A DNA stretch of 64,000 bases from Nanohaloarchaea archaeon SW_7_43_1 (GTDB lineage Archaea > Nanohalarchaeota > Nanosalinia > Nanosalinales > Nanosalinaceae), in NCBI GenBank assembly GCA_003009795.1, contig PXPE01000001.1:384739-448738 (forward strand), read 5' to 3'. Shown piece after piece: positions 1-64,000 of this stretch. Both the position numbers and the translations under genes were made by a program. The notes below the pieces were generated by a model. The model ran no database searches, was not told the origin of the DNA, and saw nothing but the letters and a program-made list of their open reading frames with translations. The stretch's first letter is position 1; every line of letters begins with the position of its first letter.

Positions 1-861
1 GATTTCAATACTGATGATGTGGTGCATCAGATCGATGCTTCAGATGGTAGTCAAAGCTGGACTTATACCGGTAATGATGCACTTGTAAATTGTGTTGCTG
101 TAGGTCCGAATGGTGATTACGTGTATAGTGCCACAGGCAGCTTTACTGATGCTGATGTTCAGGTAGATAAGATTAATGTATCGGGTCCCACTCGAAGTTG
201 GAGATATACCGGTCACTCTTTTGCTGTCGATAGTGTTGATGCGGGTCCGAATGGTGAAAATGTTTACAGTGCTGCTAGGGATGATGAGGTTCATCAGTTA
301 GATGTCAGTGATGGTAGTCGGAATTGGAGATATACCGGTCATGGAGACAGTGTAAATGATGTTTCTGCTGGTCCGAATGGTGATTATGTTTATAGTGTTT
401 CTGATGATAATGAGGTTCACCGGATTGATGTGAACAATCCTAATCCTGCAGACTGGAAATATACCGGTCATTCTGATTATGTACGTGAAGTTGCTGTGGA
501 CCCTGAGAATAATTATGTGTATAGTGGTTACGATGAGGTTCATCAGTTAGACATCACTGATGGCAGTCGGAACTGGAGATATACCGGTCATTCTAGCACT
601 GTGAGAGATATTGTTGCAGGCCCTGGGAATAATTATGTTTATAGTGTTTCTGATGATAATGAGGTACATCAGATAAATGTTGATGATGGTAGTCAGGGTT
701 GGGTCTATTCTGGTCATGATAACGCAATTTATGGTGTTGGTGTTGGTCCGAATGGTAAGTATGTGTATAGTGGTTCAACCGGTAATGAGGTGCATCAGAT
801 CAGTAGCATTGACCAAGGCGCAGTGGCTTACTGGGATGGCGATGACTGGGCAGGATTTTAA
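1..861 (+). CDS. Repeat-rich beta-propeller protein, 3' part only
   Basis: The reading frame is open from base 1, so the gene begins outside the window and only about 286 residues are visible. It consists of six to seven tandem units of about 40-44 residues, each with a core like Y-T-G-H, a GPNG(D/N)YVYS strand and a D(D/N)EVHQID strand, which is the layout of WD40/PQQ-like propeller blades. The last residues (YWDGDDWAGF) are aromatic and acidic and look like a capping strand. No catalytic motif is visible. Such propellers usually serve as binding platforms or surface/virion proteins; a role as structural protein of a provirus or as a cell-surface adhesin is possible but not shown. The repeats are also conserved in DNA (the motif around 'gatataccggtca' recurs every ~120-130 bases), so unit number may vary between strains. 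Confidence 0.75.
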   Translation, partial: DFNTDDVVHQIDASDGSQSWTYTGNDALVNCVAVGPNGDYVYSATGSFTDADVQVDKINVSGPTRSWRYTGHSFAVDSVDAGPNGENVYSAARDDEVHQLDVSDGSRNWRYTGHGDSVNDVSAGPNGDYVYSVSDDNEVHRIDVNNPNPADWKYTGHSDYVREVAVDPENNYVYSGYDEVHQLDITDGSRNWRYTGHSSTVRDIVAGPGNNYVYSVSDDNEVHQINVDDGSQGWVYSGHDNAIYGVGVGPNGKYVYSGSTGNEVHQISSIDQGAVAYWDGDDWAGF

Positions 862-877
862 ATCTTAATTTTAACAT

Positions 878-1192
878 ATGATGAGTATGTCAGTCGCGAT
901 TAGAACTAGAAATGTTGAGGAGGATAAACATAGGATTATCTCTTATCACAACAACCCTGAGAAACTATCCGAGGAGGAAAAGAAGAACTCTATTATTGTA
1001 GATCAGCTTCCGGAAAAGGAGAGTAAATCAGGTAAAGTTGCTGAAATGTTTTATAACCCGGAAAACGGTGAGGTCTGGACAGAGTACGAAGAGAAAGAGA
1101 GAAATGACCAAGAAGGTATGGAAGAAGTTGTAAACCTTTTACAACAGATTAACCAACGACTGGAAAGCATTGATCAAAAGATTGAAGACTGA
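878..1192 (+). CDS. Small hypothetical protein with C-terminal coiled coil
   Basis: 104 residues, starting 16 bases after the propeller gene, so probably in the same transcript. The protein is strongly charged; the middle (MFYNPENGEVWTEYEE) looks like a short beta element and the last ~30 residues (VVNLLQQINQRLESIDQKI) form an amphipathic coiled coil. This layout resembles small tail or tape-adjacent proteins that follow fibre or propeller genes in phages, but I do not recognise the family. Several ATG codons lie close together (ATG ATG AGT ATG), so the start may be up to three codons further in. Confidence 0.55.
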   Translation: MMSMSVAIRTRNVEEDKHRIISYHNNPEKLSEEEKKNSIIVDQLPEKESKSGKVAEMFYNPENGEVWTEYEEKERNDQEGMEEVVNLLQQINQRLESIDQKIED

Positions 1193-1365
1193 TTACGGAG
1201 TATTGAAAACAAGATTCTTTTTTATTATTGATTCGTTTATTATTTTGCTGCCATTTTATAGGTTACAGCACTGAGCTTGAGGGCTTGGTTCATCTTACAT
1301 GTTCAAATGCATAATTTCAGGGCTCAGGGATTACTGATTTAAGACTCGAGTAATAAAATTTGATT

Positions 1366-1641
1366 ATGTCAGAACCTGAAATTGCCTCAACGGAAGATAA
1401 TCTCGGCGGAGAACCCAGGCTCAAAGACACCAGAATCGGTGTCTCTCATATCGTTCAATACTATGAGAATGGTTGGAGTATTGATAAAATCTCTCGGGAA
1501 CTTGAGCTTGAACCTCTTCAAGTTGTGAAGGCCCTGGAATTCTACTACAGGCATCCGCAGGAGATAAGAGGTATAATCAGGGATCGGAAGAGCCGTGAAA
1601 GTTCCTTAGAAAACGAGAAAGCAGCAGCCGAAAAAGCTTAA
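1366..1641 (+). CDS. DUF433 family antitoxin-like protein
   Basis: 91 residues with the DUF433 signature: GGEPRLKDTRIGVSHIV followed by a helix-turn-helix-like stretch (YYENGWSIDKISRELELEP) and LQVVKALEFYYRHPQEI. DUF433 proteins are small DNA-binding antitoxins usually paired with DUF5615 PIN-like toxins, and exactly such a partner, truncated, follows at 1655. ATG at 1366 is preferred over an in-frame TTG six bases earlier. The C-terminal tail (RKSRESSLENEKAAAEKA) would be the toxin-contacting region. With a broken partner this antitoxin may now be an orphan. Confidence 0.8.
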   Translation: MSEPEIASTEDNLGGEPRLKDTRIGVSHIVQYYENGWSIDKISRELELEPLQVVKALEFYYRHPQEIRGIIRDRKSRESSLENEKAAAEKA

Positions 1642-1654
1642 GTTGAGATATAGA

Positions 1655-1963
1655 ATGTCAGAGGTTTCTTTTCTGTTTGATGAACACATTCCTTCAAGCG
1701 TGGTTGAAGAACTAGAAGGTAGAGGTGTGGATGTCAAAACAGTATATGATATTGATCTTGAAAGCACTCCAGACTCTAAAATTTTAGAGTTCGCTGAGCA
1801 GGGTAGTAGAGCTATTGTTACTCAAGATTCTGACTTTCTTGAGTTAGATGGAAAACAGCATTCAAAGATTCGATCACCTGAACACACCCAACGAGCTCGG
1901 GAACTTGTTCGAAACATTCATCCACAACTTCCTCAAAACAGAGACACGGCACACAAGACTTAA
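1655..1963 (+). pseudogene. DUF5615 PIN-like toxin, truncated and joined to foreign sequence
   Basis: The first ~70 residues match the DUF5615 (Mut7-C/PIN-like) fold: FLFDEHIPSSVVEELEGRG, then AIVTQDSDFLEL with the acidic residues expected at the nuclease site. A normal member continues for another ~40 residues with a conserved glycine and hydrophobic core; here, after DGKQHSKI (about base 1866), the frame runs into the 3' end of an unrelated ATPase gene read in the wrong frame. The toxin is therefore probably inactive. It follows DUF433 by 13 bases, the usual antitoxin-first order. Confidence 0.75.
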
Positions 1964-2223
1964 TGTAAAATACTGGTGGACCAAGTCCCGGGCAGAAGTG
2001 GATTTTGTCCTGACCGCTGAAAACAAGGAAAAACTACCTGTAGAAGCAAAATACAGAAGGCTAAATGAACCCGAGGTTACCAGGTCACTGCGCAGCTAAA
2101 AAAAAGCCGGAAAAAGCGGTAATCGTCAACCTCTCACTCGAGGAAACCAGAGAAATAGAAGGAACATCAGTAGAGTTCATACCTTACCACAAACTCCTTT
2201 TCAGCTCGTCCATCACCTCTTAG
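1866..2223 (+). pseudogene. C-terminal fragment of an AAA/DUF4143 ATPase, frameshifted
   Basis: Read in the frame starting near 1866, the sequence gives NELGNLFETFIHNFL, VKYWWTKSRAEVDFVL and PVEAKYRRLNEPEVTRSLRS, the nuclease-like (PD-(D/E)XK) C-terminal domain of archaeal DUF4143 ATPases. After an in-frame stop at 2097-2099, next to a run of eight A, the next frame continues with PEKAVIVNLSLEETREIEGT and VEFIPYHKLL and stops at 2221-2223, which is the family's normal ending. The N-terminal AAA domain is missing. This is a relic with both a 5' truncation and an internal frameshift. It differs clearly from the intact relative at 5521-6843, so it is not a recent copy of it. Confidence 0.75.
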
Positions 2224-2350
2224 AACGTGACATGCTTGTTTTTGACTATTTCGATGTTTTCCTGTGTTTCTAGATATTTCTGCAGGATGTTTGGGATAGG
2301 TGGGAATAATTATCCAAAGGTTTTTATTCTTGTGGGTGTACTTGTGGATT

Positions 2351-2566
2351 ATGAGTAAGAATATCACGATTTCAAATGATGCGTATCACTTTTTGAAGAA
2401 GATTAAAGGCGATGAGAAAAGTTTTTCAGACGTAATTCTTTCGTTGAAAGGGAAAAGAGCTGATGTTATGAAGTATGCTGGATCTATGGAAGAAGCGGAT
2501 TTGCAAAGCGTTGAGGATGTCAGGGAAGATATGAGAGATGACTGGAATGAAAGGGAGATAGCATGA
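2351..2566 (+). CDS. vapB: VapB-type antitoxin (UPF0330-like)
   Basis: 71 residues: KNITISNDAYHFLKKIKGDEKSFSDVILSL is the N-terminal DNA-binding half typical of UPF0330 archaeal VapB antitoxins, followed by an acidic, probably disordered, toxin-binding tail. I chose ATG at 2351 because the family begins a few residues before the (K)TI(T)(I/L)S strand; the open frame upstream lacks similarity. An AT-rich tract (ggtttttatt, about 2319-2328) lies about 25 bases before the start, at the position expected for a TATA box of a leaderless transcript. The stop overlaps the next start by four bases (ATGA), so antitoxin and toxin are translationally coupled. Confidence 0.85.
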   Translation: MSKNITISNDAYHFLKKIKGDEKSFSDVILSLKGKRADVMKYAGSMEEADLQSVEDVREDMRDDWNEREIA

Positions 2567-2940
2567 TTGGCGTTGATACTTCATTCCTGATTGACTTTTT
2601 CAACGGTGAAGAAGATGCCGTTAAACGGATGGAGGAACATAAGGATGTCGTCCATATCTCCGAGAACGTGGTCTACGAGTTTATGTGCGGCAACTTAGAC
2701 AATAATGAGGTTGAAAAATTTCTAGGTTTCGTATCTCATTTTCCGACTGTGAGTTTTGACAGGGATTCGGCCATAAGGTCTTCGGAGATTCTCAGAAATC
2801 AGAAAAGAAACGGCACAAGGATATCACATCCTGATACCATGATAGCTGGATCATATCTAGGCCATGAGGTAAGCAAAATTGTCACAGGGAATACAAGTGA
2901 TTTTGAAAATATTCAGGATCTAGAAGTATTGGAGTACTGA
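2563..2940 (+). CDS. vapC: VapC-type PIN-domain ribonuclease toxin
   Basis: 125 residues with the PIN layout: first acidic strand MIGVDTSFLIDFF (D5), a middle Glu in VVYEFMCG, then HPDTMIAGSYL and the last acidic site VTGNTSDFENIQDL. VapC toxins cut tRNA or rRNA when free of their antitoxin. The gene is coupled to the upstream VapB by an ATGA overlap. Length is normal for the family and all four acidic positions are present, so this pair looks intact. Confidence 0.87.
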   Translation: MIGVDTSFLIDFFNGEEDAVKRMEEHKDVVHISENVVYEFMCGNLDNNEVEKFLGFVSHFPTVSFDRDSAIRSSEILRNQKRNGTRISHPDTMIAGSYLGHEVSKIVTGNTSDFENIQDLEVLEY

Positions 2941-3399
2941 TGTATAGTTAGAATTTTTCCTGTATTTCAAGGTTTCTGTAACGGATGTTTACAGCAAATT
3001 TTGTTTAAATTTGGCTCTTAAGGTAACAGATTATTTCAGATAGTGTCTTTCTCTGAACCCGTACTGAATACATTGATAGTGCATGTACTCCTATCTCTAC
3101 CTTGAATACATGCTTGAGGTACTGCTCCAGCTCGGGTTCGGAAGCGCCAACCACTTATTTACCCGGGGATCGGTGAGTCCCACCGATGTAGGACTCAGGT
3201 ATTGCCGTAAAGAGTTGGTCTAATTCCTAACAAGAAAATTCCCCTACTATTTGCCGAACGCATTATGCATTTAACCCTACTAAATTATCGATAGGTATTC
3301 AAGTTCTTCCCCCCACTCGCATTAGCGTATTCAGAGAGGTATGCTGGTGTAGGCAGCGAACTCACCGAATAGCTGAAATCAGGACGTCAGTGTCTGGTA
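2941..3399. other. 460-base stretch without a clear gene; strong inverted repeats
   Basis: No ORF of convincing length on either strand. The centre is richer in G+C than its surroundings. A perfect 7-bp stem at 3169-3175/3181-3187 (ATCGGTG, CACCGAT) closes a 5-base loop; the segment GAGTCC (3175-3180) is complementary to GGACTC at 3191-3196, allowing a pseudoknot or a switch to another hairpin. A second hairpin pairs 3081-3087 with 3107-3113 (GCATGTA/TACATGC). A TATA-like tttaaattt lies near 3003. I looked for the conserved cores of SRP RNA and RNase P RNA and did not find them. It could be an unknown ncRNA or the worn remains of a mobile element. Confidence 0.35.
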
Positions 3400-3654
3400 C
3401 TATTCTCTTGCCCATTCTACTGCATCATCAATTTCGTCCCGACTGACTTCTTTATCATTTAAACGGTCTTGAACCTTCTCGCTTAATCTTTCATACTCTC
3501 CTTGAATGTCCAGGTTGACCCTCTTAAACATCATACCGTCTTCCATTGATATGGCGATAAATCGGTCCGAAGGTTTGAAACCTGTTTCTTCCCGTATTTC
3601 TTTAGGAACCACCAACTGTTCCTTCGGTGACATTTTCACAACTTCATCGTTCAT
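3400..3654 (-). CDS. AbrB/SpoVT-type antitoxin, no partner seen
   Basis: 84 residues. The N-terminal half (VVKMSPKEQLVVPKEIREETGFKPSDRF) is a swapped-hairpin AbrB/MazE DNA-binding domain; the C-terminal half is a charged helix (QGEYERLSEKVQDRLNDK and EIDDAVEWARE) of the kind that holds a toxin. No toxin gene follows on the same strand within the next 450 bases, and the gene upstream lies on the opposite strand, so it is either an orphan antitoxin or a stand-alone regulator. Confidence 0.75.
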   Translation of the reverse strand: MNDEVVKMSPKEQLVVPKEIREETGFKPSDRFIAISMEDGMMFKRVNLDIQGEYERLSEKVQDRLNDKEVSRDEIDDAVEWARE

Positions 3655-3758
3655 GACAGTAAAACAATTAAACAGTTAAACTCTCAAATCTTGCTCAAGC
3701 CCGGAAACGCCAGTGACCTACATAAACACTTAAAAATGTGTCTACACATATTATTTTC

Positions 3759-4019
3759 ATGGCCAACGTTACCGTTACAGTACCAGAAGATTTCAAGGAG
3801 AGAATGTCTGAGCACCAGGAAATCAATTGGAGCGAAGTAGCCCGTGATGCATTCGAACAAAAAATTGTCGATCTCGAAACCATCGAACGTCTGAAAGACT
3901 TCGAAGTAATGGACGAAATAGCGGAAGGCAGCGATCTCACGGAAGAAGAAGCAGCTGAGATAGCAGAAAAGATCAACGAAGATATGAGAAAAGATTTCCT
4001 CGGTGACCGAAAGGAGTGA
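3759..4019 (+). CDS. RHH-type VapB-like antitoxin
   Basis: 86 residues. MANVTVTVPEDFKERM and NWSEVARDAFEQKI form a ribbon-helix-helix; the rest is a long acidic helix (TEEEAAEIAEKINEDM) for binding the toxin. The start at 3759 is the ATG just before the beta strand; an upstream in-frame GTG at 3738 adds residues without similarity. The end overlaps the next gene's GTG start by four bases (GTGA). A TATA-like 'acttaaaaat' lies about 25-30 bases upstream. Confidence 0.8.
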   Translation: MANVTVTVPEDFKERMSEHQEINWSEVARDAFEQKIVDLETIERLKDFEVMDEIAEGSDLTEEEAAEIAEKINEDMRKDFLGDRKE

Positions 4020-4429
4020 AACTGGTTGCTGACTCAAATATACTGATCTCAGCGTTCATTTCCGATTCAACAACCCGTCAACTAGTCAAAGACCTCGAAG
4101 CCGAAATATATGCGCCAGACAAACTCAAAGAAGAAGTCGGTAAATACGACGATCTAATCCAAAATAAATCCAATCTCACCGAACGGGAACTGGAGCATCT
4201 TAAAAACCGTTTATTTGACCACGTCAACTTCATTGAGACAGAGCGTCTCGAGCCTTACCAAGGCAAAGCATCAGAAACAATTGGAAATATCGATCCTGAT
4301 GACGCAATATTTATAGCCGCAGCATTAGCCATCAATGCCACAATTTGGAGTGACGACACCGACCTTCAACAACAAGACCAAGTACCAATCCTAACCACTA
4401 CAGAACTCCTGGACCTACTAGAACGCTAA
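4016..4429 (+). CDS. PIN-domain toxin (VapC-like)
   Basis: 137 residues, GTG start. The PIN acidic sites are visible: KLVADSNILISAF (D6), the middle region KEEVGKY, DPDDAIFIAAAL and IWSDDTDLQQQ. This subgroup, with the order D-S-N-I-L-I-S-A and the DPDD motif, is a common archaeal PIN type. Translationally coupled to the RHH antitoxin at 3759. The pair looks intact. Confidence 0.83.
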   Translation: MKLVADSNILISAFISDSTTRQLVKDLEAEIYAPDKLKEEVGKYDDLIQNKSNLTERELEHLKNRLFDHVNFIETERLEPYQGKASETIGNIDPDDAIFIAAALAINATIWSDDTDLQQQDQVPILTTTELLDLLER

Positions 4430-4461
4430 ACTTATTAACTTACCAAACCGTAGTATTGTAT

Positions 4462-4668
4462 ATGGCTTTCCTTGGACCACCGGAAATTTTACTTGTTGTG
4501 ACTGCTTTAGTTGCTTTAGTTCTTGGACCTAAGAAGCTTCCTAAACTGGCTCGTTCGTTAGGTGAGTCGAAGAAAGAGTTTAAGAAGTCGATGAAGGAGG
4601 CTGATGAGGTTCATGAGGAAATTAATGAATCTGCGGAAGAAGTGACTGAAGTAGATAATAATGAATAA
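4462..4668 (+). CDS. tatA: Sec-independent translocase subunit TatA
   Basis: 68 residues: a short N-terminal membrane helix (PEILLVVTALVALVLGP), the hinge glycine-proline with KKLPKLARSLGESK as the amphipathic helix, and an acidic tail. This is the TatA/E layout; TatA multimers form the twin-arginine protein-conducting path in the cytoplasmic membrane for folded proteins. ATG at 4462 is taken instead of the TTG at 4456. It overlaps tatC by eight bases. Having a Tat system in a small genome fits a halophile, where folded export is favoured. Confidence 0.9.
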   Translation: MAFLGPPEILLVVTALVALVLGPKKLPKLARSLGESKKEFKKSMKEADEVHEEINESAEEVTEVDNNE

Positions 4669-5353
4669 GCAGCCTGTTGAGCAACACCTGATTGAACTGA
4701 AGAAAAGGTTGAGAAACTCTTTGTTAGCCTTAGCCGTTGCTACAGTCGCCGGCTTTATGTATTCCCCAACTATTCTTGGATGGCTTCAAAAGGATCTATC
4801 ACTCAGCCTTCACGCATTAACCGCCTATGAAGTTTTTTACACCAGGATCAGTATTGCCTTACTTTCCGGACTTGTAATAGCGCTTCCATTCATTGCTTTA
4901 CAATTGTTGAAGTTTGCTCAACCCGGTTTAAAGCCGAGAGAGTACAGGGTGGTAAGAAACTATCTTCCTTTCTCCCTGATTCTTTTCTCTGTCGGAGCTG
5001 TTTTCTCCTACCATTTTGTTGTTAAATCGGCTCTAAGCTTTTTCTCGACGATGACCCGGACATCCGATGTTACAGCGGTTTGGGGGCTTCAAAACACGAT
5101 TGGTTTTGCAGTCAAGCTTTCAGCCTTCACCGGTTTAATGTTCCAGCTCCCGGTTATCTCAGTTGTACTTGCCAGCGCCGGCATCATCGATAAAGAGATG
5201 ATGGTAGAACACCGAGGCTATTTCGTGGTAGCTATTCTCTTACTTTCAGCAGTCGCCACTCCACCCGATATAATTACACAGATCCTCGTCACATTACCTG
5301 TTCTGGGGCTTTACCAGGTCAGTATCTGGCTGATAGGGAGATACGAGCATTAA
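4661..5353 (+). CDS. tatC: Sec-independent translocase subunit TatC
   Basis: 230 residues with six predicted membrane helices. The start, VEQHLIELKKRLRNSL, is the conserved TatC cytosolic N-terminus (HL.EL+.RL), and ALPFIALQLLKFAQPGLKPREYR and FQLPV are also characteristic. TatC binds the twin-arginine signal peptide and recruits TatA. Coupled to tatA by overlap, giving a minimal two-gene TatAC system. Confidence 0.93.
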   Translation: MNKQPVEQHLIELKKRLRNSLLALAVATVAGFMYSPTILGWLQKDLSLSLHALTAYEVFYTRISIALLSGLVIALPFIALQLLKFAQPGLKPREYRVVRNYLPFSLILFSVGAVFSYHFVVKSALSFFSTMTRTSDVTAVWGLQNTIGFAVKLSAFTGLMFQLPVISVVLASAGIIDKEMMVEHRGYFVVAILLLSAVATPPDIITQILVTLPVLGLYQVSIWLIGRYEH

Positions 5354-5520
5354 CTCTTACTATCAGACCATACATTCTTGATCCGCAACTTCATTAGAAA
5401 CTTGTCTGAACTTTTGATATCTCAGAAATTGCAGAGATATGTTAGGAAAAAAACTGGAAAAGTTATCAATCCGTTTTGTTGGGAAGTAAATATTTAAAGA
5501 TTATTTCCTTATGTAGAAGT

Positions 5521-6843
5521 ATGGATCAGAGTGTTGTCTCACAGTATCTACGTGACTTTCAGGAAAGAAGTTTACCTGAGCTTACGGACAGAGAGCTTGA
5601 AGTGGCCGATACAGACAAAATTTTGACCATTTACGGTTCCCGGAGGAGTGGTAAGACCTTCTACTTGTTCCAGATAATGAAAGAATTGATGGAAAACGGT
5701 GTTGATAAGAATAGGATTTTATACCTAAACTTTGAGGATACCAAGTTATCTGATCTGGATTACAAGGATATTGAAGAGATTTTGAAGCTTCACTGGGAGA
5801 TATATCCGGATACAAGTGACGGTGAAATGCATATTTTCTTAGATGAGATTCAGACCGTAGAGAACTGGGAGAAGGCTGTGAGAACTCTTCATGACAGAGG
5901 TTTTGAAAATATTTATGTTACAGGCTCTTCGGCAACGCTTCTAAGCAAGGAAATAGCTACAGAGCTGAGAGGCCGTACTCTTTCATACTTGATGCTGTCG
6001 TATTCTTTCAGAGAGTTCTTGAAGCAGAAAGGTTTCCCAGTTGAGAACTATCCACAGCTCAGCTCCAGAGAAGAAGCCAGGATTAAGAACCTTCTAGAAG
6101 AGTATCTCGAGTGGGGAGGATTTCCTGAAGTGGTGAAGGAGGAAAATGAGAATGTAAAGACCCAGATTCTTCAGGAATACCGTCAACTGACGCTGTATAA
6201 GGATCTTGTGGAACGGCATAATGTAAAGAATGAGAAAGTACTGGATACACTTTTCAAGCATCTTTACTCGTCTTTCTCAGCTCCTTTCAGTCCTCACAAC
6301 TTTTACAATACCCTCAAATCTCAAGGAATCAAAGTGGGGAAGGAAACCGTTTACAACTATACTCACTACATGGAGGAGACTGTAGGAGTGTTTATGTTGG
6401 ATAGATGGCATCCCTCCGCTAAAACCAGAGAAATGAGCCAGAAAAAAGCTTACCTACCGGATACAGGTTTTGGAAATCTCTACACAGCTTTTTCCGATAA
6501 GAAAAGCCAGTTACTGGAAAACATGGTGTTCATGCATCTGAAAAGACGGCAAAACACTTACCCAGGTGAAGAAATCTATTGCTGGAAAAATGACACCCAA
6601 GAAGAACTGGATTTTCTTTTAAAGCAGAAAGACGAAGTAAAATCTTTGATACAGGTAAGTCACAGCATGGAAAACGATCAAATACGAGAAAGAGAGCTCC
6701 GGGCACTGAAAAAAGCAAATAAATCATTGGAATGCTCCGATCTCAGGATTATAACCTGGGATACCGAACAAGAATTACAGGCCAACGGAGAGACAGTTCA
6801 GGTTACACCTGTCTGGAAATGGATGATGGAAAACAATCTATAG
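5521..6843 (+). CDS. AAA ATPase with C-terminal DUF4143 domain
   Basis: About 440 residues. Walker A is TIYGSRRSGKTFYL near residue 38, Walker B is MHIFLDEIQTVENWE, sensor-1 is VTGSSATLLS, and RGRTLSYLMLSYSFREFL follows, all typical of the archaeal AAA_14 family. The second half carries a winged-helix segment and the nuclease-like DUF4143 region (NMVFMHLKRR, CWKNDTQEELDFLLK). The cellular role of this very common archaeal family is not established. ATG at 5521 is preferred; a TTG 45 bases upstream would add residues lacking similarity. A second, ruined member lies at 1866-2223. Confidence 0.85.
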   Translation: MDQSVVSQYLRDFQERSLPELTDRELEVADTDKILTIYGSRRSGKTFYLFQIMKELMENGVDKNRILYLNFEDTKLSDLDYKDIEEILKLHWEIYPDTSDGEMHIFLDEIQTVENWEKAVRTLHDRGFENIYVTGSSATLLSKEIATELRGRTLSYLMLSYSFREFLKQKGFPVENYPQLSSREEARIKNLLEEYLEWGGFPEVVKEENENVKTQILQEYRQLTLYKDLVERHNVKNEKVLDTLFKHLYSSFSAPFSPHNFYNTLKSQGIKVGKETVYNYTHYMEETVGVFMLDRWHPSAKTREMSQKKAYLPDTGFGNLYTAFSDKKSQLLENMVFMHLKRRQNTYPGEEIYCWKNDTQEELDFLLKQKDEVKSLIQVSHSMENDQIRERELRALKKANKSLECSDLRIITWDTEQELQANGETVQVTPVWKWMMENNL

Positions 6844-6909
6844 ATTACCTAATTCAAACGAATCATATCTTCAACACAGAAATTTAGTCTAGAGTATCAA
6901 TTGAGTATT

Positions 6910-7278
6910 TTACTTGACATATTCGACTTCCTCCTTATCCTCAAACTTTTGGTCGCCCGTAAGGAACTTGAGATTGTTCTTCCCTGCAAGAGTGTAACCC
7001 ATGCAGTCAACGTAAGAAAGCTGTTGTTCCTTGTTTTCGAATTTGATGTTCGCCGCCGCCATCAGATCTTCCTCTCTAGTCTCGATAAGATTATAGTTTA
7101 GTTTGTTCAGGACTTCTTCAGCTTTATTCCTATCATACTGTCTCAGTAGATAATAGCTAAATTCATAAATGTTGTATAGCGAAGTTATAATCGGTTCTCC
7201 ATGATATTTTCTATAGTTCTCCTTACCTTCCACCATTTTTATTATAGCGTATGTATCAAAGAAATAGTCAGCGTTCAT
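6910..7278 (-). CDS. vapC: PIN-domain toxin (VapC-like)
   Basis: 122 residues. NADYFFDTYAIIKMV gives the first acidic PIN site, EFSYYLLR the second, SYVDCMGYTLA the third and LTGDQKFEDKEEVEYV the last. It is downstream of, and overlaps by 11 bases, an AbrB-type antitoxin on the same strand, the standard antitoxin-toxin order. Looks complete. Confidence 0.83.
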   Translation of the reverse strand: MNADYFFDTYAIIKMVEGKENYRKYHGEPIITSLYNIYEFSYYLLRQYDRNKAEEVLNKLNYNLIETREEDLMAAANIKFENKEQQLSYVDCMGYTLAGKNNLKFLTGDQKFEDKEEVEYVK

Positions 7279-7489
7279 GGTGCTTCCTCAATTCATCTTT
7301 AGCTTCTTGGGCATCTAAATCCCAGTCCGATAAGATTCCAAAAACTTCATCATCCGGCCTCTTAAGCTTCTTAATATCCACTATAACAGTATCATTTGGC
7401 TCTATTTCTTCCTCTTCTACAGCTTTTTTCGGAATCCTGACGCCTATTGAGTTACCCCATTTCTTTGCCTCAGTCTCGATCTCAGTCAT
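7268..7489 (-). CDS. AbrB/MazE-type antitoxin
   Basis: 73 residues. TEAKKWGNSIGVRIPKKAV is the classic AbrB/MazE DNA-binding signature (KWGNS.G+RIPK), followed by EPNDTVIVDIK and a polar C-terminal tail (LDAQEAKDELRKHHER) that should neutralise the toxin. Paired with the PIN gene at 6910. Such complexes repress their own promoter, here in the ~125 bases between 7490 and 7616. Confidence 0.85.
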   Translation of the reverse strand: MTEIETEAKKWGNSIGVRIPKKAVEEEEIEPNDTVIVDIKKLKRPDDEVFGILSDWDLDAQEAKDELRKHHER

Positions 7490-7615
7490 GTATAATTATG
7501 TATAACTAGGATTTAAGTAGTTTTCCAATGTCCACGTGAACCGAGTCAAAAGCGCCTGATAGCCATAAATGCTGGCGGGGCAAATGACTTAATCTTTTGA
7601 CATCATCAAACTTCC

Positions 7616-7900
7616 ATGAATCTTACAGAATCCGATAAAAAGGCTATCAAACGGATGTTAAGCCGAGAAGAAGCAGCACAGGTATCGGTTTTCGGTTCCT
7701 ATGCTAGAGGAGAAGCTGATACTGACAGCGATATTGATATACTGGTTGAGTTCTTGGATGAAAAAAGCCTGATGGAAATCTCCAGGATTGAGCGAGAGCT
7801 CTCTGAAGAGCTTGGTACGGATGTTGATCTTGTGACCGAGAAAGCACTTCATCCATTGATAGCTGAACGGATAGAGACGCAGGAGCTCCTGATAGCTTGA
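7616..7900 (+). CDS. MNT-domain nucleotidyltransferase (minimal, MntA-like)
   Basis: 94 residues with the nucleotidyltransferase core SVFGSYARGEADTDSDIDILVEF (GSxxRG...SDxDxxV) and the third acidic residue in TDVDLVTE. In MntA/HepT systems such proteins are antitoxins that add AMP to a HEPN ribonuclease. No HEPN gene follows this one directly; the next locus is a broken MNT plus HEPN pair, so this gene may be a solitary antitoxin. Confidence 0.82.
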   Translation: MNLTESDKKAIKRMLSREEAAQVSVFGSYARGEADTDSDIDILVEFLDEKSLMEISRIERELSEELGTDVDLVTEKALHPLIAERIETQELLIA

Positions 7901-7981
7901 AAAACCGTAATCTAGTTTATTGACTTCTTTTTTACGCCCATAGTTACGAATTATAAAAGACTGCTAGCCTAGCTTAGTTCC

Positions 7982-8411
7982 ATGAGCAATATAAAAGCTG
8001 GAAAGGTATTTAGGGAGAATGAATCTGAGATAAGGAAAATAATTTGAACAGGATGAGGATGTAGAAACAGCTTATGTTTTTGGATCTGTAGCGACCGGGA
8101 AAGATACTGACAGAAGTGATATAGATATTGCAGTCTATCTAGAAGAAAGTTTTGAGTCCGAAAAGGTTTTTGATAAGAAGATCAGTATTCTCAATAATCT
8201 AGCTAAAATACTAGGTGAGGAAACGGATTTAGTAATTTTGAATTCTGCCTCATTTCTTCTCAAGTACAATGTGATTTCTGAAGGAAAGATCATTTATTCC
8301 AGTTCTTAAACCAGAAAAGCAGAGATAGAATCCAGGATGTTGAGAGAATACTTGGATTGGAGTTTCTATGAAGACAGACATGCTGATTATAGGCTTAAGA
8401 AGTTTGCTTAA
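7982..8411 (+). pseudogene. Decayed MntA-type nucleotidyltransferase
   Basis: The ATG frame at 7982 gives 21 residues and stops at 8045-8047. From 8043 another frame continues the family: AYVFGSVATGKDTDRSDIDI, then ETDLVILNSASF and the usual C-terminal SEGKIIYSS, interrupted by TAA at 8307-8309, then TRKAEIESRMLREYLDW in the same frame to a stop at 8409-8411. The catalytic motif survives on paper, but a frameshift plus a nonsense codon make a working protein very unlikely. Confidence 0.78.
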
Positions 8412-8422
8412 GAGGGTTTGGC

Positions 8423-8534
8423 GTGAAAAAGAGAGATTGAATCCAAGCTGAAGAAACTGGAGGAGAATGTCAACAAGCTCAAGGTACATTCTGATATAAA
8501 GCAAGAGAAACTGGAAAACGATAGACGACTTTGA
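8423..8534 (+). pseudogene. Remnant of HepT-type (HEPN) toxin
   Basis: In the frame through 8433, the sequence reads EIESKLKKLEENVNKLK then KQEKLENDRRL and stops at 8532-8534. This matches the first ~40 residues of HepT toxins (usually ending ...DR.L..A.ER.LQ). The remaining ~90 residues, including the RX4-6H ribonuclease motif, are absent and the start codon is out of frame (GTG at 8423). With the MNT relic just upstream, this is a dead MntA/HepT locus. Confidence 0.6.
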
Positions 8535-8612
8535 TTCTGAAAGCGATCTGCCTGTTAATTAGTTTATAAAGCTCATCTTCGATTTTAGTAACATTAGAAC
8601 GTGATAAACACT

Positions 8613-9929
8613 ATGAAAATACACACTTTAGGCGGCTATGAAGAAGTTGGCCGGAATATGACAGCAGTTGAAGTCGATGGCGAAGCAGTTATCTTCGACA
8701 TGGGCTATGAGATGGAGGAAGTAATTAATGCGGATGGAGAAGTAAACGAGATGACAACCAACCAGACACTTGAAACCGGGGCAATCCCCAAAGACGAGGT
8801 TCTATACGAAAGTGATGCAGATGTACGTGCTATCGTAATCGGGCACGGACACATGGACCACGTCGGAGCAATTCCAAAGCTTGCTGGTGCATACGACTGT
8901 CCGATTCTTTGTACGCCTTATACAAAAAAGATTGTTGATAAACAGATAGAAGACGATAGAAAAAATATTCAAAACCCTGTAATAGCAGTAGAGAAAGGAG
9001 ACGAATACGAAATCTCCGATGCATTGGATCTGGAGTTCATCCACGTCAACCACTCAATTCCCCAAGCAACCCTGAGCTGGTTGAAAACTCCGGAAGGAGG
9101 AGTAATTTACGGTAATGACATGAAGATTGATCGTTCACCTGTAATAGAAGAAACAACTGATATAGAGAAGATGAGAACTGCAGGAGAAGAAGGAATCGAA
9201 CTTATGATACCGGGAACCACAAGAGTTGAAGATGAAGGAAGATGCAGATCGGAAGAATCCGTCGAAGTAGAGCTTAGAGACGTTCTTGACTCATGTTACG
9301 ATGCAGGCGGAGCAGTAATCCTTTCCACATTCTCATCCCAGATCTCACGGCTGAACACTGTCCTAGATGCTAACGATGGGAGAAGAAAAGTTGCTTTCGT
9401 CGGAAGATCGTTGAGAGAGTATACAGAGGCGGCTGAAGATCTCGGCCTTATAGATCTCTCAGATGTAGAGGTTGTCTCCTATTTCGATGAATGTGAAGAG
9501 GTAATGGATAAAGTTGAGGGAGCGAGAGAAGAATGGCTTGTTGTTGCGACAGGAAACCAAGGGGAACCCGGTGCACAGATGGATAAGATTGCTTCCCAAA
9601 CCTATCCATTCAAGTTCAGAGAAGGCGATCATGTAATCTTTTCCTCACAGGTTATCCCGACACCTCTCACACAGGCAAACAGGTACAGCCTGGAAAAGAA
9701 GATGAAGAGTCAGGGAGTAAGGCTCTACAAAGATGTTCATACATCTGGTCACGCCAAAAAAGAAGATCACAGAGACTTCATACAGATGCTTGATCCCAGC
9801 AACATTGTTCCATCACACGGAACAGTCCAGAAGCTAGGAAGCTATGTAGAACTTGCCAGGGAAGAAGGATACACTCTGGAAGAAGATGTCTTCATCAGCG
9901 AGAACGGTAGAACAATCGAGATCAACTAG
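8613..9929 (+). CDS. rnj: RNase J-type metallo-beta-lactamase ribonuclease
   Basis: About 438 residues. The metal-binding motif IGHGHMDHVGAIP and later residues FIHVNHSIPQA, the beta-CASP blocks (STFSSQISRL, VATGNQGEPGAQMDKIAS) and the C-terminal DVHTSGHAKKEDHRDFI define an archaeal RNase J, a 5'-3' exonuclease of RNA decay and rRNA maturation. The ATG at 8613 starts directly at the first beta strand (MKIHTLGGYEEVGRN); a GTG at 8601 would add four residues. Stop overlaps the end of the converging vapC by four bases. Confidence 0.9.
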   Translation: MKIHTLGGYEEVGRNMTAVEVDGEAVIFDMGYEMEEVINADGEVNEMTTNQTLETGAIPKDEVLYESDADVRAIVIGHGHMDHVGAIPKLAGAYDCPILCTPYTKKIVDKQIEDDRKNIQNPVIAVEKGDEYEISDALDLEFIHVNHSIPQATLSWLKTPEGGVIYGNDMKIDRSPVIEETTDIEKMRTAGEEGIELMIPGTTRVEDEGRCRSEESVEVELRDVLDSCYDAGGAVILSTFSSQISRLNTVLDANDGRRKVAFVGRSLREYTEAAEDLGLIDLSDVEVVSYFDECEEVMDKVEGAREEWLVVATGNQGEPGAQMDKIASQTYPFKFREGDHVIFSSQVIPTPLTQANRYSLEKKMKSQGVRLYKDVHTSGHAKKEDHRDFIQMLDPSNIVPSHGTVQKLGSYVELAREEGYTLEEDVFISENGRTIEIN

Positions 9930-10288
9930 CGGTAATATTCCGCTTCTACTTCTTTTATCTTTTTGAAATCTTTATCTCTCGTGATTAATGTCATTTCTCG
10001 ATTGATTACTTGTCCGGCAATCAAATGATCGATTTCACCAATTCTCTTACCGTTTACATTCAGGTTCCTCCATGTCTTAGCTGCTTCTCTTACATCTTCA
10101 GGACTCAGATTGAGTATTTTATCAGTGAAATCAGATTCGTATTTGGGAAACTTGTTTAGTTCATATATTACAGGTGCTCCGGTAAATAAATTATCTATAT
10201 TTTCTAACATATGATCTGCTTTTTCATCAGCGTTGAATAGATCTATGATGAAGCTAGTGTCTGCGTAATAATTTTTCACGGTTCTCAT
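9926..10288 (-). CDS. vapC: VapC-type PIN-domain toxin
   Basis: 120 residues: NYYADTSFIIDLF, VIYELNKF, GEIDHLIAGQVI and LITRDKDFKKI carry the four PIN acidic positions. It overlaps the upstream VapB gene by 35 bases, more than the usual four; an internal start may be used in vivo. It converges on RNase J with overlapping stops, so antisense effects on either mRNA are possible. Confidence 0.86.
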   Translation of the reverse strand: MRTVKNYYADTSFIIDLFNADEKADHMLENIDNLFTGAPVIYELNKFPKYESDFTDKILNLSPEDVREAAKTWRNLNVNGKRIGEIDHLIAGQVINREMTLITRDKDFKKIKEVEAEYYR

Positions 10289-10490
10289 CCTCCTCGGCTA
10301 CTTTTCTCATCTCCTTAAGTTCCTCAAAACTCGCATCTATACCATCGCCGACAATTTTCTCAAAATCTCGTTTACCACTTTCCTTTTCAGTCAACTCCAG
10401 AACTACATCCGAAAAGCTCTTGTCCCCTGTTTTTAGAGCCTTCAGTCTTTCATAGGCCTCATCTTTCAAAGATATAGTTTTTGATCCCAT
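10254..10490 (-). CDS. vapB: VapB-type antitoxin (UPF0330)
   Basis: 78 residues. SKTISLKDEAYERLKALKTG and KSFSDVVLELT are the UPF0330 VapB signature, the same family as the antitoxin at 2351 (both share the KSFSDV motif) but clearly diverged. The charged C-terminal helix should contact the toxin encoded next. A TATA-like 'aatatttata' lies just upstream (about 10510-10519). Confidence 0.86.
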   Translation of the reverse strand: MGSKTISLKDEAYERLKALKTGDKSFSDVVLELTEKESGKRDFEKIVGDGIDASFEELKEMRKVAEEDENREKLLRRH

Positions 10491-10529
10491 AGTCTGTGTA
10501 CATATACCAATATTTATACTTCTTCTGGC

Positions 10530-11003
10530 TCATTTAGTAGAGAATTTCACAGTATCGCCAGATTCAATATTATTTCTATCAGTATAATTTTGATTGACCT
10601 CGATGACGTATTGTGCGGGAGCATCGCTTTGATATCGTCTAAGTTCGGAGTCGGCCGCATCCGGTTCAGGGTATGCTTTCTCAATGTTGATTATCCTTTT
10701 TTCAGAATCTAGAAAGACTATATCTAGCGGTATCAGGGTGTTTTTCATCCAGAAAGATCTTTTCTCAGACTTATCATAGACAAAAATCATTCCATGATTT
10801 TCATCTAGCTCCTCCCGTAACATCAATCCTTCTCTCTTCTCCGTATCACTAACAGCGGTTTCGTAACTTATTGTGGCCAGCTCCTCACCTGAATCATCAA
10901 CGAATGTTGCGGTAGACGGTTGCTGGAACAAGCCATAACTTAACAATGCCCCGCCGACAATGAGGATCAGTCCAGCGGCAAGGTTTCGGGTTCGATCGTC
11001 CAT
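10530..11003 (-). CDS. DUF192 protein with N-terminal membrane anchor
   Basis: 157 residues. Residues 8-27 form a membrane helix or uncleaved signal; the rest is DUF192: EKREGLMLREELDENHGMIFVY, FWMKNTLIPLDIVFLD and APAQYVIEVN. DUF192 proteins are small beta-barrels of unknown biochemical role, frequently exported in haloarchaea and bacteria. The domain should face outside the cell. No operon partner: the neighbours lie on the other strand or beyond a gap. Confidence 0.85.
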   Translation of the reverse strand: MDDRTRNLAAGLILIVGGALLSYGLFQQPSTATFVDDSGEELATISYETAVSDTEKREGLMLREELDENHGMIFVYDKSEKRSFWMKNTLIPLDIVFLDSEKRIINIEKAYPEPDAADSELRRYQSDAPAQYVIEVNQNYTDRNNIESGDTVKFSTK

Positions 11004-11114
11004 GCCAAAAAGTTGACTGTGGAATATAAAGAGGTTGTTGTGAGATTTGCTTCCAATTTGAATTAACCGCTATACATTAGACATTTTGATAATATCTGAC
11101 ATCAGAATTTAATT

Positions 11115-12011
11115 ATGGATAACTTAGGCTATGCTGATAGAAATATGCATCTCCGTGATGAAGGCATAAGGGTAAACAGGGGCATGCAGAAAAAAACATT
11201 CAATGAAAAAGGCCTGGATTATGTAGCGAAACTGGGCGAACAGAATTGTAGGGATCTGGAAAAAATTGTGAAATGGAAAAATGAAAATGATATCAATTTC
11301 TACCGGATAACCTCTGAATTTCTCCCGTGGCATAATAAGTATGAATTCAAGAAGCTCCCGAATCATGCTGAAATTGATGAACTCCTGGATAGGATAGGTT
11401 CCTTAGCACAGGAAAACAATCAAAGGCTGACATTTCATCCCGGACACTTCGTAAAATTAGCTAGTCCAACAGAAAGAGTCGCTCAAAAGGCTATAGACGA
11501 ACTAGATTTCCATGGAAAAGTCTTAGACATCATGGGTGCGGAAAAAACCACCTATAATTCTATTAACATACATATCGGCGCCCATTACCAAGATAAGGAA
11601 GAGACCGCAAAGAGGTTCTGTAAAAACTACAGAAAGCTTTCAAAATCAGCCCAGGAAAGACTAACGGTGGAAAATGATGACAAAGAATCCCTCTGGAGTG
11701 TATCAGAGTTGATAGAATCAGTCCATGATGAGATCGGGATACCGGTAGTGTATGATAGATTACATCACCGATTTTCTGGAAGAAATCTAACTCATGAAGA
11801 GGCTTTGAAAAATTCTGTTGAGACCTGGGATCAAAAACCGATTATGCATTACAGTGAATCAAGAGATGAACACGGAAAAGAAGACTCAAGGCCTCAGAGC
11901 CATTCAGATGACATCAAAGGACCGATAAAGACTTTCGGACAAAAAATTTATGTTATGATAGAGGCCAAAAACAAGGAAAAGGCCTTACTGAATTACAGAA
12001 ATAAACCTTAA
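11115..12011 (+). CDS. uvsE: UV damage endonuclease UvdE/UvsE
   Basis: 298 residues, TIM-barrel family. Diagnostic blocks are LGYADRNMHLR (normally LGYv..n..lr), LEKIVKWKNENDINFYRITS, FHPGHFVKLASP, INIHIGA, LTVENDDK and VVYDRLHHRF, which provide the His/Glu/Asp metal ligands. The enzyme nicks DNA 5' to UV photoproducts and starts an alternative excision repair route. It opens a cluster of UV-repair genes (photolyase at 12510, UvrABC at 14.7-21.3 kb). Confidence 0.92.
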   Translation: MDNLGYADRNMHLRDEGIRVNRGMQKKTFNEKGLDYVAKLGEQNCRDLEKIVKWKNENDINFYRITSEFLPWHNKYEFKKLPNHAEIDELLDRIGSLAQENNQRLTFHPGHFVKLASPTERVAQKAIDELDFHGKVLDIMGAEKTTYNSINIHIGAHYQDKEETAKRFCKNYRKLSKSAQERLTVENDDKESLWSVSELIESVHDEIGIPVVYDRLHHRFSGRNLTHEEALKNSVETWDQKPIMHYSESRDEHGKEDSRPQSHSDDIKGPIKTFGQKIYVMIEAKNKEKALLNYRNKP

Positions 12012-12036
12012 CTCTAAATTAATACTCGACACTATG

Positions 12037-12357
12037 TTATGCTTCGCCTCTATATTCCAGGCTTTTTTCGTTTAATTCTTCGATGAATCTCTGTCCTTCC
12101 TGTTCTATCTTTTTCGAGACCTCGATTGCTTGGATAAGTTGTTCTCTACTCATCTGTTTGTAAGCCGGTTTATCTGCCTGCTTATCCAAGTAATTATACC
12201 AGCAGTCTCCGAATACAGTATCTAATATTACTCTCTGGAAACAATGATCGTAGACAATAACCCATCCGTTTTCTTTCGCTCGTCTGGGTAGTATTCTTTC
12301 CGTCAAGTTAAGATATATTTCTCTCAGCCTTTCCATATCAGCGCCGCCTAGATCCAT
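12037..12357 (-). CDS. Conserved-looking hypothetical protein in the repair cluster
   Basis: 106 residues, family not recognised. A basic, aromatic centre (PRRAKENGWVIVYDHCFQRV, then DTVFGDCWYNYL) holds two Cys, one His and two Trp, which gives the look of a compact folded domain rather than a spurious ORF; helices flank it on both sides. It sits on the opposite strand between uvsE and the photolyase. Translation may start at the second Met (MERLREIYLNL) eight codons in. A link with DNA repair is suggested only by position. Confidence 0.55.
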   Translation of the reverse strand: MDLGGADMERLREIYLNLTERILPRRAKENGWVIVYDHCFQRVILDTVFGDCWYNYLDKQADKPAYKQMSREQLIQAIEVSKKIEQEGQRFIEELNEKSLEYRGEA

Positions 12358-12509
12358 TACAATTAAGCTAATCTATTTCACCATTATTAACTTGAAATCT
12401 TCCTGACGAGAATTTGAAGGGAAACGCCTTCAGTTTTCTTTCAGCCAGAACTTAGCCGGTAAACGGATTTCTATCTGGTTGATTTAAATCTTGTAACCGA
12501 TCAAATATT

Positions 12510-13865
12510 ATGAATATATTCCTTCATAGAAACGACCTCAGAATCCATGATAACAGGCCTCTAAGAGCTGCCTCAAAATCTTCTGAAACAGTACCAGTTT
12601 ATATTGATGATCCTCGGATCGAAAACAAAAATGGAGTGAACAAGAGAGCTTTCAGGGAAAGAGGTCTTGAGAAATTAGCGGAGAAATACGAGGAAAGAGG
12701 TTCAGGCCTGATAATCAAACAGGGCAAGACAAAGAATGAGCTAGAAGGTCTGGTAGACGAGTTTGACGCGGAAAAAGTTTATTACGGCAGGACATACACT
12801 CCTACGGGAAGGGAGATAGGAAAAGAAATTGAGGCACTAAATGTCGAGTCTCAAGGTATGCAGAATAATCTCTTGGTTGAGCCCCGACAGCTCTCGAAGG
12901 AATATGATACTTTCTCGCCTTTCTACAGGGAATGGAAGAAGGTGAAAAAGGCCTCGCTAGCAGAGAAACCAGAAAACCTTGCAGATGTGAAAAGTGAGGT
13001 ACCTGATTTTGATACGGAGGCTCGAGCAGATATTCCGGAGGCCGGGGAGGATGCAGCTCTGGAGAAATGGGAAGATTTTAGGGACAAGAGGATGAGTAAT
13101 TACAAGGACAAGAGAGATGATGTTGCAAATCCTGAGTATGTCTCAAAACTTTCCATGTACTATAGCTCCGGAATGTTGGGGAAGAGAAAAGTATTATCTG
13201 ATATAGAAAATAAAATTAACCGCGAAGATAATTCCCACCATATCAAAAATTATGCGAAGTATAGGAACGAGATCGCCTGGGGAGAGTTCTTCTACCAGGT
13301 TCTTTACCGCAATCCTCAAGCCGTAACTGAAAATTACAGGGATATTCCAAAGAAAATTGAATGGAAAAACAAATCCGATGAACTTCAGGCCTGGAAGAAA
13401 GGAGAAACCGGTGTTCCATTCGTAGATGCGGGTATGAGACAGTTGGTCAAAAAAGGTTACATGCACAATCGTTTAAGACAGAATGTCGCATCATTTCTGA
13501 CAAAACATCTGATGATTGACTGGCGTGAAGGAGCCAGATTCTTCAGGAAGCATCTAGTAGATCACAATACTCCGTCTAACAACGGTGGCTGGCAATGGTC
13601 AGCATCAACCGGAACAGATTCAGTCTCTATAAGAATATTCAATCCAGTAAAACAAGGGAGGCAGTACGATTCACACGCAGAATACATCAAACGCTGGGTT
13701 CCAGAGCTCAGAGAACTTAATCCAGATTCCATCCATAACTGGGTGGAAATGGGGCAGAAAGAGAGAAATGAATACGATACAGATTATCCAGATCCTATCA
13801 TAAATTTCAACCAGAGATACCACATGGGAAAGGCTATGTTTGAGAAAGCTCTAGGCTATGAATAA
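12510..13865 (+). CDS. phr: Deoxyribodipyrimidine photolyase (CPD class I type)
   Basis: 451 residues. N-terminal chromophore domain starts NIFLHRNDLRIHDNRPL; the FAD domain shows EIAWGEFFYQVLYRNP, TGVPFVDAGMRQL, MHNRLRQNVASFLTKHL and NNGGWQWSASTGTDS, then RIFNPVKQGRQYD. These match cryptochrome/photolyase family members that split cyclobutane dimers with blue light. The two Trp in GGWQW near the dimer site are present. TATA-like tttaaatc lies about 25 bases upstream (near 12483), in keeping with a leaderless transcript. Confidence 0.93.
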   Translation: MNIFLHRNDLRIHDNRPLRAASKSSETVPVYIDDPRIENKNGVNKRAFRERGLEKLAEKYEERGSGLIIKQGKTKNELEGLVDEFDAEKVYYGRTYTPTGREIGKEIEALNVESQGMQNNLLVEPRQLSKEYDTFSPFYREWKKVKKASLAEKPENLADVKSEVPDFDTEARADIPEAGEDAALEKWEDFRDKRMSNYKDKRDDVANPEYVSKLSMYYSSGMLGKRKVLSDIENKINREDNSHHIKNYAKYRNEIAWGEFFYQVLYRNPQAVTENYRDIPKKIEWKNKSDELQAWKKGETGVPFVDAGMRQLVKKGYMHNRLRQNVASFLTKHLMIDWREGARFFRKHLVDHNTPSNNGGWQWSASTGTDSVSIRIFNPVKQGRQYDSHAEYIKRWVPELRELNPDSIHNWVEMGQKERNEYDTDYPDPIINFNQRYHMGKAMFEKALGYE

Positions 13866-13926
13866 CCTTCTAGAGTTGGGTAAGCTAAAACTCTGCTGTC
13901 GCCTTTGAGAGTTTTTTGCGATCGTT

Positions 13927-14610
13927 TTAGCCTTTTTCTGGTCTTATGAGTACTGTGTTTCTGTAGATGTTTTTCCCGTCTTCTTTTCCTATAATTTTGT
14001 AGCTCTTTGAAGTCCTGACTTCAAATTTTTTCTTTGTGCTATTGATAACTTTCTGGCTCATGTGTTCAGTAGATAATAGGTAGTTGTATCCGCCTTCTAC
14101 ATCTTTTTTCTTAACTAAGAAATCATCAAAGTTTTTTTCTTCCAAGTTTTGACATCTGTCCATGATATGATCGGATATTCTATCTATACTGTCTCCTCTC
14201 AGCTGTATCTTTGATTTGGTGAATGCGCCTTCAAATCCTTTACATTCCCTACAGATATCTTCTTTTAGAACTAACTCTATGCTTCCAGATTGTTCTAAAT
14301 CATTCTTTGATACCTGATAATCGATAAGCAATTTGTCTTCATTTCTCGATACTTCAAACTCTATCTTTTCTGAGCTATTCGTGTGATCTGCAAAATATTT
14401 CTCACATATCTCCCTGTCAGTAAATCTTCCGTATAACTTCCCCTCTTCAAACAACCTGTCACAGTTCTCACAGATTGTTAAACTATCTTTATCCGGTAAA
14501 TCAAGTAATTTATTGGAGTTAGTATAGCAGTTACCACATAATTTCACATTATCGCCGTAAAGGATCTTGGCTTCATCTCCGCATGATGGACAGAATTTGC
14601 TTAACTTCAT
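13927..14610 (-). CDS. Nmd3-like zinc-ribbon protein
   Basis: 227 residues. The N-terminus has three CxxC knuckles (FCPSCGDEA, KLCGNCYT, TICENCDRLF), and a fourth in DICRECKG further in, the pattern of archaeal Nmd3. In eukaryotes Nmd3 is the export adaptor of the large ribosomal subunit; archaeal homologues are thought to act in 60S/50S maturation or quality control. It lies just upstream of uvrC on the same strand end but is transcribed separately (58-base gap, no overlap). Confidence 0.8.
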   Translation of the reverse strand: MKLSKFCPSCGDEAKILYGDNVKLCGNCYTNSNKLLDLPDKDSLTICENCDRLFEEGKLYGRFTDREICEKYFADHTNSSEKIEFEVSRNEDKLLIDYQVSKNDLEQSGSIELVLKEDICRECKGFEGAFTKSKIQLRGDSIDRISDHIMDRCQNLEEKNFDDFLVKKKDVEGGYNYLLSTEHMSQKVINSTKKKFEVRTSKSYKIIGKEDGKNIYRNTVLIRPEKG

Positions 14611-14667
14611 ACACTAATTTTTTGAAATAATATTTTTGTGCTATTCCATATGCATGTGTTTTAGGAT

Positions 14668-16359
14668 TTAATCTAATGATTGGATAATTTTTTCAGCCAG
14701 TTTAGGCCCAATCCCATTCAGTTCCTCTAGCTCTGAGACATCCATCTCACGGAGTTCATCCAGATCAAAGTTCTTCATCAGGTACTTCCTTCTCTCAGGG
14801 CCTAGACCGTCAATTTCTTCTAGTACTGGATTGATTCTCTGTCTCCTCTTTTTATGATATTTTTTAGCGAATCTATGTGATTCATCTCTCATCTGAGAGA
14901 GAATGTTATTTGCCCCATCCGTTAAATCAGGGTTCCTATGCAAACCTATGATCTTATCATCTGGTTTTACAATTCCTAGGACCGATACTGAAAGATTCTG
15001 TTCTCTAATTGCCTTCGCGGCCGCTTTTAACTGTCCTTTTCCACCATCAATCAATATAAGATCCGGTACAGGTCTTTCATCCCTGCCTTTTACTTCTCTC
15101 TTTGCACGCCATTTCACCAGCTCATACATGTTGTTGTAATCATCGTTTTTCTCCTCTAATTTCTTTCTCCGGTAATCGCTTTTAACCGGTTCATCATCTT
15201 CAAACACTACATTAGATCCTACGACTTCTTTTCCTCCGGTATGGCTGACATCGAAACACTCCATTCTTTCTAGTTCGATTCCAAGTTCATCGCCCAGTTT
15301 GGCCATTTTAGAATCCCTCAATTTCTCCGCTGCATTCTGAGCAGAATCCATCAATATTCTTTCTCTGCCGTCCTCAGGCCTTGAAAACTCTACACCCTCA
15401 TCTTCCAGCCATGAAACAATCTCTCTGTCCTCAATATTGACCTCTACAATAAGTTTTTCCGGTAGGGAATCCGAGGCATAGAACTGTTTGATGAATGCCT
15501 CTAGGGCTTCAACTTTGTCTTCTGCGAGTTCATTTAAGCTGTAGAATCTCTTATCCTGTATAGTATTTTCCTCTAGTACAACTAGGCCTATTCTATCAAA
15601 GTCATTGTTAGATGCGATAACATGTTTGATTCCTGAATCCCTGATTTTTTCATTTCCTCTCAGGTTCTTGACATCCTCAATGTAATCCCTTAAGGTCCCG
15701 GCTCTTTCAAATTTTTTCTCCTCTGAAGCCTCTTCCATGCGGGATTTAATTTCATCGACAAATTCCCCAGAATTCTTTCGGAAAAGATCAAGTGCCTTCT
15801 CCAAGTTCTCCTCATACTCCTGTTCAGATACTTTGTCGGCATAAGGCGCTGAGCATAGACCCATCTGATAATCTAGACATGGATCTCCCTCTGATTCTCT
15901 TCTCTTGCATTTGGGTGAACAGATACCGTGGATATCTCTCAAGGCCTTGATCACATTTTCAACTCTTCCCATCTCGGTGAAAGGTCCGAAGACCGTTGCC
16001 TCATCTTCAGGATCTCTTGTAGGTTCTATAGATGGATACTGTTCGTCTTTGAATTGTATTACTGGATATGATTTCGAATCCTTTAATCTAATGTTGTATC
16101 TGGGCTGAAACCTTTTGATCAAGTTAGCTTCTAGAAGCAGTGCTTCTTTCTCATCCTCTGTAACCCTGTGATCGATTGAATCAGCTCTCTCGACCATGTT
16201 TCCAATTTGGACGGTTCTTGGATCAGTATAAGATCTGAGACGTTCTCTGATGTTGACCGCCTTGCCGATATAGATTGGTACCTCGTCTTCTCTGAAGATA
16301 TAGACTCCAGGTTCCTCAGGCTTTTCTGCAATTTTCTCAGAGAGTTTTTCTTTTTTCAT
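14668..16359 (-). CDS. uvrC: UvrABC excinuclease subunit C
   Basis: 563 residues. The GIY-YIG 3'-nuclease is at the start (PGVYIFREDEVPIYIGKA), a UVR motif follows near residue 205 (FERAGTLRDYIEDV), then the RNase H-like 5'-nuclease (MECFDVSHTGGKEVVGS; LILIDGGKGQLKAA) and tandem helix-hairpin-helix motifs at the C-terminus (GLGPERRKYLM; LNGIGPKLAEKI). Both incisions at a lesion are made by this subunit. It begins three bases after the uvrA stop codon, so uvrA-uvrC form an operon. Bacterial-type enzyme. Confidence 0.96.
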   Translation of the reverse strand: MKKEKLSEKIAEKPEEPGVYIFREDEVPIYIGKAVNIRERLRSYTDPRTVQIGNMVERADSIDHRVTEDEKEALLLEANLIKRFQPRYNIRLKDSKSYPVIQFKDEQYPSIEPTRDPEDEATVFGPFTEMGRVENVIKALRDIHGICSPKCKRRESEGDPCLDYQMGLCSAPYADKVSEQEYEENLEKALDLFRKNSGEFVDEIKSRMEEASEEKKFERAGTLRDYIEDVKNLRGNEKIRDSGIKHVIASNNDFDRIGLVVLEENTIQDKRFYSLNELAEDKVEALEAFIKQFYASDSLPEKLIVEVNIEDREIVSWLEDEGVEFSRPEDGRERILMDSAQNAAEKLRDSKMAKLGDELGIELERMECFDVSHTGGKEVVGSNVVFEDDEPVKSDYRRKKLEEKNDDYNNMYELVKWRAKREVKGRDERPVPDLILIDGGKGQLKAAAKAIREQNLSVSVLGIVKPDDKIIGLHRNPDLTDGANNILSQMRDESHRFAKKYHKKRRQRINPVLEEIDGLGPERRKYLMKNFDLDELREMDVSELEELNGIGPKLAEKIIQSLD

Positions 16360-16362
16360 GGT

Positions 16363-19197
16363 TTAGATCATGTTTTCCAAATATTTTCCGGTATATGATT
16401 CTGGGTTTTTGGCGACTTCCTCAGGTGTACCCTCTGCGACAATTTTACCTCCGTTTTCTCCACCTTCAGGCCCCAGATCGATCATGTGATCTACTGATTT
16501 GATTAACTCCAGTTCATGTTCGATTAAAAGCACGGAGTTACCGTTGTCCACGAGTCTGTGAAGGACCTCGATTAGCTTTCTTTCGTCCTCCCAGTGAAGG
16601 CCTGTAGTAGGCTCATCCAGTAGATAAAGAACATCATCATTTCTGATCTTGCCTAGTTCCTCGCTTAACTTGACTCTTTGTGCTTCACCGCCAGATAGTG
16701 TTGTCGATGGCTGACCTAGTTCCATGTAACCAAGTCCTACATCTTTCAGGAGCTTCAAACGTTTCTTGATTCTTCTATCATGTTGGAAAAAGTCATAGGC
16801 CTCTTCTACCTCCATACCAAGGACTTCGGAGATATTTTTCCCGCGGTATTTTACTTCTAGAGTCTCTTTGTTGTATCTATTTCCGTTACATTTTTCACAT
16901 TCTACGTAGACATCGGAGAGAAAGTTCATATCGATTTTGACGGTGCCTTGGCCTTTACATTTCTCACATCTTCCGCCTTTCACATTGAAGGAAAACCTTC
17001 CTTTTTCATAACCTCTCTTTTTCGATAGCTTGGTCTCTGCGAAGAGCTCTCTGATGTAATCGAATACTCCTGTATAAGTTCCGGGATTCGATCTGGGAGT
17101 TTTTCCTATTGGGGACTGATCTATCATCCTCACAGATTCAACTTGTTCTGTTCCCTCTATATCATCGTGTTCTCCAACTTTCACTGTTTGATTGTCGTTT
17201 AATTCCTTGGTTAACTGGTTGTACAGGATATCATGCATGAAAGTGGATTTTCCTGATCCTGAAAGACCTGTGATCGCTGTCAGAGTGTTCAGAGGCACTT
17301 CTATATCAATATTCTCCAGGTTGTGTTCACGGGCTCCTTTCACTGTCAGAGATTTTTCAACGTTTCTTCTCTCATCGGGTACAGGAATTTTTCTCTCTCC
17401 TGACAGAAAATCACCGGTGACTGATTCCGAAGCCTTCTCTACCATCTCTTGTGTTCCCTGAGCCACTATTTCCCCACCTCTCTTACCAGGTCCAGGACCT
17501 AAATCAACTATGTTGTCAGCCCGTTTGATTGTGTTCCAGTCGTGTTCGACCACCAGTAAAGTGTTTCCAAGATCTCTAAGATTTTCCAGTGTATTAATCA
17601 GTTTCTCATTGTCATGTCTGTGAAGACCTATTGATGGTTCATCCAAAACATATAGTACACCTGTAAGACCTGAACCTATCTGGGTTGCCAGACGGATTCT
17701 CTGTGCCTCACCTCCTGAAAGCGTAGATGCTTCACGATCCAATGTCAGGTAGTTAAGACCGACCTGTTTCAGGAATCCAAGTCTTTCACGAATCTCTTTG
17801 ATAATCTCTGAACCGATTTCTCTTTCCCTCTCAGTCAATTCCTTTTCAATAAATTCGAAGATCTCATAGGCTTCATCAATATTTGATTTATTGATCTCCT
17901 CTAATTGGATACCGTTTACCTCGACATTTCTTGATTGTTCCGAGAGCCTTGATCCATCACATACAGGACACTTTGATTCACTCATGAACTCTCTAAGCCT
18001 TTCACGGGTACTTTCACTTGAGGTTTCATGGAACCTGCGGTTGATATGTTCCATAACTCCTTCAAATTCTTTTTCCCGCAATCCATGTCCTCGCATCTTT
18101 TCCACTGTATAGTAGATAGGTTCATCTGGACCATGAAGAATCGCTTCCTGTATATCCCTATCTAAATCTTCGAAAGATGTCTCTTCGCTGACATTAAAAT
18201 GATTGGCGAAGGCGGTGATGGCTTTCCTGTAATAATCCTTGCCGAAGTCCCATGGTGCTAAAGCATTTTTCAAAGGCTCGGATTTATCCGGTACGACCAG
18301 GTCCTCATCCGCTGCCTCGGATTTTCCGAGACCATCACATTCATCACATGCTCCCAGAGGAGAGTTAAATGAAAAGCTTCTCTGTTCCAGTTCCATGAAC
18401 TCTCTATCGTTCCCTGGCTCAGAGAAACCCTCTGAAAACCGCAGAACCTCTTTATCATCGATTTCCTCAGTATCGATTGTTTCATCTTCAATATTGTTTA
18501 TTTCGACCCAGATCTCTCCCCCTGATTCCTCCAGCGCTGATTCTACAGCCTCAAAGATACGGGATCTTGAATCCTCTGAGGCCTTCAATCGATCAATAAC
18601 TATCTCGAATTCTTCTCCCGGTTCAGGATCATCTAGTGTTATATCGTATTCTTTATCGGTATTTACTCTTGAGAATCCTCTGTCTCTGAGGTCCTCTAGT
18701 CTGCTCTCAAAGTCTTCAGTTTTCACCGGTGCAAGTATCTTAATCTTGAGGCCTTCTGGCAGTTCCAGTACTTCATCAACGATGTCACCTACCGATTTTT
18801 TCTCGACCACTTTTCCTGTCTCAGGTGAGTACTGCGTTCCAATCCGTGCATAAAGCAAGCGGAGGTAATCATGTATCTCTGTCACAGTTCCCACTGTAGA
18901 TCTTGGTGTAGTCCCGGAGGTATTCTGTTCAATGCTGATAGCCGGGGAGAGACCTTCGATCTTCTCGACTTCCGGTTTATCCATCTGATCCAGAAACTTT
19001 CTGGCATACGATGAAAGGGATTCCATATAACGTCTCTGACCTTCAGCAAACACCGTACTAAATGCCAACGTGGATTTACCCGAACCTGAAAGACCTGTCA
19101 CGACATTAAACTCGCCTCTAGGAATATCAATATCAACATTTTTCAGGTTATTTTCCTTTGCTCCTCTTACCTTGATAAATTCATTTTCTGCACTCAT
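16363..19197 (-). CDS. uvrA: UvrABC excinuclease subunit A
   Basis: 944 residues, full length. Two ABC ATPase modules with Walker A motifs TGLSGSGKSTLAF and TGLSGSGKSTFMH, two signature motifs (LSGGEAQRIRLATQ; LSGGEAQRVKLSEE), and zinc modules (CPVCDGSRL; CEKCKGQGT with CEKCNGNRY). UvrA dimers find the lesion and load UvrB. Divergent from uvrB with a 93-base intergenic region that must contain both promoters. Confidence 0.97.
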   Translation of the reverse strand: MSAENEFIKVRGAKENNLKNVDIDIPRGEFNVVTGLSGSGKSTLAFSTVFAEGQRRYMESLSSYARKFLDQMDKPEVEKIEGLSPAISIEQNTSGTTPRSTVGTVTEIHDYLRLLYARIGTQYSPETGKVVEKKSVGDIVDEVLELPEGLKIKILAPVKTEDFESRLEDLRDRGFSRVNTDKEYDITLDDPEPGEEFEIVIDRLKASEDSRSRIFEAVESALEESGGEIWVEINNIEDETIDTEEIDDKEVLRFSEGFSEPGNDREFMELEQRSFSFNSPLGACDECDGLGKSEAADEDLVVPDKSEPLKNALAPWDFGKDYYRKAITAFANHFNVSEETSFEDLDRDIQEAILHGPDEPIYYTVEKMRGHGLREKEFEGVMEHINRRFHETSSESTRERLREFMSESKCPVCDGSRLSEQSRNVEVNGIQLEEINKSNIDEAYEIFEFIEKELTEREREIGSEIIKEIRERLGFLKQVGLNYLTLDREASTLSGGEAQRIRLATQIGSGLTGVLYVLDEPSIGLHRHDNEKLINTLENLRDLGNTLLVVEHDWNTIKRADNIVDLGPGPGKRGGEIVAQGTQEMVEKASESVTGDFLSGERKIPVPDERRNVEKSLTVKGAREHNLENIDIEVPLNTLTAITGLSGSGKSTFMHDILYNQLTKELNDNQTVKVGEHDDIEGTEQVESVRMIDQSPIGKTPRSNPGTYTGVFDYIRELFAETKLSKKRGYEKGRFSFNVKGGRCEKCKGQGTVKIDMNFLSDVYVECEKCNGNRYNKETLEVKYRGKNISEVLGMEVEEAYDFFQHDRRIKKRLKLLKDVGLGYMELGQPSTTLSGGEAQRVKLSEELGKIRNDDVLYLLDEPTTGLHWEDERKLIEVLHRLVDNGNSVLLIEHELELIKSVDHMIDLGPEGGENGGKIVAEGTPEEVAKNPESYTGKYLENMI

Positions 19198-19290
19198 GGT
19201 ATCAAATCTAAATCATAGTTTTGACCAGAAAAGGCCTTATGAAAAAATTGAATTGTTAATCATAAAACGGTTATTAGAGAAATTGCTTTC

Positions 19291-21285
19291 ATGACAGAAT
19301 CGGAAAACAGAATCTCAAATAAACTTAACGTGGAGGCACCTTTCACCCCTGCAGGTGACCAGCCACAGGCCATCAGAAACCTATCGGAAGGCTTCCAAGA
19401 AGGATTGAAGGAACAGACCTTACTTGGAGTCACGGGTTCCGGAAAAACTAATACAGTTTCCTGGGTAGTAGAGGAGATACAGAAACCAGCCTTGATCATC
19501 GCACACAACAAGACTCTAGCCGGCCAACTTTATGAAGAATTCAAAGACCTATTCCCGGACAACGCTGTAGAATACTTCGTATCTTACTATGATTACTATC
19601 AGCCAGAAGCCTATGTCAGCAGCTCCGATACGTACATCGGGAAAGACGCATCGATTAATGAGGAAATCGAGAAATTGAGGCACTCAGCGACAAACTCACT
19701 TTTGACCCGCGATGATGTAATAGTTGTAGCATCAGTCTCAGCCATATACGGACTAGGAGACCCTGATTTCTACCGTGATCTCGGACTAGAGATTTCAAAA
19801 GACTCGGGTATGACCCGTGACAATATACTGAACGAGCTAGTTAATATCCAGTACGAGAGAAATGATGAGGATTTCCAGCAGGGAAAGTTCAGGCTCCGAG
19901 GCGATACACTGGATATCTTCCCGATGTATTCGGATACCGCATACAGAATCAGTTTCTGGGGAGATGAAATAGAGAAGATCACTGAGTTCAAGCCACTTGA
20001 AAACGAGACAGTAGAGGAAAAAGACAAGATCCTTTTGAGGCCTGCCACTCATTACTCTGCTCCCGATGAAAAGATGGAGAAGGCCTTAGAGGAGATTGAG
20101 GATCTGATGCATGAAAGAATCCAACATTTCGAGTCTATTGGAGATGAAGTCTCGGCCCAGAGGATAGAGGAAAGAACAAAATTCGACCTTGAAATGATCA
20201 GGGAATCAGGTTACTGTTCAGGGATAGAGAATTACTCGGTGCATCTATCTGACAGGGAAAGAGGCGATCCACCATACACATTATTGGATTACTTTCCGGA
20301 CGATTTTCTTACGGTGATAGATGAATCACATCAGACCGTTCCTCAAATCAAAGGCCAGTACGAGGGAGACCGGGCGAGAAAGGAAAACCTGATAGAGAAT
20401 GGTTTCAGGCTTCCAACAGCCCAGGATAATAGGCCTTTAAAATTCGATGAGTTCAAGGATAAGACTGATAAGACACTTTATGTCTCTGCTACACCAGCAG
20501 ATTATGAACTTGAAAGATCAGGAAAAGTTATAGAACAGATCGTCAGGCCTACTTACCTGGTAGATCCTACTATCGAGATAAGAGAGACTGAAGGCCAGGT
20601 AGAGGATGTGATATCCGAGATCCGGGAGAGAGCTGAGAAAGGTGAAAGAACACTTGTTACAACCTTGAGTACGAATATGGCTGAAAATCTCTCCGATTTC
20701 CTTCAGGAAGCTGGTATCAGCGCCCGGTATATGCACCATGAGACAGATACCTTGGAGAGACATCAGATTATCCAAAAACTCCGGGCAGGAGAGATTGATT
20801 GTATAGTAGGAATCAACCTTCTTAGAGAAGGCCTGGATATACCAGAAGTCTCTCTTGTAGCAATACTGGAGGCTGACCAGACCGGTTTTCTGCGATCCGA
20901 GACTGCGTTGGTTCAGACCATGGGAAGGGCGGCAAGAAACCTTCAGGGTCATACAATACTGTATGGAGACGAAAAAACTGAAGCCATGGAAAATGCTATT
21001 TCTGAGACCAGGAGAAGAAGAAAGATTCAGGAAGAATTTAATGAGGAAAATGATAAGAACCCGAAGACGGTAGAGAAGGAAATCAAGGAAACTAATCTGC
21101 CGGGTCAGGATGAGGAGGTTGAGGAAATTCCGGAAGGCGATGAGATTGAGGATCAGGAAGATGCGGAGGAAGTAATTGAAGGCCTGAAAAAAGAGATGGA
21201 TGATGCGGCTGAGAACTTGAATTTTGAATTGGCGGCAGAGTATCGTGACAGGATAGATGAGATTAAAGAAGAAATGGATCTCTAA
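19291..21285 (+). CDS. uvrB: UvrABC excinuclease subunit B
   Basis: 664 residues. Walker [14 protein letters not shown], the beta-hairpin that clamps DNA ([11 protein letters not shown]), DEAD-like [10 protein letters not shown], helicase motif VI (QTMGRAARN) and the C-terminal UVR motif ([18 protein letters not shown]) that binds UvrC. The region before the UVR motif is an unusually acidic linker (about residues 600-630), as expected for a halophile. Stop overlaps the converging DUF4864 gene by four bases. Confidence 0.97.
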
Positions 21286-21674
21286 TCTATCCTAAGGACA
21301 CTGTCAGTCATCCAACAGCCTTCGTGCTCGCCTGAATCCTGGGCACTTAGATTAAATTCATAGGTCACGGTGGAACCCTTATTTTCTATTTCGGCTTTGA
21401 TTGAGGCCTTTTTCTCGGAAATATCGGTCTCTTCAACACTGTAAGATTGTGAATTAAGCATATACTTGTATCTGGGATTTTTCACCATTTTCTTGAACCT
21501 CTCAATTGGTCCGGTGCTTGATTTATTTTTAGGTGAGGCAAACTTGAAAGCTGTCTCTATACCAGCATCCTTGTATGGTTCATCGTTGTTCGCCATCGCC
21601 TTGATCTGAATCTCTACAGCATCCAGAGGAGATAAATCTTTTTCCGGCCCTGGGATTTTATTCTTTTCAGTCAC
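21282..21674 (-). CDS. DUF4864-like protein
   Basis: 130 residues. [38 protein letters not shown], and the final [12 protein letters not shown] fit DUF4864, an NTF2-like small fold of unknown role often found as a companion of exported or redox proteins. No signal peptide. It follows the VCBS/UnbV gene with a four-base overlap, so the two are co-translated and probably work together. Confidence 0.7.
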
Positions 21675-23116
21675 TTCGTTTCAGGATGAGGTATTTTCTG
21701 GGTTTTTTCCGTGATATTGACTTCAGTACTTGTACCGTTTGGGTAATTTACCTCTACTTCCAGAGGCAGGTTTTTTCCTCCGAGATGTATCCAGGGTTCC
21801 ATCTGATTTAGGTAAGCTGAACCACCATCCATGACATGAACGGAGCCATCCTCAAGTTTAACGTAGGAGTTTCTTGCCGAAGCACCTGACGGGGAGAGAG
21901 GCTGCAGCCTGACAGAATCTCCGTTGTTAGGTATTTTATACATTGTCAGAGGCTGTCTGCCGGCCTCACCATGTGCGAGAATTAACTCTAGAGTTCCGTC
22001 TTCATCAATATCTGTAACTGTTGCACCGGTTCCAAGTCCTTGAGGCTCTGATGCCTCTCCAATCTCCAATGGATTGCCTTTTGAATCAAAGAATCTGTTT
22101 TCTGCTTCTCCCCTTGATGCGATATTGTTCAGGAAAAGCTCCGTCTCTCCATTGTTGTTAAAATCCGCTGCCACCAGGTTTCTAGCGGGGGAAGGTTCAC
22201 TGAATTCTTCGGTCTGGACTTCCTTAAATCCTTCAGTGGTTTTCTCATAGATTTTATGTGGTGAATTCCAGTTAGAGATGGCTAGATCAAAGTCCCCATC
22301 ACTTTCTTTATCATATACTGTAGCTCCTCTTGCAGGTAGAGCCTCATCTGCTATACCCAGTGACCTAGCTTTCTCCTCATAACCATCAGGACCTTGTTCA
22401 TAGTAGAAGTTAGGTCCTCTCTCATTTCCTACGAAAATATCAATGCCGTTTTCTGTAGGCAGGTTAACAATACTTCTGCCACCTGTTTCCCTGTCCATAC
22501 CGTATCTGGGAGCTATATCTTTCAATCCATCTTCGGTATCTGTTATAACCTGCATTGGACCTCCGTATCTGGCCACGAAAAAAGCATATCCTTCAGGAGT
22601 ATATGTACATGCTACAGATCTCCCGGAGTATCTGTTAGGAACTGTCGAGTCTTCGAAGAGATCCACCCAACTATCTCCTTGTCTATCATATAATTTATCG
22701 GTACCTGATTTTTTACCGCCGAACTGCCCGCCCGTCGTCAGTACATAAAGTTCCTCTTGGCCATCCTCATCGATATCACAAGCCGCAGCGCCAATAGCAT
22801 TGTCATCCGGATCCTTCAAATTTTCAGGAGTATCATCAACTAGGTTTCCGTCTTTCCAACGATACAAAGAATTTGGTCCGCCAAATCCAGTAACAAATAC
22901 CTTCGTTTCACCCTTTGATTCTATAGCCGCAAGGCCGTACCTCCTCATCTCTCTGTTATCCTCAATCAAGTTGGTCTGTGATTCAAATCCCTCATAACTT
23001 GTTTCATTTTTCTGGCTTGAGTTATCATTCGAAACCATGGATGCACCCAATATAATCACTAGCAACACTGCTAAATAAAGATAAACAGAACGTGAAGAAC
23101 TCGCTACATCGGGCAT
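21671..23116 (-). CDS. Exported FG-GAP/VCBS repeat protein with UnbV-type C-terminus
   Basis: 481 residues. Residues 10-29 are a membrane helix or signal sequence. Tandem FG-GAP-like blades follow, with Asp-rich calcium-binding loops such as ACDIDEDGQEELYV, DKESDGDFDLAI, DFNNNGETELFL and DIDEDGTLELIL. The end (GGKNLPLEVEVNYPNGTSTE) resembles the ASPIC/UnbV domain found in CRTAC-like proteins. Likely a cell-surface propeller involved in adhesion or ligand binding; in an ectosymbiotic archaeon it could contact the host, which is inference only. Confidence 0.8.
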   Translation of the reverse strand: MPDVASSSRSVYLYLAVLLVIILGASMVSNDNSSQKNETSYEGFESQTNLIEDNREMRRYGLAAIESKGETKVFVTGFGGPNSLYRWKDGNLVDDTPENLKDPDDNAIGAAACDIDEDGQEELYVLTTGGQFGGKKSGTDKLYDRQGDSWVDLFEDSTVPNRYSGRSVACTYTPEGYAFFVARYGGPMQVITDTEDGLKDIAPRYGMDRETGGRSIVNLPTENGIDIFVGNERGPNFYYEQGPDGYEEKARSLGIADEALPARGATVYDKESDGDFDLAISNWNSPHKIYEKTTEGFKEVQTEEFSEPSPARNLVAADFNNNGETELFLNNIASRGEAENRFFDSKGNPLEIGEASEPQGLGTGATVTDIDEDGTLELILAHGEAGRQPLTMYKIPNNGDSVRLQPLSPSGASARNSYVKLEDGSVHVMDGGSAYLNQMEPWIHLGGKNLPLEVEVNYPNGTSTEVNITEKTQKIPHPETK

Positions 23117-23316
23117 ATTATAACTTATCTGTCTAGCGATTAATTAAAACATGGCTGACTGGATTTATCCCCGTTCCAAATGTTCTCAATAATACTGGAC
23201 AAACAGCTATTTCCAAAGCCAGTAAATTTAGATAAGAAACATCTCCTGAATACTCAGGATTCTTTAGAGATTTCAGGTTCCATAAAAAATTGGGACCACA
23301 GTAGTTTTGATAGAAA

Positions 23317-24530
23317 ATGACAGACTTTGATCTCCACATTCACGGAAAACATTCTGGCGGAGTATCACCGGAGATGGAGATACCCACAATAGCCGAAGAA
23401 GCAGAAAAGAAAGGCCTAGAAATGGTCGGGACCGGTGACATTTTGAATCCAAAATGGCTCAATCATGTAAAGGAAGAAACCGTGGAGAAAAACGGATACT
23501 TGGAACATAAAGACATCAAATATATCCCAACGACTGAGGTGGAAGATGAAGATAGGATACATCATCTGATAATATTCCCAGATCTTGAAACAGTGGAAGA
23601 TGCCTACCGAGATTTCCAGGAACTCAGCGATGATATAAGAAGAGAGGGAAGGCCGCGAATCAAAGCAGACGGCCAGAAAATAGTAGAAATAGTAAAAAAG
23701 CATGGCTGCCTAGTCGGTCCTTGTCATGCCTTCACACCCTATACCGCGATATATGGCAAAAAAACTCGCTAAAGGAGTGCTACGCTGACCAAACTGATAA
23801 TTTAGACTTTCTCGAATTAGGCCTATCAGCGGACTCAGAGATGGCTTCTAAAATATCTGAACATGATAATCTGATCTTTCTTTCAAATAGTGATGCTCAC
23901 AGCCCGTGGCATCACCGGCTTGGTAGGGAATTCAATCGGGCAAAGCTTTCAGAGGAAAGCTTTGAAGGTCTGAAAAAACTGTTTCACGGAAAAGCCGGTG
24001 AGATGAAATTGAATGTAGGACTCAATCCGAAAGAGGGAAAATATCACTGCTCTGCCTGTAATTCCTGTCATCAAAAGTATTCTCTGACTCAGGCCGAAGA
24101 GTTTGATTGGAGCTGCCAGGAATGCTCCGGCACCATAAAGAAAGGAGTGAATGACAGGATAAATGAACTGGCCGACAAGGAACCAGATTACCCTGTAAAT
24201 TACCTTCATCTTCCTCCGCTAGCCAAAGTAATCCAGTACACAGTCGGCCACGCCTCCGCCACGACTAATACGGTTGAGAAGAGATACGATGCCTTAAACA
24301 AGGAATTCGGCACAGAAGTAGATATACTTATCGAGGAGGATATCCAGCAGCTGGCCAAGATTGATGAAGAAGTCGCAGAAAGTATCAGAAAGTTCAGAAA
24401 CGATGAAATAGTGATGATACCGGGAGGCGGCGGTGAATACGGCGAGAGAATCATTCCTGAAAAAAAAGATAAGAAAGAAAAAATAGAAGAAGAGAGAAGA
24501 GATGAGATAAAATGCCGTTACAGAAGCTAG
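23317..24530 (+). pseudogene. Endonuclease Q (PHP-domain), split by one frameshift
   Basis: The first frame (23317-23772) gives the PHP N-terminus DLHIHGKHSGGVSPEM, VGTGDILNPKWL and GPCHAFTPYTAIYGKK, then runs out at a stop. The second frame gives NSLKECYADQTDNLDFLELG, LSNSDAHSPW, the zinc-ribbon Cys pairs (HCSACNSCHQKY; WSCQECSG) and MIPGGGGEYGERI. Together they make one EndoQ, which nicks 5' to deaminated bases, AP sites and related lesions. One extra A in the run of seven A (about 23758-23764) would restore the frame. Either a sequencing error, a fresh mutation, or slippage at the A tract; all catalytic blocks are otherwise intact. Confidence 0.8.
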
Positions 24531-26512
24531 GCCTCAATGCTTTTTCTCCTCATTAATTGTGCATTTATCGCTACGATAACAGTACTCAGCGACATTATCC
24601 CTGCACCGACCGCTGGTGAAAGCATAATCCCAATCGGTGCTGCTAAACCTGCTGCTAAAGGGATCGCCAGGGCGTTGTAACCTGTAGCCCAGAAGAGGTT
24701 CTGGACCATCTTGCTGTAGTTCAGATCAGATAAATTCAGCAGTCTAACAACTGCTAGAGGATCGTTTTTTACCAGGATAACTTCTGCGGATTCTATCGCC
24801 ACATCAGTTCCTGAACCAATAGCAATACCAGCATTGGCACGAGTCAGTGCTGGAGCATCGTTCACTCCGTCACCAACCATGGCAACCTTTTTCCCTTTAT
24901 CCTGAAGCTCCTGAATCTTTGAATCCTTGTCACCAGGTAAAACCTCGGCAAAGTAGGTATCAATACCCAGTTCCTCAGCGACAGAGGCTGCAACGTCTTC
25001 AGAGTCTCCTGTAAGCATCGCGACCTCAAGCCCCCGATCCTGCAATTTTCCAACCGTTTCATGGCTCTCACCACGTATCTTGTCAGCCAATGACACTGCA
25101 GCCCTTACCTCGTTGTTTTCCACAAGGTAAAGTACTGTACGGCCTCTCTCACCCGCTTCTTGAGAGAAATCCTTGAAGTCATGTTCGACTCCGAGATGCT
25201 TTAACATGTTAGGTCCTCCGACATAGACCTTCTCACCTTCAATTTCCGCCTTCACGCCTTTACCGGATATACTGTCAAAGTTTGAGCATTCAGGAATTTC
25301 GAGGCCTTCCTCGTCTGCTTTCTCTCTGATTGCCTGTGCAATTATGTGTTCGGAGTCAGATTCTGCTGCAGCCATCTTCCTCAATGCGTTCTCTTCGTTT
25401 TCTGCCTCTATATTTAGTACTTTTTGCTCTCCTTCTGTGAGAGTCCCTGTCTTATCGAAGACTATCGAATCCAGCTTCCTTGCCTGCTCCATTGCGATCC
25501 TGTCACGCACCAGAATACCGTTCTTTGCTGCCATCGAAGTATTTATCGATACGACAAGAGGTACGGCTAAGCCTAGTGCGTGTGGACAAGCGATTACAAG
25601 AACTGCAACTACTCGTTCGATCATATTCAATCCGAAGCCGACTGCTAGGGTCCATGCTATACCTGTGAGAAGGCCTGATCCGAGTGATATGTAAAAGAGA
25701 TATCCTGCTGCCCTGTCCGCAAGCTTCTGGGACTTTGATTCTGATTCCTGAGCCTCTTCCACAAGACCCATGATACCTGAGAGTGCGGTCTCATCTCCTG
25801 TCGCTGTAATCTTGATCCTCAGAGACCCTTCATTGTTAACAGTTCCTCCTATGATCTCGTCTCCCTCAGATTTATTGAGAGGCTTTGATTCGCCTGTTAT
25901 CATGGATTCATCAACTGAGGACTCGCCCTCGTATACTTCTCCGTCCGCCGGTATCGAGTCACCGGGTCTTACAAGAACTTTGTCACCTTCCAGAAGTTCT
26001 GAGACCTTGACTTCCTCGGTGTCCCCGTTATCTGTGATCTTTTCCGCGGTATCTGGCATAAGCTTCTCAAGCTCTTTGAGTGCTCCAGAGGCTTTTCTTA
26101 CGGACCTCATCTCTATCCAGTGGCCTAGAAGCATGACATCAATAAGAGTAACCAGTTCCCAGAAGAAACTAGAGGTTCCGGAGAGGAACAGAGACGCCAT
26201 CGAATAAGTAAAGGCAACGAAGATGGCGAGTGAAATAAGTGCCATCATACCAGGCTCCCGGTTCTCTAACTCATTTTTACCCATTTTGATGAACGGAAAG
26301 CCTCCATAAGCGAAGACTATAATCGAAAAAACCGGTACGACGAGCGAGCTTCCCGTGACTGTCGGCATTGAGAAGTTGAGTAAGCCTTGGACAAATGAGG
26401 AGTAAAGTAGGACTGGTATTGATAGGGCTGTGGAGATGAAGAATTTCTTTCTGAACATTACTTCGTGGTGTTTGTGTCCATGTCCTGAGTCTTGGTCTTC
26501 ATCGTGATCCAA
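24527..26512 (-). CDS. copB: Copper-transporting P-type ATPase, CopB type
   Basis: 661 residues. A short His-rich N-terminus (HGHKHHEVMF) replaces the usual metal-binding domains; the membrane CPH motif (VLVIACPHALGLAVPLV) is the mark of CopB-type (IB-2/3) pumps for copper export. Phosphorylation site DKTGTLTEG, TGES and GDGVNDAPAL are present. I take TTG at 26512 as start because it begins the His-rich tail. The divergent neighbour at 26584 encodes a metal-binding regulator, and the shared promoter holds an inverted repeat over this gene's TATA box. Confidence 0.93.
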   Translation of the reverse strand: MDHDEDQDSGHGHKHHEVMFRKKFFISTALSIPVLLYSSFVQGLLNFSMPTVTGSSLVVPVFSIIVFAYGGFPFIKMGKNELENREPGMMALISLAIFVAFTYSMASLFLSGTSSFFWELVTLIDVMLLGHWIEMRSVRKASGALKELEKLMPDTAEKITDNGDTEEVKVSELLEGDKVLVRPGDSIPADGEVYEGESSVDESMITGESKPLNKSEGDEIIGGTVNNEGSLRIKITATGDETALSGIMGLVEEAQESESKSQKLADRAAGYLFYISLGSGLLTGIAWTLAVGFGLNMIERVVAVLVIACPHALGLAVPLVVSINTSMAAKNGILVRDRIAMEQARKLDSIVFDKTGTLTEGEQKVLNIEAENEENALRKMAAAESDSEHIIAQAIREKADEEGLEIPECSNFDSISGKGVKAEIEGEKVYVGGPNMLKHLGVEHDFKDFSQEAGERGRTVLYLVENNEVRAAVSLADKIRGESHETVGKLQDRGLEVAMLTGDSEDVAASVAEELGIDTYFAEVLPGDKDSKIQELQDKGKKVAMVGDGVNDAPALTRANAGIAIGSGTDVAIESAEVILVKNDPLAVVRLLNLSDLNYSKMVQNLFWATGYNALAIPLAAGLAAPIGIMLSPAVGAGIMSLSTVIVAINAQLMRRKSIEA

Positions 26513-26526
26513 AAAAGATTTTCACC

Positions 26527-26543
26527 TGTCATATAATGATACA
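26527..26543. promoter_or_regulatory. Candidate operator overlapping the copB TATA box
   Basis: TGTCAT-ATA-ATGA-T-ACA is a near-perfect inverted repeat in the 71-base space between the divergent copB and the PadR-like gene. On the minus strand it contains TTATATGA, 20-27 bases before the copB start, where an archaeal TATA box would be expected. A protein bound here would block copB transcription. Visible in sequence; the function is inferred. Confidence 0.4.
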
Positions 26544-26551
26544 TCACCCAG

Positions 26552-26558
26552 TTTTAAA
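26552..26558 (+). promoter_or_regulatory. TATA-like box of the PadR-like regulator
   Basis: TTTTAAA lies 26-32 bases before the ATG at 26584, the spacing of a leaderless archaeal promoter. Confidence 0.4.
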
Positions 26559-26583
26559 CATCTTGGACTCAAAGAGATAGTTT

Positions 26584-26973
26584 ATGAATGATCTGAAAAT
26601 TCATCACGTCTTCCGGCTCTACACCCTAATACTTTTGCAGGAAGGTGAAAAGACCGGCTACGAGATAATGGATAGAATCGAGGAAAACATCGGCGAGAAA
26701 CCGAGTACATCCTTCATCTACCCGTTTCTCTCGGATCTGGAAAAAAGAAGCCTTGTATCCGTGGAACAAGGCGGACGTAACAAGAAAATCTACTCACTGA
26801 CTGATGATGGAAACGAATTTGCTTCCGAGAAATTGAACAGTTTCGGAGAGATACTTGAGGCCTCGATACAGAACCAGGTAGAGGATTGTGAGAAATGTGG
26901 CTGCGAGATCTACTCTGGAGGTTACGATACAGATGGGGAGACTTACTGCTGTAAGCACTGTGCCTCAGCATAG
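26584..26973 (+). CDS. PadR-like winged-helix regulator with C-terminal metal-binding module
   Basis: 129 residues. The first ~95 are a PadR-type winged helix (YTLILLQEGEKTGYEIMDRI, FIYPFLSDLEKRSLVSVE, KKIYSLTDDGNEF). The last 30 contain six cysteines (EDCEKCGCEIYSGGYDTDGE, then YCCKHC), a compact TRASH- or zinc-ribbon-like metal site. Divergent from the copper pump gene, so I infer a copper-responsive repressor. PadR proteins normally end in a dimerising coiled coil without such a metal module. Confidence 0.75.
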   Translation: MNDLKIHHVFRLYTLILLQEGEKTGYEIMDRIEENIGEKPSTSFIYPFLSDLEKRSLVSVEQGGRNKKIYSLTDDGNEFASEKLNSFGEILEASIQNQVEDCEKCGCEIYSGGYDTDGETYCCKHCASA

Positions 26974-27118
26974 ACAAAGCAGTGAATACCTAATATTAAT
27001 GCGACTTGGTTCACTGGAGCCTGAGAGCTATCCATAAATTAAAACCCGAGAAGAAATGGTTTCTTCTCAATGATAAGAATCGTTCACTTTATAGAGATTT
27101 CTTTCGAAATATTCTTTC

Positions 27119-28807
27119 ATGGATTTAGAGGAAATAGCCCGGAAATACGCTTTAAGAAATGCGGTAGATCACGGCGGTGAATGTAACCCTGGATCAGTGA
27201 TAGGAAAGATATTCTCAGAGGAAGAATTCGAAAACAAAGGCGAGGTACAGCAGAAGACCCAGAAAATCGCCCAGGAAGTCAACGAGCTATCTATTGAACA
27301 ACAGGAAGAAAAACTTGAAGAATACGAGTTTGATGAGAAGAAACAGGAGCACGACCCTATCCCCGATCTGGATGTTGGAGAGGATGAAGAGGTTGTTGTA
27401 AGATTTGCTCCCAACCCGAACGGGCCGCCCCACATCGGACACGCCAGAGGAATGGTTATCAACGGTGAGCTCCGGGACAAGTACGATGGCAAGCTGATCC
27501 TCAGGTTTGATGATACAGATCCAAGAAAGAAGAGACCGCTGAAGACCGCTGAGCACGATGCTTATGAGATGTATCTAGAGGATTACGAGTGGCTGGGCTA
27601 CAAACCGGATGAAATACGTTACAGCTCTAAAAACTTTGACAATTATATCATGTACGCAGAGAAACTGATTGAAGAATATAGAGCCTATGTATGCTTCTGC
27701 TCACAGGAGGAGGGAAGCAAATACCGTTCAGAAGGAGAGCCATGTCCTCACAGAGATACCTCGATAGAGGAAAATATGGGCAACTGGAAGAAAATGAAGA
27801 ACGGAGGGATTTCCGAGGGTGAAGCAACCCTGAAGATAAAAACAGATATTGATCACAAGAACCCGGCGATCAGAGACTTCGTCGCTTTCAGGATAATTGA
27901 GAACCCGGATCATCCGGTTACCGGTGACGAGTACCGGGTCTGGCCCATGCTTGACTTCCAGGGAGCGATTGAAGATCATGAAATGGGTACTACTCATATT
28001 GTCCGTGGAAAAGATCTCAGAGCCTCAACCAAGAGGCAGAAATACATCTATGATTACTTCGACTGGGAGTATCCTTATGTCCGTTACTGGGGAGATGTCC
28101 AGATCTCAGGCTTCAACGCCCCTGTATCCGGATCCTATCTAAAAGAGATGATAAAGAAAGGAGAACTTGATGGCTGGGATGATCCCAGAGCTCCAACTCT
28201 CAGAGCATTGAGAAAAAGAGGTTTCCAGCCGGATGCTATCCAGAACTTCTTTATTGACATGGGAGTAAGCGAAAACAATGTCGAGGCATCAATCAAAACA
28301 CTTGAGTCAGAGAATACTGATATAATTGATGAGCAAGCGGACAGGCACTTTTTCGTGAAAAACCCTGTAAGATTAAAAATACGTGAACTACCGGAAAACA
28401 TTGAAACTGATCTGCCTCTCCACCCTGATTATCCTGACAGAGGCACTAGAGATGTAGATGTAGAAACTGAAAACGGAGAGGTTGAGTTACTTATTGAGGA
28501 GAACGATTTCCAGGATGGATTTGTCAGGCTAAAGGGATTATGCAACATCAGTGTGGATGAAGATGATCGATCAGCAGAATTTATTGAGGGCGATCATAAG
28601 AAGGCTATGGAAGAGGACGCTGATATCATACACTGGCTTCCAGAGGATTCACCTGAAGGAACGGTCTACATGCCGGACGGTTCAGAAATCAGAGGAAGGG
28701 TTGAAGATGCAGTTATCAATCCTGGTGAAGTAATCCAGTTCGAGAGATTTGGATTTGCTCGATCCGATGATGGTGAGAAAAAGAAATTCTACTTTGCACA
28801 TAACTAG
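27119..28807 (+). CDS. gltX: Glutamyl-tRNA synthetase, archaeal type
   Basis: 562 residues. Class I HIGH motif in PNPNGPPHIGHARGMV, DDTDPRKKRPLK, the domain PVSGSYLKEMIKKGELDGWD with DDPRAPTLRALRKRGF, and a beta-barrel anticodon-binding C-terminus. The SGS stretch stands where archaeal enzymes usually have STS. Archaeal GltX commonly charges both tRNA-Glu and, for later amidation, tRNA-Gln. An N-terminal helical extension of ~100 residues precedes the catalytic domain, as is usual in archaea. Its stop overlaps sufU, which is on the other strand, by four bases. Confidence 0.94.
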   Translation: MDLEEIARKYALRNAVDHGGECNPGSVIGKIFSEEEFENKGEVQQKTQKIAQEVNELSIEQQEEKLEEYEFDEKKQEHDPIPDLDVGEDEEVVVRFAPNPNGPPHIGHARGMVINGELRDKYDGKLILRFDDTDPRKKRPLKTAEHDAYEMYLEDYEWLGYKPDEIRYSSKNFDNYIMYAEKLIEEYRAYVCFCSQEEGSKYRSEGEPCPHRDTSIEENMGNWKKMKNGGISEGEATLKIKTDIDHKNPAIRDFVAFRIIENPDHPVTGDEYRVWPMLDFQGAIEDHEMGTTHIVRGKDLRASTKRQKYIYDYFDWEYPYVRYWGDVQISGFNAPVSGSYLKEMIKKGELDGWDDPRAPTLRALRKRGFQPDAIQNFFIDMGVSENNVEASIKTLESENTDIIDEQADRHFFVKNPVRLKIRELPENIETDLPLHPDYPDRGTRDVDVETENGEVELLIEENDFQDGFVRLKGLCNISVDEDDRSAEFIEGDHKKAMEEDADIIHWLPEDSPEGTVYMPDGSEIRGRVEDAVINPGEVIQFERFGFARSDDGEKKKFYFAHN

Positions 28808-29154
28808 TCTTCAAGAGATTTCTGTGCCGTTTTAAGACCTAAAACAGCGCACTTCACCCGTAAAGCTGAAACCTCTATTCCAAGTTTGTCCAGCATCCAG
28901 TCCCTGTCAAGCCGTTTTAGCTCTTCAATTTCCATCCCCTTCATTTCATCAGTTAGAATGGAAACTGACGCCGTGGAGATCGCACATCCTTCAGTCCCGT
29001 GTTTGACATCCACAACCTTCCCCCCCTTTATATTAAGGAAGATCTCAGTTGAATCACCGCAACTGGCGTTTTCTCCCTCCTCATGGTATTCCGTCTCAAG
29101 CTCCCCTACGTTCCGAGGATTCTTGTAGAGATCAAGTATTTCGTCTTTATACAT
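28804..29154 (-). CDS. sufU: SufU/IscU-type Fe-S scaffold protein
   Basis: 116 residues. The three scaffold cysteines are in ENASCGDSTEIFL, GTEGCAISTASVS and RVKCAVLGLKT; the N-terminus ILDLYKNPRNVGEL is typical. It either holds nascent Fe-S clusters or passes sulfur from SufS. Located two bases after sufS and probably co-transcribed. Confidence 0.92.
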   Translation of the reverse strand: MYKDEILDLYKNPRNVGELETEYHEEGENASCGDSTEIFLNIKGGKVVDVKHGTEGCAISTASVSILTDEMKGMEIEELKRLDRDWMLDKLGIEVSALRVKCAVLGLKTAQKSLED

Positions 29155-29156
29155 CC

Positions 29157-30335
29157 CTACTGGAACACCTTTCTGACTTCTTTTACTGCCTCAACCAATT
29201 TTTCCACATCTTCTTCCGTATTGTAGATATAAGGGGATACTCTTGCTGTACCACTGATCCCAAGTTCCTCCATCTGTGGCTGTGCGCAGTGATGCCCGGC
29301 TCTCACAGCAACTCCATTCTGGTTGAGCACCTCTGCAACGTCATGTGGATGGGCGAACTCGGTTGTAAAAGAGACAAGGTTCGCTCCTCCCGGTGAAAGA
29401 ACATTTACTCCTTCTGCTTCCTCAAGTTCTTCGATTATTAAAGCCGATATCTCCTGGCTGTGGTTGTAGACTTCATTCATGCCGATGTTTTCCAGGTAGT
29501 CAATAGCTGCGTCGAGACCTACTGCTCCGGCTACGTTTGGAGTTCCGGCTTCAAACTTTTCAGGTACTTTCTCATACTCGATTTCTTTCTCGGTAACCTT
29601 TCGGATCATACCGCCTCCGACCTGATATGGATCCATTTTCTCCAAAAGCTCTTTCCTGCCGTATAAAACTCCTATCCCGGTAGGACCGAGCATTTTGTGA
29701 CCCGAAAAACAGAGAAAATCGACGCCAAGTTCCTTCACATCAACCGGCATATGTGGAACTGACTGAGCTCCGTCAAGCACTACCAATGCATTGTTTTTAT
29801 GAGCGATCTTCGTGATCTTCTCTACAGGGTTTTCAGCGCCAAACACATTTGAAATATGTGAAATAGCTACAAGTGAGGTATTTTCATCTATCTTTTTCCG
29901 GGCGTCCTCCAAAGATATTTTTCCATTTTCCGTCTCTAAGTAAGAGATATTCAAGTCTTCTTTCTCCGCTTTTCTTCTCCACGGAAGCTGCTCTGAGTGA
30001 TGAGCCATCTTCGAAAGTACTATCTCTCCATTTGTATCTAGAGAGTGAGCCAGTAGGTTCTCCGCCTCGGTAGTATTTCTTATGAAAACTGTTTCAGAGT
30101 GATTTGCACCGATAAAGTTTGCTGTTTTTGCTCTTGCCTCTCTATATGAGGTGTTTGCATCATTCGCTAGATCGTATAGCCCTCTCCCAATATTTGCATT
30201 GTTCTCGCTGTAGAACTCGTTAATCTGTTCCAGTACCTGTCTCGGTTTTTGAGAAGTTGCGGCGTTGTCTAGATATACCAGGTTTTCTCTTTTCCTGAAT
30301 GTTGGATAATCTTCCTTGATTTTTTCTGGTTCCAT
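29157..30335 (-). CDS. sufS: Cysteine desulfurase SufS
   Basis: 392 residues, class V aminotransferase fold. YLDNAATSQKP begins it, the PLP lysine lies in CFSGHKMLGPTGIG, and the persulfide Cys in VRAGHHCAQPQMEELG. Supplies sulfur for Fe-S clusters. Ordered sufB-sufD-(MATE)-sufS-sufU on the minus strand. Confidence 0.95.
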   Translation of the reverse strand: MEPEKIKEDYPTFRKRENLVYLDNAATSQKPRQVLEQINEFYSENNANIGRGLYDLANDANTSYREARAKTANFIGANHSETVFIRNTTEAENLLAHSLDTNGEIVLSKMAHHSEQLPWRRKAEKEDLNISYLETENGKISLEDARKKIDENTSLVAISHISNVFGAENPVEKITKIAHKNNALVVLDGAQSVPHMPVDVKELGVDFLCFSGHKMLGPTGIGVLYGRKELLEKMDPYQVGGGMIRKVTEKEIEYEKVPEKFEAGTPNVAGAVGLDAAIDYLENIGMNEVYNHSQEISALIIEELEEAEGVNVLSPGGANLVSFTTEFAHPHDVAEVLNQNGVAVRAGHHCAQPQMEELGISGTARVSPYIYNTEEDVEKLVEAVKEVRKVFQ

Positions 30336-30361
30336 AAGGTAGAAAATCTAAGCGAATCTTT

Positions 30362-31900
30362 TTACTTCTGCTTTCCGTGTGAGAATACTTTTCCAAGCCA
30401 TTCTTCGATAGATTCAGTTATGCCGTCATTGGAGCCTCCGGTTTCCTCAGCCGCCTCATCTTCGTCCCTACCTTCCTTTGTTATAATCTGTTTCCAGGTG
30501 CCTTTCTGGTACCATAGATATGCGATCAGGGCTCCTGCAACGTTGGATATGAAGAATGCTGTCCATACACCTTTGGTTCCGATGTTTACCGCTCCCAGGT
30601 ATGCTATCGGTAACCGGATTGCGCCCAGGGTTGTAACTGATATTATTGCGGCGGTAGCAGTTTTTCCTGCACCCCGGAAGCTTCCGTTATAGGATCTTAA
30701 GACTCCCATGAACCCGAAGCTGAAAGCTACGAATCTCAAGAACTTGGAAGCAGTGCTTGCTATTAACTCGCTGTTTGGCTCTGCCTGGCTGATGAAGACT
30801 GAGGCAATTGAGTCTGCAAACACGAATGTCAAGAGTCCAACAGCAGTCAGAATTAGGAAAGTGTATTTTGCACCGGTTGCTGCGGTTTTGCCTGCTCTTT
30901 CATAGTTTTCGGCCCCGAGATTCTGCCCTGTCATCGATTCTACGCCTCGGCCTACTGCCGAAGCCGGTAGGAACACCATGGAGAAGATTCTGATGGCGAT
31001 ACCGAAACCGGCAACTATGGGGTTTGCAAAAGTCCAGCCGACTACTGCAGTAAGAGCGTTAACTGAAATGGATCTTCCTGCTCCCTCAAGTGATGCTGGA
31101 ATACCGATACGCGTTATTTTATGGAAAAACTCGGCATCTGGTTTCATGCTGGCCAATGATATTTTGATACCTTTACTTCCGCTGAAAAGTAACCCTATTC
31201 CAATCGTCAGAGACAATAGTCTTGATAAAATTGTTGCTACTGCTGCACCTCTGATCCCCATCTCCGGGATAATCCAAAAACCAAAGATGAACAAAGGATC
31301 GATAACGATATTGATTATCACCGTTACAAACATCAGAATCATCGGCGTTACGGTATCACCAAAACCACGCATCAGCGACTGGAAAACCAGGAAACCAAAC
31401 ATCGAGAATAAGCCAATGGATATTATCTGGAGATATGCCTCGGCAGATGCTGCAACAGTTCCTGTAGCTCCTAGAAGACCGACTACATCACCAATCACAA
31501 AATAACCAAATAAACCGATCAAACCCGACAAAACCGCACTGAAACCGACTGTCTGCGATGCCGCGTAATTCCTCATCTTGGTTTTACCTGATCCTTCGTA
31601 CTGCGCCACTAGGACGCTTCCGGCGACCGCCAGACCCATTCCGAGAGAGATCAGGAAGAATACGAGAGGGAAAGCAAAAGTAATAGCTGCAAGTGCTTCT
31701 CCTGAGTATTGGCCTAGCCAGAAGGTATCAGCCAGATTGTATGCGGTGTGCAGTAAGTTAATTACGATAACCGGTAACGATAGATAGAAGAGATTTTTTC
31801 CAACAGGGCCTTCAAGAAGATCTAGTTCCTCACGGGATTTAAACTGGTTTTCGAAAGTATCGGCCAGACCTGATAGTCTTTGTCTAAAGCTTCCTGACAC
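30362..31900 (-). CDS. MATE family multidrug/ion exporter
   Basis: 512 residues with twelve predicted membrane helices. GPVGKNLFYLSLPVIVINLL, the AYNLADTFWLGQYSGEALAA block and MSMTGQNLGAEN-like segment (SMTGQNLGAENYERAGK) mark the MATE family, which exports cationic compounds using Na+ or H+ gradients. It sits inside the suf gene row between sufD and sufS in the same direction, but has no obvious link with Fe-S assembly. Confidence 0.92.
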   Translation of the reverse strand: MSGSFRQRLSGLADTFENQFKSREELDLLEGPVGKNLFYLSLPVIVINLLHTAYNLADTFWLGQYSGEALAAITFAFPLVFFLISLGMGLAVAGSVLVAQYEGSGKTKMRNYAASQTVGFSAVLSGLIGLFGYFVIGDVVGLLGATGTVAASAEAYLQIISIGLFSMFGFLVFQSLMRGFGDTVTPMILMFVTVIINIVIDPLFIFGFWIIPEMGIRGAAVATILSRLLSLTIGIGLLFSGSKGIKISLASMKPDAEFFHKITRIGIPASLEGAGRSISVNALTAVVGWTFANPIVAGFGIAIRIFSMVFLPASAVGRGVESMTGQNLGAENYERAGKTAATGAKYTFLILTAVGLLTFVFADSIASVFISQAEPNSELIASTASKFLRFVAFSFGFMGVLRSYNGSFRGAGKTATAAIISVTTLGAIRLPIAYLGAVNIGTKGVWTAFFISNVAGALIAYLWYQKGTWKQIITKEGRDEDEAAEETGGSNDGITESIEEWLGKVFSHGKQK

Positions 31901-31918
31901 TGCTGCAGTCGCCTTAAA

Positions 31919-33013
31919 TTACCGTTTTTCATCCAGTTTTCTCTGGACTTCTTCCCGGATTTTCTCCTTAACCCTTGTAACCCTGATCTGTTTCATTACC
32001 GGCTCGAAAAATCCTTTAACAACCAGTCTTTCAGCTTTATCCTGTGAAAGCCCTCTGGATTCCAGATAGTGTTGTTTTTCTTTCTCAACTGTTCCTGCTG
32101 CTGCTGCATGTGACGCTTCAACATCAGGATTTTCAATCATCAGTTTCGGTGAGGCGTCTGACTCTGAGTTATCTGAAAGCATAAGTGTTTCCTGGTCCTG
32201 GAAACTGGATGTATTGAATGCCGTCTGTTCCACTTTCTGAAGTCCTTCGTAGAGACTTCTTGCTTTGTGATCCACAACGCTTCTCGAGTCCATATCACAT
32301 TTGGTTCCATCGCCTATGTGTTTCACATTTAGAGAGATGTCGTGATGCTGTTTCCCTGATGGGTACCAGACACCTGTCATCTCTGTCTCCGAGTCATCAC
32401 CTTTTAGAACTGTCTCGATCTTGGTCCGGTTCAGATCTCCAGTAAAAATCCCGTTCAACCAATTTATGGAGCCATATTTCTTTGTTATCGCTTTTCTTCT
32501 TGAGTAGGAGAACTCCCCGTTTTTCTCTACCGCACCGTACTCCACTGAGGCGTTTTCACCCACATAAATCTCTGTAAAAGATGTGTTAAAGTCTCCGCTA
32601 GATGTTTCCTCAGTGACTGTTGCTGATGTATTCTTTTCCGTATTGACGACCAAATGGCTGAGCACAGGATTGTTTTCAATGTACTTAACATGTAGCTCTG
32701 AGCTGTCTTTAAGCTCGGCGTAGATGAATGAGTTTACATTTGCTGCATGCAGGGCGTTGATAGTGTTTTCGTTATGTTTTATAAGGTCAAACGCTTTGTC
32801 CCCTGCTTCCTCCATTCCTTCTTTTCCGGTGTATACATCCACGTCGCCTTCTGTCTCAATTTCTGGTTCGATCATGTCCTTTGAAACTTCCAGTTTTTCC
32901 TTTAGATTGTCCGGGTACCGTGTCCAGGTTCTTCCCGGAGTCCTTATTGACTCAGGTACTTGAAGTGATTCTGCTTCTCTGTCGGCTTTCTCCCGTATTT
33001 TCTTTAGTTTCAT
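31919..33013 (-). CDS. sufD: Fe-S assembly protein SufD
   Basis: 364 residues, beta-helix SufB/SufD family. KADSLG-type residues are absent, but SDASPKLMIENPDVEASHAA (with the conserved His) and YLESRGLSQDKAERLVVKGF are diagnostic. Partner of SufB in the SufBCD complex. It overlaps the sufB stop by four bases. Confidence 0.9.
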   Translation of the reverse strand: MKLKKIREKADREAESLQVPESIRTPGRTWTRYPDNLKEKLEVSKDMIEPEIETEGDVDVYTGKEGMEEAGDKAFDLIKHNENTINALHAANVNSFIYAELKDSSELHVKYIENNPVLSHLVVNTEKNTSATVTEETSSGDFNTSFTEIYVGENASVEYGAVEKNGEFSYSRRKAITKKYGSINWLNGIFTGDLNRTKIETVLKGDDSETEMTGVWYPSGKQHHDISLNVKHIGDGTKCDMDSRSVVDHKARSLYEGLQKVEQTAFNTSSFQDQETLMLSDNSESDASPKLMIENPDVEASHAAAAGTVEKEKQHYLESRGLSQDKAERLVVKGFFEPVMKQIRVTRVKEKIREEVQRKLDEKR

Positions 33014-34410
33014 CCCAGGCTGCCCTCCATCTCTAGCTCAATCAAACGGTTTAACTCGACCGCGTACTCAAGAGGTAGTTCTTTCGCAATAGGCTCGATA
33101 AATCCTCTTACGATCATTTCTTTGGCTTCCTCTTCTTCTATTCCTCGGCTTTGGAGGTAATGGATCTCCTCGTCCCCGATTCTTCCCACTGTTGCCTCGT
33201 GTGCCATTTCCACGTCATCTTCTTTGATCTCAATGTAAGGCTCCGTATCACTGGTTGCCTCATCGGAAAACATGATCGCGTCACACTCTATCGACGTTTT
33301 AGAGCCTTTAGAGCCTTTGGGGATCCTTACGAGTCCTCTGTAATTTGTTCTTCCATCTCCCTGTGAGATTGACTTCGATTCGATTGTCGACTTTGTATTT
33401 GGTGCGTTATGTACTACTTTTGCTCCGGTGTCAATGTCCTGGCCGTCTCCCGCATAGCTTATTGTTATGTGGTTGGCTTTTGCACCTATTCCATTGAGAT
33501 GAGAGGAAGGGTAAAGCATTGTAACTTTTGATCCCATTGAACCTGAGATCCATTCCATTGTACCGTTTTCCTCAACTTTTGAACGCTTTGTATTAAGGTT
33601 ATATGTGTTTTTGCTCCAGTTCTGGACTGTTGAGTACTGTACGTGAGCGTTTTTGCCTACAAAAACCTCTACGCATCCGGCATGTAAATTGTTGCGAGTG
33701 TATTGAGGGGCACTACACCCTTCTATGTAGTGAACTTTGCTGTTTTCCTCTGCAATGATCAGTGTGTGTTCAAATTGGCCCATGCCCTTTGAGTTCATCC
33801 TGAAGTACGCCTGTACAGGTATCTCCACCTCTACACCCTCCGGAACGTAGACAAAAGAGCCTCCGCTCCATATTGCTCCGTGTAAAGCGGCGAACTTGTT
33901 GTCTTGGGCCGGGACGCACTTTGTCATGAAGTATTCTCTGACCATCTCTGGGTGTTCCTGTACAGCTTCATCCATGTCGCAGAAGATGACGCCTTTCTCC
34001 TCCCATTCCTCTTTCATGTTCTGGTATACGACTTCTGATTCGAACTGGGCTCCAACCCCGCTAAGAGCCTCTTTCTCGGCTTCCGGGATTCCCAGCTTGT
34101 CGAATGTGTCTTTGATGTCCTCAGGCACTTCCTCCCAGGAATCGCTCTGGCCCCCTCCCTGCTTCAGGAAGGGAGTTATCTCCTCTATGTTGAGATCGGA
34201 AAGATCAGGTCCCCAGCCCGGCATCTCACGTTTCTGGAAATGCCTGTATGCCTGGATTCGCCGGTTTGTCATCCATTCCGGCTCATCTTTTTCCTCGGAG
34301 ATCTGTTTAACAGTTTCCTCGGAGAGACCAGTAGATGATTTGAATTCAGGTTCGGATTCCACTTTGTGCTGGAATCTTTCCTGATTTTTGGATACATTTT
34401 TCTCTGTCAT
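33010..34410 (-). CDS. sufB: Fe-S assembly protein SufB
   Basis: 466 residues. MPGWGPDLSDL, WSGGSFVYVPEGVEVEIPVQ, HYIEGCSAPQYTRNNLHAG, SGSMGSKVTMLYPS and HEATVGRIGDEEIHYL are characteristic, including the Cys of EGC that takes part in cluster assembly. SufC, the ATPase that completes SufBCD, is not next to it nor anywhere in the window. Confidence 0.95.
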   Translation of the reverse strand: MTEKNVSKNQERFQHKVESEPEFKSSTGLSEETVKQISEEKDEPEWMTNRRIQAYRHFQKREMPGWGPDLSDLNIEEITPFLKQGGGQSDSWEEVPEDIKDTFDKLGIPEAEKEALSGVGAQFESEVVYQNMKEEWEEKGVIFCDMDEAVQEHPEMVREYFMTKCVPAQDNKFAALHGAIWSGGSFVYVPEGVEVEIPVQAYFRMNSKGMGQFEHTLIIAEENSKVHYIEGCSAPQYTRNNLHAGCVEVFVGKNAHVQYSTVQNWSKNTYNLNTKRSKVEENGTMEWISGSMGSKVTMLYPSSHLNGIGAKANHITISYAGDGQDIDTGAKVVHNAPNTKSTIESKSISQGDGRTNYRGLVRIPKGSKGSKTSIECDAIMFSDEATSDTEPYIEIKEDDVEMAHEATVGRIGDEEIHYLQSRGIEEEEAKEMIVRGFIEPIAKELPLEYAVELNRLIELEMEGSLG

Positions 34411-34459
34411 ATTATAGATGTCGGCTTGAATCTTTAAATGAAGAGTTGAATCAACAAGA

Positions 34460-34855
34460 CTACCTTTTCTTGATGTCGGTGGAAGAGTACTCGTTCTTCC
34501 CTTCGATTCTCAGTACTTCTACATCGTGGCCTACTGTGTCTTCAGCCAGTTCCCTGACTTCGTCTCTATCATGTTTCTGGTCGTAACCGAGCGTGATTAC
34601 ATCAGGATTGACGTTCCGTACCGTATCGTATATATCGGTCTCGGAACCTAGGATAGCTCTGTCTACAGATTCTAATGCTTCAACCATTTTCTTTCTCTCG
34701 TCTTCGCTAAATACAAGATCCTTTCTTTTTTTGATTCTGGAGTCTCTGGAGATAACCACTACAAGCTCGTCTCCCATTCCTGAGCTTTCTTCCAGGTAAT
34801 GGATGTGACCGGGGTGAAGAATATCGAATGTTCCCTGTGCCATTACTGTCTTCAT
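34460..34855 (-). CDS. ribL: FAD synthase RibL (archaeal)
   Basis: 131 residues from the ATG chosen at 34855; ten extra residues are possible upstream. TFDILHPGHIHYLEES holds the HxGH nucleotidyltransferase motif, with VVISRDSRIKKRK and EYSSTDIKKR (the S/T-T-x-K end). Archaeal RibL makes FAD from FMN and an NTP. In single-strand row with XPD (gap 12 bases or so). Confidence 0.88.
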   Translation of the reverse strand: MKTVMAQGTFDILHPGHIHYLEESSGMGDELVVVISRDSRIKKRKDLVFSEDERKKMVEALESVDRAILGSETDIYDTVRNVNPDVITLGYDQKHDRDEVRELAEDTVGHDVEVLRIEGKNEYSSTDIKKR

Positions 34856-34897
34856 ACCGATAAGAGACAAACTGACTGTTTTCATTCTTTCCCGGGA

Positions 34898-36727
34898 TTA
34901 ATTGAAGAATCCGTCTATTTCTTTCCATGGTGCTTTTGTTGTCTTCATTTTCTTTCCTGGTGGGAAGACTTTTCTATAGTTACTCCAGTCGTACCGTTTG
35001 TCCATGTAGACTATGACTCCTTCATCAGTTTTCGATCGAATGCAGCGACCGGCGGCCTGAATTGCCCGGTTCATCGCGGGGTATGAGTAGCCGTAGTCCC
35101 ATCCTTTTCCAAATAATTGGTCGTAGAAATTGATCAGTTCTTTCGTTTCGAGATCAGGTGTTTTAAGGGGTAAACCCACGACGAATACACCTTTTAGGAC
35201 TTCTCCCGGGTAGTCGACTCCCTCTCCGAAGGATCCGGCGGCGACTCCGAGCAGTACTGAGTCTTTCTCATCTTTTCTTGAGGCGAAGTCATTCAGCATC
35301 TCCTGTTTCTCTTCTTTATCATGAGCTCTATCCTCGACGAATAGCTTTCTCTCAGTTCTCTGCTCCAGCAGTTCTTTGATTTTGTGCATCATGGAGTAGG
35401 AGGGGAAGAATACTCCACAGTTTCCGTTAACAGCCTTGAAGGATTTGCTCAGGTACCAGGCGTATTTCTGGTACATTGAATCGTCTCGTTCCTCGTATTT
35501 GGTCGTTAAAGTAGGAATTATCAGGTCTAGTTCGTTTTCTTTAGGGAAAGGCGAGCTGTAGGCAACGCTTTCAGTATTCTCTTCTTCTAGCCCGGTTAGG
35601 TCGACATACATCTGCTGTGGTGTCAATGTTCCGGACATCAGGATTGAGGAGTGAGACTTGTTTAATGGTTCAGAGGTTGAAATCCGTGGATTGAGGCAGG
35701 AATAGTTAATCATCAGGTATCTGTTTCCGCCTGAACCTCTGGTTCTCTTTATAGTTCTTACAAATCCTTCATCATCGCCGTTCCAGTAGTCCAGGAATTC
35801 TGCTATCTCGGCGCAGTAACTGTGCTCTTGTTCATCTTCTACTTCTTCCGCTGCTTTCTCTAGATTTAGTATGAGGTCTTCGTAGTCTGTGAAGCTTGAG
35901 ATTGATTCTTTCAATGTCTTCTTTTCCAGTTTTTCCTCGTGGCTCTGCTGCCCTAGCTTGTCCCGGGCGATATCATGGATCTTTCTCTGCATTTGCTCCA
36001 GGTTTCTCTCCTCTTTGTAGTAACCGAATGTTTCGGCCTCTGTTTTTGCCTTTTTCAGATTTGGCATTGTAACTGAGCTGGAAAACAGTGATCGGGTTCT
36101 TGATGGTAGGTTATGCGCTTCGTCTACAATAATGATTAGGTCATCAAGCTCCAGACCTGATTTCTCCAGCACGATATCTCTTACCCCTGGATGGAAAACA
36201 TGGAAGTAGTCCGCCACTATAAGATCAGAATCAGAAACCATGTACATAAGTATCTGGTATGGACAGATTTCACTGCATCTTTTCTTAACCTCTTCAGCTG
36301 TTAGAGACTGTCCTCTCAGTTCTGCTATTTTTTTCTTTGCCAGGTCGGTGAGTTCATGTGAGTCGGTAAATGTGTTTTCATGTCTGGGGCAGTCAGGACC
36401 TTCAACTCCTCTTACTCCGGTCTCTCCCTCGCACAAATGTGATTTACCGATAAGATCGACTGAATGAATAGCTGCGTCATGTCTTTTGTTCATCTCCCTG
36501 ACAGTTTCAATCGCTATCTGGTGCTGGGAATGTCTCGGGGTTACAAAGAAAACCTTCTCGTCATTCTCTCTTGCGTATTCCAGAGCTGGCGTAATTGAGG
36601 CCGCGCTTTTTCCCAACCCGGTAGGAGCATGTGCGACCAGGTTCCCACCAGATTCTACAGCTTTGTCTACTTCCTGCATTAGTTCATCCTGTTTCTCCCT
36701 GACTTCAGGGAACGGAAAAAGATCCAT
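34898..36727 (-). CDS. xpd: XPD/Rad3-family Fe-S DNA helicase
   Basis: 609 residues. Walker A HAPTGLGKSAAS, DEAH in IIVDEAHNL, motif VI AIQAAGRCIRS. Four cysteines between motifs I and II (HLCEGE, PDCPRH, RCSEICPY) fit the Fe-S cluster of XPD, which serves as a wedge for strand separation. Ends with KAPWKEIDGFFN. A 5'-3' helicase of repair; here it coexists with the bacterial-type UvrABC. Confidence 0.9.
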   Translation of the reverse strand: MDLFPFPEVREKQDELMQEVDKAVESGGNLVAHAPTGLGKSAASITPALEYARENDEKVFFVTPRHSQHQIAIETVREMNKRHDAAIHSVDLIGKSHLCEGETGVRGVEGPDCPRHENTFTDSHELTDLAKKKIAELRGQSLTAEEVKKRCSEICPYQILMYMVSDSDLIVADYFHVFHPGVRDIVLEKSGLELDDLIIIVDEAHNLPSRTRSLFSSSVTMPNLKKAKTEAETFGYYKEERNLEQMQRKIHDIARDKLGQQSHEEKLEKKTLKESISSFTDYEDLILNLEKAAEEVEDEQEHSYCAEIAEFLDYWNGDDEGFVRTIKRTRGSGGNRYLMINYSCLNPRISTSEPLNKSHSSILMSGTLTPQQMYVDLTGLEEENTESVAYSSPFPKENELDLIIPTLTTKYEERDDSMYQKYAWYLSKSFKAVNGNCGVFFPSYSMMHKIKELLEQRTERKLFVEDRAHDKEEKQEMLNDFASRKDEKDSVLLGVAAGSFGEGVDYPGEVLKGVFVVGLPLKTPDLETKELINFYDQLFGKGWDYGYSYPAMNRAIQAAGRCIRSKTDEGVIVYMDKRYDWSNYRKVFPPGKKMKTTKAPWKEIDGFFN

Positions 36728-36800
36728 ACAACACAGATCGACTAGAACTCATTTAAGCCTAGTCAAAACAGATTAAAAGCTAAATGAGACATCTATATTT

Positions 36801-37763
36801 ATGCCGTATAAAGCAATAGAAGCGGTTGAGAAAGCATTTGATGATACGAAAAAACTGCTTCTACCTTTCGATCTCAGAACATGGAGCAAGCTTGCTCTTA
36901 TAGCGGTTCTAGCCGGAGGAGCAGGTGGCTTTAGTTTCCCAAGTGTGCCCTCCGGAAGCCCAAACTACAGTCCGGAAACAGGACAGTCCGGAACATCTGA
37001 TTTCAGCGGCCTTCAGTCAGATCTAGGTTCTCAAGCCAGTATTAATATGGCTACAGGTGCATTTAGCTCTACCTCTACGAAAGCGGCTGTAACCGGTGCT
37101 GTGGGATTGATTGCCTCTCTAATTCTACTTGTCTTATTCATTAACAGCGTTTTCCAGTTCATATACTATCAGTCTCTGATAGAGAAGAATGTGAGGATTA
37201 TAAAGAACTTCAGAAACAATACGGGTTTAGGATTTAGGCTTTTTCTTTTCCGCTTTGTCTGGTTAGCTGTTTTAATCTCAATTGCAGGCATAGGAGTTGC
37301 AGCAGTAATTTTCCAGCCCGTACTGATACTGGGATTGGTGCTGTTGGCTCTACCTCTCATACTAATTATAGGTGTGATCAATTTATTCGTCAATACCTTT
37401 GTAGTCTTGAGAATGCTTGAATCCGGAGAAAGATTCATTACATCTGCTAAATCGGTTTACACTGATGTAAGATCAGAGTGGAAAGAATTCGTGCTTTTCA
37501 TCTTCATAAACATCCTTCTTGGAATGGCTGTAAGCACAGTTATTGTGATTGGAGCATTGATTACTCTTATAGCACTAGCGATGCCTGTAGGCGTTGTTGG
37601 TATCTTATTTTATATGGTGAACCCGATTCTCATAGCCCCTGTAGCGGTTATAGGAGTTTTGATAGCTATCCTGATGGTTTTGGTCGGTTTAGTTGCACCA
37701 ACCAGCACGTTCATGTATTACTACTCTATAGAGGTCTATCACTTACTGACCTCTGAGAACTAA
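36801..37763 (+). CDS. Multi-pass membrane protein, haloarchaeal DUF7544-like
   Basis: 320 residues. N-terminus YKAIEAVEKAFDDTKKLLLPFDLRTW is cytosolic and resembles the start of an uncharacterised haloarchaeal family; a Ser/Gly/Pro-rich loop and about six hydrophobic segments follow. No enzyme or transporter motif. Divergent from xpd with a ~70-base gap. Confidence 0.6.
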   Translation: MPYKAIEAVEKAFDDTKKLLLPFDLRTWSKLALIAVLAGGAGGFSFPSVPSGSPNYSPETGQSGTSDFSGLQSDLGSQASINMATGAFSSTSTKAAVTGAVGLIASLILLVLFINSVFQFIYYQSLIEKNVRIIKNFRNNTGLGFRLFLFRFVWLAVLISIAGIGVAAVIFQPVLILGLVLLALPLILIIGVINLFVNTFVVLRMLESGERFITSAKSVYTDVRSEWKEFVLFIFINILLGMAVSTVIVIGALITLIALAMPVGVVGILFYMVNPILIAPVAVIGVLIAILMVLVGLVAPTSTFMYYYSIEVYHLLTSEN

Positions 37764-37808
37764 TAAGAAAAGAAGGGGAAAAAGGGAGGGGAGGGAAGTA
37801 TAAAGTAA

Positions 37809-37970
37809 TCAAGGTAATTCGTGTTCCAGTTCAAAATCCTGGTAATTTAGAAGTAAAAGTCTAACTGCTTCGTGAAAGGCATCCGTCTTGTCTTTGAAGA
37901 CTCCTTCTTCAACCATCTTCTCTACTTCATCATTCAGTTGGTCGGATAGTCTTACAGATACAGTCGCCAT
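37809..37970 (-). CDS. Small ribbon-helix-helix DNA-binding protein
   Basis: 53 residues, shorter than typical ORF cut-offs: ATVSVRLSDQLNDEVEKMVE with KDKTDAFHEAVRLLLL is a clean CopG-type ribbon-helix-helix. No toxin gene is near. The promoter just upstream holds a TATA box and a perfect 10-base palindrome, suggesting that it represses its own gene. Confidence 0.75.
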   Translation of the reverse strand: MATVSVRLSDQLNDEVEKMVEEGVFKDKTDAFHEAVRLLLLNYQDFELEHELP

Positions 37971-38000
37971 CCACTTTCTGTACTACATTTATCTCCTACG

Positions 38001-38019
38001 TTTATAAATAAACCGGTTT
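38001..38019 (-). promoter_or_regulatory. TATA box and palindrome before the RHH gene
   Basis: tttataaata (38001-38010) is a good archaeal TATA box 31-40 bases before the start at 37970. Directly upstream, AAACCGGTTT (38010-38019) is a perfect palindrome at the position of the BRE, and so a plausible operator. Confidence 0.45.
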
Positions 38020-38245
38020 TTTGTATTATAGAATTTGAAAATACCTGAATTTGTAATGCGCTCGTATTACCAAGCTAAGTTCTGAACTGAGAACTGTCTT
38101 CCGCCTAGCATTTCGCTCAGGTTTTTTTATCTGATTATAGATTAACTTTTGCAAGTTTTCCGTATCCTGAGAAATTTTCTTAACAGCAAAATTTCAAGCC
38201 GCCTGTTCTAGAAAGATTTTTTACTGTAAACTCTGAAACAAGAAT

Positions 38246-38753
38246 ATGAGCCAAGGAAAAATTAGAAGTTTTGCACCGCTTCTGGGAGTCTTAACCTTCG
38301 TAATGGTTTCAACAGCGATTATATCACTGGTTGGAAACTTTACAGAGCTAACGCAGACTGGCAAGGTTTTCATGGCTATGTTCTTCCTGGCATTTGGATT
38401 CTTGAAAGCCTGTAATCTTGAGGGTTTCAAGGAGGCGTTTAAAAGCTATGATAATGGCTGAAAGAAGTGATTTGTACGCAACATCTTATCCTTTCCTTGA
38501 GCTCGGGCTTGGACTTCTTTATATCCTGCTTCTGTTCAATGGTTCTTTTGAGCTTGAGGTATTCACTCATGTCTCCGCCGTGTTTCTGATGACCGTCGGA
38601 GGTGCAGGTGTCTTGAATGCTATTAGGGAAGGAAGAAATCTGCAGTGTGCATGTCTTGGAAATGTATTCAATGTCCCGATGACAAAAGTTACGCTTGCAG
38701 AGGACCTTGGAATGGCTTTGATGGCTCTGCTGATGCTTTTTTCAGTCCTTTAG
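38246..38753 (+). pseudogene. MauE/DoxX-like membrane protein, split by a frameshift
   Basis: The first frame (38246-38461) gives two membrane helices and ends FKEAFKSYDNG; the second frame resumes with MAERSDLYATSYPFLELGLG and goes on to LQCACLGNVFNVPMTKVTL. Families of MauE/DoxX redox-linked membrane proteins have this as one chain, with the joined text KSYD-MAERSDLYATSYPF. A one-base skip between GAT (38450-38452) and ATG (38454) joins the frames. The CACLG cysteines are intact. It could be a pseudogene, an error, or a frameshifted or two-part protein (the ATG at 38448/38454 allows coupled restart). Confidence 0.7.
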
Positions 38754-38823
38754 AGAGTTCACGCTAACGGTACCCGTTTTTGAAACAAGTTTTTTCTTAA
38801 ATGTTGCATCCAGCTAATTTAGC

Positions 38824-39246
38824 ATGATCGCCGAAACCAAAAATAGGCTTGATCAGGTTGGAGAGTCTAGGGCTAGAAACTTAAACATGTTTTTCTCCAC
38901 TTTAGCAGGTTTAATATACACTTCGGTAGCCTTTAATCTAGACAGTGTAGGTTCAACATACATTTTAGGAGGCATAGTCCTAGCTACGCTATCTGACTGG
39001 AGTACAGTTTATTTTGTTCATAGCGGGGTTCTTGCAGGAACTCTGGATAGAATAATGAACTCTCGTGAAGCAGATATTTTCATGAAGCTGCATCTCTGGC
39101 CCGGTATTGTCGGTTATATCTTTCTAGCCGGTTTTGTTACTTCGGTACTTGTGTCGGCGCAGTTAAATCTGTTATTCTACCTATTCTTGGCAGGTTGGCT
39201 CATCATGTATATTTCAGGCCTCTATCCTTACTCAAAACTTAACTGA
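38824..39246 (+). CDS. Four-helix membrane protein of unknown function
   Basis: 140 residues with four predicted membrane segments; charged, basic N-terminus (AETKNRLDQVGESRARNLN). Weakly like DUF2391-type or vesicle-associated small membrane proteins but I do not recognise it. Follows the split MauE-like gene by 70 bases, same strand. Confidence 0.55.
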   Translation: MIAETKNRLDQVGESRARNLNMFFSTLAGLIYTSVAFNLDSVGSTYILGGIVLATLSDWSTVYFVHSGVLAGTLDRIMNSREADIFMKLHLWPGIVGYIFLAGFVTSVLVSAQLNLLFYLFLAGWLIMYISGLYPYSKLN

Positions 39247-39290
39247 ATAGAATTTAGAGCCAAAAACCTATTTTGCTCGGTATTCCGGGT

Positions 39291-41045
39291 TTATCCCAGT
39301 TTCCAGTGAGGATCTTCCTCGTCTTTTATCTCAATTATCTCCTCAAGCACATCTTCTTCTCCGGCTGTAAGAAAATCTTTCAGCTCTCTCAACTGCTTGT
39401 ATTCTCTTCCATTAATGTTGACTATTAGTGTGTCGCCTTCCTCGAAGTCTCTTCCTACGGTCGCATTCGAAATTGATACTGCGACTTCCTGTCCCTTCTC
39501 TGCTTTATCCAGTGTCTGGTTTTCCGCCTGCACACTTTTGATCTTCCCGATTCTGTCTCCTTTCAGTGTCATTACTGAGCTACCGGCTGTTAGTATTCCA
39601 TCAACTACTTTTACTCCAACTACAGCAGGTTTTGATCGGTTGAAGACGTGATCAGGAATCGACCTGATCTTGGCTGGTCTTGCAATCGAGTTAAGAGCTT
39701 CTTTTTTCTGTTTCTCTTTGAGTTCGTCCTTCCATTCAGTATAGTTTTCGAATATCTCATATATTACCTTGCTCTGGAATATTTTGACTCCTTTATCCAG
39801 GGCCATCTGCCGTGCCTGATCTGTTACCCGAGTGTTGAATACAAATATAGCTCTTTCCTCAGGTTTCTCATTTTCTACTTCTATGATATCGGACTTGGTT
39901 ACGTTTCCGACCTCTGCTTTCTGTACGTCAATGTCTTCGATTTCCCGCATCACTGCCTCAAGTGATCCTAAAGAATCTGCTTTTACCGCTACACCCTGTC
40001 GCTGTGTGTCGAACTCGACTGATTCCAGCTCCTCCTCAACTTCTTCTATCGCAGCGTCGAGTTCATTTTCAGAGGCTGTTCTTATAGGTGCTCCTGAAAC
40101 GACAGCTTCAAGGTCCTTCCCTGCTATCTTTATACCTGAGGCAGGTTCCATTTTTTCCACTCTTTCATATTTTTCGTCAAGCCTTATTTCTTCTAGAGGT
40201 CTTGGACACATTAGAGCTCTAATATCTGTTGTCTTTACGCCGTTCGAGGTTCCATAGACCATTTTATCTTCTTTATCAATTATTCCGTCGTAGTGTATAA
40301 CGTCAGTAGTTGTTCCCAGGCCTTTTTCCTGTGATACTTCGAGTACTGTTCCCTTGCCCATGCCTTCGTTTACTTCGAGATTATCTCCTAGGTATTTCTG
40401 GGCTAATCCTGTTACAACCATCAGTAGTTCAGGAATTCCTTCACCTGTCTTGGCGCTGATTGGCACTATAGCTGCCTTTTTCTGGAAACTTTCGACCCGG
40501 TCGAATCTGTCTGCAGTCACCTCTACTTCCTCGTGTAGATCGCTCATTAGTTCGTATATTTTCTCATCAAGTGCGTTTACGTTTCTCTCGTTCTGCTGCT
40601 TGATGTTTTTGGTGAATAGCTGGTGTTTGGAGTTCCAGCCATGAAGGGTATCGATCTTGTTAAATGCAATTACAAAGGGAGTTCCTGAGTCCTGAAGGAT
40701 TTGTAGTGCTTCCTCTGTCTGTGGCTGAATTCCTTCGGTCACATCTACAACGACTATTGCTATGTCCGAGATTGAGCCTCCGCGTTTTCTGAGGGATGAA
40801 AAAGCTGCGTGACCTGGTGTGTCAATGAAAAGTATTCCAGGTATTGTAAGTTCGGTATCTAGTTGTCCGAGAAGATCTCCGCATACATTCTCAACGGTCT
40901 GTATAGGTACTTCAGTTGCCCCGATCATCTGTGTGATACTTCCTTCCTCGTCTTCGGTTATCTCTGATTCTCTAATCTTGTCAAGAAGTGATGTTTTCCC
41001 AGCGTCTGTATGACCCAGTACCGATAAAATTGGCTGTCGGGGCAT
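39291..41045 (-). CDS. infB: Translation initiation factor aIF5B (IF2 homologue)
   Basis: 584 residues. GTPase motifs LGHTDAGKTSLL, DTPGHAAF and FNKIDTLHGW; the beta-barrel and helix linking to the C-terminal domain follow. It joins subunits and places initiator tRNA. The G1 motif GHTDAGKT is the archaeal/eukaryal form. It follows eL24 in the classic L7Ae-S28e-L24e-(NDK)-IF5B row; nucleoside diphosphate kinase, usually between eL24 and infB, is absent. Confidence 0.95.
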   Translation of the reverse strand: MPRQPILSVLGHTDAGKTSLLDKIRESEITEDEEGSITQMIGATEVPIQTVENVCGDLLGQLDTELTIPGILFIDTPGHAAFSSLRKRGGSISDIAIVVVDVTEGIQPQTEEALQILQDSGTPFVIAFNKIDTLHGWNSKHQLFTKNIKQQNERNVNALDEKIYELMSDLHEEVEVTADRFDRVESFQKKAAIVPISAKTGEGIPELLMVVTGLAQKYLGDNLEVNEGMGKGTVLEVSQEKGLGTTTDVIHYDGIIDKEDKMVYGTSNGVKTTDIRALMCPRPLEEIRLDEKYERVEKMEPASGIKIAGKDLEAVVSGAPIRTASENELDAAIEEVEEELESVEFDTQRQGVAVKADSLGSLEAVMREIEDIDVQKAEVGNVTKSDIIEVENEKPEERAIFVFNTRVTDQARQMALDKGVKIFQSKVIYEIFENYTEWKDELKEKQKKEALNSIARPAKIRSIPDHVFNRSKPAVVGVKVVDGILTAGSSVMTLKGDRIGKIKSVQAENQTLDKAEKGQEVAVSISNATVGRDFEEGDTLIVNINGREYKQLRELKDFLTAGEEDVLEEIIEIKDEEDPHWKLG

Positions 41046-41141
41046 TGTATATCACTAAGTTTATAGAATCCGATTTAATGTTATAAAGAAAACGGTTATT
41101 TATGAAGAGGAGTTAGGAATAGAGAGATAGGCGGACAGGAA

Positions 41142-41297
41142 TTATTTTTGCTTCGATGGATACTCGTGCTGCCGATTATTCTTCCAGTTCTTCTCACACT
41201 TGGAGTTACAGAAGTGAACTTTTTTGCCACTTTGGAGAACCATCAGTTTTCCTTCAGTCTTTTGAAGTTCCTCTCCACAGTATTTACATTCTGCCAT
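41142..41297 (-). CDS. rpl24e: Ribosomal protein eL24
   Basis: 51 residues, not in long-ORF lists. AECKYCGEELQKTEGKL and HFCNSKCEKNWKNNR carry the two CxxC-type zinc sites (C..C and C...C) of L24e. Preceded by GAGGTGA about 10 bases upstream of ATG, a good ribosome binding site. Confidence 0.92.
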   Translation of the reverse strand: MAECKYCGEELQKTEGKLMVLQSGKKVHFCNSKCEKNWKNNRQHEYPSKQK

Positions 41298-41345
41298 CTA
41301 CTCGTTCACCTCATGATCAAGTCTTTGAAAATTTCTCATTTTTGA

Positions 41346-41522
41346 TTATCCCTCCATTTCTGTTTCTTTGATGTGAACCACGTCGTCTTCTCTGATGGGT
41401 CCACGAGTATTTCTTACAAGAATTTTGCCTTCTTCGCTTCCTTCAATTATTCTGCAACGGATTTTTCGGACTCCTCTGTGTCCTTGATCTCCGATCACTT
41501 CAACTACTTTGGCTGCTACCAC
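41346..41522 (-). CDS. rps28e: Ribosomal protein eS28
   Basis: 58 residues, GTG start. AAKVVEVIGDQGHRGVRKIR and KILVRNTRGPIREDDVV and the end HIKETE are the S28e signature. It lies between L7Ae and eL24 as in other archaea. Slightly shorter than most archaeal S28e at the N-terminus. Confidence 0.93.
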   Translation of the reverse strand: MVAAKVVEVIGDQGHRGVRKIRCRIIEGSEEGKILVRNTRGPIREDDVVHIKETEMEG

Positions 41523-41544
41523 GAAATTCTCACTTTTTGAGTTT

Positions 41545-41604
41545 CTAGAATCTGGAACCGCGTAGGGCGGCTCTCAGTTTTGCTTTCAGGTTTTGAAGAA
41601 TCAT
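41545..41604 (-). CDS. Candidate 19-residue basic micro-protein
   Basis: Between L7Ae and S28e an ATG frame (start 41604, stop 41545-41547) encodes 19 residues, MILQNLKAKLRAALRGSRF. It has six basic and no acidic residues, the reverse of this organism's acidic proteome but normal for ribosomal proteins. Spacing is 7 bases after L7Ae and 22 before S28e. It could be a tiny ribosomal protein or just a spacer. Confidence 0.35.
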   Translation of the reverse strand: MILQNLKAKLRAALRGSRF

Positions 41605-41611
41605 GGATTGT

Positions 41612-41986
41612 TCACTCTTCGTCTTTGTCGAGAAGTTCTCTTGCTTTTAGTCTTATGTCGTCTACCTGATCTTCAGCCTGTCCGACTGAAGTAACCGCGA
41701 TTGCAGCGCTCTGTACATTGATGCCTGCTGCCAATCCAAGTTCTTCTTTGTCAGGGACGAATGTGTATGTAATATCTTTTTCTTCCGCCATTGCTGGTAA
41801 ATGCATTACAATTTCTTCAGGTGATACATCTGAAGCAATTACAATCAGGTCTGCTTCATTTCTCTCGATCGCTTTCGTTACTTCGTTGGTACCGATTACG
41901 ACCTTACCTGTGTCGTCTGCTTTTTCGATAGCGTCGTAGGTTTTTTCTGCTAATGAATCTGATGGTTCGAATTTTTGGAATGCCAT
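41612..41986 (-). CDS. rpl7ae: Ribosomal protein L7Ae (eL8)
   Basis: 124 residues. GKVVIGTNEVTKAIERNEADLIVIASDVSPEEI and FVPDKEELGLAAGI are the K-turn binding signature. In archaea L7Ae is a ribosomal protein and also part of box C/D, H/ACA and RNase P particles. First gene of the ribosomal row running towards infB. Confidence 0.96.
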   Translation of the reverse strand: MAFQKFEPSDSLAEKTYDAIEKADDTGKVVIGTNEVTKAIERNEADLIVIASDVSPEEIVMHLPAMAEEKDITYTFVPDKEELGLAAGINVQSAAIAVTSVGQAEDQVDDIRLKARELLDKDEE

Positions 41987-42048
41987 TATTTGTTAACACC
42001 TTTCGCAACCTTGGGTCATCAAGGCTTATGCTCTAGAATAGTTTGAAA

Positions 42049-42058
42049 CTTTTTTATA
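42049..42058 (-). promoter_or_regulatory. TATA-like promoter of the L7Ae gene row
   Basis: On the minus strand CTATAAAAAA lies about 63-72 bases before the L7Ae ATG, preceded by a GC-containing BRE-like stretch. That implies a leader of roughly 40 bases, which contains AAAGGTG near the start codon as a ribosome binding site. L7Ae is known to regulate its own leader through K-turns in some archaea; no clear K-turn was seen here. Confidence 0.4.
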
Positions 42059-42336
42059 GGGACTGCAGTTGTATATGTGAGAGGGTTGGGATGCTTGGCC
42101 TTTACTGTCTTTCCGGATTAATTTGGAGAGTTTATCGGATTTGATTTAATCAAGTTCTTCTTTAAGATCCGGCACTATGAGTATGTCAGTGTTTATAAGT
42201 TTTTGTTTCCATCTGCTTCAATTTCTTTCAAAAGTTGCTATTTTAGGAATCTGATCAGTTTCATTCCTGAATTTTCATATTTCTACTCGCCCAGTTTTTC
42301 CAATTAGCTTTTTCCCGATCCGGATCATTCTTCATG
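42059..42336. other. Gap before the Gln-rich gene's end; only a 24-residue ORF seen
   Basis: No tRNA or known RNA motif. On the minus strand a 24-codon frame (42335 down to 42261) follows the Gln-rich gene with a one-base gap; its product (KNDPDREKANWKNW...) is hydrophilic and unrecognised. The remainder looks AT-rich and unconstrained. Confidence 0.3.
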
Positions 42337-43140
42337 TCATTCCTGCTGGTTGCTGTTCTGCTGGGAAATTATGTTCTTGACACCTGACCTATCTTGTTCG
42401 AGGCTATGGAGTAATTCTTTTGCCTCCTTTTCGGTCGCCCTGTCCTCCTCTATACCTCTTTCCAGCTGATTCACGGTATCCTCTATCTCCCTGGATAGAT
42501 ACCTCATCTCCCGTATCATATTTTTGGCTGATTCAAATTTTTGTCTCCTGATAAATAATGGACCTTTATCGATTTCCGGTACATCTATCTGTTTTGTTTC
42601 CGCAGGTTCAGGTATAGAATCATTAAGTCTTGAGTCCGAGTTAGTATTTGTTGTTGAATTCGGTGATCTGTTCTGGTTCTGTTGAGTCTGTGATTCCTGT
42701 GCTTGCTGTGATGTGTTTTGTCTGCTGCCTCTATTTTGTTGGTTCTGTGGTGGTGAATCAAAGGTTTCTACTTCTTTGGATGGGGTATTCTCTTTATGCT
42801 GTTTTTTGTTTTGCTGCTGGTTCTGTTTTTGTGTAGGAGTGTCCGATTTTTCCTTGTTCTGGAACCTTTCTTCAAAAGATTTTTCGGATGGCTCTGACAC
42901 ATCATCATGTTCGGTCGGGTCCGGGTCTTGAGAGAAGGACTGTGTTTGGTTGATGTTTTGGTTCGGAGAGCCGTCATCGTCTTCTTCAAATCCATGTGGG
43001 AACTCTTCTTCTGGTTCATCAGTTTCTTTTTGCTGGTTCTGTGGAGGCTGCTGATCTGGCGTACTGCTGTTAACCATCTGTTTTATATCCTCCATATTCT
43101 CCTGTAGTTGGTCTTTGTCGTCTCCTCCTATACCGAACAT
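42337..43140 (-). CDS. Gln/Asn-rich disordered protein with a C-terminal helical domain
   Basis: 267 residues. Residues ~25-180 are low-complexity and rich in Gln, Asn, Ser, Asp and Glu (segments such as QQQNKKQHKEN, NNRGS-like QNQQNRGSRQN). The last ~80 residues form a folded helical unit starting PEIDKGPLFIRRQKFESA and containing a coiled coil (REIEDTVNQLERGIEED). Not recognised. The layout, a flexible acidic-polar arm plus a helical domain, suggests a scaffold or an envelope/filament-linked protein. Composition is unlike every neighbour. Confidence 0.65.
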   Translation of the reverse strand: MFGIGGDDKDQLQENMEDIKQMVNSSTPDQQPPQNQQKETDEPEEEFPHGFEEDDDGSPNQNINQTQSFSQDPDPTEHDDVSEPSEKSFEERFQNKEKSDTPTQKQNQQQNKKQHKENTPSKEVETFDSPPQNQQNRGSRQNTSQQAQESQTQQNQNRSPNSTTNTNSDSRLNDSIPEPAETKQIDVPEIDKGPLFIRRQKFESAKNMIREMRYLSREIEDTVNQLERGIEEDRATEKEAKELLHSLEQDRSGVKNIISQQNSNQQE

Positions 43141-43195
43141 AGTGTTACATAAGATTTGGTCTTACCGGGTTTAAATATTCGGGTATTACAGGCTT

Positions 43196-44236
43196 TTAGA
43201 ATTTCTTTAAGGTCATTTGCGTTTTCCTATCAACTAGATCAGATACTCTTAGGCCGACTCTACGCAATGAGGCGTTTTTTTCTTCTAATAGTCTTCTAAT
43301 CAATTTGTCAGAGTGGTTGATGAGTTCTTTCTTTGACTCCGCGGTATCTATTTTTGTGGATCGGGTGTACTGGTTTAACTCGGTATCTATACCTATAATA
43401 GCTATTTTTCCGAAAGCTTTCTGCTCTGATTCTATTCTTTCATCTAGTTTTTCGGCGATCTCTTCTATTTCCTTCATTATATAGCGATGGCTTTTGGAGT
43501 TTCTCTCCATAGTTTTGATCTTGGAAATCTGTTTCTGTTCTCCTGATTCTAGCTTTCTTGAACCTTTACCTATGGCTTTCCTCTTCAGTGAAGCGGCTTT
43601 CTCTCTACCGAACTTCTGTGCTAGTATGGTGTTATTAACTTCTCTTAAATCCTCTACAGTCTTTATCCCTGTTTCTTCCAGTATTTTCTCAGTTTTGCTT
43701 CCTACGCCGTGAAGATCAATCACATCTTTTTCAGACAGAAATTCCTTTTTGCTGTCTTTCCCTACTTTTTCTAATCCGTCAGGTTTGTCATCATCTGAAG
43801 CCAGTTTCGCTAGAAACTTGTTCGGAGCTATACCTATTGATGCAGTCAGTCCAAGTGATTCTATTCCTGCCTTGATCTTTTTTGCTTTTTCAACTTCATC
43901 TCCTTCAAGTCTGAAGTAGGCCTCGTCGATGCTGGTCTTCTGTATTTTGCTTGTGAAAGAGCTTAGGATTGCCAGTAGTTCCTCCGATTTTTTGCGGTAG
44001 AAATCATGGTCTGCCTCAAGAAATACTGTTTCCTCCGTTGCTTTGTCCTTGGCTTCTCTCAGAGGTATTCCTGAGTCTATTCCGAGTTCCCTTGCCTGAT
44101 AGTTACAGGTCGATACTGCTCCTGAGCTCTTATTCCGGGTGTATATACATATCACAACAGGTTTTTCCTTCAGTTCTGGTCTTCGGAGTTCTTCACAGCT
44201 GGCGAAAAATGCATCCATATCGATGTGTGCGATCAT
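43196..44236 (-). CDS. dinB: DNA polymerase IV, Y-family
   Basis: 346 residues. HIDMDAFFASCEELRRPEL holds the first acidic site, TSIDEAYFRL the second (S-I-D-E), and SIGIAPNKFLAKLASDDDKP the palm. A little-finger domain follows, and the end lacks a clear PCNA-binding box (QMTLKKF resembles QxxLxxF and might serve as one). Bypasses DNA lesions, fitting the repair-rich genome. Confidence 0.94.
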   Translation of the reverse strand: MIAHIDMDAFFASCEELRRPELKEKPVVICIYTRNKSSGAVSTCNYQARELGIDSGIPLREAKDKATEETVFLEADHDFYRKKSEELLAILSSFTSKIQKTSIDEAYFRLEGDEVEKAKKIKAGIESLGLTASIGIAPNKFLAKLASDDDKPDGLEKVGKDSKKEFLSEKDVIDLHGVGSKTEKILEETGIKTVEDLREVNNTILAQKFGREKAASLKRKAIGKGSRKLESGEQKQISKIKTMERNSKSHRYIMKEIEEIAEKLDERIESEQKAFGKIAIIGIDTELNQYTRSTKIDTAESKKELINHSDKLIRRLLEEKNASLRRVGLRVSDLVDRKTQMTLKKF

Positions 44237-44295
44237 GTAACTAGAATGGAAGGTTTATTTAAAAACAGAAGTCGGGAGCTGAACCGGTAGTTCCA

Positions 44296-44835
44296 CTAGT
44301 TGAGCTTTCCCACATGTTTTTCTACATCTTCTATGTAGTCCTCAACTCTGGATCGATAGCTTTCGTCCCGTAATTCTCCGTCTTCAGAGAATACATCTGT
44401 AACACCTGAGATAGGAAGGTTGGGTCCGGGTTTACCATTAACTGCCAAGGTTATATCATGGAGATGTGATAGACCTCTAACACCGCCGAATCCTCCGGCG
44501 GATGTCGTTACGTAACTGAATGGTTTATCATCGTACTCTGGGTAAAGATGGTCCAATGCGTTCTTGAGTACTCCTGGGATTGAGTGGTTGTATTCCGGGG
44601 TGATTATTACCAGACAGTCTGTTTTCCTGATTTTTTCACTGAGAAGTTGTGCGTTCTCTGGTGCCTCACCTTCATCAGAGTAGGTCCTATAGTTGAGAAA
44701 CGGGATTTCTTTCTCTTTCAGGTCAAAGATTTCGGGTTGATGCCCTGCTTCTTCCAGTTTCTCTTTGAGAAACTCGGCTGCATGGACGGTTTTTCTTCCG
44801 TCTCGGGTTGAGCCTATCAGGAGGAGAAAATGCAT
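44296..44835 (-). CDS. NADPH-dependent FMN reductase family protein
   Basis: 179 residues from the ATG at 44835, directly after the uS2 stop. Flavodoxin-like: LLIGSTRDGRKTVHAAEF for the FMN phosphate loop, VIITPEYNHSIPGVLKNALD and TTSAGGFGGVRG. Reduces quinones or chromate-like substrates with NAD(P)H and FMN. A longer frame reading back into uS2 is rejected. Confidence 0.85.
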   Translation of the reverse strand: MHFLLLIGSTRDGRKTVHAAEFLKEKLEEAGHQPEIFDLKEKEIPFLNYRTYSDEGEAPENAQLLSEKIRKTDCLVIITPEYNHSIPGVLKNALDHLYPEYDDKPFSYVTTSAGGFGGVRGLSHLHDITLAVNGKPGPNLPISGVTDVFSEDGELRDESYRSRVEDYIEDVEKHVGKLN

Positions 44836-44836
44836 T

Positions 44837-45448
44837 TTATTCCTTTTCTTCAGTTTCTTCGGTTTCGGGTCGGAAGTCTGAAAGGTTGAGCTCGATTTTT
44901 TGTCCGTTCTCTCCCTGCAGCTGTTCTGCAAGTAGGTAGTATACGAGACCGATCGAGTTCTCCGCCTTGTTATTTGCCGGTATTACAAGATCAATGTTGT
45001 CCAGACTGTTTCCTGAGTCTGCGAGAGCTATCACGGGTATTTGTGCATCGACTGCTTCGTCGATTGCCTGAGCGTCTTCTTCCGGATCTGTGACTATAAC
45101 TACTTCGGGTTCCATGAAGTCATCGGAGTTCGGGTTTGTCAGTGTTCCCGGCATGAATCTTCCTGCAATTACTTCTGCGCCTATTTCCTCTGAGAAAGCT
45201 TCTAGGGGCATTCTTGATGCTTCCTTTCTTCCAACAACTAGAATTTCTTCTGGACTGTATTTTGACAGAAATCTCGCTGCACTTCTTATTCTTTCATCTG
45301 TCTGGTTGAGATCGATTACTGATAGCTGGTTCTTTTTCACGTGGAAAATGTATTCCTCCATGTCACTGTGTTTTGTCTGTGTTCCGATATGTACTCCGTG
45401 TGAAAGATATTTTTCACGATCTATCAGCAGCTCTTCTTCGTCACTCAC
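44837..45448 (-). CDS. rps2: Ribosomal protein uS2
   Basis: 203 residues. YLSHGVHIGTQTKHSDMEEYI, DLNQTDERIRSAARFLSKY, GRFMPGTLTNP, and PVIALADSGNSLDNIDLVIPANNKAENSIGLVYYLLA are diagnostic. In archaea S2 often follows enolase, as here. Confidence 0.96.
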   Translation of the reverse strand: MSDEEELLIDREKYLSHGVHIGTQTKHSDMEEYIFHVKKNQLSVIDLNQTDERIRSAARFLSKYSPEEILVVGRKEASRMPLEAFSEEIGAEVIAGRFMPGTLTNPNSDDFMEPEVVIVTDPEEDAQAIDEAVDAQIPVIALADSGNSLDNIDLVIPANNKAENSIGLVYYLLAEQLQGENGQKIELNLSDFRPETEETEEKE

Positions 45449-45545
45449 TTAAAAACCACCTGATTTTCTGTGTAAACAGAGAAAATTAATGTTCGGTTCA
45501 TAACCGGATAGTCGAAGACTAAATATTAAATAAGGGTTTGATCTG

Positions 45546-46673
45546 CTAGAAACTGTTCAGTTCCGGGTTCTCCATCTTGCCCCAACTCCTCAAGAGAGTA
45601 TTCAGTTTTGCTATTCTAATATCTGAGATTCCGGCTTTGATGACAGGCGTTTCCCACTCCAGTGCGAGGTCTGAGATTGTTGAGTCACAGGTCTCACCTG
45701 ATCGATGTGAGATGACAGTGATGTAGTTGTTCTCCTTTGCAAGTTCTACTGTTTCCCTGGCATCTGTTACCGTCCCTACCTGGTTTGGTTTGACTATCAG
45801 TGCGTTTCCCGCGCGGTTCTCTATTCCTTCCTGTAACCTCTCTTTCTGTGTTACAAAGAGGTCGTCTCCGGCTATCATTATTTCAGGGTTCTTCAACGTT
45901 AGTCGGGCATGGTTTCTGAGATCATCTTCATGGAACGGATCCTCGACATAAACCAGGTCGAACCCATCGATTAGTTTCTGCACGAAATCCAGCATCTGAT
46001 CTCCGTCGAACTTTTGCCTCATCGAAGGCAGGTTATATTTTTCAGTTTCTCGGCTGTAGAACTCAGAGGCTGCAATATCCAGTCCGATCCTCGCATCATG
46101 TTTGTCGGCTACTTTTTTCAGCGCCTTCAGTGTTTCCTCGTCATCCATCGAGGTTACTAATGCGCCTTCATCGTTCATACCCATTACTTTCTGTGAGTAT
46201 CTTTCCTTCAGTTCCTGGTAGATCGTGGTATTTGTCCTTATTGCTTCTGGAAAGGTCTCTGCGTTGACAGGTAACACAAGAAACTCCTGTATAGCGGTGT
46301 TTCCTCCATGTTCTCCTCCACCAATCACATTGCTGAGCGGTAGCGGGAATTTTTTACCTCTCTGGAATCCGTCTGCGTTCTTGAACGCAAAGCTTGAGGC
46401 GACTGCTGCCGATCCGATTCGGGAGAACTTGTCTGTACCATCAAGTTCTCTGAGCTTGTTATCAAACTCTTCCTGTGTCAGGTTTTTTCCTTCAAGCTTT
46501 GAGAGAAGCTCTTCAGTTCCATCAAGATGTTCCGGGACAAATGCCTCTGCTTCGTACATTCCGGTTGAAGCTCCGGAAGGCGCCTTTCCGTAGCTGGAGT
46601 TTATTTCCGCTTCCACAGTAGGTTTTGTACGTGAGTCAATTATCTGCCTGAGTTTCAGAGACTTGATTTCCAT
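45546..46673 (-). CDS. eno: Enolase, shorter than usual
   Basis: 375 residues against ~415-430 in most archaea. All functional blocks are present: RQIIDSRTKPTVEAEI, SGASTGMYEAEAF, NVIGGGEHGGNTAIQEFLV, GLDIAASEFY, VEDPFHEDD, IAGDDLFVTQ, IVKPNQVGTVTDA and ISHRSGETCDST. The shortening seems to come from a compact second half between the catalytic loops. Converts 2-phosphoglycerate to PEP, so glycolysis runs at least to this point. Sits in the rpoK-eno-rps2 row. Confidence 0.95.
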   Translation of the reverse strand: MEIKSLKLRQIIDSRTKPTVEAEINSSYGKAPSGASTGMYEAEAFVPEHLDGTEELLSKLEGKNLTQEEFDNKLRELDGTDKFSRIGSAAVASSFAFKNADGFQRGKKFPLPLSNVIGGGEHGGNTAIQEFLVLPVNAETFPEAIRTNTTIYQELKERYSQKVMGMNDEGALVTSMDDEETLKALKKVADKHDARIGLDIAASEFYSRETEKYNLPSMRQKFDGDQMLDFVQKLIDGFDLVYVEDPFHEDDLRNHARLTLKNPEIMIAGDDLFVTQKERLQEGIENRAGNALIVKPNQVGTVTDARETVELAKENNYITVISHRSGETCDSTISDLALEWETPVIKAGISDIRIAKLNTLLRSWGKMENPELNSF

Positions 46674-46750
46674 AAAGTAGAATTAGCTGTTCTTGTTTAA
46701 AATCTGGCTGGGTGAAGAATTGGTAAATAAAGAGAAGAAACGTGGATACT

Positions 46751-46918
46751 TTAGTTGTTCTTGACTGTAATTGGGAGTTTGTCTTCTTCCATTTCCTTTC
46801 TCGCTGTTTTTAGTGGTTTCTCACCTTCTTCTGCGTCTACGAATGCTGGTGCTCCCTGCGCTAGCTGGAGCGTTCTCGCTCCAATTACTCTTGCCTTTTC
46901 GTATCTTGTGTAGTTCAT
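46751..46918 (-). CDS. rpoK: RNA polymerase subunit K (omega homologue)
   Basis: 55 residues from the ATG at 46918. YTRYEKARVIGARTLQLAQGAPAFVD is the Rpb6/omega signature. RpoK helps fold the catalytic clamp region. Typical archaeal neighbours: rpoK before enolase and S2. A longer start (46948) would overlap the PAC2 gene. Confidence 0.93.
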   Translation of the reverse strand: MNYTRYEKARVIGARTLQLAQGAPAFVDAEEGEKPLKTARKEMEEDKLPITVKNN

Positions 46919-46940
46919 TTTAAGTATCACCTTTTGATGA

Positions 46941-47705
46941 TCAACCAATGTAGCCGAGATCCTGTTGGCTCTGGCTTTCTTGGTCCTGACCCTGTTTGCC
47001 TTTGAGGTTTTGAAGTTTTTTAAGGACTTCCTGTGACTCCTTTACTTTCTCGTCCAGTTCTGAATAATCTATATCAAGATCCAGGATTTTCTCAATTGAC
47101 TGTAGTACGGCCTCGGTTGCCTTTGGATCGCTTAGGAGGAATCCTGGGGTTTCCCCTAGCAGGCAGATTCCGGAGTAGTCTCTCTCGTGACCGAGTCCAA
47201 GGATAAGTCCGGATGCTCCGACTATCTGCCCTACATCATGATCTAGGTTGATTCCATGTTCTGAGTAATCGTCTTTGAGTTTCTCAGTTGTCACGGCGCC
47301 GAAGACATCAGGCTCTTCTACTACATCTCCTGTTCCGTATCCCCCGATTGTTATGATTTCTGAGGCTTCTGCCTCGTCTACAAGTTCCATTATCTTCTCC
47401 GCGACTTCGTAATGTCCCTGAGGTGTTGATGCCTGTGCATTTCCCTCAATAAGTACTAAATCGCGTGCATCATCTCTTTTAAGCTGGTATATATTGTTTT
47501 TAAGGAGGTCTACTGTTTTGTTGTCTCTTACAATCGTGTATGGTGGGAAGTGATGGGAATAAAGTTCGCCGACCTTGTCTGCTTCAAGATGGTCTGCGAG
47601 GTATGCTACTGTAGTTTTGCCTATGTGACCTATTCCTGCAAGTCCTTCTATGAATACCGGGTTTTCTGTACCTAGTTCTTTTTCCATGTCAAGTCTAACT
47701 GTCAT
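46941..47705 (-). CDS. PAC2-family proteasome-assembly-chaperone-like protein
   Basis: 254 residues. NPVFIEGLAGIGHIGKTTVAYLADHL, HHFPPYTIVRD, ITIGGYGTGDVVEEPDVF and GASGLILGLGHERDYSGICLLGETPGFLLSDPKAT are PAC2 signatures. The C-terminal tail is a Gln-rich coiled coil. Role in archaea unproven; it lies next to Nop10 and aIF2alpha in many genomes, as here. Confidence 0.88.
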   Translation of the reverse strand: MTVRLDMEKELGTENPVFIEGLAGIGHIGKTTVAYLADHLEADKVGELYSHHFPPYTIVRDNKTVDLLKNNIYQLKRDDARDLVLIEGNAQASTPQGHYEVAEKIMELVDEAEASEIITIGGYGTGDVVEEPDVFGAVTTEKLKDDYSEHGINLDHDVGQIVGASGLILGLGHERDYSGICLLGETPGFLLSDPKATEAVLQSIEKILDLDIDYSELDEKVKESQEVLKKLQNLKGKQGQDQESQSQQDLGYIG

Positions 47706-47719
47706 TCTTTTTGATCACA

Positions 47720-47872
47720 TTAGTTCTGGTCTTCCATCTGTTTTTTGGTTTTCCGTCTATATTCTCCATATCTATCCGGGTAAGAGAATTTTGGCGGTCT
47801 TGCAGTTTCTGTATCTGTACAGTGTTCCTGCTTCAGTGTATATGAGTTACATTCTGGACATTTTTTAATCAT
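47720..47872 (-). CDS. nop10: H/ACA RNP protein Nop10
   Basis: 50 residues. IKKCPECNSYTLKQEHC with the zinc-like ribbon, then TARPPKFSYPDRYGEYRRK, are typical Nop10. It is a core part of H/ACA particles that guide pseudouridylation together with Cbf5, Gar1 and L7Ae. Position between aIF2alpha and PAC2 is the standard archaeal row. Confidence 0.93.
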   Translation of the reverse strand: MIKKCPECNSYTLKQEHCTDTETARPPKFSYPDRYGEYRRKTKKQMEDQN

Positions 47873-47880
47873 AGGAGAAC

Positions 47881-48633
47881 TCACGCCTTCGAGAATTCGA
47901 ATTTTCCGCCCAGTTCTTCGGCTTTTTCCCTGAACTCTTCAACAGCTTTATCCATCCTTTTCTTGGCCAGTTCCTGGTTTCTTCCCCATGCAGTTGCAGA
48001 ATACTTCGGTGCTGACACATACTTTATATCAATGGCTTCAAACTCCTTGAATGTATCTTTTATCCGGTCTACCCCATTACCTTGATGGAACTCGAGTTTA
48101 ATCTCTCCCTCAAGTTTTTCCTGTTTCAGGTTGATGTTTTCCTCGGCGACTTCCTTTATCGCCTCTACTGTCTCTTCATCGAACATTTCCTGTAGCTTTT
48201 CCTCCTTTCCTACCGCGATTTCGAAGCCGTGGAAGGCCGAGCCGAACTCTTTCTGGAGCTCGAATGCTATTTCTTCATACGCTCCATCTTTTGAAATATT
48301 AAGTTTTTCTCCCAGTTCCTCTACGAAGCTGTCCGCCTTTTTCTCCTTGTTCAATCGAGACATTGCATCTCTTTTCTGGTTCTCGTTAACTCTTTTCAGC
48401 GAGAGATCCACTGTATCATCTTCGTTTTCAACTACTTGTGCGACCGTTTTCTCTCCTTCTGAAATCTCCTTGCCGACATCCTGCACCCATGAACGTGAGA
48501 CCTCAGATATGTGGATAAGTCCAGAAACATCACCGTATTCGTCAAGGTCTGCGTAAGCCGAGTTCTTATCAGCATCAGTTATAGTTATGACCACGAAATC
48601 TCCGACTTCGGGTCTATCTTTGTACCATCTCAT
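47881..48633 (-). CDS. eif2a: Translation initiation factor aIF2, alpha subunit
   Basis: 250 residues. N-terminal S1 fold (KDRPEVGDFVVITITDADKN, DVSGLIHISEVSRSWVQDV), a helical middle and the C-terminal alpha-beta domain (RIKDTFKEFEAIDIKYVSAP). Binds initiator Met-tRNA with aIF2beta/gamma. Co-transcribed with eS27 and eL42. Confidence 0.95.
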   Translation of the reverse strand: MRWYKDRPEVGDFVVITITDADKNSAYADLDEYGDVSGLIHISEVSRSWVQDVGKEISEGEKTVAQVVENEDDTVDLSLKRVNENQKRDAMSRLNKEKKADSFVEELGEKLNISKDGAYEEIAFELQKEFGSAFHGFEIAVGKEEKLQEMFDEETVEAIKEVAEENINLKQEKLEGEIKLEFHQGNGVDRIKDTFKEFEAIDIKYVSAPKYSATAWGRNQELAKKRMDKAVEEFREKAEELGGKFEFSKA

Positions 48634-48779
48634 AAATGGAAAATAGAAAGTGAGCTTTAAAAGATGAATTAAGTCTCTACTTTATCATTCCCTTAAACTC
48701 TCTAAATCTAATTCAGAGCAGAATTACTTGAATTGATCGTGTTAGAAAATAGGTTCGATTATTGCGGGAAAAAGAATAT

Positions 48780-48953
48780 TTACTCTGCTTTAAGTTCTTC
48801 TGCTATTTCTCCATTCACGTCTGCCTTGCCGCCGGTAGGGGTTGCGAGTTCTTCGCTGCACACTAGACATTCAACCTTTGTTGATGCATGTGAGAAGATC
48901 TTCTGCTCATTACCGCATTCGCTGCATTTTACCCTGTAGAAATCTCTGGCCAT
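48780..48953 (-). CDS. rps27e: Ribosomal protein eS27
   Basis: 57 residues. FYRVKCSECGNEQKIFSHA and VECLVCSEELATPTGGKADV carry the CxxC pairs of the S27e zinc ribbon. Between eL42 and aIF2alpha in the usual order. Confidence 0.95.
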   Translation of the reverse strand: MARDFYRVKCSECGNEQKIFSHASTKVECLVCSEELATPTGGKADVNGEIAEELKAE

Positions 48954-48961
48954 CTAATTAA

Positions 48962-49264
48962 TCACCGTTCAATCTCAAGTTTTGAAGTCCTGATTGGGTT
49001 TTGTCTCTTGTAGCTCTTTCCGCATTCCTTGCAGTTAAACTCGAGATCTTTCTTCTCCGAGGTCGGGTTCTTTCTTCCTCTGCTTCTGATTGCAGGGTTC
49101 TCATATGGGAATGATCCGTACCCGTTATCTACCTTTCTCTGTCTCTTTCTATCTTTCTTTTTCCAGGCGCCTGCGTTTTGATTAGTTGGTTCTTTGAGTG
49201 TCTGCTCTGTGTGCTTATCGCAGTTTGGGCAGTATCTTCTCTGTTCTTTTGGAATCTTGACCAT
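48962..49264 (-). CDS. rpl44e: Ribosomal protein eL42 (L44e)
   Basis: 100 residues from the ATG at 49264, which matches the conserved start VKIPKEQRRYCPNCDKHTEQ. Zinc pairs CPNC and CKEC are present. eL42 lines the E-site. First gene of a row continuing with eS27, aIF2alpha, Nop10 and PAC2. Confidence 0.94.
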   Translation of the reverse strand: MVKIPKEQRRYCPNCDKHTEQTLKEPTNQNAGAWKKKDRKRQRKVDNGYGSFPYENPAIRSRGRKNPTSEKKDLEFNCKECGKSYKRQNPIRTSKLEIER

Positions 49265-49301
49265 ATTCATCACTGGCGCGGTTAAACTTTAAAAGGACTT
49301 C

Positions 49302-49937
49302 CTAACCTTTTTCCAGGATTCTTGAACCGTTGAGTTCAGAGGATTTCAGGTTTTCAGGCGTTCCCAGAACTATTTCCGTTCTGATATTAGATCTTTCGAT
49401 TATATCGAGTGCTGTAGAGTCTATCAAGTCATGTGTTCCAGCTGATTTATTACCTTCTGTTAGCTCCCTAAGCTCAGATACTGTCGTTTCTTCTATCTTT
49501 TCCGCCTCCTGTTCTTCAGGATCTTCGGTATAGACTCCGTCTACACTTGTCGCAATGATTAGTCTGGCCTCAAAAAGTTCTGCAACCGTTGCCGCAACCG
49601 CATCTGTAGAGTAGCCAGGGACCAAACCACCCATAACAGTATCTTTCCCTGTTTCTGCTGCTTTTCGAACCTCCTTCACTGTCTCCGGGATCTCCGGATA
49701 TGCATTGAGCGCTGTCGCCAATGTTTTTGCGTTCAACCTCGTAGCTTCTATTCCAATAAGATCGAGCTCTGTCTGGTTCCCGTATTCTTCTGCTGCAAGA
49801 ATGTTTTCCTTCAGTCTACCGGCGCCTGTAACTATAATTTTCTGCTTCTCCGAACTGAATGCGTTCTTGTACTGATCCAGTTTATCCAGGTTCTCTGTTA
49901 AAATTGATCCTCCTAGTGCGTATACTTTTTCTACCAT
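49302..49937 (-). CDS. pyrH: UMP kinase PyrH (archaeal type)
   Basis: 211 residues from the ATG at 49937. VYALGGSILTENLDKLD, IIVTGAGRLKENI, GLVPGYSTDAVAATVAELF and IATSVDGVYTEDPEEQ are amino-acid-kinase blocks typical of archaeal UMP kinase. Makes UDP from UMP. One base past the GINS stop. Confidence 0.9.
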   Translation of the reverse strand: MVEKVYALGGSILTENLDKLDQYKNAFSSEKQKIIVTGAGRLKENILAAEEYGNQTELDLIGIEATRLNAKTLATALNAYPEIPETVKEVRKAAETGKDTVMGGLVPGYSTDAVAATVAELFEARLIIATSVDGVYTEDPEEQEAEKIEETTVSELRELTEGNKSAGTHDLIDSTALDIIERSNIRTEIVLGTPENLKSSELNGSRILEKG

Positions 49938-49938
49938 T

Positions 49939-50553
49939 TTAGCTTTCCACCTTTTCTGCGTTTCCTCTGTTAACCAGTATATCCGCGTTTTCTTCAGGCA
50001 GTTCAGCTTTCTCCCCTTCTTCAAAAGGTCCGTAGGATTCAAGATCGGTCCCCATGAACTCTGGCACCTCCGATATGATTTCCACTTTTTCGTATCCTTC
50101 CTCTGTAGAAGTTTCAGTTACATCTATATCGTCATCTGTTTCTTCATTTTCCTCCATCTCTATCTCAGATTCTTCCTCAATATCAGGAGTTTCAACTTTA
50201 TCTGAATCGCCCTCGATTACTTCATCAATACTGGCGGAGTATTCTTTGAATCTTTCCTTGATATCGCGGAAGAATTCCTGTTCTCGGGGAAGAAGATTTA
50301 ATTTGCTGCTTTTAACATCAGACTTCACAGATATTTTGGCGTTCTTGACTATCTTTTCCTGTCGAAGCCCGATTATTTTCTCGAAAACCCTCTTTGCGTT
50401 CTTGTATTCTCTGTTGTCAACTCCTTCTTTTCTTTCAATGTACTCGGAGACTCTCAGAAGAAAGTTGTCTTCTAGTTCGGATAGCTTATCCTGTCTTTTC
50501 TCTGTCTTCTGTATCTTTCTTAAATCGCTGAAGGTCAGTGCTTCGTCTCCCAT
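49939..50553 (-). CDS. GINS-family replication protein (Gins51-like)
   Basis: 204 residues. EYIERKEGVDNREYKNAKRVFEKIIGLRQEKIVKNA is the A-domain helix bundle; the short B-domain is FMGTDLESYGPFEEGEKAEL with LPEENADILVNRGNAEKV. An acidic disordered linker (~45 residues) joins them. GINS links MCM to the rest of the replisome; here it lies directly downstream of the primase, as in many archaea. Confidence 0.87.
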   Translation of the reverse strand: MGDEALTFSDLRKIQKTEKRQDKLSELEDNFLLRVSEYIERKEGVDNREYKNAKRVFEKIIGLRQEKIVKNAKISVKSDVKSSKLNLLPREQEFFRDIKERFKEYSASIDEVIEGDSDKVETPDIEEESEIEMEENEETDDDIDVTETSTEEGYEKVEIISEVPEFMGTDLESYGPFEEGEKAELPEENADILVNRGNAEKVES

Positions 50554-50596
50554 TCTCCCAGTTCAAAATTTGACTACAAACTTTTTATCTGGACTG

Positions 50597-51997
50597 CTAC
50601 AGCTTTTTGACCTTGTCATCTTCCTGGCATTTCTGGACGTGTTTCCTGTAGTAACTCTCCATCTCGTATTCCTTGCCGCAGTAGGGACACTCCATTATCT
50701 CCTTCTCATCGTTGTTCTCATCTTTCTCGCTTTCCGGGTCTCTCTTATTTGCCTGCCGGAAGGCATAGCTGACAGGGTTTGTTACCTGTTCTTCAATGTG
50801 GTCTCCCTCATATACTTGCATGTCCTCGTAATAACCATTGGAATCGTAGTTGGGAGGAGGTACATCCTCGTCTCGGCGTCTGTGCCATCTTAACTGAGTT
50901 TTGATGTAGGTATCGGAGAGCGCTTCCTCATTCCGTTCGTTCCACTCCCAGATTTTGGATTCGATCTGTTCCCAGGAGTATCCGACGGTTCTCAGAAAAT
51001 TGAGGAGTATGAATAATCCACGTTTTCTACCGTCCTCAAGGCCTTCCAGAACATTGTTTATAGTAGGTGGGAAGTACTTCTCCGGTATCGCGTCCTCAGG
51101 TCTTTCAAAGTCTCTCTCCGATCTCTCTATTCTTTCCTCTTTTTTCTGCTCTCTTCTCTTCTCAATGTAGTCCATCGCCTGAACGGCCAGATTCGCCGCC
51201 TCGCCAACCTCGTATTCGTGAAGAAACCGTGTCTTAAAATCGATATTATCCATTTCTGCGTCTTTTTTCTCAAATTCCTCCAGTTTCCCTATCTCTATAG
51301 GTTTGGATACCAGCCAGCTTCCATCATGGAGAGAGTAAGGCATTCGGAAAAGATGTCGTGAACCCCAGTCATTCTCGATATCCGATACCTGGTAAGGATC
51401 TAAGCCCCCGTCAGTCTCCATTTCCTCATCGAATCCATGTTCCTTGACAAGCTGTATCATTTCGTCCTTGATATTCTCCCGGACATAATTTACTATGCCC
51501 TGGGGAAGCTCAGGGTAATGTTTTGAAATATGGTCTCCGCCGATTGTCTCCGGAAATGCTTCCCCTCTAAAACCTATATGGAATCCGCGGTTACCTGAAA
51601 ACTTGATGCTTATATTCTCGATTCCGTGTTCGTTTAACTCCTCTATAACTAGTTTTGCGGTATCTTTGGAGAGTTCAAAGGAGTAGTCACAGTCAATATC
51701 TATTACGAGATCCCAGCCTTCTCTCAGCTTGTCAGCGTCGTTAACTTTATCGATCAAAAGCGGATTTCTCCATTTCTCTACCGATGAATGGAAAGCCACT
51801 GCGCCGTTTTCAACTAGCTGTTTAAAATCTCCCGGGAAGTTGACGGCGTCCGGTCTTTTTCCGTAGCCTTTCAGGTAAGTTGGAGCGATTTCCCTATATT
51901 CAGAAACTTCAACTACGCGTTCAACTAATTCTTTCTGTTCGTAATACTGCCTTATTTTCCAGTCCTGCGGTTTCTCTCTGCTCCCTTCATCCGCCAT
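50597..51997 (-). CDS. priS: DNA primase with fused small and large subunit parts, lacking Fe-S cysteines
   Basis: 466 residues, about 100 more than a normal PriS. The N-terminal part has IDIDCDYSFELSK (catalytic Asp pair) and IKFSGNRGFHIGFRG, the PriS core. From ~325 the text PPTINNVLEGLEDGRKRGLF, LLNFLRTVGYSWEQI and KTQLRWHRRRD resembles the PriL C-terminal domain, but none of the four cysteines that hold PriL's 4Fe-4S cluster is present. The C-terminus is a C2HC finger (ECPYCGKEYEMESYYRKHVQKC pattern, split CxxC...HxxxxC). Fused one-gene primases are known in Nanoarchaeum and other DPANN. Confidence 0.85.
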   Translation of the reverse strand: MADEGSREKPQDWKIRQYYEQKELVERVVEVSEYREIAPTYLKGYGKRPDAVNFPGDFKQLVENGAVAFHSSVEKWRNPLLIDKVNDADKLREGWDLVIDIDCDYSFELSKDTAKLVIEELNEHGIENISIKFSGNRGFHIGFRGEAFPETIGGDHISKHYPELPQGIVNYVRENIKDEMIQLVKEHGFDEEMETDGGLDPYQVSDIENDWGSRHLFRMPYSLHDGSWLVSKPIEIGKLEEFEKKDAEMDNIDFKTRFLHEYEVGEAANLAVQAMDYIEKRREQKKEERIERSERDFERPEDAIPEKYFPPTINNVLEGLEDGRKRGLFILLNFLRTVGYSWEQIESKIWEWNERNEEALSDTYIKTQLRWHRRRDEDVPPPNYDSNGYYEDMQVYEGDHIEEQVTNPVSYAFRQANKRDPESEKDENNDEKEIMECPYCGKEYEMESYYRKHVQKCQEDDKVKKL

Positions 51998-52052
51998 GGT
52001 TCATCTATTGAAACGAAAACCTAAAAGTGTGATCTGGAGAACCCGATGAAGT

Positions 52053-52427
52053 CTATTCTTCCTCGAAGTCAAGAGCTATCGAGTTGATGCAGTATCTTTT
52101 CCCGGTTGGTTCCGGACCGTCATCGAATACATGTCCGAGATGTGAATCGCAGTTGGAGCATGTTACCTCAGTTCTATCCATGCTGTGGCGGTCATCTTCT
52201 TGAAACTCGATTGATCCTTCGATTGCATCGTAAAAACTTGGCCATCCGGAACCAGAGCTGAATTTTGTATCTGAGTCAAATATTTCCTGTCCACACGCTT
52301 TACAGCAGTAATTTCCATCCTCTTTCTGATCAAGATATTTACCTGTTCCTCTGGTCTCAGTTCCTTTTTCTCTCAGGACTTCGTATTCTTCCTCGGATAG
52401 TTCTTCTTTCCAGTCTTTCTCTTTCAT
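52053..52427 (-). CDS. msrB: Peptide-methionine (R)-S-oxide reductase MsrB
   Basis: 124 residues. Zinc pairs CCKACG and CSNC, the substrate motif SGSGWPSFYD, the block GHVFDDGPEPTGKRYCINS with the catalytic Cys in RYC. Repairs oxidised methionine. Overlaps the small gene upstream by four bases. Confidence 0.94.
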   Translation of the reverse strand: MKEKDWKEELSEEEYEVLREKGTETRGTGKYLDQKEDGNYCCKACGQEIFDSDTKFSSGSGWPSFYDAIEGSIEFQEDDRHSMDRTEVTCSNCDSHLGHVFDDGPEPTGKRYCINSIALDFEEE

Positions 52428-52645
52428 GGTTTATTCATATACTCAAGTATATTATCAGTATCTATTTCTCTTTCTTCTGTCGGAGTCCCCAACTTGAGAG
52501 CGTTGCAAAATTCATCTAGTCCTTTGTAATTTCCTTCCTCGTCTGTTTCTAGAAGGTGAATCCCTAGGGCGGATCCAGAAACCGGAGGTTCATATACCTC
52601 CGTAAAAGCTTTGTAAGCTGTTGAAAAACCTTCCTTGTCATTCAC
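52424..52645 (-). CDS. Small hypothetical protein coupled to msrB
   Basis: 73 residues, unrecognised: a mostly helical, acidic protein (FSTAYKAFTEVYEPPVSGSA, IDTDNILEYMNK). Co-translated with msrB. The reading frame extends upstream without a stop to 52724 (adding VPLNQETDRDWARIEHLRDE), where no ATG is found and a stop precedes, so an N-terminal part may have been lost or start with a rare codon. Confidence 0.45.
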   Translation of the reverse strand: MNDKEGFSTAYKAFTEVYEPPVSGSALGIHLLETDEEGNYKGLDEFCNALKLGTPTEEREIDTDNILEYMNKP

Positions 52646-52806
52646 TTCGATCTCATCTCTGAGATGTTCTATCCTTGCCCAGTCTCTATCTGTCTCCTGA
52701 TTGAGAGGTACAAGTCTTTCCAGTTACAGCTTAGGGCATCCCTCTCGTGATCTTCTAGTTCCTAAAATTTTACTGCTCCGCTCCGACACAACTTATTTTT
52801 TTACCT

Positions 52807-53559
52807 TTAATCTTCTTCAATGCGTGGTGCGAGTACGAAGCTGAGCCTTGCTTTTTCAGGGACTTCGAAGTTGAGTCTCATCGGGAAGTCATTTCCGAGT
52901 CTCAACTGAAGTGTGTCGCTGAGTTTTTTGGCGCCTGTGATTGAGTTAAGATAGTCAAGAGAGAACATTGACTTACACTGTGATCCTTCGATCTCCATCA
53001 ATCCTTCGCTTCCTTCCTGAATATTGAACTTAACGTTGCTTTGATCTCCTTCTGCCTCGATTGTAAGTGAGTCCCCGTCTGATGATACTGTCACCGAGTC
53101 TCCTACAACCATTGCATCCTTGATAGCGCTTTCAAGCACAGAAGTCTCTAGGTCTGCTGTTACGTCGAAATCCAGCTGGTCTGTTGATGGGATGTCGTCC
53201 TCTGAAAGGTTGAGTATAGGCAGTGAAAAGTCTCTGGTAGATGAGTCCTCCATTTTTATGTAGAATTTGGACTCGTCTTCCTTTACCTCAAAAGTTAATG
53301 TATCACCTGAGTTTGCTCTTCTTAGAATCGAGTAAAAGTTTTCTAGGTTAAGTCCTACCTTGGTTTCCTCGTCTAGATCATAGCCCTCGAATACATCTTC
53401 TTCCAGTTTGAAGTCTACAAGAGCGACCATCGCAGGATCTGCTGCGATTAGATGGATTCCGTCTTCTTTCAGTTGGAAAAGCCCTTCTGAAATCAGATCT
53501 GATATGGTTTTTAATGAATCCTGTACAAGTCCTACATTTTCTAGTTCAGCTTTAAACAT
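52807..53559 (-). CDS. pcn: DNA polymerase sliding clamp PCNA
   Basis: 250 residues from the ATG at 53559, three codons inside the longest frame; GAGAGGA just upstream is a good ribosome binding site. FKAELENVGLVQDSLKTI, AADPAMVALVDFKL, MKLEDSS-like MEDSSTRDFSLPIL and the end FVLAPRIEED are diagnostic. Trimeric clamp for polymerase, RNase HII, ligase and FEN1. Very acidic. Confidence 0.96.
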   Translation of the reverse strand: MFKAELENVGLVQDSLKTISDLISEGLFQLKEDGIHLIAADPAMVALVDFKLEEDVFEGYDLDEETKVGLNLENFYSILRRANSGDTLTFEVKEDESKFYIKMEDSSTRDFSLPILNLSEDDIPSTDQLDFDVTADLETSVLESAIKDAMVVGDSVTVSSDGDSLTIEAEGDQSNVKFNIQEGSEGLMEIEGSQCKSMFSLDYLNSITGAKKLSDTLQLRLGNDFPMRLNFEVPEKARLSFVLAPRIEED

Positions 53560-53573
53560 TCCTCTCACCGTTA

Positions 53574-53906
53574 TTATTCAGTAGTGTTAACAATTTTTTT
53601 AACTCTATTGTAGGTTTCCATATCCACTTCTTCAAGACTGTGGACGATCTCTGCCTGTATTTCAAAGCTGTCAGGGGTAGGCAATACACGCCCGAGAACC
53701 CGAATCTCGTTATTTTCCTCAACATCTTCAATATCTTCTTCCTGCATAAAGATTTCTACGGAACCGGTTCCATCATCCATAGTAATTGATTCCTCATCCA
53801 CCGAAATCACCGTTCCGACTACACGAACTCTGATATCTCTCTGCGGATCTATTTCCTCTATATTTTTCGGCTCTGTCGGTGCTCTTCTTTGATGTTCATC
53901 TGCCAT
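53574..53906 (-). CDS. OB-fold protein, RPA-like
   Basis: 110 residues. DIRVRVVGTVISVDEESITM then DGTGSVEIFM and NEIRVLGRVLPTPDSFEIQA describe an OB fold, resembling the small RPA-associated proteins (Rpa14/RMI2-like) of archaea. Located next to PCNA and upstream on the same strand, so probably a replication or repair ssDNA-binding factor. I start it at ATG 53906. Confidence 0.7.
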   Translation of the reverse strand: MADEHQRRAPTEPKNIEEIDPQRDIRVRVVGTVISVDEESITMDDGTGSVEIFMQEEDIEDVEENNEIRVLGRVLPTPDSFEIQAEIVHSLEEVDMETYNRVKKIVNTTE

Positions 53907-54008
53907 ATCCAATCAATCTTAATTAAATGTTTTAATTATTCCGTGGACGTATATTGAGAAGGGAGAAAATCAAGGGTTTCAAATACTGGAAACCTCTATT
54001 ACTGTCAC

Positions 54009-54578
54009 ATGGGACTTTTCAGCGACGAAACCGGGGAACTTGAAACCGAGCTAAATATGATCGAAGAACAGGTAACAACTCTGGAGTCTCACCTAAATGC
54101 TGTTGATGCAGCCCTTCAGGATGTCGTAGATAACTATCAATCAGTTCTCACCGATGAGATGAGTTATCAAGAGCATGAACTGGATCGTTTGAGAGAGGTT
54201 ATTAGACGTGAAAGACTGGAAGAGGATGACGTAGATGAGATCAAAAGACGTCTCCGAAATCTGGAGCAGAAATTCTCGGCGAAGCGAAACGAGAAAGAAG
54301 TTAACTTGGAGCAAGTCCTCTATGCATTCAAGTATATCCGCAGGAGCATAAAGGATTCAAAACAAGAAATCGGGGAGCTGGAGAACCATATTGATGATTT
54401 GGAAAACGAGTTTTACATGTACAGGAATAACAAAAAGTATGATTTCGAGAAAAAACTGGATGAAAGAGACTATCATGAGGATAAGGAGGACATAAAGGAT
54501 GAACTTGCTCGTTTAAGGGCTTCAATAAATGCTCTTGCCGATACAATGGATGAAGAGGATAAGATAAAAGTAGAGTAA
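54009..54578 (+). CDS. Coiled-coil protein of unknown function
   Basis: 189 residues, nearly all helical: an initial heptad coil (ELNMIEEQVTTLESHLNAVD), then two longer stretches (DVDEIKRRLRNLEQKFSAKR and SKQEIGELENHIDDLENEF). Highly charged and without Cys. It may act like a spacer or a motor-associated rod; no domain is recognised. Divergent from the OB-fold/PCNA pair. Confidence 0.6.
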   Translation: MGLFSDETGELETELNMIEEQVTTLESHLNAVDAALQDVVDNYQSVLTDEMSYQEHELDRLREVIRRERLEEDDVDEIKRRLRNLEQKFSAKRNEKEVNLEQVLYAFKYIRRSIKDSKQEIGELENHIDDLENEFYMYRNNKKYDFEKKLDERDYHEDKEDIKDELARLRASINALADTMDEEDKIKVE

Positions 54579-54583
54579 ATACT

Positions 54584-54934
54584 TTAGTCGTAGATCTTAT
54601 GTACATTTCTACATTCAGTGCATTCGTAGAACCTTGTAGGTGGCTCATCAGAGCTTCTTGTCTGTTCCATCCACCATTCGTGTTCTTTTTCATCCTTCTT
54701 ACTATCTGAGCATTCAGGACATTCTTTCATAGTGGTTGGTCTCGTGGTTTCTTCATCGTCTTCTGATGAGACGTTCAGTCTATCCATAGGGTCTTCCTCT
54801 TTTTCCTCTGTTACTTTCATCTCATCTGCCTCAACATCTTCTTGAAACTCTCCACAGTTCCTGCATTCCATTTTAGCTTCTCCATCTTCTTTCTCTGAGA
54901 CAAGCATTCCTCCACATTCATCACAGAATTTCAT
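54584..54934 (-). CDS. tfs: Transcription factor S (TFS)
   Basis: 116 residues. N-terminal zinc ribbon MKFCDECGGML...MECRNCGEF; C-terminal one ECPECSDSK ... FYECTECRNVHKIYD. Between them the hairpin motif QTRSSDEPPTRF carries the catalytic Asp-Glu pair. TFS rescues stalled RNA polymerase by stimulating transcript cleavage. The linker is long and acidic. Confidence 0.93.
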   Translation of the reverse strand: MKFCDECGGMLVSEKEDGEAKMECRNCGEFQEDVEADEMKVTEEKEEDPMDRLNVSSEDDEETTRPTTMKECPECSDSKKDEKEHEWWMEQTRSSDEPPTRFYECTECRNVHKIYD

Positions 54935-54991
54935 TGTTGAACACGAATTATTTGCTGAAGATTTAAATAGGAATGCCTACTCTGGACTGAA

Positions 54992-55498
54992 TCAGACTCT
55001 GCGGCATGCAGGAGTGCTATCAAAACTTAATGGTTCGTCCCCTGAGTATCCAAATAGATCCATTGCCAGAATCTTCACAAGCCCTACTCTTGGAATACTG
55101 AAAGCTGTCTTCCCGTATATCTGATCAGGTCCGATATCTTTTTCGAAATCGTGTTGTCCACGAGTGTTATCCCCCTGCGTCTCTATATGATCGTCTGTTT
55201 TCAATATAACCCGGTGTATTATCGGTATGTTGACTTCCGGGCTTTCAGAATCATACACAACTACATCTCCTTCTTCAATCTCCTCGAAGCTCTGACCCTG
55301 TACAAGTATTACATCCCCGACATTGTACTCAGGGTACATTGAGCACGAAACCACCGTGACGACAGGTTTTTCCGTATCAAAAACTACCCCTGTTGTCTGA
55401 ATTATGCCGAAAGCAAGTATCAAGGCCAACGCCACAAAATAGAACTCCTTGAACGCTTTCGATTCCTTTAGATCATTCCAAGATTTGTGAGCATCCAT
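54992..55498 (-). CDS. Signal peptidase I, archaeal/ER type
   Basis: 168 residues. One N-terminal membrane helix (YFVALALILAFGIIQTTGVVF), then VVSCSMYPEYNVGDVILVQG with the catalytic Ser and IPIIHRVILK with the His that replaces the bacterial Lys, then FSIPRVGLVK. Cleaves signal peptides of secreted proteins outside the membrane. Ends in a short cytosolic or external tail. Confidence 0.92.
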   Translation of the reverse strand: MDAHKSWNDLKESKAFKEFYFVALALILAFGIIQTTGVVFDTEKPVVTVVSCSMYPEYNVGDVILVQGQSFEEIEEGDVVVYDSESPEVNIPIIHRVILKTDDHIETQGDNTRGQHDFEKDIGPDQIYGKTAFSIPRVGLVKILAMDLFGYSGDEPLSFDSTPACRRV

Positions 55499-55534
55499 GT
55501 GAGTTTATTCGGCGAGTCATTTTTTATAACGATT

Positions 55535-56053
55535 TTAATCCTTTTTCTGGAAGGCATTCCCTATCAGGTCGGCGGCTCTAACTGTCTCCGGAATATTTCC
55601 CTGTAAAGTCGCTTTCTCAGTAAATCTTTTTGCTTTTTCTTTGCTGCAACCTGCGAACTGAATGAAGATATATCCAAAGCTATGAGTATCCGGCAACTCG
55701 GAAACTATACTCGGATCTAAATCTGCAGCTTCCATTCCTTTTCTTACCGAATCCTTGTCAGGCTGATTGATGGTTACAGCAATAACAGGTTTGTTCAGTT
55801 CCTCGGAGATTTTTTCAATATCGGCTATATTGAAACCATTGAAGCTTACACCATCTAGGAATATAGCTGCAATATCCTGTTTGAATATGTGATAAAGTTC
55901 AATTATATCTTCTGTAGCATCTCCTGTATCCGGTTTCTGGTCTATGATCCCGGTTTGTTCCATGAACTCTGTGCCTCTGTAGGAGACACCTATAAGCTTC
56001 TCGGCCTCTCGAGGACCGTCGTCTATACCAAGAAATCTGAGGCCCTCTTTCAT
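55535..56053 (-). CDS. DUF99 family protein
   Basis: 172 residues. RFLGIDDGPREAEKLIGVSYRG, IAAIFLDGVSFNGFNIADIEKI, KPVIAVTINQPD and GNIPETVRAADLIGNAF are DUF99 marks. The fold resembles endonuclease V and a nuclease role has been proposed, not shown. Alone on its strand between signal peptidase and RpoL. Confidence 0.85.
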   Translation of the reverse strand: MKEGLRFLGIDDGPREAEKLIGVSYRGTEFMEQTGIIDQKPDTGDATEDIIELYHIFKQDIAAIFLDGVSFNGFNIADIEKISEELNKPVIAVTINQPDKDSVRKGMEAADLDPSIVSELPDTHSFGYIFIQFAGCSKEKAKRFTEKATLQGNIPETVRAADLIGNAFQKKD

Positions 56054-56076
56054 CTCACTGAAAAATTATTTTGGAT

Positions 56077-56319
56077 TTAAAGCTGGTCTTCGAGTTTGTC
56101 GAACCATTCACGGGCAGTTTCTATCGCGTCTTTTACGACTTCTTCAGGATTTTCTGCCTCCACAATAAGATTAGATTCTCCGCCAAGTGGGTGCCCTTGA
56201 TCGTAGGCTGCTTCTCCACCGTTCTCCCAGACCGCCTTCCTAACAAGATTTGCGACCGTATGGTTCTGATTTAGGTTGATCAGAATTCTGTCTTCTTTTT
56301 CAACTGCTTCAAGCTCCAT
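56077..56319 (-). CDS. rpoL: RNA polymerase subunit L
   Basis: 80 residues. NHTVANLVRKAVWENGGEAA and YDQGHPLGGESNLIVEAEN are the Rpb11/RpoL motif (HT..N.L+, HPL.). Pairs with RpoD to start polymerase assembly. Confidence 0.9.
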   Translation of the reverse strand: MELEAVEKEDRILINLNQNHTVANLVRKAVWENGGEAAYDQGHPLGGESNLIVEAENPEEVVKDAIETAREWFDKLEDQL

Positions 56320-56335
56320 AGTATTATTCTAACCC

Positions 56336-56938
56336 CTAATCTTTTTCACTGGTTATGAAAACCCCTACCTTGACATCTTTTGACTCCTCGATGTGAAAAC
56401 CATAGGTGGCTGGAAGTGATATCTCGTAATTTTCCCAGTTTAAGAGCTCGTGGGGCGATTCTTCTATAAAATCTTTTATAGATCTGTCTTTCCCGTTGTA
56501 AATAACTGAGTAAACCTTTCGGCCGGAAAAGAAAGCTTTTTCCAGGAACGTCATACCCTCGTCTGAGTGTACAGAGAACGGCGGGTTCATTAAGACAGTA
56601 TCGTGTTTCTCTCTAATCTCCGAAATATCACGCTTTTGGAAATCAATAAACTCCTTTACCTCTGCTTTCCCTGCATTCTCCTTCGCTATCTCCAGAGCTT
56701 CTTCATCTTTCTCCACAGCGGTAACATCTGCCCCAAGTAAAGCCGCACCGATTGCAAGTATTCCCGTCCCGGTCCCTAAGTCAAGAACTTCTTTTCCCTC
56801 CACATCATCCTGCATATAGGCATTATGGAGGATGTCGGCTGCCAGTTCTGGCGGTGTCATATACTGCTCAAGGGAAATCTTCGGGTTCCTGAACCCCTTT
56901 AGTTTCGAGAGTTCTATAGCGATTTTGGATTTTTTCAT
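56336..56938 (-). CDS. METTL5-like rRNA N6-adenine methyltransferase
   Basis: 200 residues. SAM site EVLDLGTGTGILAIGAALLGAD, catalytic VLMNPPFSVHSD (NPPF), and the N-terminal LEQYMTPPELAADIL are typical. Family members add m6A to a position of small-subunit rRNA in eukaryotes; the archaeal target is inferred. Confidence 0.82.
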   Translation of the reverse strand: MKKSKIAIELSKLKGFRNPKISLEQYMTPPELAADILHNAYMQDDVEGKEVLDLGTGTGILAIGAALLGADVTAVEKDEEALEIAKENAGKAEVKEFIDFQKRDISEIREKHDTVLMNPPFSVHSDEGMTFLEKAFFSGRKVYSVIYNGKDRSIKDFIEESPHELLNWENYEISLPATYGFHIEESKDVKVGVFITSEKD

Positions 56939-57034
56939 GTTATTCTTTTCGGCTTTAAGAGTTATTAACGAGACACGGAATCACAGAATTCACACAAATT
57001 AAGGATTTAAATTTTAGGGTTTATCTAAGAAGGC

Positions 57035-58696
57035 ATGCCCGATAAAAACGGTTTTATTGACACTGAAGAACTCAAAGAACTCCCCAGAGAAGAGCTTGTA
57101 GAAAGGATGGCAGAGCTCCAGAACGAAGTCAGCAATGAAAAGGCGGTGTTCTTCGAACCTCAAAGAGAAATAATTCTATCCAATCCAAATGAGGAAACAC
57201 TGAACGAGATGTCAGAAGTTGCGCATATGGATACGAGTTCAGGCGCTCACTACAAGTTCAAGGTCAAGCAAATGGATATCTGGAACTCCGATCTCTCACT
57301 TGAGGAGATGAAAGAGAAATACACCCGGATTGTTGGAGACTATCCCAACTTCCTGAACTGGCTTGAGAGAACATATGAAAGACAGGAAATCTTCTCAATC
57401 GAACACTCGGGAACATACCATACGCTGAAGGCAACCGATGAAGAGAGAATGGAATGGGCCAGGAGTATTGATGAGGTAAGAGATAACCTGTCTGTTGATC
57501 TAACAGATAAAAAATCAAGGATTGCGATGGGAGCAAAATCCAGAGCAAAAATCAAGGAAGTGCTCCTGAAGAAGGGATATCCGGTAGAAGACAACTCCAA
57601 ATTCAGAGAAGTCGATGAAAGTATCGGATGCGATCTGAAGGGAATCGAGCTCAGAGACTACCAAAAAGAATATGTAGAGAGGGCTCACGAGAAAAAAGCA
57701 GCTGTACTAGCCAATCCTGCGGGCTCAGGAAAAACAGTTACTTCAATCGGCTTAATGTCTAAAATTGATGCACCAACGCTTATTCTTGTACCTCAGAGGT
57801 CGCTGGTAGGTCAGTGGAAAAGAGAACTGCTTGACAAGACAACACTCACCGAGGACCAAATCGGAGAATACCACGGCGATGAAAAACAAATGGGCGACAT
57901 AACACTGGCCACATATCATATGGCCGGCGAGAAAACCTCTCTGTTCCGGAAGGAATGGGGATTGATCGTCTTCGATGAAGTACATCATATTCCGTCCAAA
58001 CTATTTAGGAAGACGGCTTCACTTCAATCCACAAGAAGAATCGGGTTATCTGCGTCACCTGTGAGAGAAGATTCCAAGGAGAGAGAAATCTTTGCACTGA
58101 TCGGCCAGGAAATCGGTGGAGACTGGGCACGTTTCTTCAAACAGGAATACGTTCTGAAACCGGATGTAAACATAAAACTGGTGGAATGGGAGAGCGACTT
58201 CTACAGGAACAAATACAACGAGGCATCAGGCTTCAAGAAAGCAATCATCGCCTCGAAAAATCCGGCAAAAATCCCCAAAATCGAAACACTTCTTGAGCAA
58301 CATGAAGGCGATAAGACAATCATCTTCTGTGACTGGATCGAACAGGGAGATAAACTAGCTGAGGAATTTGATCTGCCTTTCATCTCCGGGGAAACCGACT
58401 TTGATGATCGAGAGGATTACTTCGAGAAGTTTAGAAACGACGAGATTAAGACAATTATTGTCTCAAGAATTGGTGATGAAGGACTGGATCTGCCAGATGC
58501 AGAAGTAGGCATGATTGCCTCAGGGCAGGGAGGATCCCGAAGACAGGCGACCCAGAGGGCTGGCAGAGTTATGCGGCCATTTGGCGATGCACAGGTCTAT
58601 ATAGTTGCAACAAAAGGGAGTAATGAAGAAGATTTCGTCAAAAGACAGGTGGGACATCTGAAGGAGAAAGGAGTGCCTGTGAAAGTGGAGGAATGA
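57035..58696 (+). CDS. xpb: XPB-family DNA helicase/translocase
   Basis: 553 residues. Walker A ANPAGSGKTVTSIG, DEVHH in FDEVHHIPSKLFR, motif III LSASPVRED, and motif VI QRAGRVMRPFG. The 160-residue N-terminal domain differs from eukaryotic XPB and may be lineage-specific (EVLL-type helices). Archaeal XPB works in repair with Bax1 nuclease; no Bax1 was seen. The stop overlaps the next small gene by four bases. Confidence 0.85.
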   Translation: MPDKNGFIDTEELKELPREELVERMAELQNEVSNEKAVFFEPQREIILSNPNEETLNEMSEVAHMDTSSGAHYKFKVKQMDIWNSDLSLEEMKEKYTRIVGDYPNFLNWLERTYERQEIFSIEHSGTYHTLKATDEERMEWARSIDEVRDNLSVDLTDKKSRIAMGAKSRAKIKEVLLKKGYPVEDNSKFREVDESIGCDLKGIELRDYQKEYVERAHEKKAAVLANPAGSGKTVTSIGLMSKIDAPTLILVPQRSLVGQWKRELLDKTTLTEDQIGEYHGDEKQMGDITLATYHMAGEKTSLFRKEWGLIVFDEVHHIPSKLFRKTASLQSTRRIGLSASPVREDSKEREIFALIGQEIGGDWARFFKQEYVLKPDVNIKLVEWESDFYRNKYNEASGFKKAIIASKNPAKIPKIETLLEQHEGDKTIIFCDWIEQGDKLAEEFDLPFISGETDFDDREDYFEKFRNDEIKTIIVSRIGDEGLDLPDAEVGMIASGQGGSRRQATQRAGRVMRPFGDAQVYIVATKGSNEEDFVKRQVGHLKEKGVPVKVEE

Positions 58697-59001
58697 CAGA
58701 TAAAACTTTTTTTCTAGTTGGATATGATTACTTGAATGTAGAATCATTCACATATTTTGCAGACAATCTAGGAGAATCAAATGAAATAATCATGCCAGAA
58801 AATTCTATTGAAAAAAGATTAGCTCAATCAGGAGGTGATGTCCTCAAATATGAGAATGAAAACGAGACAATATACAGGACTGATACAAAGGAGGGAGAGC
58901 TTTTCTACGGGACAGAGCAGAATATTAGAGATATATTTCCAAATAGTGATGCATGGGGCGAGTTTCTGGGTCAAGATGAAGTTGAACAGATTCTAGAATA
59001 G
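58693..59001 (+). CDS. Small acidic hypothetical protein, coupled to xpb
   Basis: 102 residues, family unrecognised. Starts TDKTFFLVGYDYLNVESFTY and ends in a short acidic tail (EFLGQDEVEQILE). Overlaps the helicase gene by four bases (ATGA), so the two products are made together. No Cys, no signal peptide. Confidence 0.6.
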   Translation: MTDKTFFLVGYDYLNVESFTYFADNLGESNEIIMPENSIEKRLAQSGGDVLKYENENETIYRTDTKEGELFYGTEQNIRDIFPNSDAWGEFLGQDEVEQILE

Positions 59002-59042
59002 ATTAAGTATATTTTAAACAGCTATTATTCCTATACTGAAAT

Positions 59043-60017
59043 ATGACGCTTATAGAAGCAGAAAACTTGAACAAGAACTTCAAAATTTACAGTCGTGGAG
59101 AAGGCATAACCGGATACCTGAAATCTTTCGTCTCAAGGGATTATGACGAAGTAAATGCTGTAGAAAATCTTAACCTAGAGATTGAGAAAGGGAATATGAT
59201 AGGATATATCGGAGCTAATGGAGCCGGAAAATCTACAACCGTTAAAATGCTGACCGGTATTCTCGAACCTACTTCAGGACGAATTGAAGTTAATGGGATA
59301 AATCCACATGAAGAAAGAAAGAAAAATGCGATGAATATCGGAGTTGTATTCGGACAGAAAACCCAGCTCTGGTGGGATCTACCGGTTAAGGAGTCCTTCA
59401 AACTATTGAAAGACATTTATGAGGTCTCTGACGAAGATTATGAGGCCAGGATTGATGAGTTTGATGAGGTTCTTCAGCTCAGTGATTTCTGGGATCAGCC
59501 GGTGAGAAAGCTAAGCCTTGGACAGAAAATGAGATGCGAGTTAGCGGCGGCGTTCCTCCACCACCCGAAAATTGTCTATCTGGATGAGCCGACGATAGGT
59601 TTGGATGTAGCCGTAAAAGAAAGAATCAGAGATTTCATCCGGAAAATGAATGATGAGATAAACATCACGGTAATACTTACCACACACGATATAGGCGATA
59701 TAGAGGACTTATGTGAAAGGATTATCGTACTTGATGAGGGCAGGAAAATATACGATGGTGCCTTGACTGAGTTGGTAAACAACTACACTTCCCGAAGAAT
59801 AATTCTGGAGACCGATGATATTATTGAACTTGAGATTGAGGGTGTAGAGGAAGTTGAGAGCATTAATAGAAAGACAAAGATATTATTCGATAGTGAAAAG
59901 ATCTCTGCCTCAGAGCTTATGAATAAGGTTCTGGAGAAGTATGATGTCGGTGACTTCCAAATTAAGGAACCTGATATCGAAATGGTTGTAAAGAAGATTT
60001 ACAATGAGGGCATCTAA
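59043..60017 (+). CDS. ABC-2 type transporter ATPase
   Basis: 324 residues. Walker A GANGAGKSTTVKML, signature LSLGQKMRCELAAAFL, Walker B IVYLDEPTIGLD. N-terminal extension (GITGYLKSFVSRDYDEVNAV) and C-terminal ~90-residue extension match exporters of the NatA/DrrA type. Forms an operon with the two permeases that follow. Confidence 0.9.
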   Translation: MTLIEAENLNKNFKIYSRGEGITGYLKSFVSRDYDEVNAVENLNLEIEKGNMIGYIGANGAGKSTTVKMLTGILEPTSGRIEVNGINPHEERKKNAMNIGVVFGQKTQLWWDLPVKESFKLLKDIYEVSDEDYEARIDEFDEVLQLSDFWDQPVRKLSLGQKMRCELAAAFLHHPKIVYLDEPTIGLDVAVKERIRDFIRKMNDEINITVILTTHDIGDIEDLCERIIVLDEGRKIYDGALTELVNNYTSRRIILETDDIIELEIEGVEEVESINRKTKILFDSEKISASELMNKVLEKYDVGDFQIKEPDIEMVVKKIYNEGI

Positions 60018-60021
60018 ATTA

Positions 60022-60801
60022 ATGAAAAAATATCTCCAGTTCTTTAGAATAGGACTAAGAAAAGGAATAATTTACCGTTCAGATGCCATTGCAGCGGTAG
60101 GAACCACTATTTTCTATTTAATTCTCATGTTTTACGTCTGGAAAGCGATTTCCATCTCTGGTGAGCTTTCATCACCGTTTTCAGCTATAATAGCTTATAT
60201 AGCGCTCGGCCAGGTGGTTTCAAACGCTACCTCAGTTAACTTGGAGACGTGGTTTACGGAAAGAGTTCGTAAAGGAACTATAGTTAATGAACTGAAGAGA
60301 CCGGTAAGCTTACATCTGCAAGTTTACTTCTACCAGCTTGGTTATTCCGCGTTCAATGTTATAGGAAGGAGTATACCGGCGTTTATCGTGAGCCTTATTT
60401 TTCTGGGTATAGGAATTCCTTCGGCATTAAACAGTCTAGCTTTCCTCTTAAGCATTTTTCTTTCTTTAAATCTTGTAGTTGCTCTCTCATACTTTTTCTC
60501 AATGGCGGTTTTCTGGACCAAAGTAGGCTGGAGTCTAAGAATGATGAGATCAACACTTTCCCGCCTTCTCTCGGGTATAATGTTCCCTCTCTATCTTCTA
60601 CCGGAGTGGTTAAAACCGATATTTTACTCTACTCCTTTCCCTTCAATTATCGATGGACCAATAAGAATATATCAGGGAGCAGCTGGCTCAGAGATTGTGA
60701 GGGTTTTGTGCATCCAAGTGTTCTGGACTCTCATTCTAATCATCATCTCTGCGTTAATATGGAGAAAAGCTAAAAAGAAAATTACGGTGCAAGGCGGATG
60801 A
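60022..60801 (+). CDS. ABC-2 type permease subunit 1
   Basis: 259 residues with six membrane helices; QFFRIGLRKGIIYRSDAIAA begins it and LKRPVSLHLQVYFYQLGYSA and LLPEWLKPIFYSTPFPSIIDGPIRIYQG are DUF990-like blocks. ATG at 60022 chosen because GAGGG stands before it as a binding site; an ATG at 60004 would overlap the ATPase gene. Confidence 0.83.
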   Translation: MKKYLQFFRIGLRKGIIYRSDAIAAVGTTIFYLILMFYVWKAISISGELSSPFSAIIAYIALGQVVSNATSVNLETWFTERVRKGTIVNELKRPVSLHLQVYFYQLGYSAFNVIGRSIPAFIVSLIFLGIGIPSALNSLAFLLSIFLSLNLVVALSYFFSMAVFWTKVGWSLRMMRSTLSRLLSGIMFPLYLLPEWLKPIFYSTPFPSIIDGPIRIYQGAAGSEIVRVLCIQVFWTLILIIISALIWRKAKKKITVQGG

Positions 60802-61589
60802 AAAAATACGTAAAATTATACCTTTCGTACCTGAAACAGTATCTCAAATCACGTTTGGTCTACAAGTCCGATTTTATTCTTGGTACGGTTGGACAAATGG
60901 TGAATGTAGCGGTATCACTGGCATTCTTGGGCCTAGTTTTTACAAAAGTTGAGACTCTTCAGGGTTGGAGCTTTGAAGAAATGCTTTTCCTTGCTGGCTT
61001 CAGCAGCACGGTTCTATACATTCATAACATATTTCTGTTCAACATTTACAGGCTTGGAGAAAAATATATTGTGAAAGGAAATCTTGATAGGGTGCTTTTG
61101 AGGCCTTTAAACCCTCTTTTCCAGATATATGCTGATGACTTCAGGGACAACAATATTCCGAAACTGATCGCTAGCATTGGTTTAATAGTTTATTCATCGG
61201 CAGCTTTAGGCCTTAGCTTGACTTCTTTGAAGTTCTTTTATGGTTTGGCTTCTCTTGTGAGCGGAGTTTTAGTTGTAGCTGCCATATATCTAACATTTGC
61301 GTCAACAGCTTTCTGGACGGGTAAATCAAAGAACGTTATATGGTTATTCTTCAGGATAAGTGACTTCAGAAGATATCCTTTCGACATATTCAGCCTGGCC
61401 ATACAGGTAATGCTCGTTACTTTGATACCTCTAGGATTTGCATCATTCTTCCCTGCATCCTTTTTACTTGGTAAACCTGGCTGGGAAACTTGGAAACTTC
61501 TGACACCAATCGCTGGCCCTGTGCTTTACCTTTTCGCGTATCAGTTCTGGAAGCTTGGTTTGGCCAGTTATTCCAGCACCGGAACCTAA
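60798..61589 (+). CDS. ABC-2 type permease subunit 2
   Basis: 263 residues, six membrane helices, overlaps subunit 1 by four bases. LKSRLVYKSDFILGTVGQMV, GNLDRVLLRPLNPLFQIYAD and YPFDIFSLAIQVMLVTLIPLG are typical of the second permease in three-gene exporters of this group. Substrate unknown. Confidence 0.83.
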   Translation: MKKYVKLYLSYLKQYLKSRLVYKSDFILGTVGQMVNVAVSLAFLGLVFTKVETLQGWSFEEMLFLAGFSSTVLYIHNIFLFNIYRLGEKYIVKGNLDRVLLRPLNPLFQIYADDFRDNNIPKLIASIGLIVYSSAALGLSLTSLKFFYGLASLVSGVLVVAAIYLTFASTAFWTGKSKNVIWLFFRISDFRRYPFDIFSLAIQVMLVTLIPLGFASFFPASFLLGKPGWETWKLLTPIAGPVLYLFAYQFWKLGLASYSSTGT

Positions 61590-61617
61590 ATATCTCTACC
61601 AACAACTGATCTAATGA

Positions 61618-61728
61618 GTGAGTTTAGAAGATCTGGATCTGGTGTTGTGGATAGATGAAAAGGAGAAAACGGAGAAAGCACTGGCCCTCTACCTAGAAAA
61701 GGGAAGCAGGAGAAAATCAATAGCCTGA
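61618..61728 (+). pseudogene. Possible remnant of a UPF0175-like antitoxin
   Basis: 36 residues from a GTG: LEDLDLVLWIDEKEKTEKA followed by LALYLEKGSRRK ends at a stop. It resembles the part of UPF0175 antitoxins around KALELYxxGK but lacks the rest. No intact partner. May be a chance ORF. Confidence 0.25.
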
Positions 61729-61763
61729 TGACAGAAATTCTAAATATCTTGGATTACCCCGGT

Positions 61764-62510
61764 TTAAACTCCGATGTCCTCTAGATCACTTTCTGAAAGC
61801 CTTTCTGGTCGGAAGCCGGCCTCAATGAGCTCGTAGACAGGTTCTCTATGAGAATCCAGATAATCGCCGGAGTTGTCTATAACAGTATCGTAATAGGCTT
61901 CATTACGAGGTTCGACGCCATCATATATCTTGGCGAAGGAGCTGTAGATGCGTTCATCTTGATCTACTATCTCCTCTCTAGCGTCTTTCAGAACTTCCTC
62001 TGAAATATCTTCAGGCTGCTCAACATCGGTTTTTCCTTCATCGTCAGCGTAGCGGCCGGCGCGCTGCTCCCAGTCATCACAAGTCATTTTCACACGCAAT
62101 GTAGCTATAGGTTCATCAGATGCCTTACTTCGTGGAGCACTCAAGGATGCTGCATCAAGACGGCCCTCTCCGATCAGCGGCTCTCCTGAGTAGGCATGCT
62201 CCAGCTTCCGAGCATCCGCAACCAGATCAGCTTTCTCGTTCTCAGATCTGAACTTTGTAGCCGCAGTACCGTCTTCATCGGTCTCGTAACCGTTCTCTTC
62301 AGCAGCCTGCCTTTGCGCAGTACCATTATCGAGATGATCTATTCCGAACTCCACGCTGAGATCAGATGCATGCTTGCTGGTTCCCGTTCCACGACCACCG
62401 GAGATAGCTAATATATAGTCGCTCGGCTCCTGGTCGCTTTCAAGAAGATCCTCGTACTTGCTCTTCAATAAGTCGTGTCTTTCCGGTAGCGGCCGTGAGT
62501 CATAACTCAT
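61764..62510 (-). CDS. Cytidylate-kinase-like P-loop protein
   Basis: 248 residues. LAISGGRGTGTSKHASDLSVEFGI is the P-loop and GIDHLDNGTAQRQAAEENGY the CMP-kinase-like nucleotide site. The loop reads GRGTGTS rather than GxGKST, so phosphate binding differs from that in classic kinases, as in several archaeal CMP kinases. The C-terminus RPERLSESDLEDIGV is extended. Acidic. Confidence 0.7.
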   Translation of the reverse strand: MSYDSRPLPERHDLLKSKYEDLLESDQEPSDYILAISGGRGTGTSKHASDLSVEFGIDHLDNGTAQRQAAEENGYETDEDGTAATKFRSENEKADLVADARKLEHAYSGEPLIGEGRLDAASLSAPRSKASDEPIATLRVKMTCDDWEQRAGRYADDEGKTDVEQPEDISEEVLKDAREEIVDQDERIYSSFAKIYDGVEPRNEAYYDTVIDNSGDYLDSHREPVYELIEAGFRPERLSESDLEDIGV

Positions 62511-62606
62511 GGGATTTTATTAATAATACTAAAAGCTAAAAGCGTATCATTCCGTGCTCAGAAGCGGATGTTCATCAGGCAAGCCAGTGGAGGAATTACC
62601 TATTTA

Positions 62607-63137
62607 CTAAAAGTTCTGCTCGTAAAGTTCCTGACTTCTCTCAATTGCTTCATGTGCTTCTTCTTTTCCTCCCCAGCCTTCGATCTCTACTTCTTTCTTA
62701 GGCTCGAGGTTCTTGTAGGTGGCGAAGAACTCCGCGATCTCTTCCTTTCTATGTCTGTTTACATCGTTAAGATCTTCTACATTGTTCCACCTAGGATCTT
62801 CGGTAGGTACTGCGATAATATTGTCGTCCTGTTCTCCATCGTCATCCATGTAGAGAATACCTACTGGTCTTACCTCAATGACACATCCCGGGAAAGTGGA
62901 GTGTGTTGTGAGAACTAGGATATCCATTGGATCGCCGTCTTCATAGTAGGCTCGTGGTATAAAGCCGTAGTCTCCTGGATAGTTGATAGAAGCGTAGAGA
63001 ACACGGTCAAGCACCACGCTCTCTTTGTCCTTATCGTATTCGTATTTGTTCTGGGTTCCTGTCGGGTTTTCGATTACAGCGTAAATTTCCTCCGGAGCGT
63101 TAGGCCCGGTATCGTAGTCATGCCATTTATTTACCAT
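62607..63137 (-). CDS. ppa: Inorganic pyrophosphatase, soluble
   Basis: 176 residues. YAVIENPTGTQNKYEYDKDK, LYASINYPGDYGFIPRAYYE and DGDPMDILVLTT (the triple-Asp motif) are the family I signature. Hydrolyses PPi to drive synthetic reactions. Confidence 0.96.
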   Translation of the reverse strand: MVNKWHDYDTGPNAPEEIYAVIENPTGTQNKYEYDKDKESVVLDRVLYASINYPGDYGFIPRAYYEDGDPMDILVLTTHSTFPGCVIEVRPVGILYMDDDGEQDDNIIAVPTEDPRWNNVEDLNDVNRHRKEEIAEFFATYKNLEPKKEVEIEGWGGKEEAHEAIERSQELYEQNF

Positions 63138-63191
63138 AATTAATCAACTTTACTGGATTCTAGGAGATTTAAAACTGCTTCGAACCTGAAA

Positions 63192-63344
63192 TTATTTTTG
63201 GTTAAGGTTATTTGCAGCAAGTCTTACCATAGAAATATCTCTAACCTCGCCACAGTCGCTGCAAACGACTTTTACCCAGTCTACTTCTGGTTTTTCTACT
63301 GAGTCGACATTCAGATTCCGATCACAGTTCTCACATTCAACCAT
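63192..63344 (-). CDS. Small zinc-ribbon protein
   Basis: 50 residues, below usual ORF cut-offs: VECENCDRNLNVDSV and VVCSDCGEVRDIS form a two-knuckle zinc ribbon, like many small archaeal putative RNA/transcription proteins. Unrecognised family. It lies between ppa and the tRNA-Val on the minus strand. Confidence 0.6.
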   Translation of the reverse strand: MVECENCDRNLNVDSVEKPEVDWVKVVCSDCGEVRDISMVRLAANNLNQK

Positions 63345-63377
63345 GTTATTTCTCCCTATGTAAAGTTGGAAAACGAA

Positions 63378-63385
63378 TTATATAA
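63378..63385 (+). promoter_or_regulatory. TATA box of the tRNA-Val gene
   Basis: TTATATAA, preceded by AAACGAA (BRE-like), 40-47 bases before the first tRNA base, suggesting a short 5' leader removed by RNase P. Confidence 0.55.
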
Positions 63386-63424
63386 GCCTAACTAAAGAAT
63401 CCATTTTACTTGATAGAACCTTTG

Positions 63425-63609
63425 GGGTTCGTGGTCTAGTTGGTTATGACACCGCCTTGACACCCGAGAATTCTCGAAGACTGAAGCCAGAGGAGTTTTT
63501 GAACCCTCCGAAACCTAGGTTTCAGCATAGATTCGAGGATAAGAAAAAATATTTGGATTTTCAATGGACAAATTGGCGGAGATCCCCGGTTCGAATCCGG
63601 GCGAACCCA
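63425..63609 (+). tRNA. tRNA-Val (GAC) with a 111-base intron
   Basis: Acceptor GGGTTCG (63425-63431) pairs with CGAACCC (63602-63608), discriminator A at 63609. The D arm GTCTAGTTGGTTATGAC matches archaeal tRNA-Val. The anticodon stem is CCGCC (63452-63456) with GGCGG (63575-63579), loop TTGACA plus T; anticodon GAC is 63459-63461. The intron lies after position 37 (about 63463-63573). T arm CCCGG-TTCGAAT-CCGGG. CCA is not encoded. Confidence 0.92.
63463..63573 (+). other. tRNA-Val intron
   Basis: 111 bases between tRNA positions 37 and 38, long for a tRNA intron (usually 15-60). It contains the palindrome GAGAATTCTC near its 5' end and is AT-rich towards its 3' end. It would be removed by the archaeal splicing endonuclease at a bulge-helix-bulge, whose exact pairing I could not settle. 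Confidence 0.65.
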
Positions 63610-63644
63610 CTATTATTTTTATTCATCAGAGCTAAATCATCAAC

Positions 63645-63977
63645 GTGCTATCAAATAAACTTAGTATTGTAAAAAAGCTAATAATCGGATTAGTAATTTT
63701 ATTCGCTATGGTTGGAGCAGGACTGTTTTATGCAGTTCACACGGCACAAATGTGTACTCAAAGCGCAACAACGCAATACAGGATAGCAGAAAATACCAAG
63801 ACAGGTGAAATTGTTCACAAGAGTTTTTCGGCTAATGGAGATCCTGACTGTAGAAGTGATGACTGGAATGAGTTTCCCAATCATTACAGAACCAATTTAA
63901 GCCAGAGTGAAATACAGGAATACTGTTCAGAGAATCCTGAAAAACGGCGCTGTGAACTAAGGCGAAAATTTGATTAA
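63645..63977 (+). CDS. Small membrane-anchored exported protein
   Basis: 110 residues, GTG start. Residues 8-33 form a membrane helix (KKLIIGLVILFAMVGAGLFY); the outside part has four Cys (MCTQS, DPDCRS, EYCSEN, RRCEL) that could form two disulfides. Not recognised. Short distance to the tRNA (36 bases) but independent. Confidence 0.55.
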   Translation: MLSNKLSIVKKLIIGLVILFAMVGAGLFYAVHTAQMCTQSATTQYRIAENTKTGEIVHKSFSANGDPDCRSDDWNEFPNHYRTNLSQSEIQEYCSENPEKRRCELRRKFD

Positions 63978-64000
63978 CATCTTGGCCTTCAGAGTTCAGG

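Follow-up and report, generated by a model that had tools for sequence, protein, structure and literature searches.

The protein encoded at positions 50,597 to 51,997 on the minus strand of the window (the whole stretch of DNA that was analysed, 64,000 nucleotides) is a single-chain DNA primase that joins an intact PriS catalytic core to a helix-bundle domain best read as a PriL C-terminal domain (PriL-CTD), at which all four ligands of the 4Fe-4S cluster are replaced. We consider it very likely that the replicative primase of this tiny halophilic archaeon is of the DPANN type, a single chain of PriS core and PriL-CTD that in Nanohaloarchaeota has lost the cluster and kept the initiating-nucleotide pocket, with the helix bundle holding the 5′ NTP for the linked PriS. 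More broadly, the DPANN replicative primase has probably lost its 4Fe-4S cluster repeatedly and completely, one or more times in Nanohaloarchaeota and on several occasions elsewhere; each loss would have left the entire PriL-CTD scaffold and the motif for the initiating NTP in place, and no substitute metal site would have arisen.

A fused primase in a replication-translation cluster

The source genome is a single contig of 956,550 bases (98.95% complete), whose closest named relative is Nanohaloarchaea archaeon SW_4_43_9 (95% identity). The open reading frame has an ATG start and zero internal stops, and is far beyond chance because it is conserved in 26 of the 28 genomes of the phylum. It runs from the PriS core through a charged linker into the PriL-CTD-like helix bundle and then a C2HC finger. 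The features of the gene and its neighbours are as follows:

52807..53568, minus strand: PCNA, neighbour (PF00705 and PF02747)
50597..51997, minus strand: single-chain (fused) DNA primase, PriS, PriL-CTD-like domain and C2HC finger, 466 aa
51218..51730, minus strand: PriS catalytic core, residues 90-260, with D100/D102, H140, D206, H215 and R218 (PF01896)
51101..51196, minus strand: charged helical linker from the PriS core to the helix-bundle domain, residues 268-299
50738..51100, minus strand: PriL-CTD-like helix-bundle domain, cysteine-free, residues 300-420 (PF04104, 9f26_B)
51062..51064, minus strand: Fe-S ligand position 1, FPPC changed to FPPT312
51020..51034, minus strand: DGRKR, residues 322-326, sequence counterpart of the PriX initiating-NTP motif D70-x-R72-K73-R74
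50846..50848, minus strand: Fe-S ligand position 2, PPNC changed to PPNY384
50810..50812, minus strand: Fe-S ligand position 3, (I/V)C changed to VY396
50792..50794, minus strand: Fe-S ligand position 4, LC changed to IE402
50627..50689, minus strand: C2HC finger CPYCGKEYEMESYYRKHVQKC, residues 437-457
49939..50553, minus strand: GINS subunit (Gins51/Gins15-type), neighbour (PF22090, E=8.6e-17)
48780-48953: S27e, named by eye
47720-47884: Nop10, named by eye

The gene lies within the conserved cluster of PCNA, primase, GINS, L44e, S27e, aIF2alpha and Nop10 (for comparison, PMC2643942), and because of this position we take the fused primase to be the replicative primase. Two further genes are inserted into the otherwise classic cluster: an amino-acid-kinase family gene (PF00696; 49302-50042, minus strand) and a SelR/MsrB gene (52053-52427, minus strand).

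The PriS core, which an earlier note on this DNA had called intact, is indeed so: PF01896 matches residues 109-236 at the curated cut-off (E=7.4e-6); D100, D102, H140, H215 and R218 are identical in 95 of 95 fused primases; and the motif III position, D206, is D or E in 71 of the 95. Motif I (DhD), motif II (sxH) and motif III (D/E) are all present, the third having been aligned with residues 304-324 of human PriS, and a genome search found the PriS gene in single copy. The PriS zinc motif, reported to be dispensable in Sulfolobus PriS (PMC3973330), is absent from the window primase and from most of the 95 fused primases. The whole protein contains exactly four cysteines: C103, the only one in the PriS part, which lies in motif I and is invariant in alignment A1, and C437, C440 and C457 of the finger.

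The linker is variable in alignment A1, and a low-confidence model predicts a helix at residues 268-293. After the finger, an acidic stretch leads to a tail (50600-50615, minus strand) that ends in VKKL, VKKI or VRKI in many family members and is possibly a partner-binding peptide. Some relatives depart from the common architecture. In a genome of the same family, two overlapping ORFs in different reading frames (L035/L037, G021:C7:633709-635053) together encode the primase, one a 308 aa PriS part and the other a 183 aa helix bundle plus finger; either this is a frameshift error, or the protein has naturally reverted to a two-subunit state. L100 (G231:C66) is a 968 aa fused primase that carries at PriS motif I an intein-like insertion of about 510 aa (C at its start, HN at its end, then C); and L101, L102, L103 and L107 carry zinc-ribbon insertions (CxxC pairs) in PriS ahead of motif III, which are absent from the other fused primases checked.

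The helix-bundle domain and the loss of its Fe-S ligands

Comparison at the profile level identifies residues 300-420 as, most plausibly, a whole PriL-CTD without its cluster and not a PriX. The sole PF04104 match in the whole source genome falls inside the fused ORF (E=0.006) and covers the later PriL segment only; the window CTD alone, as a single sequence, scores E=0.07, below the cut-off. PF04104 likewise matches the equivalent stretch of the fused primase in most genomes of the phylum. Alignment A3, a 20-member family alignment of the helix-bundle CTD whose other members are 35-57% identical to that of the window, gives the clearest picture: PF04104 matches 20 of 20 CTDs (best 1.1e-8) and is the sole family matched by all of them, and three cysteine-bearing members score above its curated cut-off; the A3 profile matches the solved PriL 9f26_B (E=6.8e-7) in two collinear segments, FPPC and PPNC...LC...HC, which align with the four ligand positions; and the same profile finds one copy only in the source genome (E=6e-56). 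Within the window's family, about half of the columns of alignment A2 are invariant, a strong conservation of the cysteine-less domain which shows it to be under constraint. The fold assignment rests on sequence because the structural models were poor and the fold searches gave no significant match: AlphaFold reached a mean pLDDT of 56.5 for the whole protein and 55.9 for the domain with a 10-row alignment, a low confidence too poor to use; Foldseek against the PDB with the low-confidence whole-protein model returned mainly PriS/Prim-Pol matches (best E=0.014); and the low-confidence domain model returned no significant PriL or PriX match, with the eukaryotic PriL Fe-S domain 6du0 and RepB' among the noise.

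The earlier note had read the protein as a one-chain PriS-PriL primase whose PriL-like part lacks the Fe-S cysteines. Both domains do lie in the one ORF, and a search of the rest of the genome with PF04104 and the A3 profile found no separate priL gene; the PriL-like part consists of the C-terminal domain of PriL, its N-terminal domain being absent. The four ligand positions are occupied by T312, Y384, Y396 and E402: where the order-mate L030 (family f2) has FPPC, PPNC, LLIC and SLC, the window primase has FPPT, PPNY, QVY and HIE. As close relatives carry four ligands, the cluster-less state is derived here.

Cluster loss is common to nearly the whole phylum, recurs elsewhere, and is not specific to the source genome. 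Among the phylum sequences, 24 of 25 have none of the four ligand cysteines and one has all four, and the other fused DPANN primases (n=70) divide into 59 with all four, five with three, four with two, and one each with a single cysteine and with none. A second sample, picked for low profile score or single contigs and biased towards divergence, added 14 further ligand-free primases, mostly of family f169, in which L120, L125 and L140 keep all four cysteines. A 108-sequence tree (a quick tree with many weak forks) requires a minimum of seven changes between the zero- and four-cysteine states; this tree and that of 95 rows were built without the cysteine columns and their flanks. The one-clade topology for the within-phylum loss gives an AU p=0.28; thus a single loss within the phylum is compatible with the tree, and one and two losses both stand.

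A deep DPANN genome that is alone in its phylum here encodes a primase (L109, G042:C2) with two tandem helix-bundle domains after PriS, both without cluster cysteines; DGRKR is kept in the first bundle and not in the second, an arrangement that recalls a PriL-CTD plus PriX pair, and a run of N breaks its PriS part.

The putative initiation motif and alternative readings

In Sulfolobus, the D70-x-R72-K73-R74 motif of PriX grips the triphosphate of the initiating NTP; D70, R72 and R74 bind NTP and are needed for initiation; mutants of the motif lose initiation and keep extension; and priming is normal in a PriX chimera that lacks the Fe-S domain of PriL (PMC5700102). PriL-CTD is considered to have structural orthologues in the helix-bundle domains of the PriX, pRN1 and N. 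equitans primases, which have been suggested to bind initiating nucleotides (PMC11009956). In the fused primases, DGRKR is invariant in A1 and in 20 of 20 A3 rows, whether or not the cysteines are kept; across the 95 sequences D322 and K325 are each found in 94 and R326 in all 95, and position 324 is R or K. By analogy with PriX, the helix bundle would grip the 5′ NTP triphosphate via D322-x-R324-K325-R326, pass the NTP to the active site of PriS (D100, D102, D206), where the dinucleotide would form, and remain bound to the 5′ end during primer extension by PriS. The structural place of the cluster may be filled by ordinary packing involving conserved aromatics, e.g. Y384, Y390 and Y396.

The C-terminal finger offers another candidate for that place. 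Its pattern is CxxC-x12-HxxxC, with C437, C440, H453 and C457 as ligands, so that the finger in the earlier note is present with a spacing of HxxxC (H453, C457) rather than HxxxxC; no good match was found to another gene of the source genome from which it might have been copied (best other E=0.054). The earlier note had also raised the idea that the finger took over from the cluster. On this reading, zinc coordination would provide the structural or template-binding role of the cluster. It is consistent with this idea that finger and cluster loss coincide in f1, to which the window primase belongs, and in f5, and that priming by human PrimPol is stimulated by its zinc finger, for which a Pri2-like role has been proposed (PMC10345425). 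However, the finger is present in f2 as well as in f1 and f5 and absent in f3 and f4, and finger and cysteine states co-occur in the wrong combinations for a replacement: L030 within the phylum, and L039, L054, L059 and L060 outside it (with C2H2 fingers), have the finger together with all four cysteines, whereas both are missing from families f3 and f4 and from the order-mates L031-L034 and L036. Beyond the phylum, the only primases with a finger are those four, whose cysteines are intact, and all cluster-less primases (L069, L131-L135, L138, L139 and L141-L147) are fingerless; an independent-pairs test found no association (p=1, few pairs). We therefore regard replacement of the cluster by the finger as very unlikely; the finger is a separate accessory, gained or lost independently, which probably serves DNA or partner binding.

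It is also highly improbable that the domain is a PriX or a PriCT-type module from mobile elements instead of a PriL-CTD that lost its cluster. A mobile-element source of the fused primase has been proposed (PMC4508532), D-x-R-K-R matches PriX, and PriCT_1 matches five of the 20 A3 members (best 4.4e-4); but PF04104 alone is matched by all 20, PriX reaching at best E=0.089, and the close relatives with four ligands likewise point to PriL. Moreover, the Fe-S_C half (PPNx...NPxxY in general form, PPNY...NPVSY here) is retained, with almost no variation across the window's family. To our knowledge, PriX lacks this half of PriL-CTD.

Two readings in which the cell keeps a cluster fare worse still. 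A metal cluster held by other ligands, either C103 with the finger cysteines or a cluster shared in a dimer, would have to draw on C103 and the three finger cysteines, the only cysteines available, and the invariance of C103 in A1 could be taken in its favour; but C103 belongs to PriS motif I, C437, C440 and C457 form with H453 an ordinary C2HC finger, and L031 and L036 keep the domain with at most one cysteine in the entire protein, which makes such a cluster extremely improbable. That a normal cysteine-bearing PriL was missed through an assembly gap or extreme divergence, or is supplied by a host, is scarcely credible: about 1% of the genome could be absent, but in 28 genomes of the phylum the only PF04104 match above cut-off is part of the fused primase while control archaeal genomes matched above cut-off, the A3 profile finds its single copy, and 12 genomes of at least 90% completeness contradict it. 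The PF04104 search found no other PriL in the source genome and the PF18689 search no PriX; the only eukaryotic-type primase of the cell is the cluster-free single-chain protein.

Relation to known primases and implications

The fused PriS-PriL primase is a known DPANN synapomorphy (PMC7414124), and its use as a lineage marker in the earlier note holds. The window primase is placed among the DPANN fused primases, which are found across many genomes and number more than 400 sequences, in the trees of both 95 and 108 rows. It shares with those of Undinarchaeota, Cluster 2 DPANN and N. equitans (NEQ395, described as monomeric with an HBD; PMC11009956) a single chain of PriS and PriL-CTD that is orthologous across DPANN. 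It has lost the four ligands, which most relatives surveyed keep, and gained a C2HC finger. Compared with the canonical archaeal and eukaryotic PriL C-terminal 4Fe-4S domain (PF04104), the domain has the homologous segment order FPPx ... PPNx ... NPxxY, but lacks the cluster cysteines and the PriL N-terminal domain and is covalently joined to PriS. With PriX of Sulfolobales it shares an Fe-S-free helix bundle with a D-x-R-K-R NTP site (PMC5700102), predicted from sequence in the window primase; however, it belongs to the same chain as PriS, still has the Fe-S_C half, has no Fe-S PriL beside it, and is at most weakly matched by the PriX family (unmatched in the source-genome search, weak with A3). 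The pRN1 ORF904 HBD (PriCT-1) is likewise a cluster-free helix bundle following a PriS-like domain, needed for initiation in ORF904 (PMC11009956, PMC8076596), whereas ORF904 is a plasmid replicase with a helicase and PriCT_1 matches A3 weakly. PolpTN2 of a Thermococcus nautilus plasmid also fuses PriS and PriL in one protein, but keeps the four Fe-S cysteines and lacks the catalytic His (PMC3973330).

Our literature search, which did not reach the central N. equitans primase study, found no report of cluster loss in Nanohaloarchaeota or of its recurrence. Fused DPANN primases and Fe-S-independent priming in Sulfolobus were known already; a cellular single-chain primase that has shed the cluster and kept the initiation motif appears to be new, although priority is uncertain.

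Whether the primase Fe-S cluster is a structural element or a redox switch is debated. Fe-S-independent priming has been published for Sulfolobus (PMC5700102), where the cluster is dispensable because PriX does the job and a cluster-bearing PriL is still present. The window primase is unlike that case: no Fe-S PriL is left in the cell, and the primases of some order-mates are nearly cysteine-free. Family f169 provides in L120/L125 (four cysteines) and L131/L132 (none) a natural matched pair of close relatives; with such near neighbours, L030 included, enzymes with the cluster and enzymes lacking it could be compared directly by biochemistry, all of them small and single-chain. Recurrent loss with the initiation motif kept tells against the cluster having an obligatory role; if our reading is true, the DPANN lineages that have lost it would be natural knock-outs, standing against any obligatory redox-switch role.
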